NCBI RefSeq assembly: GCF_030063355.1
Contig: NZ_JASISZ010000013.1
Coordinates: forward strand, 1 to 64,000
Reading direction: 5' to 3'
From: Streptomyces sp. PH10-H1
GTDB lineage: Bacteria > Actinomycetota > Actinomycetes > Streptomycetales > Streptomycetaceae
DNA length: 64,000 nucleotides
Positions 1 through 64,000 of this stretch are shown piece after piece. Below the pieces are notes generated by a model, which saw only the letters and a program-made list of their open reading frames with translations, ran no database searches and was not told the DNA's origin. A program made the translations under genes and the position numbers. Every line of letters begins with the position of its first letter. The stretch's first letter is position 1.

Positions 1-30
1 CATCAACATCCCAGTGACACCATGAAGATC

Positions 31-65
31 AAAGAGCCCGCTGGAACCCCACCAGCGGGCTCTTT
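31..65. terminator. Perfect 14-bp hairpin, bidirectional terminator
   Basis: Arms at 31-44 and 52-65 (AAAGAGCCCGCTGG and its exact complement) enclose a 7-nt loop. The arms end in T-runs on either strand, so it could stop transcription both ways. It lies just upstream of where the transposase homology starts (about 121), which suggests that native chromosomal DNA ends here and transposon DNA begins. Confidence 0.7.
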
Positions 66-141
66 GCATCCCCGAACATCATCATCGCGAGTGGCAAACC
101 CATCACGATTTTGAACGGCACCCAACAAGCTGACAGTTGCG

Positions 142-1380
142 ATGGACTGGTACACCCGCTGCATCACCGGGATCCGGCTGACGCCGGTGTCGACGAAGGC
201 GGTAGACGTCAGCGCGGTGCTGTTCCAGTCGTTCAGGCCGCGGCCGGCGGGGCGGGACTGGCCGCGCGGTGCGGTCTGGGCCGAGCACGGCATCCCGCGC
301 ACGGTCCTCGTCGACGTCGAGGGCGCCGTCGGTCCCGGGCTGGCCTCGCCACCGCTGGTGCCCGAGACACTGGTGGTCGATCACGGCAAGGTCTACGTAT
401 CGGAGCATCTGACGAGCGTCTGCCGCCGGATGGGGATATCGATCCAGCCTGCGAGGCTGCGGACGGGCCGGGACAAGGGACCGGTGGAGCGGTATTTCCG
501 GACCTTGAGGGAAGGGCTGCTTGAGGCGCTTCCCGGTTACAAGGGGCCGGATATCCACTCTCGGGGCGAGGCTCCGGAAGACGATGCGTTCTTCTTCCTG
601 GACGAGTTGGAGGCGATGATCCAAGAGTGGACGGCGGTGGTCTATCACTGCAGGCCGCACGCGAGTCTGGTCGATCCGGGGGTGCCGGGGCTGCGGATGT
701 CCCCAGCGCAGATGTTCGAGCACGGGATGGCCCGGGCCGGCTGGATTGAAGTCCCGCGGGACAGGGACCTGGCCTTTGAGTTCCTCGCCACGAAGTGGCG
801 CACGGTCCAGCACTACGGGGTCGAGATCGGACGCCGCCGCTACAACGGCCCCGGCCTGCCCGAGCCGGGCATCCGCAGCCCCTACGACAGTCCGGTCAAG
901 AACGGCTGGCCGTTCCAAGTGGACCCCGACGACATCACCAAGATCTATTTCCGCAACCCCACAACCCGTGTCTGGCACACCCTGACCTGGGAGCACGCGC
1001 CGTCGGCCGAGATGCCGCTGAGCGAGGACGCGTTGACATTCGCCCGGCAGTTAGCCGCCTCGAAGTATCGCTTCCCCGACGACCGGCTCGCCGTCGCCGA
1101 CTTGCTTCAGCGGTGGAACCTCGGGCTGGGCACCACGATCGCCGAGCGGCGCATGGCCCTGCGGCTCTCGCGCGAGCAGGCAGCCATCGAACTTCCGGAG
1201 AACGAGGCGGAGACGGTCGTCTCGCTTCTGTCCGTACGCAAGGCCCTTGGCCAGGACGAGGAGACCACAGAACCGCGGGAGCCCGACGTGGTGACGGAGG
1301 TGGGGGATGGCGACGAGGCCGATCTGGAGGACCTCGCCGAGGAGAACGACTTCTACGCCGATGCTCTGGAGGACGTGTGA
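142..1380 (+). pseudogene. TnsB/TniA-like DDE transposase, 5'-truncated
   Basis: This is the retroviral-integrase-type transposase of a Tn7/Tn5053-like element, which cuts and joins transposon ends. The DDE core is visible: D2 in the first motif (MDWYTR), D80 in VVDHGK and E116 in GPVERYF, with exactly 35 residues between D80 and E116, followed by a Mu-type C-terminal domain and an acidic tail. The reading frame carries family-like residues (KLTVA) a few codons before the ATG but meets TGA at 112-114. The N-terminal DNA-binding domains normal for this family, roughly 200 or more residues, are therefore gone. The stop overlaps the GTG of the next gene. The remnant keeps the catalytic triad but probably cannot bind transposon ends. 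Confidence 0.8.
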
Positions 1381-2495
1381 ACGACAACGGTGTTCCGGAG
1401 CCGGACAATCTCGCCCTGTCGCGGAAGGAGGACTTCAAGGCGTTCGCTGAGAGCCCCCGCCGCAGCCGGCCCGACCTGCTGACCCGCAAGCAGCTGAAGT
1501 CCTTGGCCGCGCAGGCGCGGGCGGACTACGACCGGCAGCGCCGGAAGTGGCACGCGAACATCGGCCCCATCAAGACACCACAACTGGCCGAGCTCCACGA
1601 GGACTTGTGGGACATCGTCGACAGCAACGAGCACGACGGCGACAAGGCCAAGGGGGCGGTGGCCGTCGACGCGTTCCCGGGACTGGGCAAGACAACCTCG
1701 GTACTTGCCTTCGCCCGCGACTTCCACCAGCGGGAGATCGAGGAGTCGGGCCCGTTCACGAGCCAGGGACACGAGCGGATCCCCGTCTGCCGGGTCGGAC
1801 TGACCGGGAACACCGGGATGAAGGACCTCAACCGGGCCATGCTGGAGTTCTTCGGCCACCCCGGACAGGCACGTGGCACCACCGCCCAGTTCGGACGACG
1901 CGTGCTGGACTGCGTGTTGTCCTGTGATGTCCGACTGGTGGTTCTGGACGATCTGCACTTCCTGAGATGGGGACAGAACAGCGGCATCGAGGTGAGCAAC
2001 CACCTGAAGTGGATCGCCAACGAGTTCCCGGTGACACTGCTGATGGTGGGGGTCGAACTCGCCGAGAAGGGCCTGTTCGGCGAGGGAACCAACGGGCGCG
2101 ACACCGCTCTGGCCCAGACGGGCCGTCGCACCACCCGCCTGGGACTGCGTCCGTTCACCATCGAAGCGGAGGCCGGGCGCCGGAAATGGCGGCAGATGCT
2201 GCTGGCCCTCGAACAGCGCCTCGTGCTCACCGACAAGCACCCCGGCATGCTCGCGGACGACCTGTCGGACTACCTCTTCGCCCGCAGCACCGGACACATC
2301 GGCTCGCTGATGACACTGATCAACCGCGGCTGCCAGCGGGCGGTCCGCACCGGCGCCGAACGTCTCGACCAGGAGTTGATGGACCGAGTGAAGAACGACG
2401 AGGCATCCGAGGAAGCCCGCCTCGAGCTTCAGGCCGCGCTGGAGAAGAAGCGGCTGACCAGCCGTCCGCGATCCCGGAGCCGACAGACTGCATGA
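1377..2495 (+). CDS. TnsC/TniB-like AAA ATPase of a transposition module
   Basis: A 372-residue ATPase that in Tn7/Tn5053 systems links the target selector to the transposase. Walker A (AFPGLGKTTS) is at residues 99-108 and Walker B (LVVLDDLHF) at 187-195, in the family's usual order. The GTG start is inferred from its 4-base GTGA overlap with the stop of the transposase gene; the open frame extends much further upstream, but that part is a shadow of the transposase gene. The stop overlaps the ATG of the TniQ gene (ATGA), so the three genes look translationally coupled. The length is complete for the family. No TnsA-type endonuclease gene is visible, which favours a Tn5053-like layout. Confidence 0.85.
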   Translation: MNDNGVPEPDNLALSRKEDFKAFAESPRRSRPDLLTRKQLKSLAAQARADYDRQRRKWHANIGPIKTPQLAELHEDLWDIVDSNEHDGDKAKGAVAVDAFPGLGKTTSVLAFARDFHQREIEESGPFTSQGHERIPVCRVGLTGNTGMKDLNRAMLEFFGHPGQARGTTAQFGRRVLDCVLSCDVRLVVLDDLHFLRWGQNSGIEVSNHLKWIANEFPVTLLMVGVELAEKGLFGEGTNGRDTALAQTGRRTTRLGLRPFTIEAEAGRRKWRQMLLALEQRLVLTDKHPGMLADDLSDYLFARSTGHIGSLMTLINRGCQRAVRTGAERLDQELMDRVKNDEASEEARLELQAALEKKRLTSRPRSRSRQTA

Positions 2496-4891
2496 GACCG
2501 CCGGTCCGCACCCTGCCGATCCGGCTGCCCCCACTGCCCGGCGAAGCCCTGGATTCCTGGTTGGAGGCGCTGGCACGACGGCTGGACACCTCGCTCGGTG
2601 AAGTGCTGCGGCATTTGGGCTTCCCTGTCAGGGAGCGGTCCGGGAACCACCTTCGGGACATTCCCCCGGACTGGACGGTCCTGCTCAACGGGCAGCAGAC
2701 CGCGGCCGTCGCGCACGCAAGTGGGCTGGACGAGCAGACCGTCACGGCCCTTACTCTCGCCCACTACGACTCCAGGGCCGCGCGCATCGACTTCCAGCGT
2801 CGGTACGTGAACCGGCACGTTCTCTGGGGCCGCAGTCGAGGTTCCCGGTTCTGTCCGGACTGTCTGAGGGAAACCGACGGCCGATGGCAGCTGTTCTGGC
2901 GACTGGGTTGGGCGTTCGCCTGTCCCCATCACGGCCGCCTGCTGGCGGACTGTTGTCCGCAGTGCGGACGTATCCCCCGTCAGCGCCCCCGCTCGGGCAG
3001 GGTCGTCCCTCACCCGGGAGTCTGCGGCAATCCGTCCGCCCACCAGGATGGTCGAGGTCCTGGGGGCTGTGGTTTCGATTTCTCACGGACTCGTACGCTC
3101 TGGCTGCCTACAGCACATCCCGCGCTCGCGGCACAGGAGAGGCTGAGGGATGTCATTGAGTCCGGAACCGCAGCCTTCGGCACCTACGCAATCAGCCCCC
3201 AGCAGTCCCAGACGGCACTGGCAGATGTCCGGGCTATCGGTGGGCGGGTCCTTGCCGACCTTCCAGAGCACGTCGCCAGAAGCCTGGTTCCGGCGGACAT
3301 CGCCGAGGAGCATTTCAGCCCCGACCCGGGCTCCCAGCTCGCCCTGCGGGCGACTGAGCGGCCCGGTTTTATGGCGCCACCACGAGCGGCGAGTACTGCC
3401 GTCGGGGCGATCATCGCCCTGCACGTTCTTGATCAGCCCGACATCCACCAGGCAGGGGCCGCGATGCGAGGCTTGCTGGAGGCGATGCGGGACGAACTCT
3501 GGCAGATCACCTCCACCAGCATCGATAGCTGGGGACGGGGCCTGAGCCCCGTGCTGAAGGGGGTTCAACTGGCGGCGCTGGCACCGTCCTTGCGTCCCAG
3601 CGAACACATCCGATATTGCATACCCACCGACCTACCCAGACGCCCGGGAAAGACCAGCCAGGACATCGCGCAACGGGCCCGGAAGATCCCGAGCACATTC
3701 TGGAAGTCATGGACAACACGGCTCGTCCCATCCGATGGCGTCTATCCCCGCACACTCGCCCCGGTCCTGGCGGCCATGCTCCTGACCGTCGACAGCCGGA
3801 CCACCCTCGAGGAAGCCGCCGCCTGCCTCGGAGGAGTCACCGACAGAATCGACATCTCCCGCATCCTGCAAATGCTCGACGACCAGCCGCATTGGCCGGA
3901 CACCGTCAGAGCGCTCGTCCGGCTGGCCGACCATCTCGATGCTGTTCACGTTCCCGTCGACTACCAGCGACGCCGTGGTCTGGACTACACGAATCTGCTA
4001 CCGACCGAACGCTGGCAGGAGATCTGCCGCCGCACAGACACAAGCCCTGGAACCGGCCGCCGTGAACGTATCGCCCGCAGCCACCTGTTCCAGCGAATCA
4101 GCGGTCTTCCCATCGAAACTGCCCCCGACCACCAAAGACTCAACGAAGCAGAGTTCCGAGCCCAAGCCGCCCGCTTCGCCGCCCTTCAAACTCCCAAGCT
4201 GGCCGAAGCGCTGGCCTACGAAGCCAGAATCTTTCTCGCCCAGCACGGGATCCGCGACGAGCCCGTGACCTGGCAGCCTCCCGCAACTTTGCTGAGCGGA
4301 CTCAAACTTCCCGGTCCCGACCCCGCACACATCGACATCTCCCGTCTGCACCGACTCGTTCGCCAGCACAAGAACCCGGTGCAGTACGCAGCCGATGTCC
4401 TCGGCACGAGCATCGAGGCGGTCCGGCACATTCTGGACGAACGCCCAGCACCCGAACCTCCGCCGAAGAGCACAGTGAGAACCACGCCCCGAATCCGCAT
4501 GCGCGCACGCAAGGAAGTGCCGCCCGACACCTTCTCCCGCCTCTACTTCGACGAGCACCACTCTCTTGACAAGATCGCCGAACTCACCGGCTTCTCCCGA
4601 AACGTGCTGACCGCGCTCGCGCGGGAATACGGCGTCTCTCTGCGCAGCGGGAACCGGGACTACAGACGTCGCGGAGTGGTCGAGAAGGACTGGCTGATGG
4701 AGCAGTACGTCGTCCATCGCCGGACGCTGGCCGACCTCGCCCGAGAGAAGGACATGAGCCCCACGAACATGGCCCGATGGGCCCACACCCACAACATCCC
4801 CCTCCGCTCTCGTGGAGGAAGAAGCCCCCACACAGCCCTCCGCGCAACCGATCACGCCGAGGAGCAGGGAGGGAGTCAGCCCCGACGCTGA
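2492..4891 (+). CDS. TniQ/TnsD-family target-selection protein, unusually long
   Basis: TniQ proteins choose the insertion site. This one starts with the typical TniQ head (PIRLPPLPGEALDSW) and has the family's zinc-binding cluster: CPDC at 121-124, CPHH at 144-147 and CPQC near 155-158. At 799 residues it is about twice a short TniQ and longer than Tn7 TnsD. The extra C-terminal third carries at least two, possibly three, related helix-turn-helix-like units: around 595-640, around 680-715 (SLDKIAELTGFSRNVL) and around 730-765 (TLADLAREKDMSPTNM). These are probably for sequence-specific DNA binding. ATG overlaps the TnsC stop. The 3' end overlaps the converging DUF6193 gene by 16 bases. Confidence 0.85.
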   Translation: MRPPVRTLPIRLPPLPGEALDSWLEALARRLDTSLGEVLRHLGFPVRERSGNHLRDIPPDWTVLLNGQQTAAVAHASGLDEQTVTALTLAHYDSRAARIDFQRRYVNRHVLWGRSRGSRFCPDCLRETDGRWQLFWRLGWAFACPHHGRLLADCCPQCGRIPRQRPRSGRVVPHPGVCGNPSAHQDGRGPGGCGFDFSRTRTLWLPTAHPALAAQERLRDVIESGTAAFGTYAISPQQSQTALADVRAIGGRVLADLPEHVARSLVPADIAEEHFSPDPGSQLALRATERPGFMAPPRAASTAVGAIIALHVLDQPDIHQAGAAMRGLLEAMRDELWQITSTSIDSWGRGLSPVLKGVQLAALAPSLRPSEHIRYCIPTDLPRRPGKTSQDIAQRARKIPSTFWKSWTTRLVPSDGVYPRTLAPVLAAMLLTVDSRTTLEEAAACLGGVTDRIDISRILQMLDDQPHWPDTVRALVRLADHLDAVHVPVDYQRRRGLDYTNLLPTERWQEICRRTDTSPGTGRRERIARSHLFQRISGLPIETAPDHQRLNEAEFRAQAARFAALQTPKLAEALAYEARIFLAQHGIRDEPVTWQPPATLLSGLKLPGPDPAHIDISRLHRLVRQHKNPVQYAADVLGTSIEAVRHILDERPAPEPPPKSTVRTTPRIRMRARKEVPPDTFSRLYFDEHHSLDKIAELTGFSRNVLTALAREYGVSLRSGNRDYRRRGVVEKDWLMEQYVVHRRTLADLAREKDMSPTNMARWAHTHNIPLRSRGGRSPHTALRATDHAEEQGGSQPRR

Positions 4892-5733
4892 CTGCTGGAG
4901 CCAGCCATTGCTGGCCCGCAGTTCGCCGGAAGTCCCTCCACCACCATGGAGATGGCCTCCTCTGCCGTGTCAGCTTCACCGACGACTGTCCCGCGGGAAG
5001 GCCCGCAGACTCGGTATCGTCCGTCGCTCAGCGGGTCGATGAACGGCACGTCCCATGAGTACGGGAACCCGGTGCAGGTCGTGAAGTGAAGCGACCAATG
5101 GCTGGTGAACGGATACAACTGCCGCAGCTTCGGTTCGGCTGACGCCATCTCGGCGAGCGCCAGTGTCTGGCGGGCGAGGGCGAGCTGATACGCCTCCTGG
5201 CGCAAATCCTTCAAGAGGAGCCGCCACTGCACGGCGACCGCTTCGGCTGGACCGCGTTCATGCGCTTCGGCCAACTCGCTCACCACGATGAAGGGGGCAG
5301 CCTTCTGGATCTCGCGGAGCCCGGCCCCGTTTCGCCAACCGGCTGCGGCCCGGGACAGCTCTTCCAGATCGGAGGTCGAGCCCGAGAGCAGTTGAACACC
5401 TTGACGCAGGCCATTGATGTTGAACCAACGGCTCTCCGACCCGATGAAGATCCAGCAGGGCTCCCGGCCAGGAGCTGTGCTGGTGACGCCGGCTGTCCGC
5501 AGCGGGTCCGAATCGTTGCTCAGCACCGTTTCCAGATCGAGCCCCTGCTCGGCAGCAGCCAGTGCCAGGGCCGCGGCCAGGCTGCCGACAGCTGCAAGGT
5601 CCGGATAGAGATCAGGGTCGGCGGGAGTTGGTTCGTGTCGAGCAGGGCGCGGGGAGTTCGAGGTCACCGCCGGAGTCTGCCGTCTGCTCTGAGGAAATGG
5701 CCACCCTCGTGAGACGGACCGTCCCTGCCACAC
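4876..5733 (-). CDS. DUF6193 family protein
   Basis: It resembles the Streptomyces DUF6193 family, members of which are often annotated as natural-product-associated but have no proven activity. Recognition rests on the PDLAALGSLAAAL-like head, the central ELAEAHERGPAEAVAVQWR block and the C-terminal block FTSHWSLHFTTCTGFPYSWD followed by DGRYRV. The GTG at 5733 gives 285 residues; a GTG at 5667 is an alternative start that would trim a poorly conserved, basic N-terminus. Neither has a strong ribosome site. The gene converges on and slightly overlaps the TniQ gene, so it may be transposon cargo or the host gene at the edge of the element. Family assignment is from memory of conserved blocks. 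Confidence 0.7.
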   Translation of the reverse strand: MWQGRSVSRGWPFPQSRRQTPAVTSNSPRPARHEPTPADPDLYPDLAAVGSLAAALALAAAEQGLDLETVLSNDSDPLRTAGVTSTAPGREPCWIFIGSESRWFNINGLRQGVQLLSGSTSDLEELSRAAAGWRNGAGLREIQKAAPFIVVSELAEAHERGPAEAVAVQWRLLLKDLRQEAYQLALARQTLALAEMASAEPKLRQLYPFTSHWSLHFTTCTGFPYSWDVPFIDPLSDGRYRVCGPSRGTVVGEADTAEEAISMVVEGLPANCGPAMAGSSSQRRG

Positions 5734-5772
5734 GGTGAGACAGGTCGCAGAGCACCAGGTCAGCGAGCTCCG

Positions 5773-6612
5773 TCATGACACGAATCGAGAGAACCTACAG
5801 ATGGGCTCCTGGAGCTCGGTGACCCACTTGTCGCGGTCCTCGGGGCATTCGAGGTAGAGCTCGCGGGCGTAGCCGGTGGCGCGGAATCCCGCGGTGTCGG
5901 TCCAGCGGGCCAGGGTCTGGACGGTGGACAGGATGTTGTCCATCGAACCGTGATGCACGATCGTGGCCGCACTCTCGATCGCGGGCAGGTCCACCATCGC
6001 GAAGTCGTGGCCGTCCCGGGGTTCCGCCGTGACGGTCATTCCCGCGTGAACGGTGATCGCGCCGTCGCCTTCCGGGGTGTCCTCGTAGTAGGCGACCCCC
6101 GGTCCCGTCACGGCCACGCCCGCGGCCTCCAGCCGGCGGCACAGCTCGTCGTAGAGCGGGCCGATGACCGGCCCGATGTGCTCGGGGTCGAAACCGGCCG
6201 CGGCGCCGGTCAGTTCGGCCACCCGGACCGCTGGAATGCGCTTGACCACAACGTCGTCGGTTGTCATGCGTCCCTCACTTTCGATTGTCCGGAGCCTCGC
6301 CTCGACCCGGGTCAGCCGCGTGGCGGCGGCCGCCATCGTCTCCGCCAGCTCTGCGCGCCGCAGCCGCAGCATGCCGCGCAGCTGCTCGGCGCTCACCTGC
6401 TCGTCCAGGATCGACCGCACCTGCTGAAGGCTGAAGCCGAGGTCCTTCAGAGCGATGATGCGGTTGAGCCGGGACAGCTGGCCGGCTTCGTAGAAGCGGT
6501 AGTTGCTGGCGGGGTCGGTGCGGGCGGGCCGCAGCAGCCCGATCGCGTCGTAGTGGTGCAGCATGCGGACCGATACCCGGCCGTGTTTGGCGAAGTCTCC
6601 GATGGTGAACAT
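5773..6612 (-). CDS. MerR-family regulator with GyrI-like effector domain
   Basis: A 279-residue one-component regulator of the BmrR/TipA type. The N-terminal winged helix (MFTIGDFAKHGRVSVRMLHHYD) and the dimerisation coiled coil (about residues 75-115) are followed by an effector-binding domain (about 120-275) that in relatives binds small hydrophobic or cationic drugs. A matching promoter with the 19-bp spacer typical of MerR targets lies directly upstream, so autoregulation is likely. It is divergent from the serine-hydrolase gene at 6715, which may be its other target. ATG at 6612 has a GGGAGA ribosome site close by. The ligand cannot be predicted from the sequence. Confidence 0.85.
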   Translation of the reverse strand: MFTIGDFAKHGRVSVRMLHHYDAIGLLRPARTDPASNYRFYEAGQLSRLNRIIALKDLGFSLQQVRSILDEQVSAEQLRGMLRLRRAELAETMAAAATRLTRVEARLRTIESEGRMTTDDVVVKRIPAVRVAELTGAAAGFDPEHIGPVIGPLYDELCRRLEAAGVAVTGPGVAYYEDTPEGDGAITVHAGMTVTAEPRDGHDFAMVDLPAIESAATIVHHGSMDNILSTVQTLARWTDTAGFRATGYARELYLECPEDRDKWVTELQEPICRFSRFVS

Positions 6613-6622
6613 GATGTCTCCC

Positions 6623-6653
6623 AGTGCAGGCCCTCACACAGTGTCAGAGTCAA
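6623..6653 (-). promoter_or_regulatory. MerR-type promoter with 19-bp spacer and central dyad
   Basis: Read on the minus strand: -35 TTGACT (6648-6653), a 19-bp spacer and -10 TGCACT (6623-6628). The spacer contains CTGACACTGTGTGAG, a 15-bp near-perfect dyad. Overlong spacers with a central dyad are the hallmark of promoters that MerR proteins untwist. It sits immediately ahead of the MerR gene and also in the divergent gap shared with the gene at 6715. Confidence 0.6.
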
Positions 6654-6714
6654 GGCCGACCGCCACCGGGAAACCCTTGGAGGGACCCGCACCTCATCTG
6701 CGAGGCTGACCGGC

Positions 6715-8112
6715 ATGTACCGGACACCTGAAGAGCTGCCCCCCGCCGCGGCGCCCGAAGAGCTGCTGCCCGCCACCCGACGTGCCCTGCTGCACCGGAT
6801 CGCCAGGGGGCAGGCCGAGGGCCGTACGCCGGCGATGGTGGGGGCGGTGGTGCGGGACGGGGCCACGGTGTGGACGGGCGGCCGGAGCATGATGGAGGGG
6901 CACGCACCGGACGGGGACACCCAGTTCCGGATCGGATCGCTGACCAAGACCTTCGTAGCGGTGCTGGTCATGCGACTGCGGGACGAGGGGCGGCTGGACC
7001 TGGCGGATTCCCTCGGCCAGCACCTGCCGGGCACCGACCTCGGCCATCCGACGATCGCCCAACTCCTCGCGCACACCTCGGGACTGGCCGCCGAGACCCC
7101 CGGGCCGTGGTGGGAGCGCACCCCCGGCGACCTGCGGCCGCAACTGGCCGACCTGCTGGGCGCGGAGCCGGTGAAGCACCCGGCAGGCCGTGTCCACCAC
7201 TACTCCAACCCCGGTTTCGCCCTGCTGGGCGCGCTCGTGGAGCGGCTGCGGGGGCGGCCGTGGGGCGAGGCGCTGCGGGCGGAGGTGCTGGAGCCGCTGG
7301 GAATGGCACGGACGACGCTGCTGCCGCAGTCGCCGCACGCGGGCGGCTGGGCGGTGCATCCATGGGCCGATGTGATGCAGCCGGAGCCGCTGCACGACAC
7401 CGGACGGATGGCGCCGGCCGGACAGCTGTGGTCCACGGCGGACGATCTGTGCCGGTGGGCGGTGTTCCTGGCCGAGGGCGGTAAACGGGTGCTGGACGCG
7501 GCCTCCCTTGCCGAGATGCGCACCCCGGCCTCGGCGCCGGCCGGGACGGACTGGGATTCCGGCTACGGGCTGGGCATGCAGCTGCTGCGCCGCGACGGCC
7601 GGGTCCTCGCCGGGCATACCGGGTCCATGCCGGGCTTCCTGGCGGCGCTGTGGGTGGGTGTCGAGGACGGCGTGGGAGCGCTCGTACTGACCAACGCCAC
7701 ATCGGGGCCGCAGCCGGGTGCCATCGCGGCCGATCTGCTGGCGATCGTGGCCGACAACGAGCCGCGGATCCCCGCGCCGTGGCGCCCCCGATCGGCCGCC
7801 GATCCGGCACTGCTGGCGCTCACCGGCCCCTGGTACTGGGGCACGACCCCCTTCGTGCTGCGGTTGCGGGCGGAGCGCGACCTGGAGCTGGCGCCGCTGA
7901 ACGGGCAGGGCCGCGCGGCACGGTTCAGGGCGGAGCCGGACGGTACCTGGACCGGTCTTGACGGCTACTACGCGGGCGAGACGCTCCGCGTGGTGCGGGA
8001 CGGCGACGGGACGGTGCTCCATCTCGACCTCGGATCCTTCGTATTCGCACGGGAGCCGTACGAGGAGTCCGCAGAGGTACCCGGCGGCGTGGATCCGGAG
8101 GGATGGCGGTAG
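6715..8112 (+). CDS. Beta-lactamase-fold serine hydrolase (class C/PBP-like)
   Basis: A 465-residue penicillin-recognising-enzyme-fold hydrolase. The catalytic triad motifs are present: S75-x-x-K78 in IGSLTK, Y163-S-N165 in HYSNPGF and HTG near residue 300 in LAGHTGSMPG. A C-terminal beta-rich domain (about 360-450) follows, as in many esterase or D-aminopeptidase-like members. No signal peptide is visible, so a cytoplasmic location is likely and a cell-wall role unlikely. Substrate unknown: an ester, amide or D-amino-acid peptide are all possible. The ATG at 6715 begins the conserved region; the longer open frame upstream is non-coding. It is divergent from the MerR gene and may be controlled by it. 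Confidence 0.85.
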   Translation: MYRTPEELPPAAAPEELLPATRRALLHRIARGQAEGRTPAMVGAVVRDGATVWTGGRSMMEGHAPDGDTQFRIGSLTKTFVAVLVMRLRDEGRLDLADSLGQHLPGTDLGHPTIAQLLAHTSGLAAETPGPWWERTPGDLRPQLADLLGAEPVKHPAGRVHHYSNPGFALLGALVERLRGRPWGEALRAEVLEPLGMARTTLLPQSPHAGGWAVHPWADVMQPEPLHDTGRMAPAGQLWSTADDLCRWAVFLAEGGKRVLDAASLAEMRTPASAPAGTDWDSGYGLGMQLLRRDGRVLAGHTGSMPGFLAALWVGVEDGVGALVLTNATSGPQPGAIAADLLAIVADNEPRIPAPWRPRSAADPALLALTGPWYWGTTPFVLRLRAERDLELAPLNGQGRAARFRAEPDGTWTGLDGYYAGETLRVVRDGDGTVLHLDLGSFVFAREPYEESAEVPGGVDPEGWR

Positions 8113-8223
8113 TGCTAGCACCCGTATCAAGAGGCCTGATGACCGCATGGGAAGGGATGGCCGGCCGACCGTAGCTTGGCTGTGGAGCGTCGGACGAGGG
8201 TTCCGGCGACCGGGGAGACTGTG

Positions 8224-8991
8224 ATGACAGCCAAGCGTTCCGCCGTACTGGCCAGGCGTTCCGCCGTACTGACCGTGTCCGCGCTCGTCCTGGGAGCCGC
8301 GCTCACGGGCTGCTCCGGGCTGAGCTTCGGCCGCCCGGAGCACAAGGCCGTCGACGACGCGAAGGCCACCGGTCCCGTGGGCGCCGTCGAAGTGGGTACC
8401 AGCAGCGGCGACGTCCACATCCGGCCGGGCCCGGGCGACGGGGTCACCATCCACAGGACGGTGCACTACCACGGTGACCGAAAGCCGACCCCCGGCCAGA
8501 AGGTCGAGAACGGCCGGCTGACGTTCTCCGACGGGTGCGACAGCTGCACGATCGACTACGAGCTGACCGTGCCGGCCGGGGTGACCGTGAAGGTGAGTAC
8601 GAGCAGCGGCGACGTGAATGTGCAGGGGGTCGCCTCGGCGGACCTGAAGACCCACTCGGGAGACATGGCTGTGTCCGGGATCGCGGGGGCGCTGACGACC
8701 GAGGCGAGTTCGGGTGACCTGACCGCCATCGGGCTCAGCGGCTCCGACGTCAGCGCGAAGGCCTCCTCCGGCAATATCCGGCTCACGTTCGTCAAACCGC
8801 CGCAGAAGGTCACGACGCGAGCGTCATCGGGCGACGTCACGGTCCAGGTACCGGGCGGCCCGTACGCGACCGACGTGCACACGAGCTCCGGTGATCGTCG
8901 TGTGACGGTACCGACCGACCCGTCGGCCACCGCGCGGATCCAGGCCGACACGAGTTCCGGTGACGTGACGGTCAGCCACGCGGGAGCCTGA
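8224..8991 (+). CDS. DUF4097-family beta-repeat lipoprotein
   Basis: A 255-residue exported protein with a signal peptide ending in the lipobox LTGC (Cys about residue 29), so it should be lipid-anchored on the outer face of the membrane. The rest is a right-handed beta-helix-type repeat. The motif T/A-S-S-G-D-V/L recurs about eight times at roughly 20-40-residue steps (for example TSSGDVHI, TSSGDVNV, ASSGDLTA, ASSGDVTV). This is characteristic of DUF4097/DUF4098 proteins, whose function is not established. ATG at 8224 follows GGGGAG with good spacing. The gene stands alone; the parS-like palindromes come just after it. Confidence 0.85.
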   Translation: MTAKRSAVLARRSAVLTVSALVLGAALTGCSGLSFGRPEHKAVDDAKATGPVGAVEVGTSSGDVHIRPGPGDGVTIHRTVHYHGDRKPTPGQKVENGRLTFSDGCDSCTIDYELTVPAGVTVKVSTSSGDVNVQGVASADLKTHSGDMAVSGIAGALTTEASSGDLTAIGLSGSDVSAKASSGNIRLTFVKPPQKVTTRASSGDVTVQVPGGPYATDVHTSSGDRRVTVPTDPSATARIQADTSSGDVTVSHAGA

Positions 8992-9020
8992 CGCCTCGCC
9001 GGGTCCGTTCCGACCGCCCC

Positions 9021-9069
9021 CATCGGTGATGTTCCACGTGGAACATCACCGATGTTCCACGTGGAACAT
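9021..9069. promoter_or_regulatory. Double parS-like ParB-binding site
   Basis: Two copies of ATGTTCCACGTGGAACAT lie at 9029-9046 and 9052-9069, centres 23 bp apart. The first sits inside a perfect 34-bp palindrome (9021-9054). The core GTTCCACGTGGAAC differs from the Streptomyces parS consensus GTTTCACGTGAAAC by one symmetric change in each arm. The pair occupies the gap between two genes, the usual parS setting, and likely nucleates ParB on the origin-proximal chromosome. ParB affinity for this symmetric variant is not known from the sequence. Confidence 0.7.
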
Positions 9070-9181
9070 TCCCGGGCCTCGCCCCGTCATAAGTGAGTGG
9101 CGCGAAGGGCAGATAACGTCGCACGCTGGGAGTATCTCCGCGTCGGCGGGATCGAGTACGAGGCAAGAGGGAGGCGCTCGC

Positions 9182-9823
9182 GTGGCGCGGCTGCATCTTT
9201 TCGATATGGACGGCACCTTGATGCACGGCTCTTCGGCGAGCATGGAGCTCGCCCGGGAGCTGGATCTGGTCGAGGAGATCCAGGAGCTGGAGAGCGCGCT
9301 GCTCCGGGGCACGCTGGACCCGCCGGGGTTCGCGGAGCGGGTGTACGAGCTGTGGGCGGGGCTGACGGAGGACCGGCTGAAGGCCGCCTTCGAGGGTGCG
9401 CCGTGGCTGGACGGCATACGCGAGGTCTGGACGGAGATCACCGAGCGCGGGGAGCACTGCGCGGTGATCTCTCTGTCGCCGGACTTCTTCGTGGGGCGGC
9501 TGCGCGAGTGGGGTGTGCACGAGGCGCGTTCCTCGGTCTTCCCTGCGGTGCCGTTCGCGCCGGAGGCGGTGCTCGACCTGGCCGGGATCCTGGTGCCGGA
9601 TTCGAAGGTGGGCATCGCCGATGAACTGTGCGCCCTGTACGGGGTGGAGCGGGCGGACTGTGTGGCCTACGGGGACTCGATGTCGGACGCGGCGCTGTTC
9701 GAGATGGTGCCGACCGCGGTGGCGGTGAACGGCGACCACCATGTGAGCGGTCTGGCCACCCATGCGTACACGGGTCGCGACTTGCGTGAGGCCTTTGCCT
9801 TGGTGAAACAACGCGACCGTTAA
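9182..9823 (+). CDS. HAD-superfamily (SerB-like) phosphatase
   Basis: A 213-residue haloacid-dehalogenase-type hydrolase. Motif I is LFDMDGTL (nucleophile D about residue 8), motif II is the serine in CAVISLS, and motif III/IV are the lysine near VPDSKVG and the acidic pair in VAYGDSMSD. The arrangement is that of phosphoserine-phosphatase-like enzymes with a small helical cap (residues about 20-85). Substrate is not determined. GTG at 9182 is chosen because GAGGGAGG precedes it by about ten bases; the open frame upstream runs through the parS-like palindromes and is non-coding. Confidence 0.85.
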   Translation: MARLHLFDMDGTLMHGSSASMELARELDLVEEIQELESALLRGTLDPPGFAERVYELWAGLTEDRLKAAFEGAPWLDGIREVWTEITERGEHCAVISLSPDFFVGRLREWGVHEARSSVFPAVPFAPEAVLDLAGILVPDSKVGIADELCALYGVERADCVAYGDSMSDAALFEMVPTAVAVNGDHHVSGLATHAYTGRDLREAFALVKQRDR

Positions 9824-9941
9824 TGACCGAATGCGAGCCACAACTGTTACCCGGTTGTCGTTGTCCAAACCGAATTCCGTGACTTTGTGGGATGGGTCAC
9901 GGGATTCGGCCATGGTGGTTCGGCGAATCGGTCAACGGGGG

Positions 9942-9969
9942 TTGTCATAGAGCGCGTTCCGGGTATGGT
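9942..9969 (+). promoter_or_regulatory. Candidate vegetative promoter for the flavohaemoglobin gene
   Basis: TTGTCA (9942-9947), a 16-bp spacer, then TATGGT (9964-9969) in the 325-bp gap 9824-10148. It would give a leader of about 170 nt before the ATG at 10149. Nothing else is recognisable in this gap; the leader may hold further control but shows no known riboswitch. Confidence 0.35.
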
Positions 9970-10148
9970 CGACTGCGTTCGAGCGCCTCGGGCCGCCGTA
10001 AGCCGACGGATCCTAACCTGAATGAATCCCCGTTTCCTGTGCTTCCGGCTATTTGTCCGATGCGCTGCTCCGGCGTGGCACGCTCTCACCCCAGCACGCG
10101 TGACATACGCCGGGAAATCGACCGGGGAAGTTCGAGGCGAAGCTCACC

Positions 10149-11618
10149 ATGGACGCTCTGACCACCAACTCGGCCGAGACGGAAGCAGACCGGGGCTGGT
10201 TCACTCCGCCCCAACGGGAACCCGACTCGCATCAGCGCGCAGCGGACGGTGGTGAATCCGACATACCCAGCAGGGCTCCGGCCACCATAAGGCCGGTCGG
10301 CGGGGCCGCCGCGCGCAATCAGCGGGCACAGCAAGGGGCGGACCATTCGGTGGAACAGCCCGAATCCGCACCCGCCGCAGCCACAGCTGCACCCGCACCC
10401 GCCGCAGCCACCGCCGCACCTGAGCCCGTACCTGAGCCCGCACCCGAGCCCGTCGTCACAGCAGCAGCCGCTCCCGCTCCCACTCCCGCCGCCTCGCCGG
10501 ACGCCCTCCTGATCCGGCGGACCATGGCGGAGATCGAGCCGGTCGCCGACCGGACCACCGGCTACTTCTACGCCCTGCTGTTCGTCCGGCATCCGGAACT
10601 GCGTGAACTCTTCCCGGCGGCGATGGACGCCCAGCGCGACCGGCTGTTCAAGGCCCTGCTCACCGCCGCGGAGCACATCGACGATCCCGGGATCCTCAGC
10701 GAGTACCTGGCCAATCTGGGCCGAGGACACCGTAAGTACGGGACCCGGGCGGAGCACTACCCCGCCGTCGGCGAGGCGCTGATCGGGGCGCTCACGCGGT
10801 ACGCGGCAGCGAGCTGGGACGCGCCGACCGAGGCCGCGTGGATACGCGCCTACACGGCGATCTCGCAGCTGATGATCGACGCGGCCGCCGCCGACGAGCG
10901 GCACACGCCGCCATGGTGGCAGGCCGAGATCGTCTCGCACGAGGCCCGCACGCCGGACATAGCCGTGGTGACCGTACGGCCCGACCAGCCGTATCCGTTC
11001 CTGGCCGGTCAGTACACGTCGCTCGAGACCCCCTGGTGGCCGCGGGTCTGGCGGCACTACTCCTTCGCCTCGGCGCCCCGCTCCGACGGCCTGCTCTGCT
11101 TCCACGTCAAGGCGATACCGGCGGGCTGGGTCAGCACCGCGCTGGTGCACCGGGCCCGGCCGGGCGACGTCATCCGGCTCGGTCCCCCCGCCGGTTCCAT
11201 GATTGTCGACCACACCACTGACAACGGTCTGCTGTGCGTCGGCGGCGGTACCGGCATCGCGCCGATCAAGGCGCTCGTCGAGGACGTGGCCGAGCACGGC
11301 CGCAAGCGCGCGGTCGAGGTCTTCTACGGAGCGCGCCGCGACCACGACCTGTACGACCTCGACACGATGCTCCGCATGCAGCAGGAGCACTCCTGGCTCT
11401 CCGTCCGCCCGGTGGTCGCCGACACTCCGAGCGGCAGCCTGTCAGGACCGCTGCCGGACATCGTGCGGCAGTTCGGCCCGTGGGAGGCGTACGACGCCTA
11501 TCTCTCGGGGCCCCCCGGGATGATCCGCAGCAGCATGGACGCGCTCGTCGGCGGCGGTATGCCCTCGCACCGGATACGGCACGACGCACTGGAGGAACTC
11601 GTGGCGGCAGGTGACTAG
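10149..11618 (+). CDS. Flavohaemoglobin-like globin-reductase
   Basis: A 489-residue fusion of a globin and a ferredoxin-reductase module, the layout of NO dioxygenases that turn nitric oxide to nitrate with NAD(P)H. Residues 1-115 are a Pro/Ala-rich low-complexity extension not found in classic Hmp. The globin spans about 118-245 with the B-helix Tyr in GYFYALLF and the proximal His in GRGHRKYG. FAD binding is shown by RHYSFAS (about 305) and NAD(P) binding by GGGTGIAPIKAL (about 362-373). Its stop overlaps the next gene by 8 bases. NO detoxification is inferred from the family; the extension could mediate protein contacts. Confidence 0.85.
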   Translation: MDALTTNSAETEADRGWFTPPQREPDSHQRAADGGESDIPSRAPATIRPVGGAAARNQRAQQGADHSVEQPESAPAAATAAPAPAAATAAPEPVPEPAPEPVVTAAAAPAPTPAASPDALLIRRTMAEIEPVADRTTGYFYALLFVRHPELRELFPAAMDAQRDRLFKALLTAAEHIDDPGILSEYLANLGRGHRKYGTRAEHYPAVGEALIGALTRYAAASWDAPTEAAWIRAYTAISQLMIDAAAADERHTPPWWQAEIVSHEARTPDIAVVTVRPDQPYPFLAGQYTSLETPWWPRVWRHYSFASAPRSDGLLCFHVKAIPAGWVSTALVHRARPGDVIRLGPPAGSMIVDHTTDNGLLCVGGGTGIAPIKALVEDVAEHGRKRAVEVFYGARRDHDLYDLDTMLRMQQEHSWLSVRPVVADTPSGSLSGPLPDIVRQFGPWEAYDAYLSGPPGMIRSSMDALVGGGMPSHRIRHDALEELVAAGD

Positions 11619-12489
11619 CCGGGCGAAGCGACCCGGCAGCGACGGCGAGCACCGGATCCAGGAGGACCTGGGCACGGTCGCGCGCGCGGACCGCTTCTAC
11701 GACGATCAGGTGCGGGACCGGCTCAACCCGAGGATGCGGGCGTTCGTGGCGCGGCAGGAGATGTTCTTCCTGTCCACCGCGGACCGGCGCGGCGACTGCG
11801 ACAGCACGTTCCGGGCCGGACCGCCCGGCTTCGTCCAGGTGCTGGACGACAAGACGCTGGCGTATCCCGAGTACCGCGGCAACGGCGTCATGGCCTCGCT
11901 CGGCAACATCCGGGAGAACCCGCATGTCGGAATGCTCCTGATCGACTTCGCCCGGGACCGGATCGGGCTGCACGTCAACGGCCGTGCGCTGCTGATCCCC
12001 GACGAGCGGATGCGTGCCGCCCACCCGAACCTACCGGTCGACCCGGTGCCCGGCCGCCGCCCGCAGATCTGGGTCGAGGTGGAGGTCGAGGAGGCCTACA
12101 TCCACTGCTCGAAGCACATCCCGCGGCTCGTCAAAGTGCCCCTGGCCGGCAGCGCAGGCAGTTCGGGGAGCACAGGCAGCCCGGGCAGGTCCGGCGCCTT
12201 GGGTGCCGCGGTCGGTTCTGCCGGCCCGGACGGCGGCGGGCGGCCGTGGGGCACGGACGACGTGCGCCGCAAGGGCGGCGACTACTTCGGGGCCGCAGAG
12301 GACCGCGTGCCGGCGTCCGCAGGGCCGGTGCCCGCAGCGCCGCCGGTGCCCGCAGCGGTGAAGGTGCCCGTAGCGGTGAAGGTGATCGCGCCGGTTTCAC
12401 CGCTCGTATCGCCCGTCCTGCCGGTAGCGCACGCGCCGGAGCAGCGGAGCACCGGACGCAGGCGCCGCTTCCTCGGCTGGTTCTCCTGA
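11611..12489 (+). CDS. Pyridoxamine-5'-phosphate-oxidase-family (FMN-binding split barrel) protein
   Basis: A 292-residue protein with a split-barrel flavin-binding domain (about residues 20-185; QEMFFLSTADRRGDCDSTFRAG, YPEYRGNGVMASLGNI, EVEEAYIHCSKHIP). GTG at 11611 overlaps the end of the flavohaemoglobin gene, so the two are co-translated and probably act together, perhaps as a flavin-linked electron partner. Residues 185-280 are a Gly/Ser then Pro/Val-rich low-complexity tail ending in a basic-aromatic cluster (RRRRFLGWFS), which could touch membrane or nucleic acid. True substrate unknown; these proteins are often not PdxH. Confidence 0.8.
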   Translation: MTSRAKRPGSDGEHRIQEDLGTVARADRFYDDQVRDRLNPRMRAFVARQEMFFLSTADRRGDCDSTFRAGPPGFVQVLDDKTLAYPEYRGNGVMASLGNIRENPHVGMLLIDFARDRIGLHVNGRALLIPDERMRAAHPNLPVDPVPGRRPQIWVEVEVEEAYIHCSKHIPRLVKVPLAGSAGSSGSTGSPGRSGALGAAVGSAGPDGGGRPWGTDDVRRKGGDYFGAAEDRVPASAGPVPAAPPVPAAVKVPVAVKVIAPVSPLVSPVLPVAHAPEQRSTGRRRRFLGWFS

Positions 12490-12577
12490 TGACCGGCATG
12501 GCGGCATGACGGCATGACCGGTACGACGCGCCTGACCGGCTGAGGCGCGACCCCGGAAGTCCACGGGCGCACGAGCC

Positions 12578-13129
12578 TCAGCTCAGGTCGTGTGCGACCA
12601 GCCCCAACACGCCCTCGATGTTCGCGTCGAGGTAGTGCCGCAGCGTCAGCGGCACCACCTCGACGGAGGCCAGCCCGACCCGGCTGAAGGGCACCCGCAC
12701 CACGTCGTACGTTCCGCACGGTTCGTCCATCTCGGGGCCGTGCCGGCGCGCGGGGTCCATCGACGCGAGCCGGCAGACGAAGAAGTACTGCACCTTCACG
12801 CCGTGCGCGCCGTTCTCCGCGATGTGCTCGACGGTGTCGACGAAGGCCGGGACGACGTCGGTGACCTTGGCGCCCAGTTCCTCGTCCACCTCACGGTGCA
12901 GGGCGTCGACGACCGAGGTGTCGTCGTCCTCCACGCCACCGCCCGGTGTGATCCAGTACGGGGCGAGGCCGGGCTTGGTGCGCTTGATGAGGACCATGCA
13001 GTCGCCGTCGAGCAGGATCGCGCGGGCGGTGCGCTTGACCACTGGGCGGGTTGCCGGGGCGTCGGAACGGGCTTCGTTGTCAGGGTGGGCGGCCAGGGCT
13101 TCGGCCGGGGCTTCGTTCTCCTGGGGCAT
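12578..13129 (-). CDS. Nudix hydrolase
   Basis: A 183-residue pyrophosphohydrolase of the Nudix family. The Nudix box runs GGVEDDDTSVVDALH then REVDEELGA, with the metal-binding REVDEELG intact but Thr in place of the box's first Glu. The strand before it (RAILLDGDCMVLIKRTKPG) and the WITPGG turn are typical. Substrate could be a damaged nucleotide or a nucleotide sugar; the sequence does not say. The start ATG at 13129 is not preceded by a clear ribosome site; an in-frame ATG at 13258 would add 43 poorly conserved residues. It faces away from its neighbours and looks monocistronic. Confidence 0.8.
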   Translation of the reverse strand: MPQENEAPAEALAAHPDNEARSDAPATRPVVKRTARAILLDGDCMVLIKRTKPGLAPYWITPGGGVEDDDTSVVDALHREVDEELGAKVTDVVPAFVDTVEHIAENGAHGVKVQYFFVCRLASMDPARRHGPEMDEPCGTYDVVRVPFSRVGLASVEVVPLTLRHYLDANIEGVLGLVAHDLS

Positions 13130-13318
13130 GGATGAGATCTGCCGCGACACAGGGATCGACAAACGCCCCGGGAGCGGTGAATCGGAGCAATCGATTCCCG
13201 TTGCCGCGCCAACGGCGCCCACCGGCCACGTCTCCGTGCCGCCCCGATGCCGTTCCAACGTCCGATCCCACCCCGTGCCGGCCCTCTGCCGGGCGGCTGC
13301 CAGCCCTCTGCCCGTCGG

Positions 13319-14218
13319 TTACCAGCCCTGCGCGGCGGTCAGCAGCCGTTCGTGCGCACGGGCGAGATGGGGCAGCGCGAGCGTGCCGACCCGGGTGGCC
13401 AGGAAGTAGGTCCGCAGTGGCGGAACCGGGGGTTCCAGGAGCAGCGTGATCTCCCCGGAAGCGAGCGCGGCGGCGCACAGGTAGCGGGGCAGGACGGCCA
13501 GGCCCGCATGATCGCGCACGCAGTCCAGGACCGCGCGCAGGTCGGGCACGACGACCGCCGGGTCCCGGGTGGGTTTGGCGTCGAAGACCGCCGACCAGTA
13601 CTGGGACAGCAGCCGGCATTCCTCGTCGCAGGTGACGACGGGCAGCTCGTCGAGCACCTGCGGGCCGTGGTCGTGTACCGCGTGCGGGCCGCCCGCCCGT
13701 TCCAGCCAGACGGGCGAGGCGACCAGGGCGTACTCCTCGTCCCACAGCGGCACCGCCGCGAGCAGCCGGTCGCGGGGCTGCACGCTGACGACGGCCAGGT
13801 CGTGGTGCCCGGCGGCGAGTCCGGCCAGTGCCTCGTCGTCGCTGCTGAGCGAGACCCGCAGGTGCAGCCCGTCGGCGACCAGCGGTGCCAGGGCGGGCAG
13901 AACGCGCAGCGCGGTGAATTCGGCCGGGCCCGCGAGGTGCAGGCTGCGGGTGCCGGGCCCGTCGTCGTCCGGAGCGGCCGCGGTGATCTCCAGCAGGGCG
14001 TCGAGGTGCGGGGCCACCTTGTGGGCGAGTTCGTCGCCGACGGATGTGGGGGCGACGCCGCGCGGCAGCCGCAGGAAGAGCGGACGGCCGACCTGCCGTT
14101 CCAGGGTGCGTATCTGGCCGGTGACGGCGGGCTGGGAGAGGCCCAGCAGCTGCGCGGCCCGGGTGAACGATCCAGCCCGGTGCACGGTGACGAAGGTACG
14201 CAGGAGGGCCAGGTCCAC
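13319..14218 (-). CDS. LysR-family transcriptional regulator
   Basis: A 299-residue LTTR: helix-turn-helix at residues 1-60 (MDLALLRTFVTVHRAGSFTR, LSQPAVTGQIRTLE) and a type-2 periplasmic-binding-like effector domain at about 90-290. GTG at 14218 follows GAGGAG. Upstream are two copies of a CTGACGCAG(c/a)GTCAA repeat, one 24 bases from the start codon and one inside a plus-strand promoter. It follows the lyase gene on the same strand but is separated by a strong hairpin, so it is transcribed independently. The likely regulon is itself plus the neighbouring transcript or lyase. Confidence 0.85.
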   Translation of the reverse strand: MDLALLRTFVTVHRAGSFTRAAQLLGLSQPAVTGQIRTLERQVGRPLFLRLPRGVAPTSVGDELAHKVAPHLDALLEITAAAPDDDGPGTRSLHLAGPAEFTALRVLPALAPLVADGLHLRVSLSSDDEALAGLAAGHHDLAVVSVQPRDRLLAAVPLWDEEYALVASPVWLERAGGPHAVHDHGPQVLDELPVVTCDEECRLLSQYWSAVFDAKPTRDPAVVVPDLRAVLDCVRDHAGLAVLPRYLCAAALASGEITLLLEPPVPPLRTYFLATRVGTLALPHLARAHERLLTAAQGW

Positions 14219-14241
14219 CGTGGTCTCCTCAATGACGATAC

Positions 14242-14315
14242 CTGACGCAGCGTCAAGTATAAATATATCGATAGGTCGTACCCGTAACTGTGATTGGACA
14301 CTGACGCAGAGTCAA
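14242..14315. promoter_or_regulatory. Paired operator repeat
   Basis: CTGACGCAGCGTCAA (14242-14256) and CTGACGCAGAGTCAA (14301-14315) differ at one base and are 59 bp apart, close to whole helical turns. The first contains the perfect dyad TGACGC-A-GCGTCA. Between them is a strikingly AT-rich block (14257-14276). The LysR product encoded next door is the natural candidate to bind. Confidence 0.6.
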
Positions 14316-14322
14316 CTAGCCT
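14294..14322 (+). promoter_or_regulatory. Candidate promoter with operator in the spacer
   Basis: TTGGAC (14294-14299), a 17-bp spacer, TAGCCT (14317-14322). The second operator copy (14301-14315) fills the spacer almost exactly. No plus-strand protein gene follows; transcription would start near 14329 and run into the hairpin at 14353-14391. Confidence 0.45.
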
Positions 14323-14328
14323 TGTTCG

Positions 14329-14396
14329 AGCGCGTCTTCGCGCGTTGCGCCAGGGCGGTTCGAGCCACGAGGGGGGAGGCTCGAACCGCCCATTCT
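14329..14396 (+). ncRNA. Possible small RNA of about 65-70 nt
   Basis: Inferred only from a promoter at the right distance and a strong 14-bp terminator hairpin at 14353-14391 followed by ATTCT. There is no open reading frame of note. The alternative is that the hairpin simply terminates the minus-strand lyase gene and the promoter is fortuitous. Confidence 0.3.
14353..14391. terminator. Strong terminator hairpin
   Basis: A perfect 14-bp stem GGGCGGTTCGAGCC (14353-14366) pairs with 14378-14391 around an 11-nt loop. It sits 18 bases beyond the stop of the minus-strand lyase gene and should end its transcript before the LysR gene. Confidence 0.75.
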
Positions 14397-14408
14397 GCGT
14401 AGGGGCGC

Positions 14409-15575
14409 CTACTTCTCTGCGTAGGAGCCCTGCTCGGCGGCGTCCAGGGCGCGGGTGACATCGGTGATGATGTCGGCTGCGTCCTCCACGCCCACCGAGA
14501 AGCGGATGAAGCCGGGCGGCACCGCGTCGCCGCCCCAGCGGGCCCGGCGTTCCGCGGTGCACTGGACGCTTCCGAAGCTCGTGGCCTCGGCGGTGAGCCG
14601 GAGCGCGGCGAGGAAGCGCTCGGCGTGCGCCTTGTCGGGCAGAGTGAATGAGACGACGCTCCCGAAGCGGCGCATCTGGGCGACGGCGAGGGTGTGTGCG
14701 GGGTCGGCGGGCAGGCCCGGGTGGCGCAGCCCGGTCACTTCGGGGCGCGTGGTCAGTGCCTTGGCGAGAGCCAGGGCGTTGGCGGCCTGCCGGTCGACGC
14801 GCAGCGCGAGCGTGGCCAGCGAACGGTGTGCGAGCCAGGCCTCCATCGGGCCGGGGATCGCGCCGACGGTCTTGCGCCAGAACCGGGTCTGGGCGGCGAG
14901 GTCCGGGTCACGAGTGGTGACGTAGCCGAGCAGCAGGTCGCCGTGGCCGGTGAGCGCCTTGGTGCCGCTGGCGAGCGAGAAGTCGGCGCCCAGGTCGAGC
15001 GGGCGCTGGCCGAGCGGGGTGGCCAGCGTGTTGTCCACGGCGACCAGGGCCCCCGCCGCGTGTGCGGCGTCGGCGAGGCGGCGGATGTCGCAGATGTCCA
15101 GGCCGGGGTTGGAGGGGGTCTCCAGCCACAGCAGCCGCGCGCCTTCCAGCACCTTCAGCTGGGCGTCTCCCGCGGTCGGCGCGAGGCGCACCGTGACGCC
15201 GTACGACTCCAGCCGTTGCTGCAGTGCGCGGGTCGCCTGGTAGCAGTCGGAGGGCAGGACGACGGTGTCGCCGGCGCGCACCTGCGACAGCAGTACGGCG
15301 GAGACCGCGGCCATCCCCGACGAGAAGACGGTCGTCTCGGCGGCCGGGTCCGTAGGGCACTCCAGCTCGGAGATCGCCTGTTCCAGCAGGGTCCAGGTCG
15401 GGTTCTGGTCCCGGCCGTAGGTGTACGGGCCGGTCGCGTCGCCAGGCAGGTGGTAGTGCGAGACGAAGACCGGGCCGGGCAGCGACGGCTCGTACGGCTG
15501 CGCGGGCGGGCGCCCGGCGTGCACGCTGCGGGTGCCCTCGCCGCTCGGGCTGTCGTCGCCGTCGTGTTCGGCCAT
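14409..15575 (-). CDS. Cystathionine gamma-lyase/synthase-type PLP enzyme
   Basis: A 388-residue member of the Cys/Met-metabolism PLP family, acting on cystathionine or a related amino acid. PLP contacts are visible: VFSSGMAA (phosphate site), D181 in VAVDNTLATP, and K206 in SLASGTKALTGHGD as the Schiff-base lysine. ATG at 15575 follows AGGAGG at ideal spacing; the longer open frame is spurious. Lyase versus synthase cannot be settled from motifs. It stands upstream of the LysR gene on the same strand with a terminator between, and may be part of that regulator's control unit. Confidence 0.85.
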   Translation of the reverse strand: MAEHDGDDSPSGEGTRSVHAGRPPAQPYEPSLPGPVFVSHYHLPGDATGPYTYGRDQNPTWTLLEQAISELECPTDPAAETTVFSSGMAAVSAVLLSQVRAGDTVVLPSDCYQATRALQQRLESYGVTVRLAPTAGDAQLKVLEGARLLWLETPSNPGLDICDIRRLADAAHAAGALVAVDNTLATPLGQRPLDLGADFSLASGTKALTGHGDLLLGYVTTRDPDLAAQTRFWRKTVGAIPGPMEAWLAHRSLATLALRVDRQAANALALAKALTTRPEVTGLRHPGLPADPAHTLAVAQMRRFGSVVSFTLPDKAHAERFLAALRLTAEATSFGSVQCTAERRARWGGDAVPPGFIRFSVGVEDAADIITDVTRALDAAEQGSYAEK

Positions 15576-15695
15576 CGCCGCCTCCTGGGGTCTGGGGAAT
15601 CGCGCACCCGCGTGCGTGCGGTGGTGGTGCGGTCCCCCAGTCAACCCGATCCGGCTGCCCCGCGATCAGCCGACGTCCTGTCCGCGGCCGGCCGG

Positions 15696-16073
15696 TCAGT
15701 CCTCGTCCGGCAGGAGCATGTTCAGTGCCCAGGACACGATGCTGATGATCAGGCCGCCGACGAGCGCCGCCCAGAAGCCCTCGACGTGGAAGTCGAGGTT
15801 GAGTTTTCCGGCCAGCCAGGAGGTGAGCAGCAGCATCAGGGCGTTCACGACCAGCGTGATCAGGCCCAGGGTGAGGATGAACAGGGGGAAGGACAGCAGC
15901 TTCACCACTGGCTTGACCAGCCAGTTCACCAGCCCGAAGACCACGGCGACGAGGACGACGGTGAGCACCTTGTGCCAGGTGTCGTCGCCGGTGAGAGTGA
16001 TGTTCTTGACCAGCCAGATGGCCACACCGAGGGCCCCGGCGTTGGCGAGTGTCTTGACCACGAAATTCTTCAT
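15696..16073 (-). CDS. Phage-holin-family (YvlD-like) membrane protein
   Basis: A 125-residue integral membrane protein with about four hydrophobic segments (residues 10-25, 35-55, 60-85 and 95-118), matching the small holin-4/YvlD-like family found widely in actinobacterial chromosomes. It is not evidence of a prophage, as no phage genes surround it. Function unknown. ATG at 16073 is the only good start. It is divergent from the cupin gene at 16132, with a 58-bp gap that must hold both promoters. Confidence 0.75.
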   Translation of the reverse strand: MKNFVVKTLANAGALGVAIWLVKNITLTGDDTWHKVLTVVLVAVVFGLVNWLVKPVVKLLSFPLFILTLGLITLVVNALMLLLTSWLAGKLNLDFHVEGFWAALVGGLIISIVSWALNMLLPDED

Positions 16074-16131
16074 GGTGTGATCGTGGCAGAACTGATCGCC
16101 CAGGCAAGAGACGCGACAAGGGAGAGCTGCG

Positions 16132-16449
16132 ATGAAGGTGTTCCGGTTGGACGACCTGGAGGCGGAGCGGGCCGCGAACAACGGGGCCTACCTGAGCTTT
16201 CTGCGCGAGCGGAACATGTCGGCGGGGCTGTACGCGCTCCAGGCCGGCGAGCTCGATCCTCAGGCCCCGCACGGCCAGGACGAGATCTACCTGGTGGTGA
16301 GCGGCCGGGCGGCGATCACCGTGGGGGAGGAGACGACGACGGTGGCGCGCGGCAGCGTCGTGTACGTGCCGGCCGGGGTGCCGCACCGCTTCCACCATGT
16401 GACGGAGGACCTGAGGGTCATGGTCGTCTTCTCGCCCCCCGAGGCCTGA
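16132..16449 (+). CDS. Small single-domain cupin protein
   Basis: A 105-residue cupin beta barrel. Motif 1 is PHGQDEIYLVVSGRAAI (His and Glu metal ligands) and motif 2 is VPAGVPHRFHHV (His ligand). Such small cupins bind a metal and serve as isomerases, oxygenases or sensors; which applies here is not visible. The ATG is preceded by GGGAGAG. The last 35 bases of the gene are tandemly duplicated into the downstream gap (16446-16490). Confidence 0.8.
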   Translation: MKVFRLDDLEAERAANNGAYLSFLRERNMSAGLYALQAGELDPQAPHGQDEIYLVVSGRAAITVGEETTTVARGSVVYVPAGVPHRFHHVTEDLRVMVVFSPPEA

Positions 16450-16490
16450 GGGTCATGGTGTTCTTCTCGCTCCCGAGGCCTGAGGGTCGG
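16411..16490 (+). repeat. Tandem duplication of the cupin gene 3' end
   Basis: A 35-bp unit starting CTGAGGGTCATGGTC at 16411-16445 is repeated at 16446-16479 with a few changes and begins a third time at 16480-16490. Copy 1 is coding and includes the stop region; the others are degenerate. It looks like replication slippage. Confidence 0.8.
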
Positions 16491-16611
16491 ACCCGGGGTT
16501 CCGTAGGGGACCGATCAGGGAAGGATCGGGTCTCCCGGCCCTCCGCCGGACCCCACCACGGCTCTAGAGTCGAAGCACAGGCACAACGAAGGATTCCTGG
16601 AGGGAACAGTC

Positions 16612-16833
16612 ATGGAAGAGCTGGTCAAGGGTCTGCCCTGGTGGATCAAGTGGGTCGCGATCCCGGTCATCGCACTCGTGGTCTTCGGCGGGCTGATCAT
16701 GAGCCTGATCGGCTTCGTCATCGGGCTGCTGTTCAAGGTGCTGGTCTTCGCGGCGCTGGTGGGCGGGTTGATCTTCCTGGTGAAGAAGTTCACCTCGGGA
16801 TCCTCGTCCTCCTCCTCGCACCGCGACTGGTAG
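16612..16833 (+). CDS. DUF5326 family small membrane protein
   Basis: A 73-residue protein with two hydrophobic segments (residues about 15-38 and 42-58) and a serine-rich polar tail (SGSSSSSS). The head MEELVKGLPWWIKWVAIPVIALV matches the actinobacterial DUF5326 family as I remember it. Function unknown. A ribosome site (GGAGGG) precedes the ATG by about eight bases. It appears monocistronic. Confidence 0.8.
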   Translation: MEELVKGLPWWIKWVAIPVIALVVFGGLIMSLIGFVIGLLFKVLVFAALVGGLIFLVKKFTSGSSSSSSHRDW

Positions 16834-16888
16834 TCGGGCGGGGGGGGCCGGACCGGACCCCCGGACCGGGTGCCGAAACGATCCTTCT

Positions 16889-16930
16889 CGGACACCGGGA
16901 CTCGGACACCGGGACTCGGACACCGGGACC
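16889..16930. repeat. Three 14-bp tandem repeats
   Basis: CGGACACCGGGACT occurs at 16889-16902, 16903-16916 and, with one change, 16917-16930, between the DUF5326 gene and the converging YibE/F gene. No role is evident. Confidence 0.85.
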
Positions 16931-16956
16931 GATGACGGCGCTCCGCCCGCGAGCGC

Positions 16957-18318
16957 TCACCGGCCCTTGCGGCGGCGGCCGCCGCCGCCCGCCCTGGTCG
17001 ACTTCGTCGACTCTGTCGTGTTCGTCGTGTTCGTCGTGAGTGCAGTGTGGCGGTCGGCACTGACAACGAGCGCCGCCAGGAGTGTCGTCAGCGGAACCGA
17101 CGCGACCAGGCCGATGCTGCCGACCAGCGTCCGTACGATCTCCTCCGCCACCAGCTCGCTCCCCGCGACCCGCAGCACCCCGCTGCGGGCCACCGAGAAC
17201 AGCAGCAGGAGCGGCAGCGCCGCACCCGCGTACGCCAGCACCAGGGTGTTCACCACCGATGCGATGTGGTCCCGGCCGATCCGCATGCCGGAGCCGTAGA
17301 GCTTGCGCCAACCAGCCGTCGGGTCCGCGTCCTTCAGCTCCCACACGGCCGCTGTCTGAGTGACCGTCACATCGTCCAGGACGCCCAGCGAGCCGATGAT
17401 GACGCCGGCCAGCAGCAGACCCTTGATCTCGATGCCCGGATAGAGGGCGTGGATCAGCCCGGTCTCGTCCGACGTGTTGCCCGTCAGGTGCGCCCAGGAG
17501 ATGAACACCGAGCCGAGGATCCCGATCAGGAACAGCGAGCACAGCGTGCCGATCACCGCGACCGATGTACGTGCGTTGAGCCCGTGGCACATGTAGAGCG
17601 CGGCCAGCATGATCGCGCTGCCGCCGATCACCGCCACCAGCAGCGGATTGTCGCCGTGCAGGATTGCCGGGAGGATGAACAGCGTCAGGATCGCGAAGCT
17701 GACTGCCAGCGCGATCAGTGCCATCAGACCGCGCAGCCTGCCGACGGCGATCACCGCGAGCGCGAAGATCCCGGCGAGCAGCGCGAGCGGGAAGCCGCGG
17801 TCGACGTCGGTCACCGAGTACTGCAGTTCCTTCGGGGCGGCGGGCGCGTACGCCAGCACCACGCCCTGCCCGACGGTGTAGCGACGGGTCTGGTCGGGCT
17901 GCACGATCTCGATGAAGGTCCGGCCCTTGTCGTTGCCCGAGGTGACTTCGACGGTCGCCTTCTCGCAGCGTCCCTTCGGGGCGGCGGTGGCGCCACCTGT
18001 CGGCGGGGGCGACGGTGACTGCGCGTTCACATCCGCGCAGGACACGTCGTCGATCCTGGTGACCCGCCCCTGCTGCGTCTGCTGGTCGAACCCGACCCCG
18101 GTGTGGGCGTGCGGCGGTGCCCCGCCCGGCCACAGGACGATCAGCCCGACGAGCACCGCCGCGGTGAACGGGACCAGCACCGCCGCGATGACCTTGCGCA
18201 GGTGTCTGGAGACCGGCGGGACCGGACCGTGACCGTGGCTGTGTGAATGCGTGTGCGATGGCGTCTGGGGGGAGTCCACGGGCCGATCATCGCAAGACCC
18301 ACTGGTGTGCGTTTGCAT
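16957..18318 (-). CDS. YibE/F-family multi-pass membrane protein
   Basis: About 453 residues. A His-rich N-terminus (HTHSHSHGHG) is followed by one membrane helix, an extracytoplasmic domain (residues about 90-165) and some seven further helices, the YibE/F layout. The family is of unknown function, possibly a transporter. The start is uncertain: ATG at 18318, ATG at 18348 and GTG at 18279 are all in frame, none with a ribosome site. The first two lie close to the divergent thiC leader. It ends in a basic GGGGRRRKGR tail. Confidence 0.75.
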   Translation of the reverse strand: MQTHTSGSCDDRPVDSPQTPSHTHSHSHGHGPVPPVSRHLRKVIAAVLVPFTAAVLVGLIVLWPGGAPPHAHTGVGFDQQTQQGRVTRIDDVSCADVNAQSPSPPPTGGATAAPKGRCEKATVEVTSGNDKGRTFIEIVQPDQTRRYTVGQGVVLAYAPAAPKELQYSVTDVDRGFPLALLAGIFALAVIAVGRLRGLMALIALAVSFAILTLFILPAILHGDNPLLVAVIGGSAIMLAALYMCHGLNARTSVAVIGTLCSLFLIGILGSVFISWAHLTGNTSDETGLIHALYPGIEIKGLLLAGVIIGSLGVLDDVTVTQTAAVWELKDADPTAGWRKLYGSGMRIGRDHIASVVNTLVLAYAGAALPLLLLFSVARSGVLRVAGSELVAEEIVRTLVGSIGLVASVPLTTLLAALVVSADRHTALTTNTTNTTESTKSTRAGGGGRRRKGR

Positions 18319-18346
18319 TGAACCGCTACCGTGGGGGCACCTTTGC

Positions 18347-20228
<1,882 letters not shown>

Positions 20229-20307
20229 CACGCGAGTGGGCGCCGTTCCGGGAGGCTCCGGCTTCTTGGGACGGCGCTTCGTTGTACGGACTATTGGAGC
20301 GGATGGG

Positions 20308-20523
20308 CTACTGCGGGAGGGGCGGACCGACGTTCCGCAGAGCGTCGAGGACCGTGTCCTCGGTGGAGTGCACTTCCGGGTAGAGCTTCTCCGGGTCGGT
20401 GTGGAGCCTGTAGTCCCACACGATGCCGTAGATCCGAGCGTGATCACCGAGAGGAGGAAGTGCATCCCGTAGCTGCCCGGGGACAGACCACCTGCTGGAA
20501 CTCCTGGATGCGCTGGAGCCTGA
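20308..20523 (-). pseudogene. Fragment of an unidentified gene
   Basis: In this frame the minus strand reads ...GQLRDALPPLGDHARIYG, then IVWDYRLHTDPEKLYPEV and EDTVLDALRNVGPPLPQ before a TAG, with protein-like composition and third-position GC. There is no start codon, and a TGA in the same frame lies at 20524-20526. The neighbouring frame reads LIRLQRIQEFQQVV just upstream, suggesting a frameshift. It is probably the 3' remnant of a gene brought in with, or broken by, the insertion behind thiC. Family not recognised. Confidence 0.45.
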
Positions 20524-20724
20524 TCAGCACGCTCGCCGCGCTCGCCGCGCCAGCATCATGGCCGAGTCACCCGCTGGCCAACTCGCCCCGGCCAGCGGCC
20601 GGGAACTGCTGCGGCCTGCGCGTCACCGCCCTGCGCCAGCCCCGCCGCGACCTTGAACGCCTCCTGCACTGGTCCGCCTGGCACCATGGCAAGAACTGCA
20701 GCTGCCTTGACTGTCCGTTTGAAA
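20524..20724. other. Degenerate sequence, possible transposase remnant
   Basis: There is no intact gene. The plus strand contains fragments such as RRDLERLLHWSAWHH that recall the C-terminus of some actinobacterial IS transposases, but frames are interrupted. The base composition drops towards AT near 20705-20760. Assignment is weak. Confidence 0.25.
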
Positions 20725-20750
20725 CTAAATGCCTTTTACATGTCATTTAG
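20725..20750. promoter_or_regulatory. AT-rich inverted repeat ahead of the DUF1326 gene
   Basis: CTAAATG (20725-20731) and CATTTAG (20744-20750) form perfect 7-bp arms around 12 bases. A TTGACT hexamer lies upstream at 20707-20712. This is plausible as an operator-promoter for the gene at 20816, 66 bases on; no binding protein is encoded nearby. Confidence 0.4.
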
Positions 20751-20815
20751 CCGGACTACCGTGGAAGGTGAAGATGACGTTTACCGCCATCACCATCCGA
20801 GGAGCGGGAGCAGCT

Positions 20816-21439
20816 ATGTCGTGGACGATTTCTGGAAAGTACGTCGCCGGCTGTTCATGCGCCGTGCTGTGCAGTTGCCCGTACGACGGCCAGCCCCGGG
20901 ACGCCAAGGGCGGCACGGAGTGCCTGGGCACCGCTGTGTTCCATATCGCGGACGGGAATCTGGGCGACCTGGACCTGTCCGATGTGGACTTCGCGTTCTA
21001 CAACCACTTCCCGTCCAATCTGTCCTCCGGTAACTGGAAGGTCGGGCTGGTCGTGGACGCTGCGGCCAGCGACGAGCAGGCAAGCGCCCTGGAGCGCATC
21101 CTTTCCGGCCGGGAAGGCGGACCGTTCGGCGACCTCTCGCAGTTCTACGGCGAGTACCTGGGCATGGAGCGCGCGAAGGTGTCCCTCACGGGCGCGGACA
21201 AGCCCGGTCTCACAGTCGAGGGCCGGACCGAGCTTTCGTACGAGCCGCTGACCGGGCCCGACGGGAGCCCGACAAAGATCAAGAACGCCGCATTTGGATT
21301 CGCACCCGAGTTCGAGGTCGGCAGGACCGCCGGGCGTTCCGACGCCTTCGGTCTGAGTTATGAGGCGTCGTACGGCGAGACGGCCGACTACGTCTTCAGC
21401 AGCGAGGAGGCCGGGGCAGCGACCCAAGTGCGTATATGA
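20816..21439 (+). CDS. DUF1326 domain protein
   Basis: A 207-residue soluble protein. The N-terminus carries the family's cysteine cluster (GKYVAGCSCAVLCSCPYDG), a likely metal- or disulfide-forming site, followed by the conserved TECLGTAVFHI and SGNWKVGLVVD blocks. DUF1326 has no established activity. ATG at 20816 follows a GGGAGC ribosome site; the longer open frame reaches into the operator-like repeat. It converges on a DUF2182 gene, and DUF1326 and DUF2182 genes are commonly neighbours in bacteria, so the two probably work together. The pair lies in the segment inserted behind thiC. Confidence 0.85.
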   Translation: MSWTISGKYVAGCSCAVLCSCPYDGQPRDAKGGTECLGTAVFHIADGNLGDLDLSDVDFAFYNHFPSNLSSGNWKVGLVVDAAASDEQASALERILSGREGGPFGDLSQFYGEYLGMERAKVSLTGADKPGLTVEGRTELSYEPLTGPDGSPTKIKNAAFGFAPEFEVGRTAGRSDAFGLSYEASYGETADYVFSSEEAGAATQVRI

Positions 21440-21484
21440 GCGGGGCGTATATGAGGGCTGATGTGAGACTCCGGGTCCGCTGAG

Positions 21485-22321
21485 TCACATGCCGCCCATG
21501 GACGGCATCGAACCCTGCAGACCCGGCAGCAGCCAGTCCTGGAATGGTGTGAGCACGGCCAGGACGAGGAAGACGACGCCCACAGCACGGGCGAGCAGCG
21601 GGCCCCAGGACCACAGCTTCTCCACGAAGATCACCACAGCCAGTCCGGCCATCGCGGCCACGTTCATCAAGCCGAGCGGAATCAGGACGACCATCAGCCC
21701 GGTGCAGCAGCCGACGCAGTAGGCACCGTGGTGGACTCCCACCCGCAGGTCACGGGCCGGCCGGGGGAAACCGGCGTAGTGCACCAAGTGGCTCAGGGGG
21801 TCGCGGCAGTGCCGCAGGCAGACGTTCTTGAGCGGGCCGAGCTGATACAGGCCCGCGAGCAGGAAGGCGGTGAAGCCGATCCAGCGCCCTGCGGCCGGGT
21901 GGTGGTCCACCAGGCCGCCGGTGACGGCCAGTGCCGCGTAGGCGAGCAGCCCGAACGCCGTCCACGTGAGCAGGTAGCCGCCCACGAATTCGGCGGTGCG
22001 CGCGGCCCGGGTCCAGCCGGAGGACTGCCGGCCGATCCCTCGTACCCAGGTGATGGCCACCGGTGCAATGGACGGCAGCATCATGGCCGCCATCATCGTC
22101 ACCCACAGCAGCAGGAACAGCGGCAGCGCCAAACCCATGGTGCCGGGTTCGACACCCATGCCCCGGGCCTGCCCGATCGTGAGCACCCAGGCGGGCACCG
22201 CGATCAGGACGACCAGGAACCAGGCGGCCGCGAGGTCCCGCTTCGGCAGCAATGCCCCGCCCACTGCGGTCGGCGCGGCCGGCCGGGCGGGTACCAAAGC
22301 GGAGTTCCGGATGTGCCGCAT
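21485..22321 (-). CDS. DUF2182 integral membrane protein
   Basis: A 278-residue protein with about seven membrane segments and the family signature MMAAMMLPSIAPV. Cys/His motifs sit at loops: NVCLRHCRDPL (about 175) and HHGAYCVGCCTGLMVV (about 203-218). The family is described as a predicted metal-binding membrane protein; activity is unproven. ATG at 22321 has AGGAGA at good spacing. It converges with the DUF1326 gene, the two stops being 45 bases apart. Metal handling or thiol chemistry at the membrane is the reasonable inference. Confidence 0.85.
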   Translation of the reverse strand: MRHIRNSALVPARPAAPTAVGGALLPKRDLAAAWFLVVLIAVPAWVLTIGQARGMGVEPGTMGLALPLFLLLWVTMMAAMMLPSIAPVAITWVRGIGRQSSGWTRAARTAEFVGGYLLTWTAFGLLAYAALAVTGGLVDHHPAAGRWIGFTAFLLAGLYQLGPLKNVCLRHCRDPLSHLVHYAGFPRPARDLRVGVHHGAYCVGCCTGLMVVLIPLGLMNVAAMAGLAVVIFVEKLWSWGPLLARAVGVVFLVLAVLTPFQDWLLPGLQGSMPSMGGM

Positions 22322-22672
22322 CGGCGTTCTCCTAGAGATACTTCCAGGAGAACACGCCTCCGCCCCCGGCGCGACGCCAGTCCCATGGCTCGGTGCACGG
22401 CCCGCCGGCATGGCCGGCGCCGTCGGGAGCCCAGAACAACCTCCGCGTTCCCGCCCGCGCCACCCGTCCGTGCGGCCGGGCCCCTTCGGGCGGGGTCGGT
22501 GACGTAGTGACGCAGCCAGGACGCGAGGAGGACAACCGTCGCCGTCCTGCCGTCCCTGCCTGTCATCGGACTGGCCGCCCCTGCCATCGCGACCACCCGG
22601 AAATCACGAACTTCAGCTGCCGTGACGGATTGGCCGATCTCGCGGGAGCCGGCGGAGAATGTGCTGGCTCTG
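22322..22672. other. Gap without a confident gene
   Basis: The minus-strand ribosome site of the DUF2182 gene is at its left edge. On the plus strand, one open stretch from about 22525 ends at a TGA at 22675 and reads like a short hydrophobic and polar peptide (LPVIGLAAPAIATTRKS), but it has no start. It is probably junk DNA at the junction of the inserted segment. Confidence 0.35.
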
Positions 22673-22821
22673 GGCTGAAATTGTCCTCGATGAAGATCAG
22701 CCAGGACATCGCAAGGGAGCACGGCGGCGACATGGCGCTGGATCCGGAGGCCGGGATGCGGCAGAAGTCGGCGGAGTTCGCGGCCAGCGGCAACCGGGTC
22801 TACCTGCCGCTGGCCGACTGA
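22673..22821 (+). pseudogene. Duplicated 3' end of thiC
   Basis: Bases 22687-22821 match 20094-20228, the end of thiC, over 135 bp with only a handful of changes. They include an identical 62-bp run (22723-22784 against 20130-20191), the same stop codon, and a weaker match back to about 22673. The translated ending [10 protein letters not shown] is the same. A strong terminator follows this copy only, so this is likely the original thiC end, displaced about 2.6 kb by an insertion that carried a replacement end. Confidence 0.85.
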
Positions 22822-22835
22822 CCCCGGACAAGCGT

Positions 22836-22866
22836 GAGCTCCCGGTGGGGTGCCCACCGGGACCTC
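22836..22866. terminator. Terminator after the displaced thiC end
   Basis: CCCGGTGGG (22841-22849) and CCCACCGGG (22853-22861) form a perfect 9-bp stem with a GTG loop, and GAG/CTC pairing extends it. It also lies beyond the converging permease gene, so it may serve both strands. Confidence 0.7.
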
Positions 22867-22906
22867 TGCCTTTCGGCCGGCGTCAGCTCAATCGGGTGAT
22901 GCCGGG

Positions 22907-24445
22907 TCAGATCAAGTCCATGGCGGCCACTTCGTCGGGGCGGCCGTAGCTGACGGGCCCCTGGAAGCGCCGGCGGGCGGTGGCGAACCACCACACCGTG
23001 GCGATGATCAGCACCGCTCCCAGGGCGATCGGCGCGTAGTTGAACGAGTCCGCGGTGATCGGGGAGACCTGAGGCAGCATGAACAGCACACTGCTGATCA
23101 CGATCCAGGTCACGGAGACCGCCGCGACGAGCCTGCCATAACGCCCGAGATTCCAGGGGCCGGGCTCGAAGTCGTCCAGCCGCAGCCGCAGGAAGATGGG
23201 CACGCCGTAGGCGAGGAAGAGCCCGACGACATTGACGCTCACAATGGCGGTGAAGGCGGTGTGGGACCACCAGCCGGGCAGGACCAGCACCAGGGAGCAG
23301 GCGGCCGCGAGCCATACCGCCTTGACGGGAGTGCGGGTACGCGAGGACACCGAATGCCACCAACGCGATCCGGGCATCGCCCCGTCACGGGAGAAGGCGA
23401 AGATCTGACGGGTATTGCTGGTCATGTTGGCCAGGCCGCAGAACAGCATGGCGCCGATCACGATCAACAGCAGCAGCTTGGCGGTGCCATTGCCGAGCGC
23501 GTCGATGAGAATCTGCACCGGCGGCGCTGCCGTGCTCGCCTCGGCGGCGTAGTCCTGAATCGCGTATACCAGGGCGAGCATCAGCATCAGCCCGATCACC
23601 GCGGAGTAGGTGATCGAACGCATGATGCCCTTCGGGGCATTGACGGTCGCCTGCACGGTCTCTTCTGACATGTGGAAACTGCCGTCGAACCCGGTGAAGG
23701 TCCAACTGGTGACGAGCAGGCCCAGCATGCCGCCGTACACGCCGTTGGAGAACCCGGTGTTATTGGCGAAATGGGTCACGAAGGAAGCCGACTGATGGTG
23801 CGCGGGTATCACGGTCAGGGAACTGACGATCACCACCATGCCGATGAGCAGCCACCACACCGATATTCGGTTCAGCAGGGCGATCAGCTGCACCGTGTAG
23901 GTGTTGGCCAGTGCCTGGAGCAGGAGAATCACCCCGGTGATGGCCACGGTGCGCTGTTCCGTCACCTCGTAGTCGGGCCACTGCATGGCGAAGAAGGCCT
24001 GGATGAAGGTGGCGGCGGCGTAGCCGGTGGCGGCCGTCCCGCCCACCTGGCCGACGAAGTTCAGCCAGCCCGTGTACCAGGACCACGCGCCGCGATGCCG
24101 CTTGGCGAGCTTGCCCGCGGAGAAGTACAGCGCGCCGCTGGTCGGGTAGGCAGAGGCGATTTCTCCCATCGAGGCGCCGACGAACAGCACCATGACCGAC
24201 ACGCCGATCCAGCCGAATACGAGAACCCGGGGCCCGCCGGCACCCATTCCGTATCCGAAGGAGGAGAAGATCCCGGCGATGATGTTGATGATCGTGAAAG
24301 ATATCGCGAAGTTGTCGAACGCACGAAATCGACGGGTGAGCTTCCGCGGATAACCCATGGCATGCAGTGTCGCATCATCGTCGATGGTGGCAGGCGATGT
24401 ATGACGATGGGTTCTCGTCCGAGCGAGGAACTTGTTCTCGGTCAC
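22907..24445 (-). CDS. APC-family amino-acid/GABA permease
   Basis: A 512-residue transporter with twelve or so membrane helices. Helix 1 carries the APC family's unwound substrate-binding stretch (INIIAGIFSSFGYGMGAGG), and MGEIASAYPTSGALYFSA and FDGSFHMSEE are typical of the GABA/amino-acid permease (BAT1-like) branch. GTG at 24445 is chosen because GGAAAGG lies eight bases upstream; an adjacent GTG at 24451 is possible. The gene follows, by 92 bases, the gene of an unrecognised protein on the same strand, and they may be co-transcribed. Substrate not resolvable. Confidence 0.85.
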   Translation of the reverse strand: MTENKFLARTRTHRHTSPATIDDDATLHAMGYPRKLTRRFRAFDNFAISFTIINIIAGIFSSFGYGMGAGGPRVLVFGWIGVSVMVLFVGASMGEIASAYPTSGALYFSAGKLAKRHRGAWSWYTGWLNFVGQVGGTAATGYAAATFIQAFFAMQWPDYEVTEQRTVAITGVILLLQALANTYTVQLIALLNRISVWWLLIGMVVIVSSLTVIPAHHQSASFVTHFANNTGFSNGVYGGMLGLLVTSWTFTGFDGSFHMSEETVQATVNAPKGIMRSITYSAVIGLMLMLALVYAIQDYAAEASTAAPPVQILIDALGNGTAKLLLLIVIGAMLFCGLANMTSNTRQIFAFSRDGAMPGSRWWHSVSSRTRTPVKAVWLAAACSLVLVLPGWWSHTAFTAIVSVNVVGLFLAYGVPIFLRLRLDDFEPGPWNLGRYGRLVAAVSVTWIVISSVLFMLPQVSPITADSFNYAPIALGAVLIIATVWWFATARRRFQGPVSYGRPDEVAAMDLI

Positions 24446-24537
24446 AACCACAGCCTTTCCGGTACGGGGTTGGCAGGAGGACTTCGTTGTGCGATATGGA
24501 TGAGAACTTTCGTGTCGAGAGGAATGTGCCGAGTGAG

Positions 24538-25494
24538 TCAGGCGGCACTCGGTACCGGGAGTCCGCACAATCGTCTGGCCTTGGTCAGCTGCTCCTCGGG
24601 TGCGCCGAAAACACTCCAGGGCATACGCGAGGCATACGGACCCACAGCGGTGAAAACCTCCCGTGCCTCGAATTCGAGTTTCGCCATGACCAGCGCGTGG
24701 GCCAGATATCCCAGGTCGAGTACCGGAGTAAACCGATATCCGGCCACCTGGGGAAACCAGTTGTGGTAGATCCCCATGGCTGTCGTCCTCCACTGGGGCT
24801 GCTCCCACAGGCGGTCCGCCAGCAGGGCGGAGGGGTCGTAGTCCTCGACCAGCGCCACCAGCGGCAGCAGCCGGATGGGCGAAGTGGTCGGTGCGCGGTG
24901 GCTCAGGAACGAGGCGACGTCCCATCTCGCGCTCGCCGACCCTCCGTGGCGGGTGAAGAAGAAGGCCAGAAACCGGTGGTGTGCCTCGCGGTGCCAGGGA
25001 TCGAGCCGGAGAATGTGAGCGAACAGGTACCAAGGGCCGGGCGGCTCGGTCAACAGCCCACGCGGAGCGGGATCGCGGGGCTGTTGGATGCGGGTCAGCG
25101 CCAGTTGGGTCACCCAGGGGGTCGGGTCATCGGGCAGCATTTCCGACGCCCGCTCGCACGCGACCTGCGCGATGCGGACCAGGGCGCTCTCCCGCAGATC
25201 ATGCGCATCGGCCATACGTAAGGCCCGGAGCATTGCCACGCGCGCCCACAGCAGCGCTGCCTCCGCGCTCGGTTCCTCGGCCATCCAGCGCTCGGCCAGA
25301 TCCGAATCCGCTGCCTCGGATGCCAGTACGAGCGACCGGTGGGCCCGCACCTCGAAATCCCCGCGGGACTCTTTCAGGATCTCGTGCGCGCTCAGGTACC
25401 GCCCCGCCTTCACATCCATACAGGCTCGCGCCAGCTGGCGGTCGTCGGCCGCCGGATGCCACACGTACTGCCCCTCGAACGACCCGGCAGTCAC
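24538..25494 (-). CDS. Unrecognised helical protein beside the permease
   Basis: A 318-residue soluble protein I cannot assign. It is rich in Ala, Leu and Trp, predicted mostly helical, with alternating segments reminiscent of TPR-like repeats (AHEILKESRGDFEVRAHRSLVLAS, LRESALVRIAQVACERASEM, REAHHRFLAFFF). No signal peptide or membrane span. GTG at 25494 has a near-perfect ribosome site (GGAGGGGG); the frame extends nine codons more to another GTG at 25521. The position just upstream of the permease gene suggests a linked function. Confidence 0.7.
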   Translation of the reverse strand: MTAGSFEGQYVWHPAADDRQLARACMDVKAGRYLSAHEILKESRGDFEVRAHRSLVLASEAADSDLAERWMAEEPSAEAALLWARVAMLRALRMADAHDLRESALVRIAQVACERASEMLPDDPTPWVTQLALTRIQQPRDPAPRGLLTEPPGPWYLFAHILRLDPWHREAHHRFLAFFFTRHGGSASARWDVASFLSHRAPTTSPIRLLPLVALVEDYDPSALLADRLWEQPQWRTTAMGIYHNWFPQVAGYRFTPVLDLGYLAHALVMAKLEFEAREVFTAVGPYASRMPWSVFGAPEEQLTKARRLCGLPVPSAA

Positions 25495-25896
25495 AATCCC
25501 CCTCCAGATCCCGCGGACCACATCACCCGCTCGTACGCATTCCGGCCATGCTGAATTCAGCCAGACCTCCTGATTTCAGCCAGCGCCCTTCCGTAGACCC
25601 ATCGGCAGCGGGACCACCCTACTCATCATCAAGTCGTATCGAAACCAGTCCTCGGGAGTAGCCGGCGCCATCCCATTCCCGGTCCATTTAATTGAAGGCG
25701 GAATCACTTCGCGCCTTCCGCTTCCGTCGCCCGGCGCCTTCCGTGCCTCTGCTCAGAATATTCTCTTGGCATATGCCTCCGCCTATTTCTGCCGGCATCG
25801 TACAGCTGGCCGAGGCGTCGGATGCCGCTGGGCAGGCCTCAATTCACCCTATCGGCGCGGAACGCATCATTCCGCCCCGAATCGACACTGGGTGCG
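25495..25896. other. 402-bp intergenic region
   Basis: There is no gene. The sequence is less GC-rich than its surroundings, with ATTTAATTGAA near 25686-25696. A weak hairpin GAAGGCG/CGCCTTC (about 25693-25717, 11-nt loop) is the only structure seen. It must hold the promoter for the minus-strand gene ending at 24538. Confidence 0.4.
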
Positions 25897-26793
25897 TTAT
25901 CTCGAACCCTCGTCCGGGCCCGTGAAGTCGGGGCTCGAATAGTCCGGGCTGGAGAAATCGGGGCTGGAGAAACGGTGACCGGGGCCGGGGGATTCCTCGG
26001 GGCCGGGGCTGGTGAAGTCGGGGCGGGAGTAGCCGAGACGCGGCATCCGTGACGGGCGGGAGCCGTTGGTGTGCGGGGGTTCGGCGGCCGGGTGGGGCGC
26101 GAGGAGGGCGTTGGTTCTGGCTTCCGTCAGGAAGGGCAGGACACCGCGGTCGCGCAGCGCGCGGCGCCATGCCTCGCGGGCGGCCGCGACTTCGGGCGGG
26201 AGCGAAGCGGCGTCGTCGTCATGGATGGCGCTCGCGCTGTCGCGCAGGGCGGTGAGGAGCAGGCCGACCATCCCGACCAGGATGCCGCACGCGGTCACGC
26301 CGGCGAAGAGCCAGCCGGCGGTGCGCAGCGGCTGGGCGATGGCGGGTTCCGGCGTCATCGCCTGCAGCACGTAGCCGATCAGCAGGAAGATCAGCGCGGC
26401 GGTGCCCGCCAGGATGGGGGTGAGTACGGCGACCACGGCGAAGAGCCCGGCGCCGGAGCCGGCGGAGTCGGCGACGCCCATGGCGGCATAGCTGAACGCG
26501 CGGGTGTCCGCGGCGTCCGGATCCGGCCGGCGGACGAGCGCGGTCTCCTCGAGGGCTTCGCGGATCTGTTCGCGGACCTTCAGGTACTGCTGGTATTCGG
26601 GCGCGGCGCAGGCGGAGATGAGCTCTGCGGCACTGAGCGCCATGGTGCGGAGCTGCTCGCTGTTGAGCGTGCCGCCGTGCCCGCCTTGCCCGGTGTCCGG
26701 TGCGTCTGAGGTGTCCGCGGTGTGCAGTGCGTCGTCGAGGACTCGTTCGAAGTCCGGGCGGTCTTCGTTGAGCAGGTGTGGAGCGCTGTTCAT
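25897..26793 (-). CDS. Unrecognised membrane protein with SSPDF repeat tail
   Basis: A 298-residue protein with two membrane helices close together (about residues 118-143 and 155-180) and cytoplasm-like flanks. The N-terminal half is acidic and helical; the C-terminal 50 residues are a degenerate repeat of SPDF/SPDY (RPDFTSPGPEESPGPGHR, then FSSPDFSSPDYSSPDFTGPD). I know no family name. The ATG at 26793 is preferred over the one at 26799 because GGGG then has six-base spacing. Function unknown. Confidence 0.7.
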   Translation of the reverse strand: MNSAPHLLNEDRPDFERVLDDALHTADTSDAPDTGQGGHGGTLNSEQLRTMALSAAELISACAAPEYQQYLKVREQIREALEETALVRRPDPDAADTRAFSYAAMGVADSAGSGAGLFAVVAVLTPILAGTAALIFLLIGYVLQAMTPEPAIAQPLRTAGWLFAGVTACGILVGMVGLLLTALRDSASAIHDDDAASLPPEVAAAREAWRRALRDRGVLPFLTEARTNALLAPHPAAEPPHTNGSRPSRMPRLGYSRPDFTSPGPEESPGPGHRFSSPDFSSPDYSSPDFTGPDEGSR

Positions 26794-26943
26794 GTGCATC
26801 CCCCGATGCTCCGTCTCCGGTGCCTCCCCGCTGATTGTCGAGCCGGTCGGCCGGTGGAAGCGGAGGAGAGCGTGCCTACGGATATAGCGATGGTAGAGCG
26901 CGGAGGTGAGGGGGTGACAGGGTGCTTCCCGGAAATCTGGCGA

Positions 26944-28134
26944 TCAGGAAAGCAGCGGGAGTTCGGCAACGAGCAGACGTCCGTCCATGGTTACGCCACC
27001 GTCCATTGCCAATGCCAAGTTCTCGGCATATGCCATCGGGCCATCGACGACCGGGGTGCGTTCCTCGCCGTCGGCGGTGTATTCGCCGCCGACCTCTCCG
27101 AGCAGGTACGGGATGGGGCTGTGGCCGTGAACGACCTGATGGCCGCCGTAGGTGTCGAGGAGTTCGCGGGCGGCCTGCGGGCCGTTGTCGCCGCGGAAGG
27201 CGAAGCGCTTGGTGAGCTTGCGGAAGAGATCCCAGCATTCGTCGGCGTCACCGCGCTGGAGGATGCCGGTGACGGCGTCGTTCATCGCGTCGATGGTGGT
27301 GCCGTAGTCGAGGTACGCGGTGGTGTCGGAGTGCAGCAGCAGGTGGCCGTCGGTGAGGTGGGCGGCGTCCAGCCGGGACATCCAGGTGAGGTGGCGGTCC
27401 TCCAGCCGGTCCATGTCGGAGGGCTGGCCTCCGTTGAGCCGCCAGGCGGCGAGGAAGGACGCGGTGCCGCCGGTGGACTTGACGGGGGTGTCGCCGAAGC
27501 GGTGGGCGCCGAGCAGCAGCAGCTCGTGGTTGCCCATGATGGCCTTGGCGTAGCCGCCCGCGGCGGCCGCCTCGGCGGAGAGCTGCATGACGAGCTCGAT
27601 GACGCCGATGCCGTCCGGGCCGCGGTCGGTGAAGTCACCGAGGAACCAGAGCCGGGAGGTCCCCGCCGACCAGTGGCCTTCGGTGTCGATGAGGCCCTTC
27701 GCGTGAAGTGCGGCGCGCAGTTCGTCGATGTAGCCGTGGACGTCGCCGACCACGTAGAGCGGGCCGGGGTTGTCCGCGTCGAAGGGGACGATGACCGGGA
27801 GGTCGTGGGCGGTGGGTGTGTAGTCCTCCGGCACGAGTGGAGTGTCGAGCTGCGTCGCCTCGTATCCGGGTGCGGGCATGGGTGCGGGCATGGGTGTGAC
27901 CGTGGGCGCGGTCGCGGGTGGTGTGGCCATGGGTGTGGACGCAGGCGCGGTGGCCATGGCCGCCCACACCGGTTCATCCGCACGGTGAGCGCCGGGAGCG
28001 CCGGGAGCGCCGGAATCGCCGGTACCGCCGGGAATTCCGGCACCGGCTGCCCCGTCCGGACCGTCGTCCGGCCCGGCCGGACGCCAGCTCACCATCGCCT
28101 TGAGCACGGGCCCGTGACCTGCCCCCTGTGTCAT
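26944..28134 (-). CDS. Calcineurin-like metallophosphoesterase
   Basis: A 396-residue phosphatase or phosphodiesterase. The two-metal motifs are all present: GDVHGY (about 133-138), GDFTDRG (about 170-176), GNHELL (about 206) and VVHGHSP (about 347). The first 115 residues are a Gly/Ala/Pro/Thr-rich low-complexity region with repeated MP/AP dipeptides. It resembles Ser/Thr- or bis(nucleosyl)-tetraphosphatase-like enzymes; substrate unknown. ATG at 28134 follows GGAGGGG; a GTG or ATG a few codons up (28149) is less likely. Confidence 0.85.
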   Translation of the reverse strand: MTQGAGHGPVLKAMVSWRPAGPDDGPDGAAGAGIPGGTGDSGAPGAPGAHRADEPVWAAMATAPASTPMATPPATAPTVTPMPAPMPAPGYEATQLDTPLVPEDYTPTAHDLPVIVPFDADNPGPLYVVGDVHGYIDELRAALHAKGLIDTEGHWSAGTSRLWFLGDFTDRGPDGIGVIELVMQLSAEAAAAGGYAKAIMGNHELLLLGAHRFGDTPVKSTGGTASFLAAWRLNGGQPSDMDRLEDRHLTWMSRLDAAHLTDGHLLLHSDTTAYLDYGTTIDAMNDAVTGILQRGDADECWDLFRKLTKRFAFRGDNGPQAARELLDTYGGHQVVHGHSPIPYLLGEVGGEYTADGEERTPVVDGPMAYAENLALAMDGGVTMDGRLLVAELPLLS

Positions 28135-28360
28135 CGACCCCTCCACCATCGCGCCGCCATCCGCCCATCATAGGAATGACGCTGTCGTGGTGTGACATAC
28201 CTGGGTGCCGGGTTTTCGGCAGGTGCCGACAAACACCCCCGAAATCGGCGTGCCGGGGCCGTCCGGCGACCGGATCTCGCTCCGGTTCTCGTCCTGTGCG
28301 GGTTCCCACGGTTCCTGTGCTTCGTGTGCTTCCTGTGCGGTGGCTGTCCCCGGCCCCGCT

Positions 28361-29461
28361 TCAGCCTCCTCCCGGGCTGCGCGGGGGACTGACCGTCGTG
28401 CGGTGCGTCCGGCGCTGGGACGAGGTGCGGACGATGAGGTCGGTCTGCATGATCTGCTGGATGGGATGGGCGGCGCCCACACCTTCGATGGCGTCGATGA
28501 GGAGCTGGACGACCGCGGTGCCGATCTTCCCCGGTTTGAGGGACAGCGTGGTGATCGGTGGTTCGGTGGTCGCGTAGACGCTGCTCTCGCTGCAGCAGAC
28601 CAGCAGCAGATCGTCCGGCACGCGCAGCCCGTAGCGGCGGGCCGCGGCCAGCAGGTCGGTGCCGTTGGGGTCGAAGAGACCGTAGACGGCGTCCGGGCGG
28701 TCGGGGCGGGCGAGCAGCCGGTCGGCGGCGACGGCGCCCGCGCACGGGTCGTGGGCGGGGTAGGACTCGTAGACCGGCTCCTGGCCCACGCGTTCGCACC
28801 ATTGCAGGTACGCGGTGGTGGACAGCCGGGTGTAGGTGTCGGTGCTGGTGCCGGTGAGGAGGCCGATCCGGCGGGCGCCGGCGTCGGCGAGGTGGTCGAG
28901 GATGCCGAGGACGGCTTCCTCGTGGTCGTTGTCGACCCAGGCGTGGACGGGGAGACTGCCGGCGGGGCGGCCGTCGCTGACCACGGGTACGCCCTGGCGG
29001 ACGAGTTCCATGACGACGGGGTCGTGGTCGGAGGGGTCGATGACCACGGTGCCGTCGAGCGCGACGTTGCTCCAGACATCGTGGCGCGAGGAGGCGGGGA
29101 GGATGACCAGGGCGTAGCCCCGGGCGAGGGCGGCCGAGGTCGCGGCTCTCGCCATTTCGGCGAAGTACGCGAACTCGGTAAAAGTGAACGGTTCTTCGCC
29201 GTATGTCGTGACCGTCAGACCGATTAAGCCCGAGCGGCCGGTGCGCAGTGTCCGGGCGGCCGCGGACGGGCGGTAGCCCAGCCGTTCGGCGACCTCGCGG
29301 ACATGGCGGCGGGTGGCATCGGGCAGTCGGCCCTTGCCGTTGAGTGCGTCGGAGACAGTCGTGATCGAGACACCGGCGGCGGCGGCGACATCTCTGATGC
29401 CTGCCCGCTCGAACCGGCGTCCGATGGGCCGGCTCGCCTGGTGATTCCCTGCTGCTGTCAT
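28361..29461 (-). CDS. LacI/GalR-family transcriptional regulator
   Basis: A 366-residue regulator: the LacI helix-turn-helix and hinge at residues 20-75 (IRDVAAAAGVSITTVSDALN, LGYRPSAAARTLRTGRSGLI), then a periplasmic-binding-protein-like sensor domain (80-345). From gene order it corresponds to the regulator preceding hisC in S. coelicolor (recalled as rstP). Ligand unknown, presumably a sugar. ATG at 29461 is the first good start. An inverted repeat at 29532-29556 in the shared gap with hisC is a candidate operator. Confidence 0.88.
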   Translation of the reverse strand: MTAAGNHQASRPIGRRFERAGIRDVAAAAGVSITTVSDALNGKGRLPDATRRHVREVAERLGYRPSAAARTLRTGRSGLIGLTVTTYGEEPFTFTEFAYFAEMARAATSAALARGYALVILPASSRHDVWSNVALDGTVVIDPSDHDPVVMELVRQGVPVVSDGRPAGSLPVHAWVDNDHEEAVLGILDHLADAGARRIGLLTGTSTDTYTRLSTTAYLQWCERVGQEPVYESYPAHDPCAGAVAADRLLARPDRPDAVYGLFDPNGTDLLAAARRYGLRVPDDLLLVCCSESSVYATTEPPITTLSLKPGKIGTAVVQLLIDAIEGVGAAHPIQQIMQTDLIVRTSSQRRTHRTTVSPPRSPGGG

Positions 29462-29531
29462 GGCGAGCCGATAGTAGGGCGGGGGTGGTCCGTCCGCTGG
29501 CGGCCCGAAAGGGCACCCTGACGGTACGTTT

Positions 29532-29556
29532 CTGCAAGATCGAAAGCCGCTTGCAG
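29532..29556. promoter_or_regulatory. Candidate LacI-type operator
   Basis: CTGCAAG (29532-29538) and CTTGCAG (29550-29556) form perfect 7-bp arms 11 bases apart. TTGCA-containing half sites are common for LacI-family operators. The site lies about 70 bases upstream of the regulator gene, suggesting autoregulation. Confidence 0.45.
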
Positions 29557-29742
29557 GACGGAATGCGTAGGTGACAAGGGCTTTCTGGGGACGGCTCCGG
29601 GCCTCGCGAGGACGATCTCCCGCCCATTGGTTCGTATTGCGCGGAGGTATCAACTCACCCCTACGAGGGATGCGCCCCGCCGCGTGCGCCACCAGCGCAC
29701 GGTGTGGCGCACGGCACTTTCGCACTCCCTCACGCCCCCTCG

Positions 29743-29755
29743 TATGGTGTGGGAC
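29743..29755 (+). promoter_or_regulatory. Leaderless promoter of hisC
   Basis: A TATGGT -10 box at 29743-29748 is followed by seven bases and then the ATG at 29756, so transcription should start at or next to the start codon. No ribosome site precedes the ATG. The -35 region is weak. Confidence 0.45.
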
Positions 29756-30829
29756 ATGACTCCGAAGCTGCGCGCGGAACTGGACGGCATCCCCACCTAC
29801 AAGCCCGGGCGACCCCCGGTGGCGGACCAGGGTGCACCGGCTTACAAGCTGTCCTCCAACGAGAATCCCTACCCGCCGCTGCCGGGCGTGCTGGAGGCGG
29901 TGACCGACGCCGCGGGGTCCTTCAACCGTTATCCCGACATGGCGTGCTCGGAGCTGACCGCCGAGCTGGCGCACCGCTTCGGTGTCCCGCAGGCGCACGT
30001 CGCGACCGGCACCGGCTCGGTCGGCGTCGCGCAGTCGCTGCTGCAGTCGACCGCGGGCCCCGGCGACGAGGTCATCTACGCCTGGCGGTCCTTCGAGGCG
30101 TACCCGATCATCACCCGGATCAGCGGCGCGACGCCGGTGCAGGTGCCGCTCACCGACGGTGAGGTGCACGACCTGGACGCGATGGCCGCCGCCATCACCG
30201 ACCGGACCCGGCTGATCTTCGTCTGCAACCCCAACAACCCGACGGGCACGGTCGTGCGGCGCGCGGAGCTGGAGCGGTTCCTCGACCGGGTGCCGTCCGA
30301 TGTGCTCGTGGTGCTCGACGAGGCGTACCGGGAGTTCATCCGGGACGCGGAGGTCCCGGACGGCGTCGAGCTCTACCGCGACCGCCCGAACGTGGCGGTG
30401 CTGCGCACCTTCTCCAAGGCGTACGGCCTGGCCGGCCTGCGGGTCGGCTTCGCCATCGCGCACGAGCCGGTCGCGGCCGCGCTGCGCAAGACCGCCGTGC
30501 CGTTCGGTGTGAGCCAGCTCGCGCAGGACGCGGCGGTCGCCTCGCTGCGCGCCGAGGAGGCACTGCTGGAGCGGGTGGCGGGCCTGGTGACCGAGCGGAA
30601 CCGGGTCGTCGGGGCGCTGACCGGGCAGGGCTGGACGATGGCGGAGACGCAGGCGAACTTCGTCTGGCTGCGGCTGGGGGAGCGCACCATGGACTTCGCG
30701 GAGGCGTGCGAGCGGGCCGGGGTGACGGTACGTCCGTTCCCGGGCGAGGGCGTACGGATCACCATCGGTGAGACCGAGGCGAACGATCTGCTGCTGACCA
30801 CGGCGCAGGAGTTCCGCAAGGAGCTGTAG
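29756..30829 (+). CDS. hisC: Histidinol-phosphate aminotransferase
   Basis: A class-II PLP aminotransferase of 357 residues that makes histidinol phosphate, or acts on a similar aromatic substrate. Visible features: [10 protein letters not shown] near the start, CNPNNPTGT (about 157-165), DEAYREF, and the Schiff-base lysine K221 in [14 protein letters not shown]. It lies apart from a his operon, as does the second hisC-type gene of S. coelicolor, so it may be a paralogue that also handles phenylalanine transamination. The transcript appears leaderless and ends in a strong terminator. Confidence 0.9.
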
Positions 30830-30924
30830 CGCGCAGCGGGCGGCCGCCGTGCAGCCGCCGGGCTCCCGCCGTGCAGCCAGCGACGCCGCTCAGGGCCGTT
30901 CGCCGGCCATTATCACGGCACGTT

Positions 30925-30960
30925 TTCGCCCCCTTCCACCCCCCGGTGGAAGGGGGCGAA
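30925..30960. terminator. 16-bp perfect terminator after hisC
   Basis: Arms TTCGCCCCCTTCCACC (30925-30940) and its complement (30945-30960) close a CCCC loop. It lies 95 bases past the hisC stop and about 20 before the Rex-like operator of the cyd operon. Confidence 0.9.
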
Positions 30961-30980
30961 CCGCTGTGCGCGATACTTTG

Positions 30981-31006
30981 CTTGTGAATGCGTTCACGTT
31001 CACAAG
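30981..31006 (+). promoter_or_regulatory. Rex operator of the cyd operon
   Basis: TGTGAATGCGTTCACG at 30983-30998 matches the Streptomyces Rex operator pattern TGTGAAC-NNN-TTCACA at all but two positions. A wider dyad, CTTGTGAA (30981-30988) with TTCACAAG (30999-31006), overlaps it, giving two alternative registers. Rex releases DNA when NADH/NAD rises, so cyd should be induced when oxygen falls. Confidence 0.8.
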
Positions 31007-31089
31007 CGAAGGCGTATGCCCCATATTTTCCGGACATCAAGGTAGAAATGGGGCGGATAGCTCGGCTTAGACAGGTAAGGAGTCGTGAC

Positions 31090-32598
31090 GTGCAGCTCTC
31101 GCTGGAAACCGTCGATGTCGCGCGATGGCAGTTCGGCATCACCACCGTCTACCACTTCCTCTTCGTCCCCCTGACGATCAGCCTCTCCGCGCTGACCGCA
31201 GGCCTGCAGACCGCCTGGGTGCGCTCCGGGAACGAGAAGTACCTCAGGGCCACCAAGTTCTGGGGCAAGCTCTTCCTGATCAATATCGCCATGGGTGTGG
31301 CCACCGGGATCGTCCAGGAATTCCAGTTCGGTATGAACTGGTCCGCCTACTCACGATTCGTCGGGGACATCTTCGGGGCGCCGCTCGCCTTCGAGGCGCT
31401 GATCGCGTTCTTCTTCGAATCCACCTTCATCGGGCTGTGGATCTTCGGCTGGGACAAACTGCCGCAGAAGATCCATCTCGCCTGCATCTGGATCGTCTCC
31501 ATCGGCACGATCCTGTCCGCGTACTTCATCCTGGCCGCGAACTCCTGGATGCAGCACCCGGTGGGCTACACGTACAACAAGGTCACCGGCCGGGCCGAAC
31601 TCACCGACTTCTGGAAGGTCATCAGCCAGGACACCACCCTGGTCGTCGTCTTCCACACCATCACCGCGGCCTTCCTCACCGGCGCCGCGTTCATGATCGG
31701 CATCGCCGCCTACCACCTGGCCCGCAAGCAGCACATCGCCGTGATGCGGACCTCGCTGCGGCTCGGCCTGGCCGTTGCCGTCGTCGCGGGACTGCTCACC
31801 GCGATCAGCGGTGACTCGCTCGGCAAGGTGATGTTCAAGCAGCAGCCGATGAAGATGGCCGCCGCCGAGGCGCTGTGGGACGGCGAGGGGCCGGCCCCGT
31901 TCTCCATCTTCGCCGTGGGCGACGTGGACAAGGGCCACAACAAGGTCGCCGTCGAGATCCCGGGGATACTGTCCTTCCTCGCCGACGGCAACTTCTCCTC
32001 ATACGTGCCCGGCATCAACGACGTCAACAAGTCCGAGCAGCAGAAGTACGGTCCCGGTGACTACCGGCCGAACATCCCCACCGCCTACTGGGGCTTCCGC
32101 TGGATGATCGGCTTCGGTATGACGTCCTTCGCCGTCGGACTGGCCGGCCTCTGGCTCACCCGGCGAAAGTTCTGGATCGCCGAGCGGCACCGCACCGGCG
32201 AGGACGAGACGCCGAAGCTGATGCTCACCAGGAGCACGCCCATCGGTCCCGGACTCGACACCGGGTACTGGCGGATCGCCCTGTGGACGATGGTCTTCCC
32301 GCTGATCGCCAACTCCTGGGGCTGGATCTTCACCGAGACCGGCCGCCAGCCCTGGGCCGTCTACGGGCTGCTGCGCACCTCCGACGCGGTCTCCCCCAAT
32401 GTCTCCACCGGTGAGGTGTTCACCTCGCTGATCGCCTTCACCCTGCTCTACGCCCTGCTCGCGGTCGTGGAGGTCAAGCTGCTGATGAAGTACGTCAAGG
32501 CCGGGCCGCCCGAGCTGACCGAGTCCGATCTGAATCCGCCGACGAAGATCGGCGGCGACTCCTCCGACGCCGACCGGCCCATGGCCTTCTCGTACTGA
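31090..32598 (+). CDS. cydA: Cytochrome bd oxidase subunit I
   Basis: A 502-residue membrane subunit carrying the three haems of the high-affinity quinol oxidase. The N-terminal ARWQFGITTVYHFLFVPLTI holds the haem b595 His ligand; FGMNWSAYSRFVGD, FFFESTFIGLWIFGW and the short Q-loop region (GDVDKGHN) are those of the short-loop CydA type. GTG at 31090 has AAGGAG six bases upstream. It is followed by cydB after 16 bases and cydCD after that, and preceded by a Rex-like operator, so it is the first gene of a redox-controlled operon. Confidence 0.95.
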   Translation: MQLSLETVDVARWQFGITTVYHFLFVPLTISLSALTAGLQTAWVRSGNEKYLRATKFWGKLFLINIAMGVATGIVQEFQFGMNWSAYSRFVGDIFGAPLAFEALIAFFFESTFIGLWIFGWDKLPQKIHLACIWIVSIGTILSAYFILAANSWMQHPVGYTYNKVTGRAELTDFWKVISQDTTLVVVFHTITAAFLTGAAFMIGIAAYHLARKQHIAVMRTSLRLGLAVAVVAGLLTAISGDSLGKVMFKQQPMKMAAAEALWDGEGPAPFSIFAVGDVDKGHNKVAVEIPGILSFLADGNFSSYVPGINDVNKSEQQKYGPGDYRPNIPTAYWGFRWMIGFGMTSFAVGLAGLWLTRRKFWIAERHRTGEDETPKLMLTRSTPIGPGLDTGYWRIALWTMVFPLIANSWGWIFTETGRQPWAVYGLLRTSDAVSPNVSTGEVFTSLIAFTLLYALLAVVEVKLLMKYVKAGPPELTESDLNPPTKIGGDSSDADRPMAFSY

Positions 32599-32614
32599 GA
32601 GGAAGGAGCGAGAC

Positions 32615-33616
<1,002 letters not shown>

Positions 33617-33658
33617 CCGGAGCTCACTGGCCGGAGCTCACTGGCCGGAGCTCACTGG
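33617..33658. repeat. Three 14-bp tandem repeats between cydB and cydCD
   Basis: CCGGAGCTCACTGG is repeated three times without change at 33617-33630, 33631-33644 and 33645-33658, starting at the base after the cydB stop, with a decayed fourth copy following. Confidence 0.9.
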
Positions 33659-33699
33659 CGGAAGCCCACCAGCCGATGGCCGTCGCTCGCCGAGGGGAA

Positions 33700-33715
33700 T
33701 GTTCCACGTGAAACC
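33700..33715. promoter_or_regulatory. parS-like site across the cydCD start
   Basis: TGTTCCACGTGAAACC contains GTTCCACGTGAAAC (33701-33714), one base from the Streptomyces parS consensus GTTTCACGTGAAAC. It spans both possible cydCD start codons (ATG 33699, GTG 33708), so any bound ParB would cover the translation start region of the gene. Confidence 0.65.
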
Positions 33716-36700
33716 AGTCGATCCGCGCCTGCTCCGGTACGCCCGTGCCAGCCGCGTCTTCCTCGCGGCGTCGGTGGCCCTCGGGCTCGCCGGGGCGGGG
33801 CTGGTCGTGGCTCAGGCGATGCTCATCGCCGAGATCGTCGTCGGCGGTTTCCAGCACGGCCTCGACGCCGGCGGACTGCGCACTCCCCTGGTGCTGCTCG
33901 CCGTCGTCGCGGCCGGCCGGGCGCTCATCGCCTGGCTCACCGAGCTGTGCGCGCACCGCGCCAGCGCGGCCGTCAAGTCCGAACTGCGCGGCCGGCTGCT
34001 GGAACGGGCCACCGCCCTCGGCCCCTCCTGGCTCTCTGGACAGCGCACCGGTGAACTCACCACACTCGCCACCCGCGGGGTCGACGCGCTCGACGACTAC
34101 TTCGCCCGCTATATGCCGCAGCTCGGGCTGGCCGTCGTCGTACCGGTCGTGGTGCTCGCCCGGATCGTCACCTCCGACTGGATCTCGGCGCTCACCATCG
34201 CGCTGACGCTCCCGCTCATCCCGCTCTTCATGATCCTGATCGGCTGGGCCACCCAGGACCGGATGAACCGTCAGTGGCGGCTGCTCGCCCGGCTGTCCGG
34301 ACACTTCCTGGACGTCGTCGGCGGTCTCCCCACGCTGAAGGTCTTCGGGCGGGCCAAGGCGCAGGCCGCATCGATCCGCACCATCACCGACGACTACCGG
34401 CGTGCGACCATGCGGACGCTGCGTATCGCGTTCCTGTCAGCCTTCGCCCTCGAACTCCTCGCGACGATCTCCGTCGCGCTGGTCGCCGTAGGCATCGGTA
34501 TGCGGCTGGTCCACGGGGATCTGGACCTCTACACCGGGCTGGTCGTGCTCGTGCTCGCGCCGGAGGCGTATCTGCCGCTCCGGCAGGTGGGTGCGCAGTA
34601 CCACTCCGCCGCCGAAGGACTGGCCGCCGCCGACGAGGTGTTCGCCGTGCTGGAGACGGCCTCCCCCGCCGCCGGGACCCGCCCGGCCCCCGATTTGCGG
34701 CACGCGGTCATCGCTGTGGACGGCTTGACGGTTCATCATGAGGGCCGCGAGCAGCCCTCGCTCGCCGAGATCTCCTTCACCGTCTCCCCCGGTGAGACGG
34801 TCGCCGTCGTGGGCCCGAGCGGTGTCGGCAAGACCACGCTGCTGGCCGCGCTGCTCGGCTTCGCGCGGCCGTCCGGCGGCCGGATCCTCGTCGACGGCAC
34901 CGAGCTGGCGGCGATCGATCCCGAGAGCTGGCACCGCCAGATCGCCTGGGTGCCCCAGCGGCCCCACCTCTTCGCCGGCACCATCGCCGAGAATGTCCGG
35001 CTCGCTCGCCCCGACGCCACCGACGCGCAGGTGCACGCCGCCCTCCGCGACGCAGGTGCCCTCGACTTCGCCGCCCTCGACACCCCCCTCGGTGAGGGCG
35101 GCACCGGCATTTCCGCCGGGCAGCGCCAACGGCTCGCCCTCGCCCGCGCCTTCCTGGCCGACCGCCCGCTCCTCCTGCTCGACGAACCCACCGCCAACCT
35201 GGACGGGGACACCGAGGCGGCCGTAGTGGCCGCGGTCCGCCGGCTGGCGGTGGGCCGCACCGTCCTGCTGGTCGTCCACCGTCCGGCCCTCCTCGCCGTG
35301 GCCGACCGCACCATTCGCCTGCGGCGCGCTGTGCCCGCCGAACGGGCCGCCGTGCCGGCCGAACCGGCTGAACCGGCTGAACCGGCCGCAGGGGAGGGCG
35401 CCGGGGAGAGCGCCGCGCTCCAGGGACGCTCCTCGCCCGCCGGGCTGGCAGCCGCTGATGCCCTGCGGAACCCTTCCGCGCTGCGGACCGCACTAGGACC
35501 GAGGTACTCCGGACCGATCGAGGGCGCCGACCCGGCGGTACCGGACCACGGCACCGACGTCGCCGGGCTGGCCGCCGGGCTGGCCGCCGGGCCGGCCGCC
35601 GGGCCGGACTGCGGGGTATCCGCAGCCGCCGGGCCGCGGGCGGAGGCGGGTCCGCTGCGGCGGGTGCGGCGGATGGCCGGGCCGTTGCGGGGTCGTTTCG
35701 CGCTGGCGCTGCTGCTGGGGGCGCTGGCGCTCGGATGTGCGGTGGGGCTGATGGCCACCTCCGGGTGGCTGATCAGCCGGGCGTCGCAGCAGCCGCCGGT
35801 GCTGTATTTGATGGTCGCCGTCACGGCGACACGCGCGTTCGGGATCGGGCGGGCCGTGTGCCGGTACGCGGAGCGGCTGGTGTCGCACGACGCGGTCTTC
35901 CGTTCGCTCGCGGACCTGCGGGTGGCCGTCTACCGCCGCGTCGAGCGGCTCGCGCCCGCGGGTCTGCGGGAGACGCGGCGCGGCGATCTGCTGTCCCGGC
36001 TGGTGGCGGACGTCGACGGACTGCAGGACTACTTCCTGCGCTGGCTGCTGCCCGCCGGGGTGGCGTCGGCGGTCTGCGTCGCGTCGGCGGCGTTCACCGG
36101 CTGGCTGCTGCCCGAGGCTGGTGCGGCGCTGGCCGTGGGGCTGCTCATCGCGGGTGCGGGTGTTCCCGCGCTGTCCGCCGCCATGTCGCGGCGTGCCGAG
36201 CGGCGGCTGGCGCCGGCCAGGGGAGAGCTGTCGGAGCGGGTCGTCGATCTGCTGACCGGTACTGCCGAGCTGACGGTCGCGGGAGCGCTGCCGGGCCGCC
36301 GGGCGAGCGCGGCACGGTCCGACCGGACGCTCACCCGGATCGCCGGGCGGTCCGCCGCGACCACCGCGCTGGGCGCCGGGCTGACCGCGCTGGTCTGCGG
36401 TCTGACGGTGGTGGCCTGCGCGTATGCGGGGGTCCAGGCGGTACGGGACGGCCGGCTGGACGCGGTCGCGCTCGCGGTCGTGGTACTCACCCCGCTCGCC
36501 GCTTTCGAGGCGGTCACCGGAATGCCACTGGCGGCGCAGTACCGGCAGCGCAGCCGGGAAGCGGCGCGCAGGGTGTTCGAGGTGCTGGACGCGGCGGAGC
36601 CGGTCCGGGAGCCGGAGCACCCGGCGGAGGCGCCGGCGGGGCCGTTCCCGCTGGTGGTACGGGGTCTGACGGCCCGCCACCCCGGCCAGTCGCGGCGGGC

Positions 36701-37439
36701 CCTCGACGGTGTGGACCTCGACCTCACGCCAGGCCGCAGGGTCGCGGTGGTCGGCCCGTCGGGTGCGGGCAAGACGACCCTGGCGCAGGTGCTGCTGCGC
36801 TTCCTCGACGCGGAGAGCGGTTCCTACACCCTCGCGGGTACCGAAGCGGCGGCACTGGACGGCGATGATGTGCGCCGGCTGGTCGGTCTGTGCGCGCAGG
36901 ACGCGCATGTCTTCGACAGTTCGGTGCGCGAGAACCTGCGGCTGGCGCGCCCATCCGCCGACGACGACGCACTGCGTGCCGCTCTCGCATCGGCCCGGCT
37001 GGACGTGGACCTCGACACGCTCGTCGGCGAGCACGGTGCCCGGCTGTCCGGCGGCCAGCGCCAGCGGCTCGCGCTGGCCCGCGCGCTGCTCGCCGACTTC
37101 CCTGTACTGGTGCTCGACGAGCCGGCCGAGCACCTCGACCTGCCGACCGCCGACGCCCTGACCGCGGATCTGCTCGACGCCACCGCGGGCCGTACGACCC
37201 TGCTGATCACGCACCGGCTGGCGGGCCTGGCGGGGGACGCCGTCGATGAGATCGTCGTCCTCGACCGGGGCCGCGTCGTGCAGCGCGGTACGTACGCGGA
37301 GCTGGCCGCCGCCGACGGGCCGTTCCGCCGCACGCTCGAACGGGAGCGGACCGCGGACCTGGCGGCCGATACTGCCGCAACGGTCGGCACCTCTGACACC
37401 TCTGACACGTCCGACACGTCCGACACGGTCATGGTCTGA
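33708..37439 (+). CDS. cydCD: Fused CydD-CydC ABC exporter for cytochrome bd assembly
   Basis: A 1243-residue single chain carrying two ABC half-transporters; as separate proteins these form CydDC, which exports thiols or haem-related factors needed to assemble cytochrome bd. The first half (1-560) has VVGPSGVGKTT, the signature GTGISAGQRQRLALARAF (SAGQ rather than SGGQ) and LLLLDEPTANLD. The second (about 650-1240) has VVGPSGAGKTT, LSGGQRQRLALAR and VLVLDEPAEHLD. The linker is Ala/Glu/Pro- then Ala/Gly-rich. GTG 33708 is preferred over ATG 33699 since GAGGGG then has ten-base spacing and the protein starts KPVDPRLLRYARAS. The C-terminus ends in SDT repeats. Confidence 0.93.
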   Translation: MKPVDPRLLRYARASRVFLAASVALGLAGAGLVVAQAMLIAEIVVGGFQHGLDAGGLRTPLVLLAVVAAGRALIAWLTELCAHRASAAVKSELRGRLLERATALGPSWLSGQRTGELTTLATRGVDALDDYFARYMPQLGLAVVVPVVVLARIVTSDWISALTIALTLPLIPLFMILIGWATQDRMNRQWRLLARLSGHFLDVVGGLPTLKVFGRAKAQAASIRTITDDYRRATMRTLRIAFLSAFALELLATISVALVAVGIGMRLVHGDLDLYTGLVVLVLAPEAYLPLRQVGAQYHSAAEGLAAADEVFAVLETASPAAGTRPAPDLRHAVIAVDGLTVHHEGREQPSLAEISFTVSPGETVAVVGPSGVGKTTLLAALLGFARPSGGRILVDGTELAAIDPESWHRQIAWVPQRPHLFAGTIAENVRLARPDATDAQVHAALRDAGALDFAALDTPLGEGGTGISAGQRQRLALARAFLADRPLLLLDEPTANLDGDTEAAVVAAVRRLAVGRTVLLVVHRPALLAVADRTIRLRRAVPAERAAVPAEPAEPAEPAAGEGAGESAALQGRSSPAGLAAADALRNPSALRTALGPRYSGPIEGADPAVPDHGTDVAGLAAGLAAGPAAGPDCGVSAAAGPRAEAGPLRRVRRMAGPLRGRFALALLLGALALGCAVGLMATSGWLISRASQQPPVLYLMVAVTATRAFGIGRAVCRYAERLVSHDAVFRSLADLRVAVYRRVERLAPAGLRETRRGDLLSRLVADVDGLQDYFLRWLLPAGVASAVCVASAAFTGWLLPEAGAALAVGLLIAGAGVPALSAAMSRRAERRLAPARGELSERVVDLLTGTAELTVAGALPGRRASAARSDRTLTRIAGRSAATTALGAGLTALVCGLTVVACAYAGVQAVRDGRLDAVALAVVVLTPLAAFEAVTGMPLAAQYRQRSREAARRVFEVLDAAEPVREPEHPAEAPAGPFPLVVRGLTARHPGQSRRALDGVDLDLTPGRRVAVVGPSGAGKTTLAQVLLRFLDAESGSYTLAGTEAAALDGDDVRRLVGLCAQDAHVFDSSVRENLRLARPSADDDALRAALASARLDVDLDTLVGEHGARLSGGQRQRLALARALLADFPVLVLDEPAEHLDLPTADALTADLLDATAGRTTLLITHRLAGLAGDAVDEIVVLDRGRVVQRGTYAELAAADGPFRRTLERERTADLAADTAATVGTSDTSDTSDTSDTVMV

Positions 37440-37470
37440 CCGGTCGGGACAAACCGGACTAACTACGCTC

Positions 37471-39156
37471 ATGGGTATGGCAGACGACAGCGACCCGACC
37501 ACCCTCAGCTTCCAGGGCATGGCCTCCCAGATCACCGTGCGGCTGCCCGAGCTGCTGGAGGCCGTCGTCTCCGTCGGCACCGGTCTGGAGCTGCACATGA
37601 CGCTGCGCAGGATCGTCGAGACCGCCGCCGAGCTGGCCGGCGCCCGCTACGCGGCGCTCGGCGTCCTCAACTCCGACGGCACCGGTCTCGCCGACTTCGT
37701 CACCCACGGCATCAGCGAGGAGGAGGCCACTCGCATCGGCGCCCTCCCGGACGGCCGTACGGGGCTGCTCGGCACGCTAATCGGCGATCCGGTGCCGCTG
37801 CGGCTTGCGGACCTCACGGCGGACCCCCGGTCGGCCGGGTTTCCGCCGAACCACCCCCCGATGCGCGCCTTTCTCGGCGTGCCGATCCGTATCCACACGG
37901 AGGTCTTCGGGAATCTCTATCTGACCGAGAAGCGCGGTGGTGGCGAGTTCACGGAGGAGGATCTGCATGTGGTGCGGATTCTGGCCACCGAGGCGGGGAT
38001 CGCGCTCGGCAACGCGCGGCTGTACGAGGCGACCCGCCAGCGCGAGCGCTGGATCAACGGTTCGGCCGCCCTCACCACCGCCCTGCTGACGGGCGACGAC
38101 GCCGAGGACGCGCTGGACGTGGTGGCCGAGCAGGCCCGCAAGCTCGCCGAGGCCGCCGCCGGTCTCGTACTGCTGCCGACCAAGGACGGCGGTCTGGAGG
38201 TCGTCGCCGTCTCGGCGGACGAACCGGCAGGGATGCTCGGCACCGTCATCGAGGCGGAGAGCCCGGTCGCCGAACTGTTGCTTAACGGGGAGCCGGTCTT
38301 CATCGACGACTCCTCCATGGACGTACGGATGACGACGCATCTGGCCACCCGCTTCGGGCCCAGCATGCTGCTTCCGCTCAAGAGCAGCGACCGGGTCATC
38401 GGCACCCTCGCGCTGCCGCGCGAACGCGGCGGCAAGCTGTTCACCGAGGTGGAGCGCACCCTGGCGACCCAGTTCGCCGCGCAGGCCGCGCTGGCGCTGC
38501 TGCTTGCCGACGTCCAGCGCGACCGGGAGCGGCTGGCGGTCTATGAGGACCGCGACCGGATCGCCCGTGACCTGCACGACCTCGTGATCCAGCGGCTGTT
38601 CGCGACCGGCATGATGCTGCAGGGCGCGCAGCGCCGGTCGGTGGTCCCCCAGGTGCGGGACGGGATCGGCAAGGCCGTCGACGAACTGGACGCCACCATC
38701 GAGGAGGTGCGCACCGCGATCTTCGCCCTCCAGCAGACCCCGGCCGACGCGCCGGCCGGACTGCGGACGCGGGTGCTGCGCGAGATCGGGACGGCGGCCG
38801 TCCCGCTCGGTTTCCAGCCGTCGGTACGGTTCACCGGCGCGGTGGACGCGCTGGTCGGCGAGCTGACGGCGAAGAACCTGATCGCGGCGCTGCGCGAGGT
38901 GCTGTCGAACGCCTTCCGGCATGCGGGGGCGTCACGGATCGATGTGGTGATCGACGCGACGGTCGCGCTGCCGGACGAGGCCGGCACCGGGGTCCAGCTG
39001 ACCGTCACCGACGACGGCGTGGGCATCCCCGAGGACGGCCGCCGCAGCGGGCTGCGCAATCTGGCGCGGCGCGCGGAGGCCCTGGGCGGGTCGAGCGCCT
39101 ACGGACCGGGACCGGACGGCGCCGGGACGAGGGTCGTCTGGGAGGCGCCGCTTTAG
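37471..39156 (+). CDS. Two-GAF sensor histidine kinase (DevS/DosS-like)
   Basis: A 561-residue soluble kinase. Two GAF domains at about 35-185 and 205-355 (the first with ARYAALGVLNSDG and GVPIRI, close to the haem-binding GAFs of DevS) are followed by a HisKA_3 dimerisation domain with the phospho-acceptor His in RIARDLHDLVIQRLF (about 370) and an HATPase_c domain with NAFRHAG (about 480) and DDGVGIPE. The location next to cyd genes suggests an oxygen, NO or redox signal. No response-regulator gene is adjacent. ATG 37471 and 37477 are both possible; TACGCT at 37464-37469 fits a leaderless start at 37477. Confidence 0.88.
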   Translation: MGMADDSDPTTLSFQGMASQITVRLPELLEAVVSVGTGLELHMTLRRIVETAAELAGARYAALGVLNSDGTGLADFVTHGISEEEATRIGALPDGRTGLLGTLIGDPVPLRLADLTADPRSAGFPPNHPPMRAFLGVPIRIHTEVFGNLYLTEKRGGGEFTEEDLHVVRILATEAGIALGNARLYEATRQRERWINGSAALTTALLTGDDAEDALDVVAEQARKLAEAAAGLVLLPTKDGGLEVVAVSADEPAGMLGTVIEAESPVAELLLNGEPVFIDDSSMDVRMTTHLATRFGPSMLLPLKSSDRVIGTLALPRERGGKLFTEVERTLATQFAAQAALALLLADVQRDRERLAVYEDRDRIARDLHDLVIQRLFATGMMLQGAQRRSVVPQVRDGIGKAVDELDATIEEVRTAIFALQQTPADAPAGLRTRVLREIGTAAVPLGFQPSVRFTGAVDALVGELTAKNLIAALREVLSNAFRHAGASRIDVVIDATVALPDEAGTGVQLTVTDDGVGIPEDGRRSGLRNLARRAEALGGSSAYGPGPDGAGTRVVWEAPL

Positions 39157-39223
39157 GGGCCCGTGCTTCAGGCGGCCCGTCCGGCGGCCGGTCGTGGCGC
39201 CGGCCGCCGCGTCAGTTGGGGCG

Positions 39224-40081
39224 TCAGTTGCGGCGGCCGGCCAGGATCCGCTCGATGATCCGCGCGACGCCGTCGTCCTCGTTGGCGGTCGTGCGGTGGG
39301 TGGTGGCGGCCAGGACATCGGGGTGCGCGTTCGCCACCGCGTACGAGGTGCCGGCCCAGCTGAGCATCGCCAGATCGTTCGGCATGTCGCCGAAGGCGAC
39401 GACCTCCTCGGCCGATACGCCGCGTTCCGCGCAGCACCGCGCGAGAGTGGTGGCCTTGCTGACGCCCGGGCCGCTGATCTCCAGCAGCGCGGACGCGCTG
39501 GACCGGGTGATCTCACCGTGCTCCCCGGCGGCGCTCAGCGCCATGGCGAGAAACGCGTCCGGATCGGCGTCCGGGTGCTTGGCCAGCAGTTTCAATACCG
39601 GAGCGCCGTTGTCGGCGAGCAGCTCCTCGGCGGGGGCGATCACCGCGTCGGACATCGCGGCGTACGGCGGGTAGGCGGGCTCGTACGAGAAACCGTTCGT
39701 CCGTTCGATGGCGAAGGTCGTGCCCGGCACGGCCGCGCGCAGCGACTCCACGACCGTGAGCGCGTCCTTCGTGTCGAGCGGGTACGCGGCGAGCAGCCGG
39801 CTGCGGTGCAGGTCGTAGACGGCCGCGCCGTTCGCGCAGATCGCCATGCCGTGCCGTGCGGTGTGCTCGGCGACGACGCCCATCCAGCGGGCCGGCCGTC
39901 CGGTGACGAAGAAGACCTCGATACCGGCTGCCTCGGCGTCCGCGAGCGCGGCGACCGTCCGGGCCGAGACCGTCTTGTCGTCACGGAGCAGCGTGCCGTC
40001 GAGGTCGGTGGCGATCAGCCGGGTCGTGGGGGCCGACGGGCGGGCGTCCGGGGACTGGGGATGCTCGGGGGCTGAGGTCAC
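39224..40081 (-). CDS. Cof-type HAD phosphatase
   Basis: A 285-residue HAD hydrolase with the large C2B cap of the Cof/YidA branch. Motif I is [10 protein letters not shown] (about 22-31), motif II FVTGRPARW, motif [16 protein letters not shown] (about 235). These act on sugar phosphates, nucleotide cofactors or pyridoxal phosphate; the substrate is open. GTG at 40081 follows GGGAG and GGGG; the longer frame is spurious. It resembles the HAD gene at 54196, so the window holds two paralogues. Confidence 0.85.
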   Translation of the reverse strand: MTSAPEHPQSPDARPSAPTTRLIATDLDGTLLRDDKTVSARTVAALADAEAAGIEVFFVTGRPARWMGVVAEHTARHGMAICANGAAVYDLHRSRLLAAYPLDTKDALTVVESLRAAVPGTTFAIERTNGFSYEPAYPPYAAMSDAVIAPAEELLADNGAPVLKLLAKHPDADPDAFLAMALSAAGEHGEITRSSASALLEISGPGVSKATTLARCCAERGVSAEEVVAFGDMPNDLAMLSWAGTSYAVANAHPDVLAATTHRTTANEDDGVARIIERILAGRRN

Positions 40082-40186
40082 GGCCCCATTCTCCCGTACA
40101 TGACCACGCCGACCGTACACAGGTACGGGCGTGGCGCGGTGACCGCAGGGTTGCACCGGGTTAGGCGTCCTCCGGCCGCGCTTTCC

Positions 40187-41149
40187 TCAGTCGCCGGACG
40201 GGCTGAAATGCGGACCGTCCGTGGCGGGGAGCCCGGCGAGGGCGTCCATGGTGCGGGCGCGCACTTCCCGTTCGGCGGCGGCGGCGATGAAGGCGGGGAC
40301 GTTGCGGCGGCCGACCAGCTCGCGGACGGCGCCCACCGTTTCCACGGGCAGCGGGACCGGGACCTGGGCAGGTTCCGCTGACGGCGGCGGCCCGGTCGCC
40401 GCCGCGAGGTCGCCCAGGTGCCGCTGGACCTGCCGGGTGGCCATCATCCGCATCGCGCGCGCGAGTTCCGCGTCGATGGTCTGCTGGGCGAGCGGGCGCA
40501 GCCGCCGGACGAGGGACGCCGCCTCCGCCGCCTCCGCGTCGGTGGGCGGATGGTCCAGATAGCGCTGGAAGACATGCTCGGTGGTGAACTGCAGGAACCG
40601 CTCCGAGATGTACTCGACCTGGATCCGCAGCTCCCGCAGATGACCGGTGATCGCCGACAGCGGGATGCCCGCCGCGTACAGCTCGGCGGCGACCGCCAGC
40701 TCCTGGGGGCTGGGGACCAGGAACTCGTCCTCGGTGCCGGGAACCGTCTCCAGGACGCCGAGTTCCAGGGCATCGGTGATGGCGGCCTCGTCGGGGACAC
40801 CGCCGAACGCCTCGGTCAGCTCGGCGCGGGTGATCCGGGCCGGGGTCTCGTCGGACCAGGGGCGGTCCACCTCGTGCACCAGGCCGAGGACTCCGCCGAG
40901 TCCGGTGCCCGCGTCCCAGGCCTCCAGCAGCTCCTTGATACTGGCCAGCGTGTAGCCGCGCTCCAGGAGGTCGGCGATCTGCCGCAGCCGGACCAGATGG
41001 GTGTCGTCGTACACATTGGCCCGGCCCCGGCGTTCCGGTTTCGGGAGCAGCCCGCGGTCCTGGTAGGCCCGGATCGTCCGCACCGTGGCGCCGCTGAAGT
41101 GGGCCAGGTCCTCGATGCGGTACGCGCGGTGCTCGGCGGAGACGGTCAA
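40187..41149 (-). CDS. MerR-family regulator
   Basis: A 320-residue regulator with an N-terminal MerR winged helix (YRIEDLAHFSGATVRTIRAY, residues 10-70) and a long helical C-terminal part without cysteines or a recognisable effector domain. It is the last gene of a minus-strand operon: the preceding gene ends at 41166, 16 bases from this start. Such placement suggests that it controls the lipid-like metabolic genes upstream of it. ATG 41149 has a plausible ribosome site. Confidence 0.85.
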   Translation of the reverse strand: MTVSAEHRAYRIEDLAHFSGATVRTIRAYQDRGLLPKPERRGRANVYDDTHLVRLRQIADLLERGYTLASIKELLEAWDAGTGLGGVLGLVHEVDRPWSDETPARITRAELTEAFGGVPDEAAITDALELGVLETVPGTEDEFLVPSPQELAVAAELYAAGIPLSAITGHLRELRIQVEYISERFLQFTTEHVFQRYLDHPPTDAEAAEAASLVRRLRPLAQQTIDAELARAMRMMATRQVQRHLGDLAAATGPPPSAEPAQVPVPLPVETVGAVRELVGRRNVPAFIAAAAEREVRARTMDALAGLPATDGPHFSPSGD

Positions 41150-41165
41150 GCGGTCCTCCCTGGAC

Positions 41166-42059
41166 TCACGAGGCGGCCGCGCGGCCTATCGCGCCCGCGG
41201 CGATCCGTGCCGCCGGGGAACTCGCCAGGTACTCGACGGCCCAGCGCAGCGATCCCTCCTGTGACGGATGGTACGACCGCCGGAGGTATCTGGGCATGGC
41301 CATGTTCAGCGAGGCCCAGGACGGCAGCAGCCCCTTGGCGGCCGCCGCCCGGTGGTCGCGGAAGCGGTATCTGCCGTGCGCGAGCTGGGGATCGTGGCGC
41401 ATCAGGAAGCGGGCTCCGGTCACCCAGAGGTAGGCGAGGGCCGGCCAGGCGAGCACCATCCCCTCCGCGCGGCGCAGATAGCGGGGCAGGCCCTCGCCGG
41501 CGACATGCTGGTACATGTCGAAGGCGACCGCCCGGTGCTCGACCTCCTCGGCGCCGTGCCAGCGCAGCAGATCCAGCATCACCTCGTCGGTACCCGCTTC
41601 GTCGAGTGCCCCGGCGGCCAGGATCCAGTCGCCGAGCACCGCGGTGAAGTGCTCGATCGCGGCGATGAGCGACAGCCGGAACTTGAGCCACTCGGCCCGC
41701 GGTACCGGCACGCCGAGCGGCGGCTTCTCCCCGAGCAGCACATCGAACATCCACTCAACCTGCCGGGTGTAGCGGGCCGTGTCGAGGTTCTGCTCGGCCA
41801 GATGATCCAGGACATAGGCGTGCTGCACGCTGTGGGTGGCCTCCTGGCCCATGAACCCCTTGACGTCCTTGAGCAGCGCTTCGTCGGTGACCAGGGGCAG
41901 GGCCTCCTTGAAGACCTTGACGAACCATCTCTCCCCGGCGGGCAGCAGCAGGTGCAGCACATTGATGACGTGCGTCGCGGTCGGCTCGTCGGGGATCCAG
42001 TGGAGCGGAGTCTCCTTCCAGTCGAACGAGACGCGCCGCGGCTTGATCGCGTAGCTCAT
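41166..42059 (-). CDS. Diiron-like metal-dependent hydrolase (COG3687 type)
   Basis: A 297-residue helical protein with ligands for a two-metal site on four helices: E70/H73-like in GFMGQEATHSVQHA, EHFTAV, and EEVEHRAVAFDMYQHV. Such proteins are annotated as predicted metal-dependent hydrolases and resemble ferritin-fold oxygenases; the reaction is unproven. ATG 42059 has an ideal AAGGAGG site. It sits between the hydrolase-SDR fusion gene and the MerR gene, suggesting oxidation or hydrolysis of a hydrophobic compound. Confidence 0.8.
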   Translation of the reverse strand: MSYAIKPRRVSFDWKETPLHWIPDEPTATHVINVLHLLLPAGERWFVKVFKEALPLVTDEALLKDVKGFMGQEATHSVQHAYVLDHLAEQNLDTARYTRQVEWMFDVLLGEKPPLGVPVPRAEWLKFRLSLIAAIEHFTAVLGDWILAAGALDEAGTDEVMLDLLRWHGAEEVEHRAVAFDMYQHVAGEGLPRYLRRAEGMVLAWPALAYLWVTGARFLMRHDPQLAHGRYRFRDHRAAAAKGLLPSWASLNMAMPRYLRRSYHPSQEGSLRWAVEYLASSPAARIAAGAIGRAAAS

Positions 42060-42118
42060 GGTGTGGTGACCTCCTTCAGGGGCTTCCTGGGCTACTGGGC
42101 CTACGGGGCCTACGGGGC

Positions 42119-43945
42119 TTACAGGGGCGGATCGAGGCGGGCCAGAGCGCGGAGCGCCTTGGGGGACAGCCGGGCCAGCAGCCGGGCGCCACGCGCCTCG
42201 GGGGTGACCGGTACGACGGCGGAGTTGCGCAGCACCGCGCGCACGATCGCCTGAGCGACCTTCTCCGGCGGGTAGTTGCGCAGCCCGTACAGCCGCGAGG
42301 ACTTGGCCCGGCGGCGTTCCTGCTCCGCGTCGGTGACCCCGGCGAAGCGGGTGGCCGAGGTGATGTTGGTGTTGACGATGCCGGGGCAGATGGCGGTCAC
42401 CCCGATGCCGTGCGGGGCCAGTTCGGCGCGCAGGCATTCGCTGAGCATCAGCACGGCGGCCTTGGACGTGCTGTACGCGGGCAGGGCGCGGGAGGGCTGA
42501 TAGGCCGCGGCCGAGGCGGTGTTGACGATGTGGCCGCCCTGGCCGCGCTCCACCATCTGCCGGGCGAAGAGCCGGCAGCCGTGGATGACGCCCCACAAGT
42601 TGACGTCCAGCACCCGCTTCCAGTCCTCGGTGGTGGTGTCGAGGAAGGCACCGGCCAGGCCGATCCCGGCATTGTTGACGACGACATCGGGCACGCCGTA
42701 CTCGCCGGCGGTCTTCTCGGCGAGCTTCTCCATGGCCTGCTCGTCGGAGACGTCGACGGTTTCGGCCCAGGCGTCCGGCGCGCCGATCAGCCGTGCTAGT
42801 TCGGCGGTGCGGGCCGCCGACTCCGCGTCCCGGTCCACCGCGATGATCCGCGCCCCCGCCTCGGCGAAGGCGAAGCAGGTGGCCCGCCCGATGCCGCTGC
42901 CCGCGCCGGTCACCAGCACCAGCTGACCGGCGAACCGCTCGCCGGCCGGGCCGGCCTTGGCCGGGGTCTCCTTGGCCGGGTGGCCCTCTTCGTTGACCGT
43001 CACGAATTCACCGATCCACTGGGCGATCTGGTCCGGACGGGTGCGTGGCACCCAGTGGGTGGTGGGAATGGTGCGGCGCCGCAGGTTGGGGACCCACTGT
43101 TCCAGCCCGTCGTAGAGCTTCTCCGACAGGAACGGGTCACCGGTCGGGGTGATCAGCTGCACCGGCACATGGGCGTAGGCGTCCGAGCGCGGCGCGCGCA
43201 GCCGCTCCCTGACGTTGTCCCGGTAGAGCCACGCGCCGTGCGCGGCGTCCTCGGGGAGCGAGGCCGTCGGGTAGTCCGCCGAGGACAGCTTCTCGACGCG
43301 GGCGAGCAGCTTGGGCCACTGCCGGCCGAGCACTCCGCGCCAGGCCAGTTCCGGCAGGACGGGGGTGTGGAGCGCGTACACGTACCAGGACTTGGCGCCC
43401 TGGCCGAGGAGCTCGCCCACGCGCCGCGGGGTCGGCCGCGAGACGCGCTGCTTGATCCAGTGGCCGAAGTGGTCGAGGGAGGGGCCGGAGATGGAGGTGA
43501 AGGAGGCGATCCGGCCCTCGGTCCGCCCCACGGTGGCGAATTCCCAGCCCTGGACCGAACCCCAGTCATGGCCGACGAGGTGCACCGGCCGGTCCGGGCT
43601 GACCGCGTCCGCGACGGCCAGGAAGTCGTCGGTCAGCTTCTCCAGCCGGAAGCCGCCGCGCAGCGGTTTCGGAGCCGTCGAACGGCCGTGCCCGCGCACG
43701 TCATAGAGCACGACATGGAAGCGGCCCGCGAGCCGGACGGCGACCTGCGACCACACTTCCTTGCTGTCGGGGTATCCGTGCAGCAGCACCACGGTGGGCA
43801 GCGACGCGTCCCCGTACTCGGCGACGCACAGCTCCACCCCGTCGGCCTGTACCCGGCGCTCGCGCGGTTCCCCGGTGCCGGCCCCGTCTCCGACTTCGTC
43901 CCCGGCCCCGTCGTCGGGCCGGCCCCCGGTCTCGTCCTCGGTCAT
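42119..43945 (-). CDS. Fused alpha/beta-hydrolase and short-chain dehydrogenase
   Basis: A 608-residue two-domain enzyme. Residues about 35-325 form an epoxide-hydrolase-like alpha/beta hydrolase (LLHGYPDSKEVW; nucleophile Asp in HLVGHDWGSVQGWE; base His in TTHWVPRTRP). Residues about 345-600 form an SDR (TGAGSGIGRA for NAD(P), NNAGIG, catalytic Ser about 490 in NTASAAA, YSTSK). Hydrolysis followed by oxidation in one chain is inferred; fusions of this type occur in mycobacteria and streptomycetes. ATG 43945 overlaps the stop of the upstream M24 gene by four bases. Confidence 0.88.
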   Translation of the reverse strand: MTEDETGGRPDDGAGDEVGDGAGTGEPRERRVQADGVELCVAEYGDASLPTVVLLHGYPDSKEVWSQVAVRLAGRFHVVLYDVRGHGRSTAPKPLRGGFRLEKLTDDFLAVADAVSPDRPVHLVGHDWGSVQGWEFATVGRTEGRIASFTSISGPSLDHFGHWIKQRVSRPTPRRVGELLGQGAKSWYVYALHTPVLPELAWRGVLGRQWPKLLARVEKLSSADYPTASLPEDAAHGAWLYRDNVRERLRAPRSDAYAHVPVQLITPTGDPFLSEKLYDGLEQWVPNLRRRTIPTTHWVPRTRPDQIAQWIGEFVTVNEEGHPAKETPAKAGPAGERFAGQLVLVTGAGSGIGRATCFAFAEAGARIIAVDRDAESAARTAELARLIGAPDAWAETVDVSDEQAMEKLAEKTAGEYGVPDVVVNNAGIGLAGAFLDTTTEDWKRVLDVNLWGVIHGCRLFARQMVERGQGGHIVNTASAAAYQPSRALPAYSTSKAAVLMLSECLRAELAPHGIGVTAICPGIVNTNITSATRFAGVTDAEQERRRAKSSRLYGLRNYPPEKVAQAIVRAVLRNSAVVPVTPEARGARLLARLSPKALRALARLDPPL

Positions 43946-44802
43946 ACGGACAGCCCCGCTTCCTTCCAGCGCTTCACATGCGGCAGTTCGTCGTCCAGCC
44001 AGTACGCGTCCGTCCCGGTGACCACGAGGATCTCCTCGAACTTCGCACCGGTCCCCCGGAAGCCCAGATGGGGCTCCACCGCCCACAGCCCCGGCTGCGG
44101 CGGATGGTCGGACATCCGGTACGGGCTCCACAGCGGGGACCAGCCGTCGCGGTGGCCGTGCAGGGCGTCCTTCGCCAGCCCCTTGAGGCTCTGGGTGCCG
44201 AAGCCGGCGATCTGCGGTGACCAGCGCCGCTCCTTGACCCGGTCGACCTTGTGGGCGATGACGCCGAACGGATAGGCCCGGTGGCGGTTGGCGTACCCCT
44301 GCTTCGCCATCAGCCGGTCCACGTCCTCGTAGATCGCCCGCAGCGACCGGCGCTCGCGCACCTCGCGCAGGATCAGTTCACGGTGCTCGCGCAGATCCGC
44401 CAGCAGCCGGTCATGGACCGGGTTGAGCCCCAGACAGCCGGAGTACCCGATGTCGGCGGTAAAGCCCTTGTAGACGGGGGCGGTGTCGAGGATGAAGGGC
44501 ATCCCCGGCTCCAGCCGCCGGTGGGTCGGGAAGAACTGCAGCGGCACTTTGAAGCCGGTGAAGGCCGTCCGGTCCCCGAACCAGGCGAACGGCAGATGGA
44601 ACCAGTCCCGCACGCCCCGCTCACGCAGCCACTCCCGCATCATGCGGGCGGCCTCGCGTTCGGTCACGCCCGGCCTGAGCTGCGCCGCGACTGCCTCGGC
44701 GCACGCGTACGCCAGCCGCTGCACCTCCCGGAACCCGTCCAGCCCGTCCGGATTCCCGCTTCGGCCGTCCAGCCGGTCCATCTCGTCCGATGGATGACTC
44801 AT
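43942..44802 (-). CDS. M24-family metallopeptidase-like protein
   Basis: A 286-residue pita-bread-fold protein of the Xaa-Pro aminopeptidase type. Metal ligands are visible in order: DTAPVYKGFTADIGY (two Asp), AHKVDRV (His) and WAVEPHLGFRG then KFEEILVV (two Glu). Some members act on non-peptide substrates such as creatine. It begins the operon M24, hydrolase-SDR, diiron protein, MerR. ATG 44802 begins the conserved part; the frame continues 52 codons upstream without a good start. Confidence 0.82.
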   Translation of the reverse strand: MSHPSDEMDRLDGRSGNPDGLDGFREVQRLAYACAEAVAAQLRPGVTEREAARMMREWLRERGVRDWFHLPFAWFGDRTAFTGFKVPLQFFPTHRRLEPGMPFILDTAPVYKGFTADIGYSGCLGLNPVHDRLLADLREHRELILREVRERRSLRAIYEDVDRLMAKQGYANRHRAYPFGVIAHKVDRVKERRWSPQIAGFGTQSLKGLAKDALHGHRDGWSPLWSPYRMSDHPPQPGLWAVEPHLGFRGTGAKFEEILVVTGTDAYWLDDELPHVKRWKEAGLSV

Positions 44803-45057
44803 CACTACCGCCCCGTCCCAGTACGGCACCCAGCACGGCATGCATCGACCCTGACATCGATGAATGTGACACCACTTCATGGCATGGTCAAGGGGGTGTG
44901 CGTCAGCCTGTGGAAAACTCCTCGCCCGAGCACCCGCCCCAGCACCCGACCCCGACACATGAAGCGGCTTCCGGACGAGATCCCCTACGGGAGGTCAGCC
45001 CGCAGGACTACCCCGATTAGGCCCCACAGAGGGACGCCCAGGTGTGGTCTGCGCCAC

Positions 45058-45070
45058 TACCTTCGAAAAC
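45058..45070 (+). promoter_or_regulatory. Leaderless promoter of the ABC operon
   Basis: TACCTT (45058-45063) is followed by seven bases and GTG at 45071, the spacing of a leaderless transcript. No ribosome site is present. No clear -35 element. Confidence 0.4.
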
Positions 45071-46084
45071 GTGACTGTGATCGTGACCGAAAGCCTGAGC
45101 AAGCGGTACCCACGGGTGACCGCCCTGGACCGGCTCTCCGTGGACATCACCCCCGGTGTGACCGGGCTGGTGGGTGCCAACGGCGCCGGCAAGTCGACCC
45201 TGATCAAGATTCTTCTGGGTCTGTCCCCGGCCAGCGAGGGCCGTGCCGCCGTGCTCGGACTCGACGTGGCCACTGAAGGCGCTGCGATCCGCAGTCTTGT
45301 CGGTTACATGCCGGAACACGACTGTCTGCCGCCCGATGTCTCGGCGACCGAGTTCGTCGTCCACATGGCGCGGATGTCCGGGCTGCCGCCCGCCGCTGCC
45401 CGCGAGCGCACCGCCGACACCCTGCGCCATGTCGGGCTGTACGAGGAGCGGTACCGCTCCATGGGCGGCTACTCCACAGGCATGAAGCAGCGGGTCAAAC
45501 TGGCCCAGGCCCTGGTCCACGACCCGCAACTGGTCCTCCTCGACGAGCCGACCAACGGGCTGGACCCGGCGGGCCGCGACGACATGCTCGGACTGATCCG
45601 CCGCGTCCACACCGACTTCGGCATCTCCGTCCTGGTCACCTCGCACCTCCTCGGTGAGCTGGAACGCATCAGCGACCACGTCGTCGTCATCGACGGCGGC
45701 AAGCTGCTTCGCTCCTCCTCCACCAGCGACTTCACACAGGCCACGGCCTCCCTCGCGGTCGAGGTCACCGACACCGACCAGCACCCCCATGGCACGCGTG
45801 CCACCTTCGACGCGCTGATCGCCGCAGGGCTCACCGCCCACGTGGACGGCCATCTGCTCCTTGTCGACATCACCGGCGACGAGACGTACGACTTCGTGCG
45901 CGACGCCGTCGCCGAACTCGGCCTCGGCCTGGTGCGCATGGAGCAGCGCAGGCACCGCATCGCGGAGATCTTCAGCGACGAGGACGAGGACGACGGCGCC
46001 GACACCACAGGCGACGCCAATGCCAACGCCAACACCGACACGGACACCGACCTCAAGGAAGGAGCGGGCCGCGATGCCGCCTGA
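45071..46084 (+). CDS. ABC transporter ATP-binding protein
   Basis: A 337-residue ATPase of the drug/natronovorin-like exporter class: Walker A VGANGAGKST (about 33-42), signature YSTGMKQRVKLAQAL, Walker B LVLLDEPTNGLD, H-loop TSHLL. A C-terminal extension of about 110 residues ends in an acidic, Asn/Thr/Asp-repeat tail. It overlaps the permease gene that follows by 11 bases. With the second ATPase and permease it would form one or two exporters. Substrate unknown. GTG 45071 is preferred from the leaderless promoter; GTG 45077 and 45083 are possible. Confidence 0.88.
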   Translation: MTVIVTESLSKRYPRVTALDRLSVDITPGVTGLVGANGAGKSTLIKILLGLSPASEGRAAVLGLDVATEGAAIRSLVGYMPEHDCLPPDVSATEFVVHMARMSGLPPAAARERTADTLRHVGLYEERYRSMGGYSTGMKQRVKLAQALVHDPQLVLLDEPTNGLDPAGRDDMLGLIRRVHTDFGISVLVTSHLLGELERISDHVVVIDGGKLLRSSSTSDFTQATASLAVEVTDTDQHPHGTRATFDALIAAGLTAHVDGHLLLVDITGDETYDFVRDAVAELGLGLVRMEQRRHRIAEIFSDEDEDDGADTTGDANANANTDTDTDLKEGAGRDAA

Positions 46085-47018
46085 GACACAGACACCCACC
46101 ACCTCCCCCATGTCTCCGACGAACCCATCCCCCATGGCGCACGAAGACGTCATCCACAACATCGGCTACCGCCACTACGGCGGCCCGCGCCTCGGCCGCG
46201 GCTACGCCCGTCTCTCGCTCTTCTCGCAGAGCCTGCGCGGCGCCTTCGGCCTCGGCTGGTCCGCGAAGTCCAAGGTCCTGCCGATGCTGCTGGTCGCCGC
46301 GATGTGCGCCCCCGCGCTGATCATCGTCGCGGTCGCGATCAGCACGAAGATGACCAAGCTCCCGCTGCAGTACATGCAGTACACGATCTATCTGCAGATG
46401 GTCATCGGCCTCTTCGTCGCGGCCCAGGCCCCGCAGTCCGTCTCCCGCGACCTGCGGTTCAAGACGACACCGCTGTACTTCTCGCGCCCCATCGAGCGCA
46501 TCGACTACGTCACCGCCAAGTTCGCGGCGATGACAGCGGCACTGTTCATCCTCACCGCCGTGCCGCTGGTGATCCTCTACGTCGGCGCTCTGCTCGGGAA
46601 GTTGGGCTTCACGTCCCAGACCGCCGGGTTCGGGAAGGGAATCGTGGCCGCTCTTCTGCTCTCCCTGCTCCTCGCGGGCATCGGCATGGTCATCGCCGCC
46701 ATCACACCGCGCCGCGGTTTCGGTGTCGCCGCGATCATCGCGGTCATCGCCATCTCCTACGGGGCGGTCAGCGCGATCCAGGGCGTCGCCTACAGCCAGG
46801 GCAACTTCGAGGCGGAGGGCTGGTTCGGCCTCTTCTCCCCGATCAGCCTGCTGGACGGCGCGCAGGCATGGTGGCTCGGAGCCACCGTGTCGACGCCCGG
46901 CAACTACGGCCCGCCCGACGCCATGGCGGGCATCGCGTACCTGCTCGTGCTCATCGCCGTGATCGTGGGCTGCTTCGGCCTGCTGATGCGCCGCTACCGG
47001 AAGGTCGGACTCTCGTGA
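46074..47018 (+). CDS. ABC-2-type permease
   Basis: A 314-residue membrane protein with about six helices (residues 65-90, 105-125, 150-180, 195-220, 225-245 and 285-305) after a polar N-terminal stretch. SVSRDLRFKTTPLYFSRP is typical of ABC-2 exporter permeases (cytoplasmic loop). ATG 46074 lies in the end of the preceding ATPase gene behind AAGGAAGGAG; its stop overlaps the GTG of the second ATPase. It is co-translated with its neighbours. Confidence 0.85.
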   Translation: MPPETQTPTTSPMSPTNPSPMAHEDVIHNIGYRHYGGPRLGRGYARLSLFSQSLRGAFGLGWSAKSKVLPMLLVAAMCAPALIIVAVAISTKMTKLPLQYMQYTIYLQMVIGLFVAAQAPQSVSRDLRFKTTPLYFSRPIERIDYVTAKFAAMTAALFILTAVPLVILYVGALLGKLGFTSQTAGFGKGIVAALLLSLLLAGIGMVIAAITPRRGFGVAAIIAVIAISYGAVSAIQGVAYSQGNFEAEGWFGLFSPISLLDGAQAWWLGATVSTPGNYGPPDAMAGIAYLLVLIAVIVGCFGLLMRRYRKVGLS

Positions 47019-47986
47019 CGACGATCACCATCGACAACGTCTCGCGCTGGTTCGGCAACGTGGTGGCGGTCAATGACGTCACCATGTCGATCGGCCCCGG
47101 TGTGACGGGCCTGCTCGGCCCGAACGGCGCGGGAAAGTCCACCCTCATCAACATGATGGCCGGCTTCCTGTCCCCCTCCACCGGCACCGTCACCCTCGAC
47201 GGCACGCAGATCTGGCGCAATGAGCAGGCGTACCGCCACATCGGGATCGTGCCCGAGCGCGAGGGGATGTACGACTTCCTCACCGGCAAGGAGTTCGTCC
47301 TCGCCAACGCGGAGCTGCACGGCCTCGCGGACCCCGGCGCGGCCGCCCGCAGCGCGCTCGCGACGGTCGAGATGCAGTACGCGCAGGACCGCAAGATCGA
47401 CACGTACTCCAAGGGTATGCGGCAGCGCGTGAAGATGGCCTCGGCCCTCGTGCACGACCCGTCGGTGCTGCTGCTCGACGAGCCCTTCAACGGTATGGAC
47501 CCGCGCCAGCGCCTCCATCTCATGGATCTGCTCCGGCAGATGGGCGCCGAAGGCCGCACCGTGCTGTTCTCCTCGCACATCCTGGAGGAGGTGGAGCAGC
47601 TCGCGAGCCATATCGAGGTCGTGGTGGCCGGACGGCATGCCGCCTCCGGTGACTTCCGCAAGATCCGCCGCCTGATGACGGACCGCCCGCACCGCTACCT
47701 CGTACGGTCCAGCGACGACCGGCAGCTGGCCGCCGCGCTCATCGCGGACGCGTCCACCGCCGCGATCGAACTCGACTGGTCCGAGGATGGGAGGGGCAGC
47801 GCGCAGCGCTTCGCTGGAGGGGCGGTGGCGGGAGACGGGCGGGCACTGCGTATCCAGGCGATCGACTTCGCCGGCTTCACCGAGCTGCTGCCGCGCGTCG
47901 CCCGCGACCACGGCATCCGGCTGTACACGGTCTCGCCGTCCGACGAGTCCCTGGAGAGCGTCTTCTCCTACCTGGTCACGGCGTAA
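47015..47986 (+). CDS. ABC transporter ATP-binding protein
   Basis: A 323-residue ATPase paralogous to the one at 45071: Walker [12 protein letters not shown], signature [15 protein letters not shown], Walker [14 protein letters not shown]-loop SSHIL. The last 100 residues form an extra domain seen in many exporter ATPases. GTG 47015 overlaps the upstream stop. It likely pairs with the permease at 48009. Confidence 0.88.
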
Positions 47987-48008
47987 ACGGCGTAAGGAGC
48001 CCACAGCG

Positions 48009-48728
48009 ATGTACAACCCCACCGTGGCCCGGCTCACCTTCCGGGCGCTGCTCGGCAGGCGCCGCGCGCTCATCCTCTTCGCGCTGCCCGCGCTGCTCAT
48101 CATCATCTCCGTCGCCGTGCGCGCCCTGGCCGGCGTGGACGACGACGTCATCAGCCACCTGCTGGGCGGCTTCGCGCTCGCCACCATGGTGCCGCTGATC
48201 GGCGTCATCGCCGGTACGGGCGCGATCGGCCCGGAGATCGACGACGGGTCGATCGTCTATCTGCTCGCGAAGCCGCTGAAGCGGCCGTCGATCATCATGA
48301 CGAAACTCGTCGTCGCCGTAGGCGTCGCCATGGCGTTCTCGGCGATCCCCACCCTGATCGCCGGATACATCCTGAACGGCAACAGCCAGCAGATCGCGGT
48401 CGCCTACGGAATCGCCGCGGCCGTCGCGTCGATCGCCTACGCCGCGGTCTTCCTGCTGCTGGGCGTCATCACCCGGCACGCGGTGGTGGCCGGTCTGGTC
48501 TACGCCCTGGTCTGGGAGTCCCTCATCGGCAACCTCGTCCCGGGCGCCCGCACCCTCAGCGTCCAGCAGTGGTCGCTGGCGCTGGCGCAGAGGATCGGGG
48601 GCGGCGACATCATCAAGTCCGACGTCGGTCTCCCGCTCGCCGTCGTGCTGCTGGTCGGGGTGACGGCCGCCGCCACCTGGTTCGCCGCGCAGCGGCTGCG
48701 TTCGCTGACGCTGGCCGGCGAGGAGTGA
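48009..48728 (+). CDS. ABC-2-type permease
   Basis: A 239-residue membrane protein with six helices and the ABC-2 loop IGPEIDDGSIVYLLAKPLKR. It lies 22 bases after the second ATPase gene and ends the operon before a strong terminator. The two ATPase/permease pairs most likely make one heteromeric or two related exporters; no substrate gene is nearby. Confidence 0.85.
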   Translation: MYNPTVARLTFRALLGRRRALILFALPALLIIISVAVRALAGVDDDVISHLLGGFALATMVPLIGVIAGTGAIGPEIDDGSIVYLLAKPLKRPSIIMTKLVVAVGVAMAFSAIPTLIAGYILNGNSQQIAVAYGIAAAVASIAYAAVFLLLGVITRHAVVAGLVYALVWESLIGNLVPGARTLSVQQWSLALAQRIGGGDIIKSDVGLPLAVVLLVGVTAAATWFAAQRLRSLTLAGEE

Positions 48729-48755
48729 CGGACCCGGCGGAGCCGTGACGCCGTC

Positions 48756-48785
48756 CGGACGGGCTTGACATCAAGCCCGTCCGGC
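48756..48785. terminator. Terminator of the ABC operon
   Basis: CCGGACGGGCTTGA (48756-48769) pairs with 48772-48785 around a CA apex, a 14-bp perfect stem of a form common in Streptomyces. It can also end the converging MFS gene transcript. Confidence 0.88.
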
Positions 48786-48818
48786 GATTGAGGACGAACT
48801 TGCTGCGGGGCGGACGTC

Positions 48819-50153
48819 TCAGAGCTTGCGGTCCCTGGCCGCGCCCAGTCCCGCGGCGAGCTGCGCGCCGCACAGCAACAGCATCAGCACGATCGGGGCG
48901 GTCCAGCCGCCACTGCTCTGGTAGAGCGCGCCGGCCGCCAGCGGCCCCGAGGCGGCGAGCAGATAGCCGACGCCCTGGGCCAGGCCCGACAGCCGCGCGG
49001 CCGTGTACGCGTCGCGGCTGCGGAGCACGATCATCGTGAGCGCCAGCCCGACGGCGCCGCCCTGGCCGACGCCGAGCAGTGCGGCCCAGGCCCAGGCGCC
49101 GCCGACCGGGTTCACCAGCAGTCCGACGTATCCGGAGGCGGTCAGCGCGACCGCGACGGCCACCAGCGGGCCCTGATTCCGCATCCGGGCCGCCAGCAGC
49201 GGGAAGACGAACGCGCCCACCACCTGGATCAGGTTGCTGACCGCGAAGACGACACCTGCCGTGCTCTTGCTCATCCCGTGGTCGGTGAGGATCGTCGGCA
49301 TCCAGGCGATGACGACGTAGACGAGCAGCGACTGCAGACCCATGAAGCAGGTGACCTGCCAGGCCAGCGTCGACCGCCAGACGCCCGCGTCCCGGACCCG
49401 GTCCGGGCCCAAGCCCTTGCCCAGACCCGGACTCCGGCCCTGGTGCCCGGTGGTGCTGATCGCCGTGGCGGCGGGTGCGGACCGGCTTCGGCGCTCCAGC
49501 ACCACCTGGGGGAACCAGACCGCCGCGGCGACGGCCGCCGGAAGGGCCCAGAAGGCCAGCGCGGCCTGCCAGCTGCCGCCGAAGGATTTCTCCAGGGGTA
49601 CGGACACCCCGGCGGCCGTCGACGCGCCGATGACCATCGCGCAGGTGTAAAGCGAGGTCATGCTCGCGGCCCGGTGCGGGAAGTCGCGCTTGATCAGACC
49701 GGGCATCAGGACGTTCAGCAGGGCTATCGCCGTGCCCAGCAGGATACTTCCGGCGAACAGCGCCACCACCGAGGACAGCGACCGCACCACGATCCCGGCG
49801 GCCAGCGCCGTCAGCGCGGCGAACAGCACCTGCTCGGTACCGAACCGCCGCGACAGCCGCGGCGCGAACATCGAACCCAGCCCCAGGAAGAGCACCGGCA
49901 CCGACGTGACCAGGCTGCTCACCGTCGAGGACAGCCCGAAGTGCGCGCTGACGTCGCCGACCAGCGGCGCCATGCTGGCCAGCGCGCCCCGCATGTTGAG
50001 CGAGGCCAGCACGATGCCGGCCAGCAGCAGCGCGGGGTGGGAGAGCAGCCGGGACGACTCGGGCGGGTGGCCGGGCTCCGCGTCGATGAGCGGGAAGGTG
50101 GCGGTCGGGCGGGTCAAGGCAGGCACCTTTCTGTGAATTCCGGAGCCGTTCAA
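48819..50153 (-). CDS. MFS transporter, CynX/NimT type
   Basis: A 444-residue twelve-helix transporter. ASLNMRGALASMAPLVGDVS in helix 1 and the symmetric second half are typical of the cyanate/nitroimidazole transporter branch; real substrates are unknown. The start appears to be TTG at 50153, in a four-base overlap (TTGA) with the stop of the GntR gene; a GTG at 50126 with AGAAAGG before it is an alternative. The regulator and transporter form a two-gene operon. Confidence 0.82.
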   Translation of the reverse strand: MNGSGIHRKVPALTRPTATFPLIDAEPGHPPESSRLLSHPALLLAGIVLASLNMRGALASMAPLVGDVSAHFGLSSTVSSLVTSVPVLFLGLGSMFAPRLSRRFGTEQVLFAALTALAAGIVVRSLSSVVALFAGSILLGTAIALLNVLMPGLIKRDFPHRAASMTSLYTCAMVIGASTAAGVSVPLEKSFGGSWQAALAFWALPAAVAAAVWFPQVVLERRSRSAPAATAISTTGHQGRSPGLGKGLGPDRVRDAGVWRSTLAWQVTCFMGLQSLLVYVVIAWMPTILTDHGMSKSTAGVVFAVSNLIQVVGAFVFPLLAARMRNQGPLVAVAVALTASGYVGLLVNPVGGAWAWAALLGVGQGGAVGLALTMIVLRSRDAYTAARLSGLAQGVGYLLAASGPLAAGALYQSSGGWTAPIVLMLLLCGAQLAAGLGAARDRKL

Positions 50154-50839
50154 CGGTTGAGGAGCGCTTCGACCGCGCGCAGCGGCTCGCTGAGCAGTGC
50201 CCGCGCGGCGCTGTCCGCGGCCTGCGGGTCGCGCGCCTCGATGGCGTCGACCAGCGCGGTGTGTGCCGCCAGGTCGATCGGCGGCATGTCGCTGTCGCCG
50301 ACCGCGGCGAGCAGCGTTTCGCGCACCGAGGAGCTGAAGTAGCGGTAGACCTCGGTCAGCGCGGCATTGTGCGCGGCTTCCACCACGTACTGGTGGAAGC
50401 GGACGTCGTCGTCCGCCTGGGCACCGCCGGTCAGTTCCGCCCCATGGTGATGGACGCTGCCGAGCGCGGCGCGCATCCGCTCCAGGTCCTCGGGCGTCCG
50501 CCGGACGGCGGCCAGCCGGGCGCCCTCCGCCTCCATCGCGATCCGCAGCTCCAGGACGTCGCGGATACCGGCCCGGCGCATGCCGAGCAGGACGGCGGCG
50601 GGATCCGCCGTGGAGATCACGTACGTGCCCTGGCCCTGCCGGGACTCCAGCTGCCCGGCGTGCGCGAGCACCCGGACCGCTTCGCGGACCGTGTTGCGGC
50701 CCACGCCGAGCAGGTCGGCCAGCTCGTGCTCGGTCGGGATGCGCATCCCGACCCGCCAGGTGCCGGCGGTGAGCTGCTCGCGGAGCTGCTCGACGACGGT
50801 GTCGACCAGGGACTTGCGGTCGGCTGCGTGAAGTGTCAT
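50150..50839 (-). CDS. FadR-type GntR regulator
   Basis: A 229-residue regulator: winged helix (residues 8-75; MRIPTEHELADLLGVGRNTVREA) and an all-helical FCD ligand domain (90-220) with the metal-binding pattern D..H..H around VRFHQYVVEAAHN. It is followed by the MFS gene in a TTGA overlap, so it probably controls export or import of its own ligand. Confidence 0.87.
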   Translation of the reverse strand: MTLHAADRKSLVDTVVEQLREQLTAGTWRVGMRIPTEHELADLLGVGRNTVREAVRVLAHAGQLESRQGQGTYVISTADPAAVLLGMRRAGIRDVLELRIAMEAEGARLAAVRRTPEDLERMRAALGSVHHHGAELTGGAQADDDVRFHQYVVEAAHNAALTEVYRYFSSSVRETLLAAVGDSDMPPIDLAAHTALVDAIEARDPQAADSAARALLSEPLRAVEALLNR

Positions 50840-50921
50840 CCGGTCATCCTACAACTCGTGGTCCTTCTACTACTCACCTACTCACCGCCGGTCCATCCGC
50901 AGGACCATTCGGGGGACCTTG

Positions 50922-50971
50922 TTGAAAGTTCAATGGAATGGAGTTATGGTGAATTAAGTTGAACGTTGAAC
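50922..50971 (+). promoter_or_regulatory. Promoter and operators of the YceI gene
   Basis: TTGAAA (50922-50927), a 17-bp spacer and TATGGT (50945-50950) make a good vegetative promoter. TTGAA-AG-TTCAA (50922-50933) overlaps the -35 box, and two direct GTTGAAC copies (50958-50964, 50965-50971) lie at the expected transcription start. Related TTGAA half sites thus flank the promoter on both sides, as for a MarR-type repressor. Confidence 0.65.
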
Positions 50972-50990
50972 CACTTGCAAGGAGCACATC

Positions 50991-51617
50991 ATGGGCCTCT
51001 TCAGCCGCACCAAGACCGCCAACACCACCACCGGCACCGCGGGCACCGCCGTTGCGACCGCTCCCGTCTCCGCCGACCTGTCGCACCTGACCGGCGACTA
51101 CACCATCGACCCGACCCACAGTGAGGTCGGATTCTCCGTCCGGCACGCCATGGTCACCACGGTCCGTGGCCAGTTCGCCGAGTACGAGGGCTCGCTGCAC
51201 CTCGACGGCGCCGACCCGCACCTGTCGACCGCCGAGCTGGTCATCAAGGTCGCCAGCATCGACACCAACCAGGCTCAGCGCGACGATCACCTGCGCACCG
51301 GCGACTTCTTCGATGCCCCCGCGTTCCCGGAGATCACCTTCCGCTCCATCTCCGCCGAGCGCCTCGGCGAGGACTCGTACCGGCTGACGGGCGACCTCAC
51401 CATCAAGGGCACCACGCGCCCCGTCACCCTCGACCTTGCCTACAACGGCGCCGCCAAGGACCTGTACGGCAACGAGCGCGTCGGCTTCGAAGGCACCGCC
51501 AAGATCGACCGGACCGACTGGGGCCTGAACTACAACGCCGCCCTGGAGACCGGTGGCGTCCTCATCGGGGAGCAGGTCAAGCTGCACTTCGACATCTCCG
51601 CCATCAAGGCCGTCTGA
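50991..51617 (+). CDS. YceI-family isoprenoid/lipid-binding lipocalin-like protein
   Basis: A 208-residue protein with a single YceI beta barrel (residues 38-205; DYTIDPTHSEVGFSVRHAMV, GDLTIKGTTRPVTLD) that binds a long-chain lipid such as a polyprenol. Residues 1-35 are a Thr/Ala-rich lead without signal peptide, so it is cytoplasmic, unlike periplasmic YceI of enterobacteria. ATG 50991 follows AAGGAG at ideal spacing. The operator-rich promoter suggests induction by a ligand. Confidence 0.88.
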   Translation: MGLFSRTKTANTTTGTAGTAVATAPVSADLSHLTGDYTIDPTHSEVGFSVRHAMVTTVRGQFAEYEGSLHLDGADPHLSTAELVIKVASIDTNQAQRDDHLRTGDFFDAPAFPEITFRSISAERLGEDSYRLTGDLTIKGTTRPVTLDLAYNGAAKDLYGNERVGFEGTAKIDRTDWGLNYNAALETGGVLIGEQVKLHFDISAIKAV

Positions 51618-51705
51618 TCACGGCGACCGATCAGGGCCCTCGGGGGAGGGCCTTCTGATCAAGATCGTCCGAAACGCGATTGGCCGCGTCCACCGGCCCT
51701 GACGG

Positions 51706-52482
51706 ATGATGTGGGGGATGGCCGCAGAACAAGACACCCGGACGCCAGTCGAGCGCCGCCGCATCACCCTTCGAGGTGTGGGGCGCTTCGGCGTTTCCTG
51801 GGTGCGTTCATCCCCCGGCACACACATATGGCTGCTGATCCTGACGATCACGACCTGTGTCGTCGCCGTCGTGTCGCCGCATGTGCGCGCGTATCTGCTG
51901 CACCACGTCAGCACCAACCTCATCGAGTTGCGGCAGCATCCGGTCCGGGTGCTGCTCGCCAGCGCCCTGTGGGTCGCGACCCCGTCCGGCTTCGCCATCT
52001 ACTTCGTCTTCTACCAGCTGATCCACGCGCCCGCCGAACGCTGGATGGGCACCTGGCGCTGGCTCGTCGTCGTCGCCACCGCGCACATCGGCGCCACGCT
52101 CGTCAGCCAGAAGGCCGTGCTCTTCGGCATCCACTACGACCGGCTGCCGCGCTCCCTCGCCCACACGGTCGACGTCGGTGTGAGCTACGGCATGGCCGGA
52201 GTCGTCGGCGTACTGACGTACATGGTGCCGCGCCCCTGGCGATGGGGATATCTGCTGGGGATCCTGACGTTCTTCACGGTGCCCGTCCTCACCAGCCGCA
52301 CCTTCACCGACCTCGGCCATCTCACGGCCGTGCTGATCGGTCTGGCCTGCTACGCGCTGACGCCGACCGCTCGGCGGCCGATCCCGCGACGGCCCACCCC
52401 TCCCCGCCGGACGGCGGCTCCCCACCTGACTCCCCACGGGATGGCGGAAGCGCCCGGCACAAGGCTTCCAGAGCGCCGCTGA
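51706..52482 (+). CDS. Rhomboid-like membrane protein lacking the catalytic Ser
   Basis: A 258-residue six-helix protein of rhomboid shape: WMGTWRW in the L1 region, HIGATLVSQ, a GxSG-equivalent helix reading SYGMAGVVG, and TDLGHLTAVLIGL where the His of the dyad should be. The nucleophile Ser of GxSG appears replaced by Ala, so it is probably not a protease. The basic Pro-rich tail overlaps the converging MocR gene by 161 bases. ATG 51706 or 51718 are possible starts. Confidence 0.7.
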   Translation: MMWGMAAEQDTRTPVERRRITLRGVGRFGVSWVRSSPGTHIWLLILTITTCVVAVVSPHVRAYLLHHVSTNLIELRQHPVRVLLASALWVATPSGFAIYFVFYQLIHAPAERWMGTWRWLVVVATAHIGATLVSQKAVLFGIHYDRLPRSLAHTVDVGVSYGMAGVVGVLTYMVPRPWRWGYLLGILTFFTVPVLTSRTFTDLGHLTAVLIGLACYALTPTARRPIPRRPTPPRRTAAPHLTPHGMAEAPGTRLPERR

Positions 52483-53965
52483 AGGCATGGTCGGGCGGGG
52501 TGCCGTAGCCGACGACCAGTCCGTCCTGGAGCGGCATGACGCTGCCGGGGTGCCGGTAGCCGGCCAGGCCGTCCAGAACGAGACCCTGCCGGAGCGCGTC
52601 CCGCACGGCCGCGCCCTCGGTGCCGGGCGGAAGGTCGAGTACGGCATGCAGCCCGGCCGCGACACCGGAGACCCCGATGTGCGGGGCGCGCTCGGCGAGG
52701 GCGGTGACGAGCTGGTCGCGCCTACGCCGGTAGCGCTGCCGCATCCGGCGGACATGGCGGTCGTACGAGCCCGAGCCGATGAAATCCGCGAGGGTCAGCT
52801 GGTCCAGGGCGCCGGCCGTGCCCTCCCGTTCGCCCTTGACCGCCACGACCTCGTTCACGAGCCGGCCGGGCAGCACCATCCAGCCCAGCCGCACCGCGGG
52901 TGACAGGCTCTTGCTGACCGAGCCGAGGTAGACGACGCGTTCGGGGTCGAGGCCCTGCACCGCGCCGACCGGCTGCCGGTCGTAACGGAACTCTCCGTCG
53001 TAGTCGTCCTCCAGGACGAAGCCGGCCGTGGTCCTCGCCCAGTCGACGACGGCCGCCCGCCGCTCCGGGCCCAGCGGGCCGCCGGTCGGGAACTGGTGCG
53101 CGGGGGTGAGCAGTACGGACTTCGCCCCGCTCGCCGCCAGCTCCCCGGTACGGGCCCCGTCGGCGTCGACGCTGAGCGGCACCGTACGGACCCGGGCGGC
53201 GGCCAGGATGCCGCGGTGGAACCCGAGACCGTACGCCTCCACGGCCATCGGGCCGCGCAGCACCTGGGTCAGCAGCCGCAGGGCGTGGGCGAAGCCCGAG
53301 CAGATGACGATCCTGTCCGGCTCCGTGCGCACCCCGCGGGCGCGCGCCAGGTACTCCGCCAGCGCCTCGCGCAGCTCGGGGCGGCCGTGCGGGTCGCCGG
53401 GGCCGAACGCCTCGTTGGGCGCCGCGGTCAGCGCACGGCGGGCGGAGGTGAGCCAGGCGGCACGGGGGAAACTCGCGGCATCGGGCCGCCCCTGCAGCAG
53501 GCTGTACGCGGGCGGCGCGCTGCGCGTGGCGGTCGGCGGGGCGGGCGTAGCGCCGCGTACCGCGTCCGGCCCCCGTACGGGAGCCGGTTTCAACGGCGCC
53601 GTGCGCGGCGCGACACGGGTGCCGGAGCCCTGGCGGGCGGTCAGCCAGCCCTCGGCGACGAGTTCGGCGTACGCCTCGGCGACGGTGTTGCGGGCGATGC
53701 CGAGGTCGGCGGAGAGCGAGCGGTACGGCGGCAGCCGGGTGCCCGGGGCGAGGCGTCCGCTCCGGATCGCCTCACGCAGCGCGCGCATCAGCGAGGCACG
53801 GCGTCCGCCGGGGCCGGTCAACTCCAGGTGAAGGTCACTGCCGATCGCCTCGGCGGCAGCCGCACCCGGATCAGGACCCGCACTCGGGCCCGAATGGGCA
53901 TCCGGGTCCGGGTCCGGGTCCGGATTCGCCGTGGCGCCGGTCGAATTGGCCCTGGACTCCGTCAT
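52322..53965 (-). CDS. MocR/PdxR-type regulator (GntR domain plus aminotransferase domain)
   Basis: A 547-residue regulator: a low-complexity DP-rich head (1-40), a GntR winged helix (55-120; LPPYRSLSADLGIARNTVAEAYAELV) and an aspartate-aminotransferase-like PLP domain (150-495) with the Schiff-base lysine in YLGSVSKSLSPAVRLGW. Such proteins sense PLP or an amino-acid adduct. The C-terminal 45 residues are low complexity and overlap the rhomboid-like gene. ATG 53965 starts a clean frame; the target gene is not obvious. Confidence 0.87.
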   Translation of the reverse strand: MTESRANSTGATANPDPDPDPDAHSGPSAGPDPGAAAAEAIGSDLHLELTGPGGRRASLMRALREAIRSGRLAPGTRLPPYRSLSADLGIARNTVAEAYAELVAEGWLTARQGSGTRVAPRTAPLKPAPVRGPDAVRGATPAPPTATRSAPPAYSLLQGRPDAASFPRAAWLTSARRALTAAPNEAFGPGDPHGRPELREALAEYLARARGVRTEPDRIVICSGFAHALRLLTQVLRGPMAVEAYGLGFHRGILAAARVRTVPLSVDADGARTGELAASGAKSVLLTPAHQFPTGGPLGPERRAAVVDWARTTAGFVLEDDYDGEFRYDRQPVGAVQGLDPERVVYLGSVSKSLSPAVRLGWMVLPGRLVNEVVAVKGEREGTAGALDQLTLADFIGSGSYDRHVRRMRQRYRRRRDQLVTALAERAPHIGVSGVAAGLHAVLDLPPGTEGAAVRDALRQGLVLDGLAGYRHPGSVMPLQDGLVVGYGTPPDHAFSGALEALCRALPPSRGESGGEPPSGGEGWAVAGSAAERSASARSRPDRSARP

Positions 53966-54195
53966 GGAAACGCACGGTACTACCGGTCGGTTTGTGCCCG
54001 GGCCGCCGGGCGGTCGTACCGCGCCTCGGCCGCGCCGTGCCGCGAACGGGTTGCGCCGCGCCTCGGCCGCGCCGACCCGGCGGCGGCCGTGCCGCGGGTG
54101 GGCCGCGCGTGGGCCGCGCGTGGGCGGCCCGCGCCTACCGGACCATGGCGGCCCGCGCCTACCCGGCGCCTACCGTCCATGGCCGCCGGCAGGGC

Positions 54196-55011
54196 CTACG
54201 CTCGCGCGAGGAGCCGTTCCAGGACGACGGCGATGCCGTCTTCGTCGTTCGAGGTGGTGACCTCGTCCGCGACGGCCTTCAGTTCATCGTGCGCGTTGGC
54301 CATCGCGACGCCGTGGGCGGCCCACGCGAACATCGGCAGATCGTTCGGCATATCGCCGAAGGCGATGGTGCCGGCGGCCGTCAGGCCCAGCCGGCGGGCG
54401 GCGATCGCGAGGCCGGTGGCCTTGCTGAGGCCCAGCGGCAGCAGCTCGACGATGCCCTCGCCCGCCATCGTCACCCCGACCAGATCGCCCGCGACCTCGC
54501 GCGCGACCCGGGCCAGACCGTCGTCGTCCAGGCCCGGGTGCTGGAGGTAGAGCTTGTTGAGCGGGGCGCTCCACAGCTCGCTGTCGTCCTGCATATGGAT
54601 CACCGGCAGCTCGGGGTGGTGCTGGTACCCCGCGCCGATCAGCACCTCGCCGTCGAGGCCGTCACGGCTCGCGGCCAGGAAGAGCGGGCCGATCTCGGCC
54701 TCGATCTTCGCCAGCGCGAGCCCGGCGAGCTGGCGGTCGAGCGTGACGGACGTCAGCAGCCGGTGCTCGCCCGCGTGGTAGACCTGCGCCCCCTGGCTGC
54801 AGACCGCGAGGCCCTCGTAGCCCAGGTCGTCCAGGATGTGCCGGACCCAGGCCACGGAACGGCCGGTGACGACGAGGTGGGCCGCGCCTGCCGCGGTGGC
54901 CGCGGCGAGCGCTGCCCGCGAGCGCTCCGAGACGGTGTTGTCGCTGCGCAGCAGCGTGCCGTCCAGATCGGTGGCGATCAGGTGGTACGGGAGGGACACG
55001 GGGGAACTCAC
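54196..55011 (-). CDS. Cof-type HAD phosphatase co-transcribed with serS
   Basis: A 271-residue Cof/YidA-type HAD enzyme: [13 protein letters not shown] (motif I, about residue 14-25), VVTGRSVAW (II), KATGL (III), [13 protein letters not shown] (IV). GTG 55011 overlaps the serS stop by four bases (GTGA), so it is translated with serS; a link to seryl or nucleotide side products is possible but not shown. The preceding 230-bp gap (53966-54195) is GC-rich, with short degenerate repeats and no gene. Confidence 0.87.
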
Positions 55012-56285
55012 TTGCTGACCGGCTCCAGGAACTCACGGCCGCCCAGGTAGGGACGCAGTACCTCCGGGACCCGGACCGAGCCGTCGGCCTGCTGGTGGTT
55101 CTCCAGGATCGCCACGATGGTGCGCGGTACGGCGCACAGCGTGCCGTTGAGCGTGGCGAGCGGGCGGGTGCCCTTCTCGTCGCGCAGCCGGATCGAGAGC
55201 CGGCGGGACTGGAACTCGGTGGTGTTCGAGGTCGAGGTCAGCTCGCGGTACTTGCCCTGGGTGGGAATCCACGCCTCGCAGTCGAACTTGCGCGACGCCG
55301 AGGAGCCCAGGTCGCCCGAGGCGAGTTCGATCACCTGGAAGGGCAGTTCCAGGGCGGTCAGCCACTGCTTCTCCCAGTCCAGCAGCCGCTGGTGCTCGGC
55401 CTCCGCGTCCTCCGGCGTGGTGTAGACGAACATCTCGACCTTGTCGAACTGGTGCACCCGGATGATGCCGCGGGTGTCCTTGCCGTACGAGCCCGCCTCG
55501 CGGCGGTAGCAGGGCGAGAAGCCCGCGTACCGCAGCGGCAGCTTGGCCGCGTCGATGATCTCGTCCATGTGGTACGCGGCGAGCGGGACCTCGGAGGTGC
55601 CGACCAGGTACAGGTCGTCCTTCTCCAGGTAGTAGACGTCGTCCTCGACCTGGCCGAGGTAGCCGGTGCCGGCCATGGCCGCCGGCTTGACCAGGGTGGG
55701 GGTGAGGATCGGGATGAAGCCGGCCGCGGTGGCCTGCGCGACGGCCGCGTTGACCAGGGCCAGCTCCAGCAGCGCGCCGACGCCCGTCAGGTAGTAGAAG
55801 CGCGAGCCGGAGACCTTGGCGCCGCGGTCGACGTCGATGGCGCCGAGCAGCTCGCCCAGCTCCAGGTGGTCCTTGGGCTCGAAGCCCTCGGCGGCGAAAT
55901 CGCGCGGGGCACCGAGCTGCTCGAGGACGACGAAGTCCTCCTCGCCGCCGATCGGCGCGTCCGGGTGGACGAGGTTGCCGAGCTGGAGCAGCAGGCGCTG
56001 GGCCTCCTGCGCGGCCTCGTTCTGCTCGGCGTCCGCCGCCTTGACCGCGGCCGAGAGCACGCCGGTCTTCTTCAGCAGTTCGGCCTTCTCGTCCCCCTGT
56101 GCCTTGGGGATGAGCTTGCCGAGCTGCCGCTGTTCGGCGCGCAGTTCATCGAAGCGATGACTGGACGACCTGCGCCGCTCGTCGGCGGAGAGGAGGGCGT
56201 CGACGAGCGCGACGTCCTCTCCACGGGCGCGCTGGGAGGCGCGCACACGGTCGGGGTCCTCACGAAGCAGGCGAAGGTCAATCAC
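55008..56285 (-). CDS. serS: Seryl-tRNA synthetase
   Basis: Charges tRNA-Ser (and tRNA-Sec) with serine. 425 residues, the normal bacterial length: an N-terminal helical arm (about 30-105), then the class II core with motif 2 [11 protein letters not shown] and motif 3 [21 protein letters not shown] 56285 begins [16 protein letters not shown], the conserved head. A HAD gene is translated from its end. Upstream lies the DnaA-box-rich gap shared with pheA. Confidence 0.96.
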
Positions 56286-56480
56286 GGCTACAGGCTACCG
56301 GGGCTGAGGGGCCGGACGCGACAAGTTAAGGGCTTTAAGTGGCGTTATGTCCGTTTCGATGAAAAGGGGAGCGAAATGCAATAACGGACAAAAGGTCGCC
56401 GTCAACCGAATTCACCGCATCCCTCCATCGGGGCATCGTCCTTGTGGAGAACGGGAGTTGAGAGGGGGTGCGGGCCCGGG

Positions 56481-56790
56481 TTATCCACAGGCGGATGGGG
56501 ATTCTTTTCCTTTGTCCACAGGTTGTGTGTGCGAACTGTGGAAGACGGAGTTGATCGTTCCGGGTGCTCCGTGCTCGGCGAAGGATTCCCGGTCGAAACC
56601 CACTTAACACTCACTTTCGAGTGAGAAGTGTTCCCCCTATAGAGTTGATCAGAGGAATTGGGCTGACGAAGGGTGACCTGCGCCACTGTGGACGACCTCG
56701 GTGGCTGTGTACCGATTTGTCGACTAGGTCGGGTTGGTCTGTCGACTTATCCCCAGTTATCCCCAGGCTGAGCTTCCGGCCTGTGGATAA
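56481..56790. other. Cluster of DnaA boxes between serS and pheA
   Basis: Within the 518-bp gap 56286-56803 are: TTATCCACA 56481-56489 (+), TTGTCCACA 56512-56520 (+, the preferred Streptomyces box), TCGTCCACA on the minus strand at 56687-56695, TTATCCACA on the minus strand at 56782-56790, near-boxes TTATCCCCA at 56747-56755 and 56757-56765, and a weaker TCTTCCACA at 56537-56545 (-). Seven boxes in 310 bp is far above chance. oriC itself lies between dnaA and dnaN, which are not here, so this would be a titration or control site. The rest of the gap shows a lower GC content and no gene. Confidence 0.75.
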
Positions 56791-56803
56791 CTTCGTGGAC
56801 GAC

Positions 56804-57730
56804 TCAGCCCCGCCCGTCCAGCGCCCGTCCCAGCCAGTCCGCCGCCTCGGTGAACTCGCTGTCCGTCGTTCCGGGGCGCACCTGCGGCCGCACCGTGTCG
56901 GCCCGCGGATAGGAGCCCAGGAACCGCACCTGCGGGCAGATCCGCTTCAGACCCATCAGCGCCTCGCTGACCCGGCGGTCGGTGATGTGCCCCTCGCAGT
57001 CAACCGAGAAGCAGTACCGGCCGATGCCCTCACCCGTCGGCCGCGACTCGATGCGCACCAGGTTCACCCCGCGCACCGCGAACTCCTGGAGCAGTTCCAG
57101 CAGCGCGCCCGGGTGGTCGTCCCCGAGCCAGAAGACAGCCGACGTCTTGTCCGCACCGGTCGGCGCCGCCGGGCGGGCCGGGCGGCCGACCAGGACGAAG
57201 CGCGTCGCCGCGTTCCTCGCGTCATGGATCTCGGTGACGAGCGGCTCCAGACCGTACGTGGGCGCCGCGAACTCGCCCGCGAACGCCCCGTCGAAACGGC
57301 CCTCCTGCACCAGCCGCGCCCCGTCCGCGTTCGACGCCGATGACTCCCACACGGCGTTCGGCAGCTGGGCCCGCAGCCACTTGCGCACCTGCGGCTGCGC
57401 GACCGGATGCCCGGTCACCGTCTTCACGTCCGTGAGCTTGGTGCCCGGCCGCACCAGCAGCGCGAACGCGATGGGCAGCAGCACCTCGCGGTAGATCATC
57501 AGCGGCACGCCGGTCGCCAGCTCGTCGAGGGTCGCGGTCACCCCGCCCTCCACCGAGTTCTCGATCGGCACCAGCGCCCCGCCGGCCTCGCCGTTGCGCA
57601 CGGCGTCCAGCACGGCCGGCACCGACACCATCGGGACCAGCTCGCGGGTCGCCGCCTCGGGAAGCGTGCGGAGCGCGGCCTCGGTGAATGTGCCTTCAGG
57701 ACCCAGATAGGTATAGCGGCTCGCCGACAT
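56804..57730 (-). CDS. pheA: Prephenate dehydratase
   Basis: Makes phenylpyruvate for phenylalanine synthesis. 308 residues: a two-lobed dehydratase domain (1-185; YLGPEGTFTEAAL, PIENSVEGGVTATLDEL, catalytic Thr in NAATRFVLVG) and an ACT domain (about 195-275) with the regulatory ESRPTGEGIGRYCFSVDCEGH that binds phenylalanine for feedback inhibition. Monofunctional; no chorismate mutase is fused. ATG 57730 starts the conserved head. Confidence 0.95.
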   Translation of the reverse strand: MSASRYTYLGPEGTFTEAALRTLPEAATRELVPMVSVPAVLDAVRNGEAGGALVPIENSVEGGVTATLDELATGVPLMIYREVLLPIAFALLVRPGTKLTDVKTVTGHPVAQPQVRKWLRAQLPNAVWESSASNADGARLVQEGRFDGAFAGEFAAPTYGLEPLVTEIHDARNAATRFVLVGRPARPAAPTGADKTSAVFWLGDDHPGALLELLQEFAVRGVNLVRIESRPTGEGIGRYCFSVDCEGHITDRRVSEALMGLKRICPQVRFLGSYPRADTVRPQVRPGTTDSEFTEAADWLGRALDGRG

Positions 57731-57757
57731 ACGGTCACCCTAATGCGCCGGGCGGGT

Positions 57758-59113
57758 TCACCACTCCAGCAACCGTTGCCCCACGTACTCACCCGGCCCC
57801 GGCGCGCCGGGGACCGCGAACAGGGCGCTCGACTCGTGGCGCAGGAAGCGGGACAGCCCGTCCCCGCGGTCCAGCTTGCGCTGCACCGGGATGAAGCCGC
57901 GCTGCGGATCGGCCTGCCAGCAGACGAAGAGCAGCCCGGCGTCCGGGGTCCCGTCGGCGCCGATGCCGTCGTGGTACGAGAACGGGCGGCGCAGCATGGC
58001 CGCCCCGCTGTTCGAGGCCGGGGCGGCGACGCGGATGTGGGCGTCGCCCGCGATGGCCGGCGCCCCCTGCGCGTTCCGCTTGTCCAGGTCGACGGGTGTC
58101 GTCTCGCTGCCGTCCGACGTTTGCGAGCCGTCCGACAGGGGTGAGCCGTTCGACTTGCGGCGGCCGATCACCTTCTCCTGCTGGTCCCTGGACAGGTGGT
58201 CCCAGGAATCGAGCAGCATCCGGATCCGGCGGACCACCGCGTACGAGCCGCCGTGCATCCATTGCGGGGAGCGTGCCGTGCCGCCGGCCGGTACGAAGAT
58301 CCGCTGGTCGAAGTCGGCGTCGGTGGGCTTGGGGTTGTTGGTGCCGTCCACCTGGCCCATGAGATTGCGTGACGTCATCGGTTCGGGGGTCGCGCCCGGT
58401 GTGCGGTTGAAGCCGTTCATCTGCCAGCGCACCCGGGCCGCGTTCCCCGCTGTCTTGTGCAGTACGCGCAGGGCGTGAAAGGCGACGAGCGCGTCGTTCG
58501 CGCCGATCTGCACCCACAGGTCGCCGTTGCTGCGTGCCGGGTCCAGCGCGTCGGCGGAGAAGGCCGGGAGGGGCGCGAGGGCCGCCGGTGCCTGGGCCTC
58601 CAGACCGGTCTTGGTGAAGAGGGACCGGCCGAACCCGAAGGTGATGGTGAGCGAGCTCGGGCCCGCGTCGTAGGCGATCTGGTCGTCGTTGGTGACCAGC
58701 CGGCCGTTGATCATGTCCTGGGCCGCGCTCGTCCAGCGGCTCAGCAGCGCGGCGGCGTTCCCGCGCCCCTGCCCCGGTGCGAGGTCGAAGGCGACGAGGT
58801 GGCCGCATGCCTGCTGAGGGGTGGTGATGCCGGCCTGGTGGGTGCCGTCGCGGAAGCCGACGCCGGTCGCGCCGATCGAGGCCGGCGCTGTCGGCTCGTC
58901 CCGCAGCGCTGTGGTGCCGAGGGCACCACCCGCGCCGCCGACGACCAGGCCGGCGCCCGCGCCCGCGGTGCCGAGCAGCCGGCGCCGGGTGAGGTGCCGC
59001 CCGGCCGGGGCCTTCTCGGTGGTCTGCGGGCCGGTCGGATGCGGCTCGGCCGCGCGCGTGCCGGCTGTCCGTTGCTCAGGCGCCCGTTGCTCAGGCGTCC
59101 GTTGTTCTGTCAT
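57758..59113 (-). CDS. dtpA: Tat-exported DyP-type peroxidase
   Basis: A haem peroxidase of the dye-decolourising/EfeB type. 451 residues: an N-terminal PEQR repeat, a Tat signal with RRRLLG near residue 43 and a hydrophobic stretch, then the two ferredoxin-like DyP domains with MGQVDGTNNPKP (GxxDG) and the proximal His in the second half (YHDGIG region near 390). It overlaps the CopC-CopD gene by ATGA. In S. lividans the corresponding peroxidase, DtpA, is encoded in the same order with Sco and a PCuAC chaperone and is linked to copper-dependent development. Gene name from context and recall. Confidence 0.87.
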   Translation of the reverse strand: MTEQRTPEQRAPEQRTAGTRAAEPHPTGPQTTEKAPAGRHLTRRRLLGTAGAGAGLVVGGAGGALGTTALRDEPTAPASIGATGVGFRDGTHQAGITTPQQACGHLVAFDLAPGQGRGNAAALLSRWTSAAQDMINGRLVTNDDQIAYDAGPSSLTITFGFGRSLFTKTGLEAQAPAALAPLPAFSADALDPARSNGDLWVQIGANDALVAFHALRVLHKTAGNAARVRWQMNGFNRTPGATPEPMTSRNLMGQVDGTNNPKPTDADFDQRIFVPAGGTARSPQWMHGGSYAVVRRIRMLLDSWDHLSRDQQEKVIGRRKSNGSPLSDGSQTSDGSETTPVDLDKRNAQGAPAIAGDAHIRVAAPASNSGAAMLRRPFSYHDGIGADGTPDAGLLFVCWQADPQRGFIPVQRKLDRGDGLSRFLRHESSALFAVPGAPGPGEYVGQRLLEW

Positions 59114-60990
59114 GGCGTGATCTCTACGTTCCTGGTCTCGGTCACCTGGTCGATGTCGGAGGTGCGCACGGTGACGGACACCTGCCAGGTCCCCGCGAGG
59201 GGCAGCTGTACCGCGGCCGCGGTCCAGTGGCCGGTGTCGAGGTGTTGGAGCGGGACGGGGAGCGGGCCGATGTTCTTGGCCTTGAGGGTGAACTGGAGCT
59301 TCACCTCGGGCACGTCGACCGGCACCGGATCCGTGCCGGAGAGCAGTACGTGCACCTCGTTCTGGCCGACCCGTCCCGGGTCGATGGTGATCAGGGCCTG
59401 CCCCTTCCCCTTGGCGCCGCCCGTGTCGTACGGGATGCGGACGCTGAGCGGCAGCCCGGACGAGGCGGTCGGCGCGGGCGCCGTGCCGGTCTTCTCCTGC
59501 GCGGCGCGGCCCGGCTGGGTGCCGGTGAGCAGGGTGGTGACGGCGAGGACGACGACGGCGACCGCGACCTCCGCCAGCACGGATCTGCGCAGCGCGGTGC
59601 GTTCGAGGTCGGCGTCCCGGGTGCGTCTGGCCTGAGTCCTGTCCCGCGCGGTGCGCTGGTTCCTGAGCTGGGCCTGGCGCGCGGGGTCGGCGGATGAGCC
59701 GGCCACGGCGCGCTCGGGCCGCTTGGCGACCGCCGCGGTGGTGACGGACGCGGCGGGTGCGCCGAGCCGCGCCGTCCAGCGCCGGGACAGCCAGGCCAGC
59801 TCCACCAGCAGCACGACCAGACCGATCTTCACCAGCAGCAGCTGCCCGTAGGAGGTGGAGACGAAGGCGTCCCACGAGCCGAGCTGCCGCCAGGTCTGGT
59901 AGATGCCGGTGGCGACAAGGGTCGCCACCGCCGCGAAGCCGATGCGGGAGAAGCGCTGGACGGCTTCACGTTCGATGCCGAGCCCCGCCACGAGCGCGGT
60001 CAGCAGCGCGGTCAGGCCGCCCAGCCACACCGCCATCGACAGCAGGTGCACGACATCGACGGGCATGGCGAGGCCGGACTGGATGCCCACGGAGGCGTGT
60101 TCGGCCATCGCCCAGGTCGCGGCGATACCCGTCGCGATGACCCCGCCGCCGATGCCGAGCCCCCAGGCGAGGTCGGCGCGCTCGGCCCGCTCGCGCTCGG
60201 TGGCGGGCGTTCCGTGTTTGGCGTACGAGCCGAACAGGACCGCCAGGAAGACGGCGGCGGCGGCCAGCAGCAGCAGCCGGGAGACGAGGGCGGCGCCCGG
60301 CCGGGTGTTCAGGACGTCGCGCATGGCGCCGAGGTCGAACGCGCCGCCGAGCCCGGTGCCGTTCACATACGGCCCGCGCAGCATCAGCAGCGCGATGGTG
60401 GACGCGACGAGCGCGACCCAGCCGCCGGCCGCGATCCGCTGCATGGGGCGCAGTAGCGCGCCGCGCGGCCAGCACACGGCGAGGAAGACGGAGGCGCCGA
60501 CGAGCAGGGCGAAACCGGCGTAGGCGATGTAGCGCCCGATGCCGTAGAGGACACCTGCGGGGCCGCCGCCGACGGCCTGATCCTGGTCGGCGAGGTTGAC
60601 GGTGGTCTTGGAGGGCGCGCCGACGGAGAAGGTGAACGCGCCCGCGACCGGGTGGCTGTCCTCCGAGACGGCCTTCCAGGCGACGGTGTAGGTGCCGTCG
60701 CCGAGCCCGGCGCGCAGCGCGACCACGGCGGTGGAGCCGTTGCCGTCCGCGTGCTGCGGCGTGCCGCTGTCCACCCGGCTCCCGGCTGGGTCGAGGACCC
60801 GCACGGAGTCGGCGGACAGCAGTACGCCCTCGGAGAAGGTGAGCCGCACCTGCTGCGGCGCCGTCTTGACGACCGCGCCCTCCCCGGGGGTGGTGCTCAG
60901 CAGCGCGGCATGCGCCGATGCCGGGGCGGCCGCCCCGAGCACGACGGCGAGCAGAGCGCCCAGTACGACCAGCGCACGCCTGACGGTCAT
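59110..60990 (-). CDS. CopC-CopD fusion copper protein
   Basis: A 626-residue protein: signal peptide ending near SAHAALL (the mature N-terminal His is a copper ligand in CopC), a CopC beta domain to about residue 130 with the SEDSHPVAGAF ligand motif, then eight or so CopD membrane helices (150-420), a basic cytoplasmic loop, and a C-terminal helix and domain (480-620). It likely moves or buffers copper across the membrane. It starts ten bases after the PCuAC gene stop and overlaps the DyP gene. Confidence 0.9.
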   Translation of the reverse strand: MTVRRALVVLGALLAVVLGAAAPASAHAALLSTTPGEGAVVKTAPQQVRLTFSEGVLLSADSVRVLDPAGSRVDSGTPQHADGNGSTAVVALRAGLGDGTYTVAWKAVSEDSHPVAGAFTFSVGAPSKTTVNLADQDQAVGGGPAGVLYGIGRYIAYAGFALLVGASVFLAVCWPRGALLRPMQRIAAGGWVALVASTIALLMLRGPYVNGTGLGGAFDLGAMRDVLNTRPGAALVSRLLLLAAAAVFLAVLFGSYAKHGTPATERERAERADLAWGLGIGGGVIATGIAATWAMAEHASVGIQSGLAMPVDVVHLLSMAVWLGGLTALLTALVAGLGIEREAVQRFSRIGFAAVATLVATGIYQTWRQLGSWDAFVSTSYGQLLLVKIGLVVLLVELAWLSRRWTARLGAPAASVTTAAVAKRPERAVAGSSADPARQAQLRNQRTARDRTQARRTRDADLERTALRRSVLAEVAVAVVVLAVTTLLTGTQPGRAAQEKTGTAPAPTASSGLPLSVRIPYDTGGAKGKGQALITIDPGRVGQNEVHVLLSGTDPVPVDVPEVKLQFTLKAKNIGPLPVPLQHLDTGHWTAAAVQLPLAGTWQVSVTVRTSDIDQVTETRNVEITP

Positions 60991-61000
60991 CGTTCTCCCC

Positions 61001-61471
61001 TCAGCCCTTCGGCCGGTATCCGGCCGGCTCGACCGGCACCTGTACGCCGATCGGGTCGGCCTTGGCGAAGTGCAGTTCCATGGCCACCTTGTCGCCGGCC
61101 ACGGGCTTGTGCGCGAGTTCCCTCAGCATCAGATGAGTTCCGCCGCTGCTGAGCGTAAGCCGCCCGCCCGCCGGGACGGTGAGGGAGTTCACCTTGCGCA
61201 TCCGGTTGTCCGCGGTGGTGTGGAGGGTGATGTCAGCGGTCAGGTCGCTGCTGACGGAGGTGAGCTCGGCGTCGGTGTCCCCGGTGTTGCTGACCGTGAA
61301 GTACCCGGCTGCCATGTCCGCCATCACCGGCTGCGGTATGTAGGCCCCGCTCACCGCGAGCCGCGGCCCTTTCGCGCCGGCGTGCGCCATGGCGTCCGGT
61401 GCCGACGAGCAGCCGCCGAGCGCGAAGGAGGCCGCCAGGGCGACCACGGCGGTGGCTGTGCGGCGCCTCAC
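61001..61471 (-). CDS. ecuC: PCu(A)C copper chaperone lipoprotein
   Basis: A 156-residue extracytoplasmic Cu(I) chaperone with lipobox LGGC (Cys about 21) and the family's His/Met set: ITLHTTADNRM, then GTHLML. It hands copper to oxidases or Sco. Called ecuC by correspondence with the S. lividans operon, from memory. GTG 61471 overlaps the stop of the sco gene by four bases. Confidence 0.88.
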   Translation of the reverse strand: MRRRTATAVVALAASFALGGCSSAPDAMAHAGAKGPRLAVSGAYIPQPVMADMAAGYFTVSNTGDTDAELTSVSSDLTADITLHTTADNRMRKVNSLTVPAGGRLTLSSGGTHLMLRELAHKPVAGDKVAMELHFAKADPIGVQVPVEPAGYRPKG

Positions 61472-62130
61472 GGGGCCTCACTCTTAATGATCTTCGGCAG
61501 GTCGGCGGCGAACTCGTCCGACGTGGTGCCGGACATGTAGAGCACATGCGCCTTGTCGTCCTTCGGCCAGAAGGCCAGGACCTCCGCGCCATGGGTGACG
61601 GTGATGCTGCCGTCCTTCTCCTTCACCGGCTTGTCGATGCCGATGCCGACGGACTTGGCGGCGGCCTGGATCGTGGTGAAGTCGCCGGTCAGGCCGGTGA
61701 AGTCCTTGTCCTGGGCGGCGAGCCAGGTGCCGAGGCGCTGCGGGGTGTCGCGTTCGGGGTCGGTGCTGACGAACACGACCCGCAGTTTGTCCTGGTCGGC
61801 CTTGGGCAGCCGCGACGTGGCGATCGCGATGTCGCTCATCGTCGTCGGGCACACATCGGGGCAGTTGGTGTAGCCGAAGAAGAGCAGGACGGGCCGGCCC
61901 GCGGTCTCCTTGACCAGGTTGTACGGCTTGCCGTGGGTGTCGGTGAGCGTCAGCTGCGGCTTGCTGAACGGGGTGTCGAGCACGGTGCCCGGCTTGGACG
62001 CCGCTCCGGAGACCGCCGCGACCGGCTGACCTGAGCCGTCGCCGGAGCCGCCGGAGGCTCCGCATCCGGCGAGTGCCGCGAGGGCTGCGACGGAGGCCAG
62101 GGCGGCGCCGATCTTGAACGTTGTGCGCAT
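61468..62130 (-). CDS. sco: Sco1/SenC-family copper-delivery lipoprotein
   Basis: A 220-residue thioredoxin-fold protein: lipobox LAGC (Cys about 23), the Cu-binding NCPDVCPTT and the distant His in ITVTHGAEV, all three ligands present. It assembles the CuA centre of cytochrome oxidase and, in Streptomyces, serves other copper enzymes. ATG 62130 heads the operon sco, ecuC, copCD, dtpA. Confidence 0.92.
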   Translation of the reverse strand: MRTTFKIGAALASVAALAALAGCGASGGSGDGSGQPVAAVSGAASKPGTVLDTPFSKPQLTLTDTHGKPYNLVKETAGRPVLLFFGYTNCPDVCPTTMSDIAIATSRLPKADQDKLRVVFVSTDPERDTPQRLGTWLAAQDKDFTGLTGDFTTIQAAAKSVGIGIDKPVKEKDGSITVTHGAEVLAFWPKDDKAHVLYMSGTTSDEFAADLPKIIKSEAP

Positions 62131-62157
62131 GAGGATTCCCAAAGAGTGCGGTGGCGA

Positions 62158-62216
62158 GGCCGGGCGGCCGTACACGTGGGGTCACGTGGGGTCACGTGGG
62201 GTACGGCCGCCCGGCC
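62158..62216. terminator. Hairpin with three-repeat loop after the ycnI gene
   Basis: Arms 62158-62173 and 62201-62216 are a perfect 16-bp inverted repeat. The 27-nt loop consists of two-and-a-half direct copies of GTCACGTGGG (62174-62200), making E-box-like CACGTG cores. It lies between the ycnI stop and the sco start, so it probably terminates the first gene and might carry an operator. Confidence 0.7.
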
Positions 62217-62222
62217 GGTGCG

Positions 62223-62954
62223 TCAGGCGGAGGGGGCGCGGCGGCGTCCGGCCAGGACAGCGAACGCGACGCCGACGGCGCCGATGACGATGCCGGCGAT
62301 GCCCAGGATCCGCGCCGTCGAGTCGCTGCTGTGGGTGTCGGCCGACGCGGCGGCCGTGTCCGTCTTCGCCTTGGCGTCGGCGGCGGGGGCGGCCGCGCCG
62401 TGCTGGCCGGTGGACGCCTCGGTGAGGGTGAGGGAGGGCGCCGGGTTCTGCGGCTCGGGTGCGCCCTCCTTGGGCTCCTCGATCCAGCGCGCGACCTGGT
62501 TGTTGTCGTAGGTCTGCAGGGTCTTGAAGACCAGCTTGGCGGTGTCGGCCGGCAGCGGGCCGAGCGAGACGGGGAACTGCTGGAACTGCCCCGGTGCGAT
62601 CTTGCTGCCGGCGGAGGTCCAGGTGATCTTCGTGACGGCCTCGTTGACCATCCCGTCGTCCGTCTTCAGCGGCGTGGCGAGCTTGGCCTTGGTGACCTCG
62701 ACGTTCCAGCCGGGCACCGGCTGGGTGGAGACCGACGGGATCGGGTGGTCGGCCGGCAGGTTGACCTCGACCTTGATCGTCGAGGCGCTCTCCTGCTCGT
62801 TGGGGACCTTGAACGAGACGGTGCTGTAGCTGCCCTTGGGGGCGGTGCCGGGCTGCACGGTGACGTGCGCAAAGGCCGGCACGGCTGCCATCAGCAGCAC
62901 GGAACCGGTGAGCGCGCCGACGGTCGTCAGGCGGCGCATGCGTGAACTGGTCAT
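62223..62954 (-). CDS. YcnI-like copper-binding membrane protein (DUF1775)
   Basis: A 243-residue exported protein: signal peptide ending in FAHVTVQP, whose mature N-terminal His is the copper ligand of YcnI proteins; a beta-rich domain with a conserved Trp (PGWNVEV), an Ala/Thr-rich stalk and a C-terminal membrane helix (about 215-235) with RRR anchor. It fits the copper operon that follows it. ATG 62954 is preceded by GAGGAG-like sequence. Confidence 0.88.
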   Translation of the reverse strand: MTSSRMRRLTTVGALTGSVLLMAAVPAFAHVTVQPGTAPKGSYSTVSFKVPNEQESASTIKVEVNLPADHPIPSVSTQPVPGWNVEVTKAKLATPLKTDDGMVNEAVTKITWTSAGSKIAPGQFQQFPVSLGPLPADTAKLVFKTLQTYDNNQVARWIEEPKEGAPEPQNPAPSLTLTEASTGQHGAAAPAADAKAKTDTAAASADTHSSDSTARILGIAGIVIGAVGVAFAVLAGRRRAPSA

Positions 62955-62984
62955 GAGGAGACTCCACGGTGAAGTGGTGAGGGA

Positions 62985-63018
62985 CGGGCGGGCGCGCGTG
63001 CGGCACGCGCGAGCCCGC
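62985..63018. terminator. GC-rich hairpin upstream of the ycnI gene
   Basis: GCGGGC..GCGCGTGC and GCACGCGCGAGCCCGC pair across a short loop with a two-base bulge; it is followed by a C-run on the plus strand, a G-run on the minus. It sits after the minus-strand gene ending at 63052 and likely ends its transcript. Confidence 0.55.
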
Positions 63019-63051
63019 CTCCCCCCTTCGCACAGGTGGAGAGGGCTCGCG

Positions 63052-63837
63052 TCAGACCGCGAGGGCGTACGCCGGAGGCCCGCGCCGCGCCAGGCTGTGG
63101 CGCAGTCGTACGCTCCCGGCCAGGCCGTGCCCGCAGGCGAACCTGCGGGGCCGGAGCGCGGCGAGCGGGTCGTCGACCGATCCCGCGACCAGGACGCGCA
63201 CCAGCGCGACGAGGGCGCCGCGCAGCACGTCGGCCGACAGGCTCACCAGCTGCCACAGGGCGGCCTCGCCGCGCCGCAGCAGCCAGCCCGCGGCCAGCGC
63301 GGCGAACAGGTGGGCGAGCAGCATCGGCAGCGAGTACGCCAGCGCCGAGTGCATCCCGCCGTCACCCGGCTGGGTGACGGGGCTCATCGTCATCGTTGAC
63401 GCCGGGTCGAGGCCGGCGTCGCGGACGATCCGTTCCGCGCCCTGCGGGGTGAGCGTCAGTCCTCTCGCGTGGCCGTCGCACAGCAGGCGGCCGGCCAGTG
63501 CCATGACTCCGTCGGCGCCGTCCCTGGCCGCGGCGGGTTCCGCGCAGACCTGTCCCGCGCCGAACACGGCGTGCAGGGCGAGCTGGCCGAGCGCGAGCGC
63601 CGTGGCGATTCCCGGCAGCGAGCGTTCCCGTCCGGCCAGGGGCGCGGCGACGGCGAAGACCGCGAGGCCGCCCGCCACCAGTGCGCCGGCCGGGACTCCA
63701 TGACGGGACGCCAGCCCGTGCCCGGCCGCGGACAGCGCGACACAGACCGCGGTGAACACCGCGGCCCGCAGCAGACGCATTCCGGCGCCCGCGCGAACGG
63801 GAGAGGCAGGGGAACGGGAAGCCATGACGGGCGCCAT
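63052..63837 (-). CDS. Unrecognised membrane protein by the copper genes
   Basis: A 261-residue protein with six hydrophobic segments (about 20-40, 48-68, 80-95, 170-190, 200-215 and a helix near 225) and Cys residues at about 98, 120 and 233. A short polar extracytoplasmic region separates helices 3 and 4. I do not recognise a family. The position next to ycnI suggests a copper link. ATG 63837 or 63825 are both possible starts. The remaining 163 bases of the window hold no gene. Confidence 0.65.
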   Translation of the reverse strand: MAPVMASRSPASPVRAGAGMRLLRAAVFTAVCVALSAAGHGLASRHGVPAGALVAGGLAVFAVAAPLAGRERSLPGIATALALGQLALHAVFGAGQVCAEPAAARDGADGVMALAGRLLCDGHARGLTLTPQGAERIVRDAGLDPASTMTMSPVTQPGDGGMHSALAYSLPMLLAHLFAALAAGWLLRRGEAALWQLVSLSADVLRGALVALVRVLVAGSVDDPLAALRPRRFACGHGLAGSVRLRHSLARRGPPAYALAV

Positions 63838-64000
63838 CTTCTCACCGTGCGGAACCGGCGCATACGGGGGGTGTCCGGCTCGCGGGCGTACGGGCGAGTC
63901 GCCCTTTTACACCTGTACGCCGGGGTCCCGCATCCGCCGAATGAGCGGCATCACGTCAAAAGGACGCTTACGGGGCGCTCTTCGTGGCTATAGGTATCGG

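Follow-up and report, generated by a model that had tools for sequence, protein, structure and literature searches.

Streptomyces species grow as long multi-genome hyphae and carry a linear chromosome, and how the initiation of its replication is limited is poorly understood. For S. coelicolor, the accessible parts of three papers describe clusters of DnaA boxes as repressors of untimely initiation (PMC4585315, PMC5742627, PMC10950094). All three cite Smulczyk-Krawczyszyn et al. 2006 (J Bacteriol 188:6184) for these clusters, and the first locates them "close to oriC". The initial annotation of the locus studied here had pointed to a DnaA-box cluster outside oriC of S. coelicolor, and as far as these texts go this precedent is real. 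Here, we analyzed the gap between serS and pheA in a window of 64,000 nt from Streptomyces sp. PH10-H1. We consider it very likely that this non-coding gap holds a predicted high-affinity DnaA cluster in the vicinity of oriC, orthologous to an initiation-restraining, datA-like titrating cluster of S. coelicolor. Sites of this type have been described before in S. coelicolor, and the serS-pheA cluster is a further member. Helical phasing, conserved non-box elements, a family-wide comparison and a variant with a flipped box D are reported here for this cluster.

DnaA boxes in the serS-pheA gap and elsewhere in the genome

The 518-bp gap contained three perfect boxes (TTRTCCACA) and four boxes with one mismatch. 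The features are given below with their positions in the window; fractions of 76 refer to an alignment of 76 gaps.

55008..56285, minus strand: serS, seryl-tRNA synthetase, flanking gene (profile TIGR00414)
56286..56803, no strand: serS-pheA intergenic gap, whole element, 518 bp, 56.8% G+C (from ORF borders and composition)
56443..56451, minus strand: outlying near box TTCTCCACA, one mismatch, outside 56481-56790, in several close relatives too
56481..56489, plus strand: box D, TTATCCACA, perfect, 31 bp from C; perfect in 64/76 gaps
56512..56520, plus strand: box C, TTGTCCACA, perfect; perfect in 72/76 gaps
56537..56545, minus strand: box C', TCTTCCACA, two mismatches, 25 bp from C; box-like (≤2 mismatches) in 69/76 gaps
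56546..56562, no strand: dyad-like element, CGGAACGATCAACTCCG in the window, CGGAATGATCAATTCCG in the majority consensus
56583..56591, minus strand: element a3, CGGGAATCC, partly conserved, non-box
56641..56650, minus strand: element a2, GATCAACTCT, conserved, non-box
56687..56695, minus strand: near box TCGTCCACA, one mismatch, weakly conserved (≤2 mismatches in 34/76 gaps)
56712..56723, minus strand: element a1, TCGACAAATCGG, conserved, non-box; GTCGACA occurs twice in the 87-locus consensus, and this is the second copy
56747..56755, plus strand: second copy of box B, TTATCCCCA, one mismatch, 10-bp tandem duplication
56757..56765, plus strand: box B, TTATCCCCA, one mismatch, 25 bp from A in opposite orientation
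56782..56790, minus strand: box A, TTATCCACA, perfect; TTATCCACA in 73/76 gaps
56794..56802, minus strand: position of box A', TCGTCCACG, two mismatches here, 12 bp to the pheA side of A; box with ≤1 mismatch in 47/76 gaps
56804..57730, minus strand: pheA, prephenate dehydratase, flanking gene (NF008865 and Pfam PDT/ACT)

The doubling of box B (56747-56765) amounts to about one helical turn, and the alignment pairs the B box of the relatives with the copy at 56747..56755. The initial annotation had counted seven boxes or near-boxes between 56481 and 56790 and had named four sequences among them. This was right, with six boxes of at most one mismatch and C' as the seventh.

When the gap was shuffled 2000 times with dinucleotides preserved, no shuffle had more than one perfect box or more than four boxes with ≤1 mismatch, versus three and seven observed. 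The whole genome (8,544,745 bases) has 53 perfect boxes versus 19 for the pattern read backwards, and at the genome rate a stretch of 518 bp should contain 0.003 of them. An artefact of composition was rejected on the basis of the shuffles and the genome-wide count. The search of the gap against Rfam gave only a sub-threshold match to mir-92 (16.7 bits, gathering score 47), and the tRNA search of the window found none; the presence of a protein-coding gene or an RNA gene within the gap was rejected. No sigma-70-like promoter was found in the gap by a promoter scan, which is weak evidence in Streptomyces, and the terminator scan returned one weak terminator-like hairpin, which is about chance level. 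As in the clusters of S. coelicolor, several boxes thus stand in a non-coding gap beyond chance.

The sole DnaA match above the family cut-off in the genome was located on contig C160 and not on the contig of the window, in line with the annotation's view that the gap, with dnaA absent from the window, is not oriC. The cluster beside dnaA, which we took as oriC (C160:41035-41598), has 15 boxes, none of them perfect; the gap adjoins serS and pheA instead. Groups of at least three boxes (≤1 mismatch) within 350 bp were present at only four places in the 503,061 bases examined. These bases comprised the neighborhoods of all 53 perfect boxes plus 200,000 bases from elsewhere, and a cluster made of imperfect boxes only and lying outside them would escape the count. 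A wider box pattern (655 places) was left out of it. The suggestion that the gap is the densest cluster outside oriC was true in part. By boxes with ≤1 mismatch it is the densest of the places examined (7 in 348 bp), but by perfect boxes it is surpassed by the rhomboid-crgA gap (C160:63529-63727, L012:8529-8727), which is about 23 kb from dnaA and has four in 199 bp, and a unique densest cluster was therefore rejected.

The remaining place was the dnaB-MATE gap (C160:4307-4569, L013:4307-4569) with two perfect and two near boxes; the genes at this and at the crgA cluster were named by profile. The dnaB-MATE cluster is located at the 5' ends of dnaB and the MATE transporter gene, about 35 kb away on the other side of dnaA, and long mechanical ORFs overlap part of it. 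The rhomboid-crgA gap contains TCCACAGATCTTCC, which is similar to the C' part of the serS-pheA consensus. At a similar distance from dnaA, about 22-23 kb, perfect boxes occur in groups of three in three relatives (G016, G152, G050).

In the oriC regions of 11 genomes, defined as the densest 700 bp beside dnaA, we found 5-17 boxes with ≤1 mismatch and 0-2 perfect boxes, versus three perfect boxes in the serS-pheA gap, a comparison of sequence only. The distance between pheA and dnaA was 78-104 kb in 10/10 relatives, which were chosen for few contigs; in the window's own genome dnaA is on a different contig. The cluster is thus near oriC and not part of it in all 10 relatives, as reported for S. 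coelicolor. In the two completely listed genomes, 18/60 and 18/51 of the perfect boxes were situated within 110 kb of dnaA. Together with the 0-2 perfect boxes in oriC, this indicates that perfect sites near oriC are mostly outside it. A second or relic replication origin would also appear as a DnaA-box cluster in a gap of 56.8% G+C, but dnaA and the 15-box cluster on another contig, the distance from dnaA in the 10 relatives and a box quality opposite to that of oriC render such an origin extremely improbable.

Conservation in the Streptomycetaceae

The cluster was present in 80/80 database loci (the best 80 of 579 PheA relatives), 78 of which belong to the Streptomycetaceae by name and two of which are named as actinobacteria. 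Each of these gaps had 1-4 perfect boxes and 4-8 boxes with ≤1 mismatch, and with the window included (81 gaps) the density of perfect boxes was 4.75 per kb, versus 0.021 in the flanks. A class-wide draw of 296 genomes revealed the cluster in 31/31 genomes of the same family, the own genome included, and in 0/32 loci from 18 other families (32 of 265 non-family genomes were fetched). In 11 of these 32 loci pheA and serS were adjacent with gaps of 25-430 bp and no cluster, which suggests that this family added the cluster to an older gene pair. Conservation in other species, which the initial annotation had named as a check, was found within the family. In a sample spread over the family, 25/30 loci and 13/15 genera had the cluster, and 14/16 sampled genera had it when both samples were taken together. 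Universal presence in the family was rejected, as two of the 16 genera lack the cluster in the gap. One short non-coding module was kept in place by most sampled genera, and it contains perfect boxes, of which oriC has hardly any.

In the two genera without a cluster in the gap (g107 and g110, L251-L255), 2-4 boxes were located upstream of pheA, at about 1.0-1.3 kb from its start and about 1.9-2.2 kb from its stop; relocation or independent gain is possible. Four loci (L200, L202, L203, L205), from some genomes of genus g2, have a further small box group downstream of pheA, about 7.6-9.6 kb past its stop codon, with similar spacings (25-27 and 19-20 bp); this group is not found in the window. 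In family f16 (L116, L117, L119, L120, L122, L124, L126) PheA is 74-78% identical to that of the window, closer than the other non-family matches listed, and no serS was present within the 3.6-3.9 kb examined. Horizontal transfer of this pheA is possible.

The usual order is box A, box B 23-25 bp further on in the opposite orientation, about 260 bp, and then boxes C and D 29-33 bp apart. The A-B spacing was 23-25 bp in all 112 loci with B assigned, although 22-27 bp was allowed; the narrow spread of the A-C and C-D distances in the 76-gap alignment is in part a consequence of the limits set for the search. The strict set of A, B, C and D was missing in 43/194 loci. Box D was flipped in genera g108, g109, g114 and g117, where the A-C distance was about 201-245 bp. 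A family-wide scan for two perfect C-D boxes matched 171/297 genomes, with zero in the reversed-control columns, and many of the misses are probably explained by the flipped-D genera, of which we looked at 14 loci.

The position of the cluster relative to its neighbors bears on two other roles. DnaA could act as a transcription factor for serS and couple translation capacity to replication: DnaA is known as a transcription factor elsewhere, the boxes stand upstream of serS, and conserved sequence is present just before the serS start. Boxes A-D are, however, about 195-505 bp from this start, the distance from D to serS varied between 143 and 369 bp (66 gaps), and the promoter scan, weak evidence as it is in Streptomyces, gave no sigma-70-like promoter. 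In genus g118 serS is 2.1 kb off and three Streptacidiphilus gaps are about 1.3 kb long, and in both cases the cluster stays beside pheA; by ORF reading, the intervening sequence contains long open frames. Since the cluster keeps its place at pheA even where serS is set apart from it, we regard a role in serS regulation as quite unlikely.

This attachment to pheA, and the position of box A behind the pheA stop codon in a fixed orientation, would suit a roadblock of DnaA on its box that ends pheA transcription. Box A, though, was anywhere between 8 and 402 bp away from the pheA stop, and a single terminator box needs no 300-bp module with phased spacing and inter-box elements, which makes a roadblock very unlikely and marginally less credible still than a role for serS.

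Spacing and conserved elements between the half-clusters

The majority consensus of the 87 loci with an A-C distance of 257-261 bp kept, besides the boxes, GGGGACAAGTCGACA, GTCGACAAATCG, GGTTTGA, CGGAATGATCAATTCCG and TCCACAGATC. AGATCT, an alternative DnaA site in E. coli according to the accessible text of PMC4285127, adjoins C' in this consensus and is absent from the window. The conserved inter-box elements offer bait DNA for a possible helper protein.

Binding of a helper protein to these elements would also fit a DARS-like function, i.e. reactivation of DnaA by ADP-to-ATP exchange and promotion of initiation, and DARS elements are short non-coding DnaA-box clusters as well. Against this, the S. 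coelicolor clusters are credited with repressing untimely initiation in the accessible parts of PMC4585315, PMC5742627 and PMC10950094, and we consider a reactivating function unlikely, if a little less so than the roles at serS or pheA.

The A-C distances were mostly 258-261, 268-271, 279-282 and 289-290 bp, and the raw distances alone did not single out one period. We scored a change of at least 5 bp as phased if it deviated by no more than 1.5 bp from a multiple of 10.5, cut-offs of our own choice. In the first test, which used non-overlapping species pairs on a pheA tree, 13/17 A-C changes of this size were phased (4.9 expected), while the controls gave 13/41 for the distance from pheA to A (11.7 expected) and 12/33 for the distance from D to serS (9.4 expected). 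Changes of 1-4 bp were common (19/36 pairs). Since the phasing had been noticed before it was tested, 58 further loci were taken (54 usable), all from genus g2, which was also present in the first set. Here, 8/9 changes were phased against an expectation of 2.6 (nominal p = 3e-4), or 7/8 without a 62-bp change that probably stems from a misassigned box A, and the control gave 9/21 (6.0 expected). When both sets were pooled, 16/19 changes were phased (5.4 expected; two doubtful 63-bp changes likely due to a misassigned box A are included) with a best period of 10.5, and the control was 19/60 (17.1 expected). The strict four-box set (147/194 pooled loci, discovery loci included) showed 18/24 phased changes (6.9 expected, nominal p = 3e-6) versus 16/61 in its control (17.4 expected), with a best-fitting period of 10.0 and not 10.5.

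The distance also changed in steps within the sub-intervals of these 147 loci. We found 57, 67/68 and 76-79 bp for A-a1, 71-73, 81-83 and 92 bp for a1-a2, 59, 69, 79 and 90 bp for a2-a3, and 70-72 and 81 bp for a3-C, with the anchors missing in 26, 70, 112 and 90 loci, respectively, and the larger steps resting on one or few loci. A few loci were off step, e.g., 86 bp for a1-a2 and 52 and 54 bp for a3-C. Steps in several sub-intervals argue that repeat expansion at one spot is not the whole explanation. Insertions and deletions of about 10 bp that arise by tandem duplication, without selection on phase, could be an alternative origin of the steps, and the window itself shows one such step in the 10-bp duplication of box B.

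The half-clusters A/B and C/D thus tend to keep their helical phase. Phase in all genera was not supported: relative to the Streptomyces-type spacing the flipped-D genera g117 and g114 were out of register, and g108 and g109 were borderline. That larger spacing changes are mostly whole helical turns looks new; neither helical phasing, a phased architecture with such non-box elements, nor serS-pheA neighbors of such clusters came up in the accessible text of the literature searched. If the phasing matters, insertions of 5 bp and 10 bp should act differently.

Proposed mode of action and comparison with known systems

The cluster probably soaks up DnaA and holds back chromosome copying. A DnaA-titration or initiation-control locus had been proposed already in the initial annotation, and the proposal gains support from the conserved position and largely conserved architecture, the distance from dnaA, and the perfect boxes as compared with oriC, and further from the observation that the cluster does not move along with the serS start where the two are separated. 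DnaA of PH10-H1 would bind the perfect boxes A, C and D ahead of the imperfect boxes of oriC. Because the locus is about 80-100 kb from oriC, it would be copied soon after initiation, which would double the sink and delay the next initiation.

A/B and C/D may further be joined by DnaA, and perhaps by a second protein, in a single complex that is looped or lies on one face of the helix, as suggested by the helical phasing together with the conserved elements between the half-clusters. The accessible part of PMC13270200 describes a dimer of domain I of actinomycete DnaA and a long domain II in S. lividans DnaA, with a proposed link between distant oriC boxes; by extension, these properties would make a DnaA-bridged loop plausible. 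We judge the chances of a loop between the half-clusters to be about even. A more elaborate version is possible but doubtful: an active three-dimensional DnaA machine, in which selection keeps half-clusters about 260 bp apart on one helix face in Streptomyces-type genera, non-DnaA elements recruit a helper, and a loop switches DnaA activity. It would be an actinobacterial analogue of datA/IHF that arose in the family by insertion into the old serS-pheA junction.

The E. coli elements DARS1 and DARS2 are likewise small and non-coding and control DnaA from sites other than oriC, but they reactivate DnaA, whereas the Streptomyces clusters are reported, in the texts available, to repress. According to Okumura et al. 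2012, as cited in the accessible part of PMC4585315, untimely initiation is repressed by DnaA-box clusters near oriC in Bacillus subtilis. They share the near-oriC setting with the cluster described here, and the likeness is one of description. This also applies to E. coli datA, which occupies a different place: it is a non-coding DnaA-box cluster outside oriC with room for a helper protein between the boxes, and it restrains initiation, as is reported in the available texts on Streptomyces for the S. coelicolor clusters. Together with IHF, datA makes DnaA hydrolyse ATP. We know of no datA-type activity or helper for the serS-pheA cluster, which would at most work like datA; membership in the datA class is not claimed.

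The closest relatives remain the S. coelicolor clusters, for which an effect on initiation was reported. Text searches for the gene neighbors of the S. coelicolor cluster found nothing, and "D78" in the accessible text of PMC9610160 was rejected as it denotes an amino-acid residue. The three clusters reportedly described for S. coelicolor have their match in number here, where three non-oriC clusters were found at the places examined, in the crgA, dnaB and serS-pheA gaps. The original S. coelicolor study reportedly named its three clusters H69, H24 and D78, with D78 said to be the strongest DnaA binder and its deletion said to raise initiation. We take these to be cosmid names, and cosmid D78 would presumably hold serS-pheA. 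On this naming, the serS-pheA gap cluster would be the orthologue of S. coelicolor D78.
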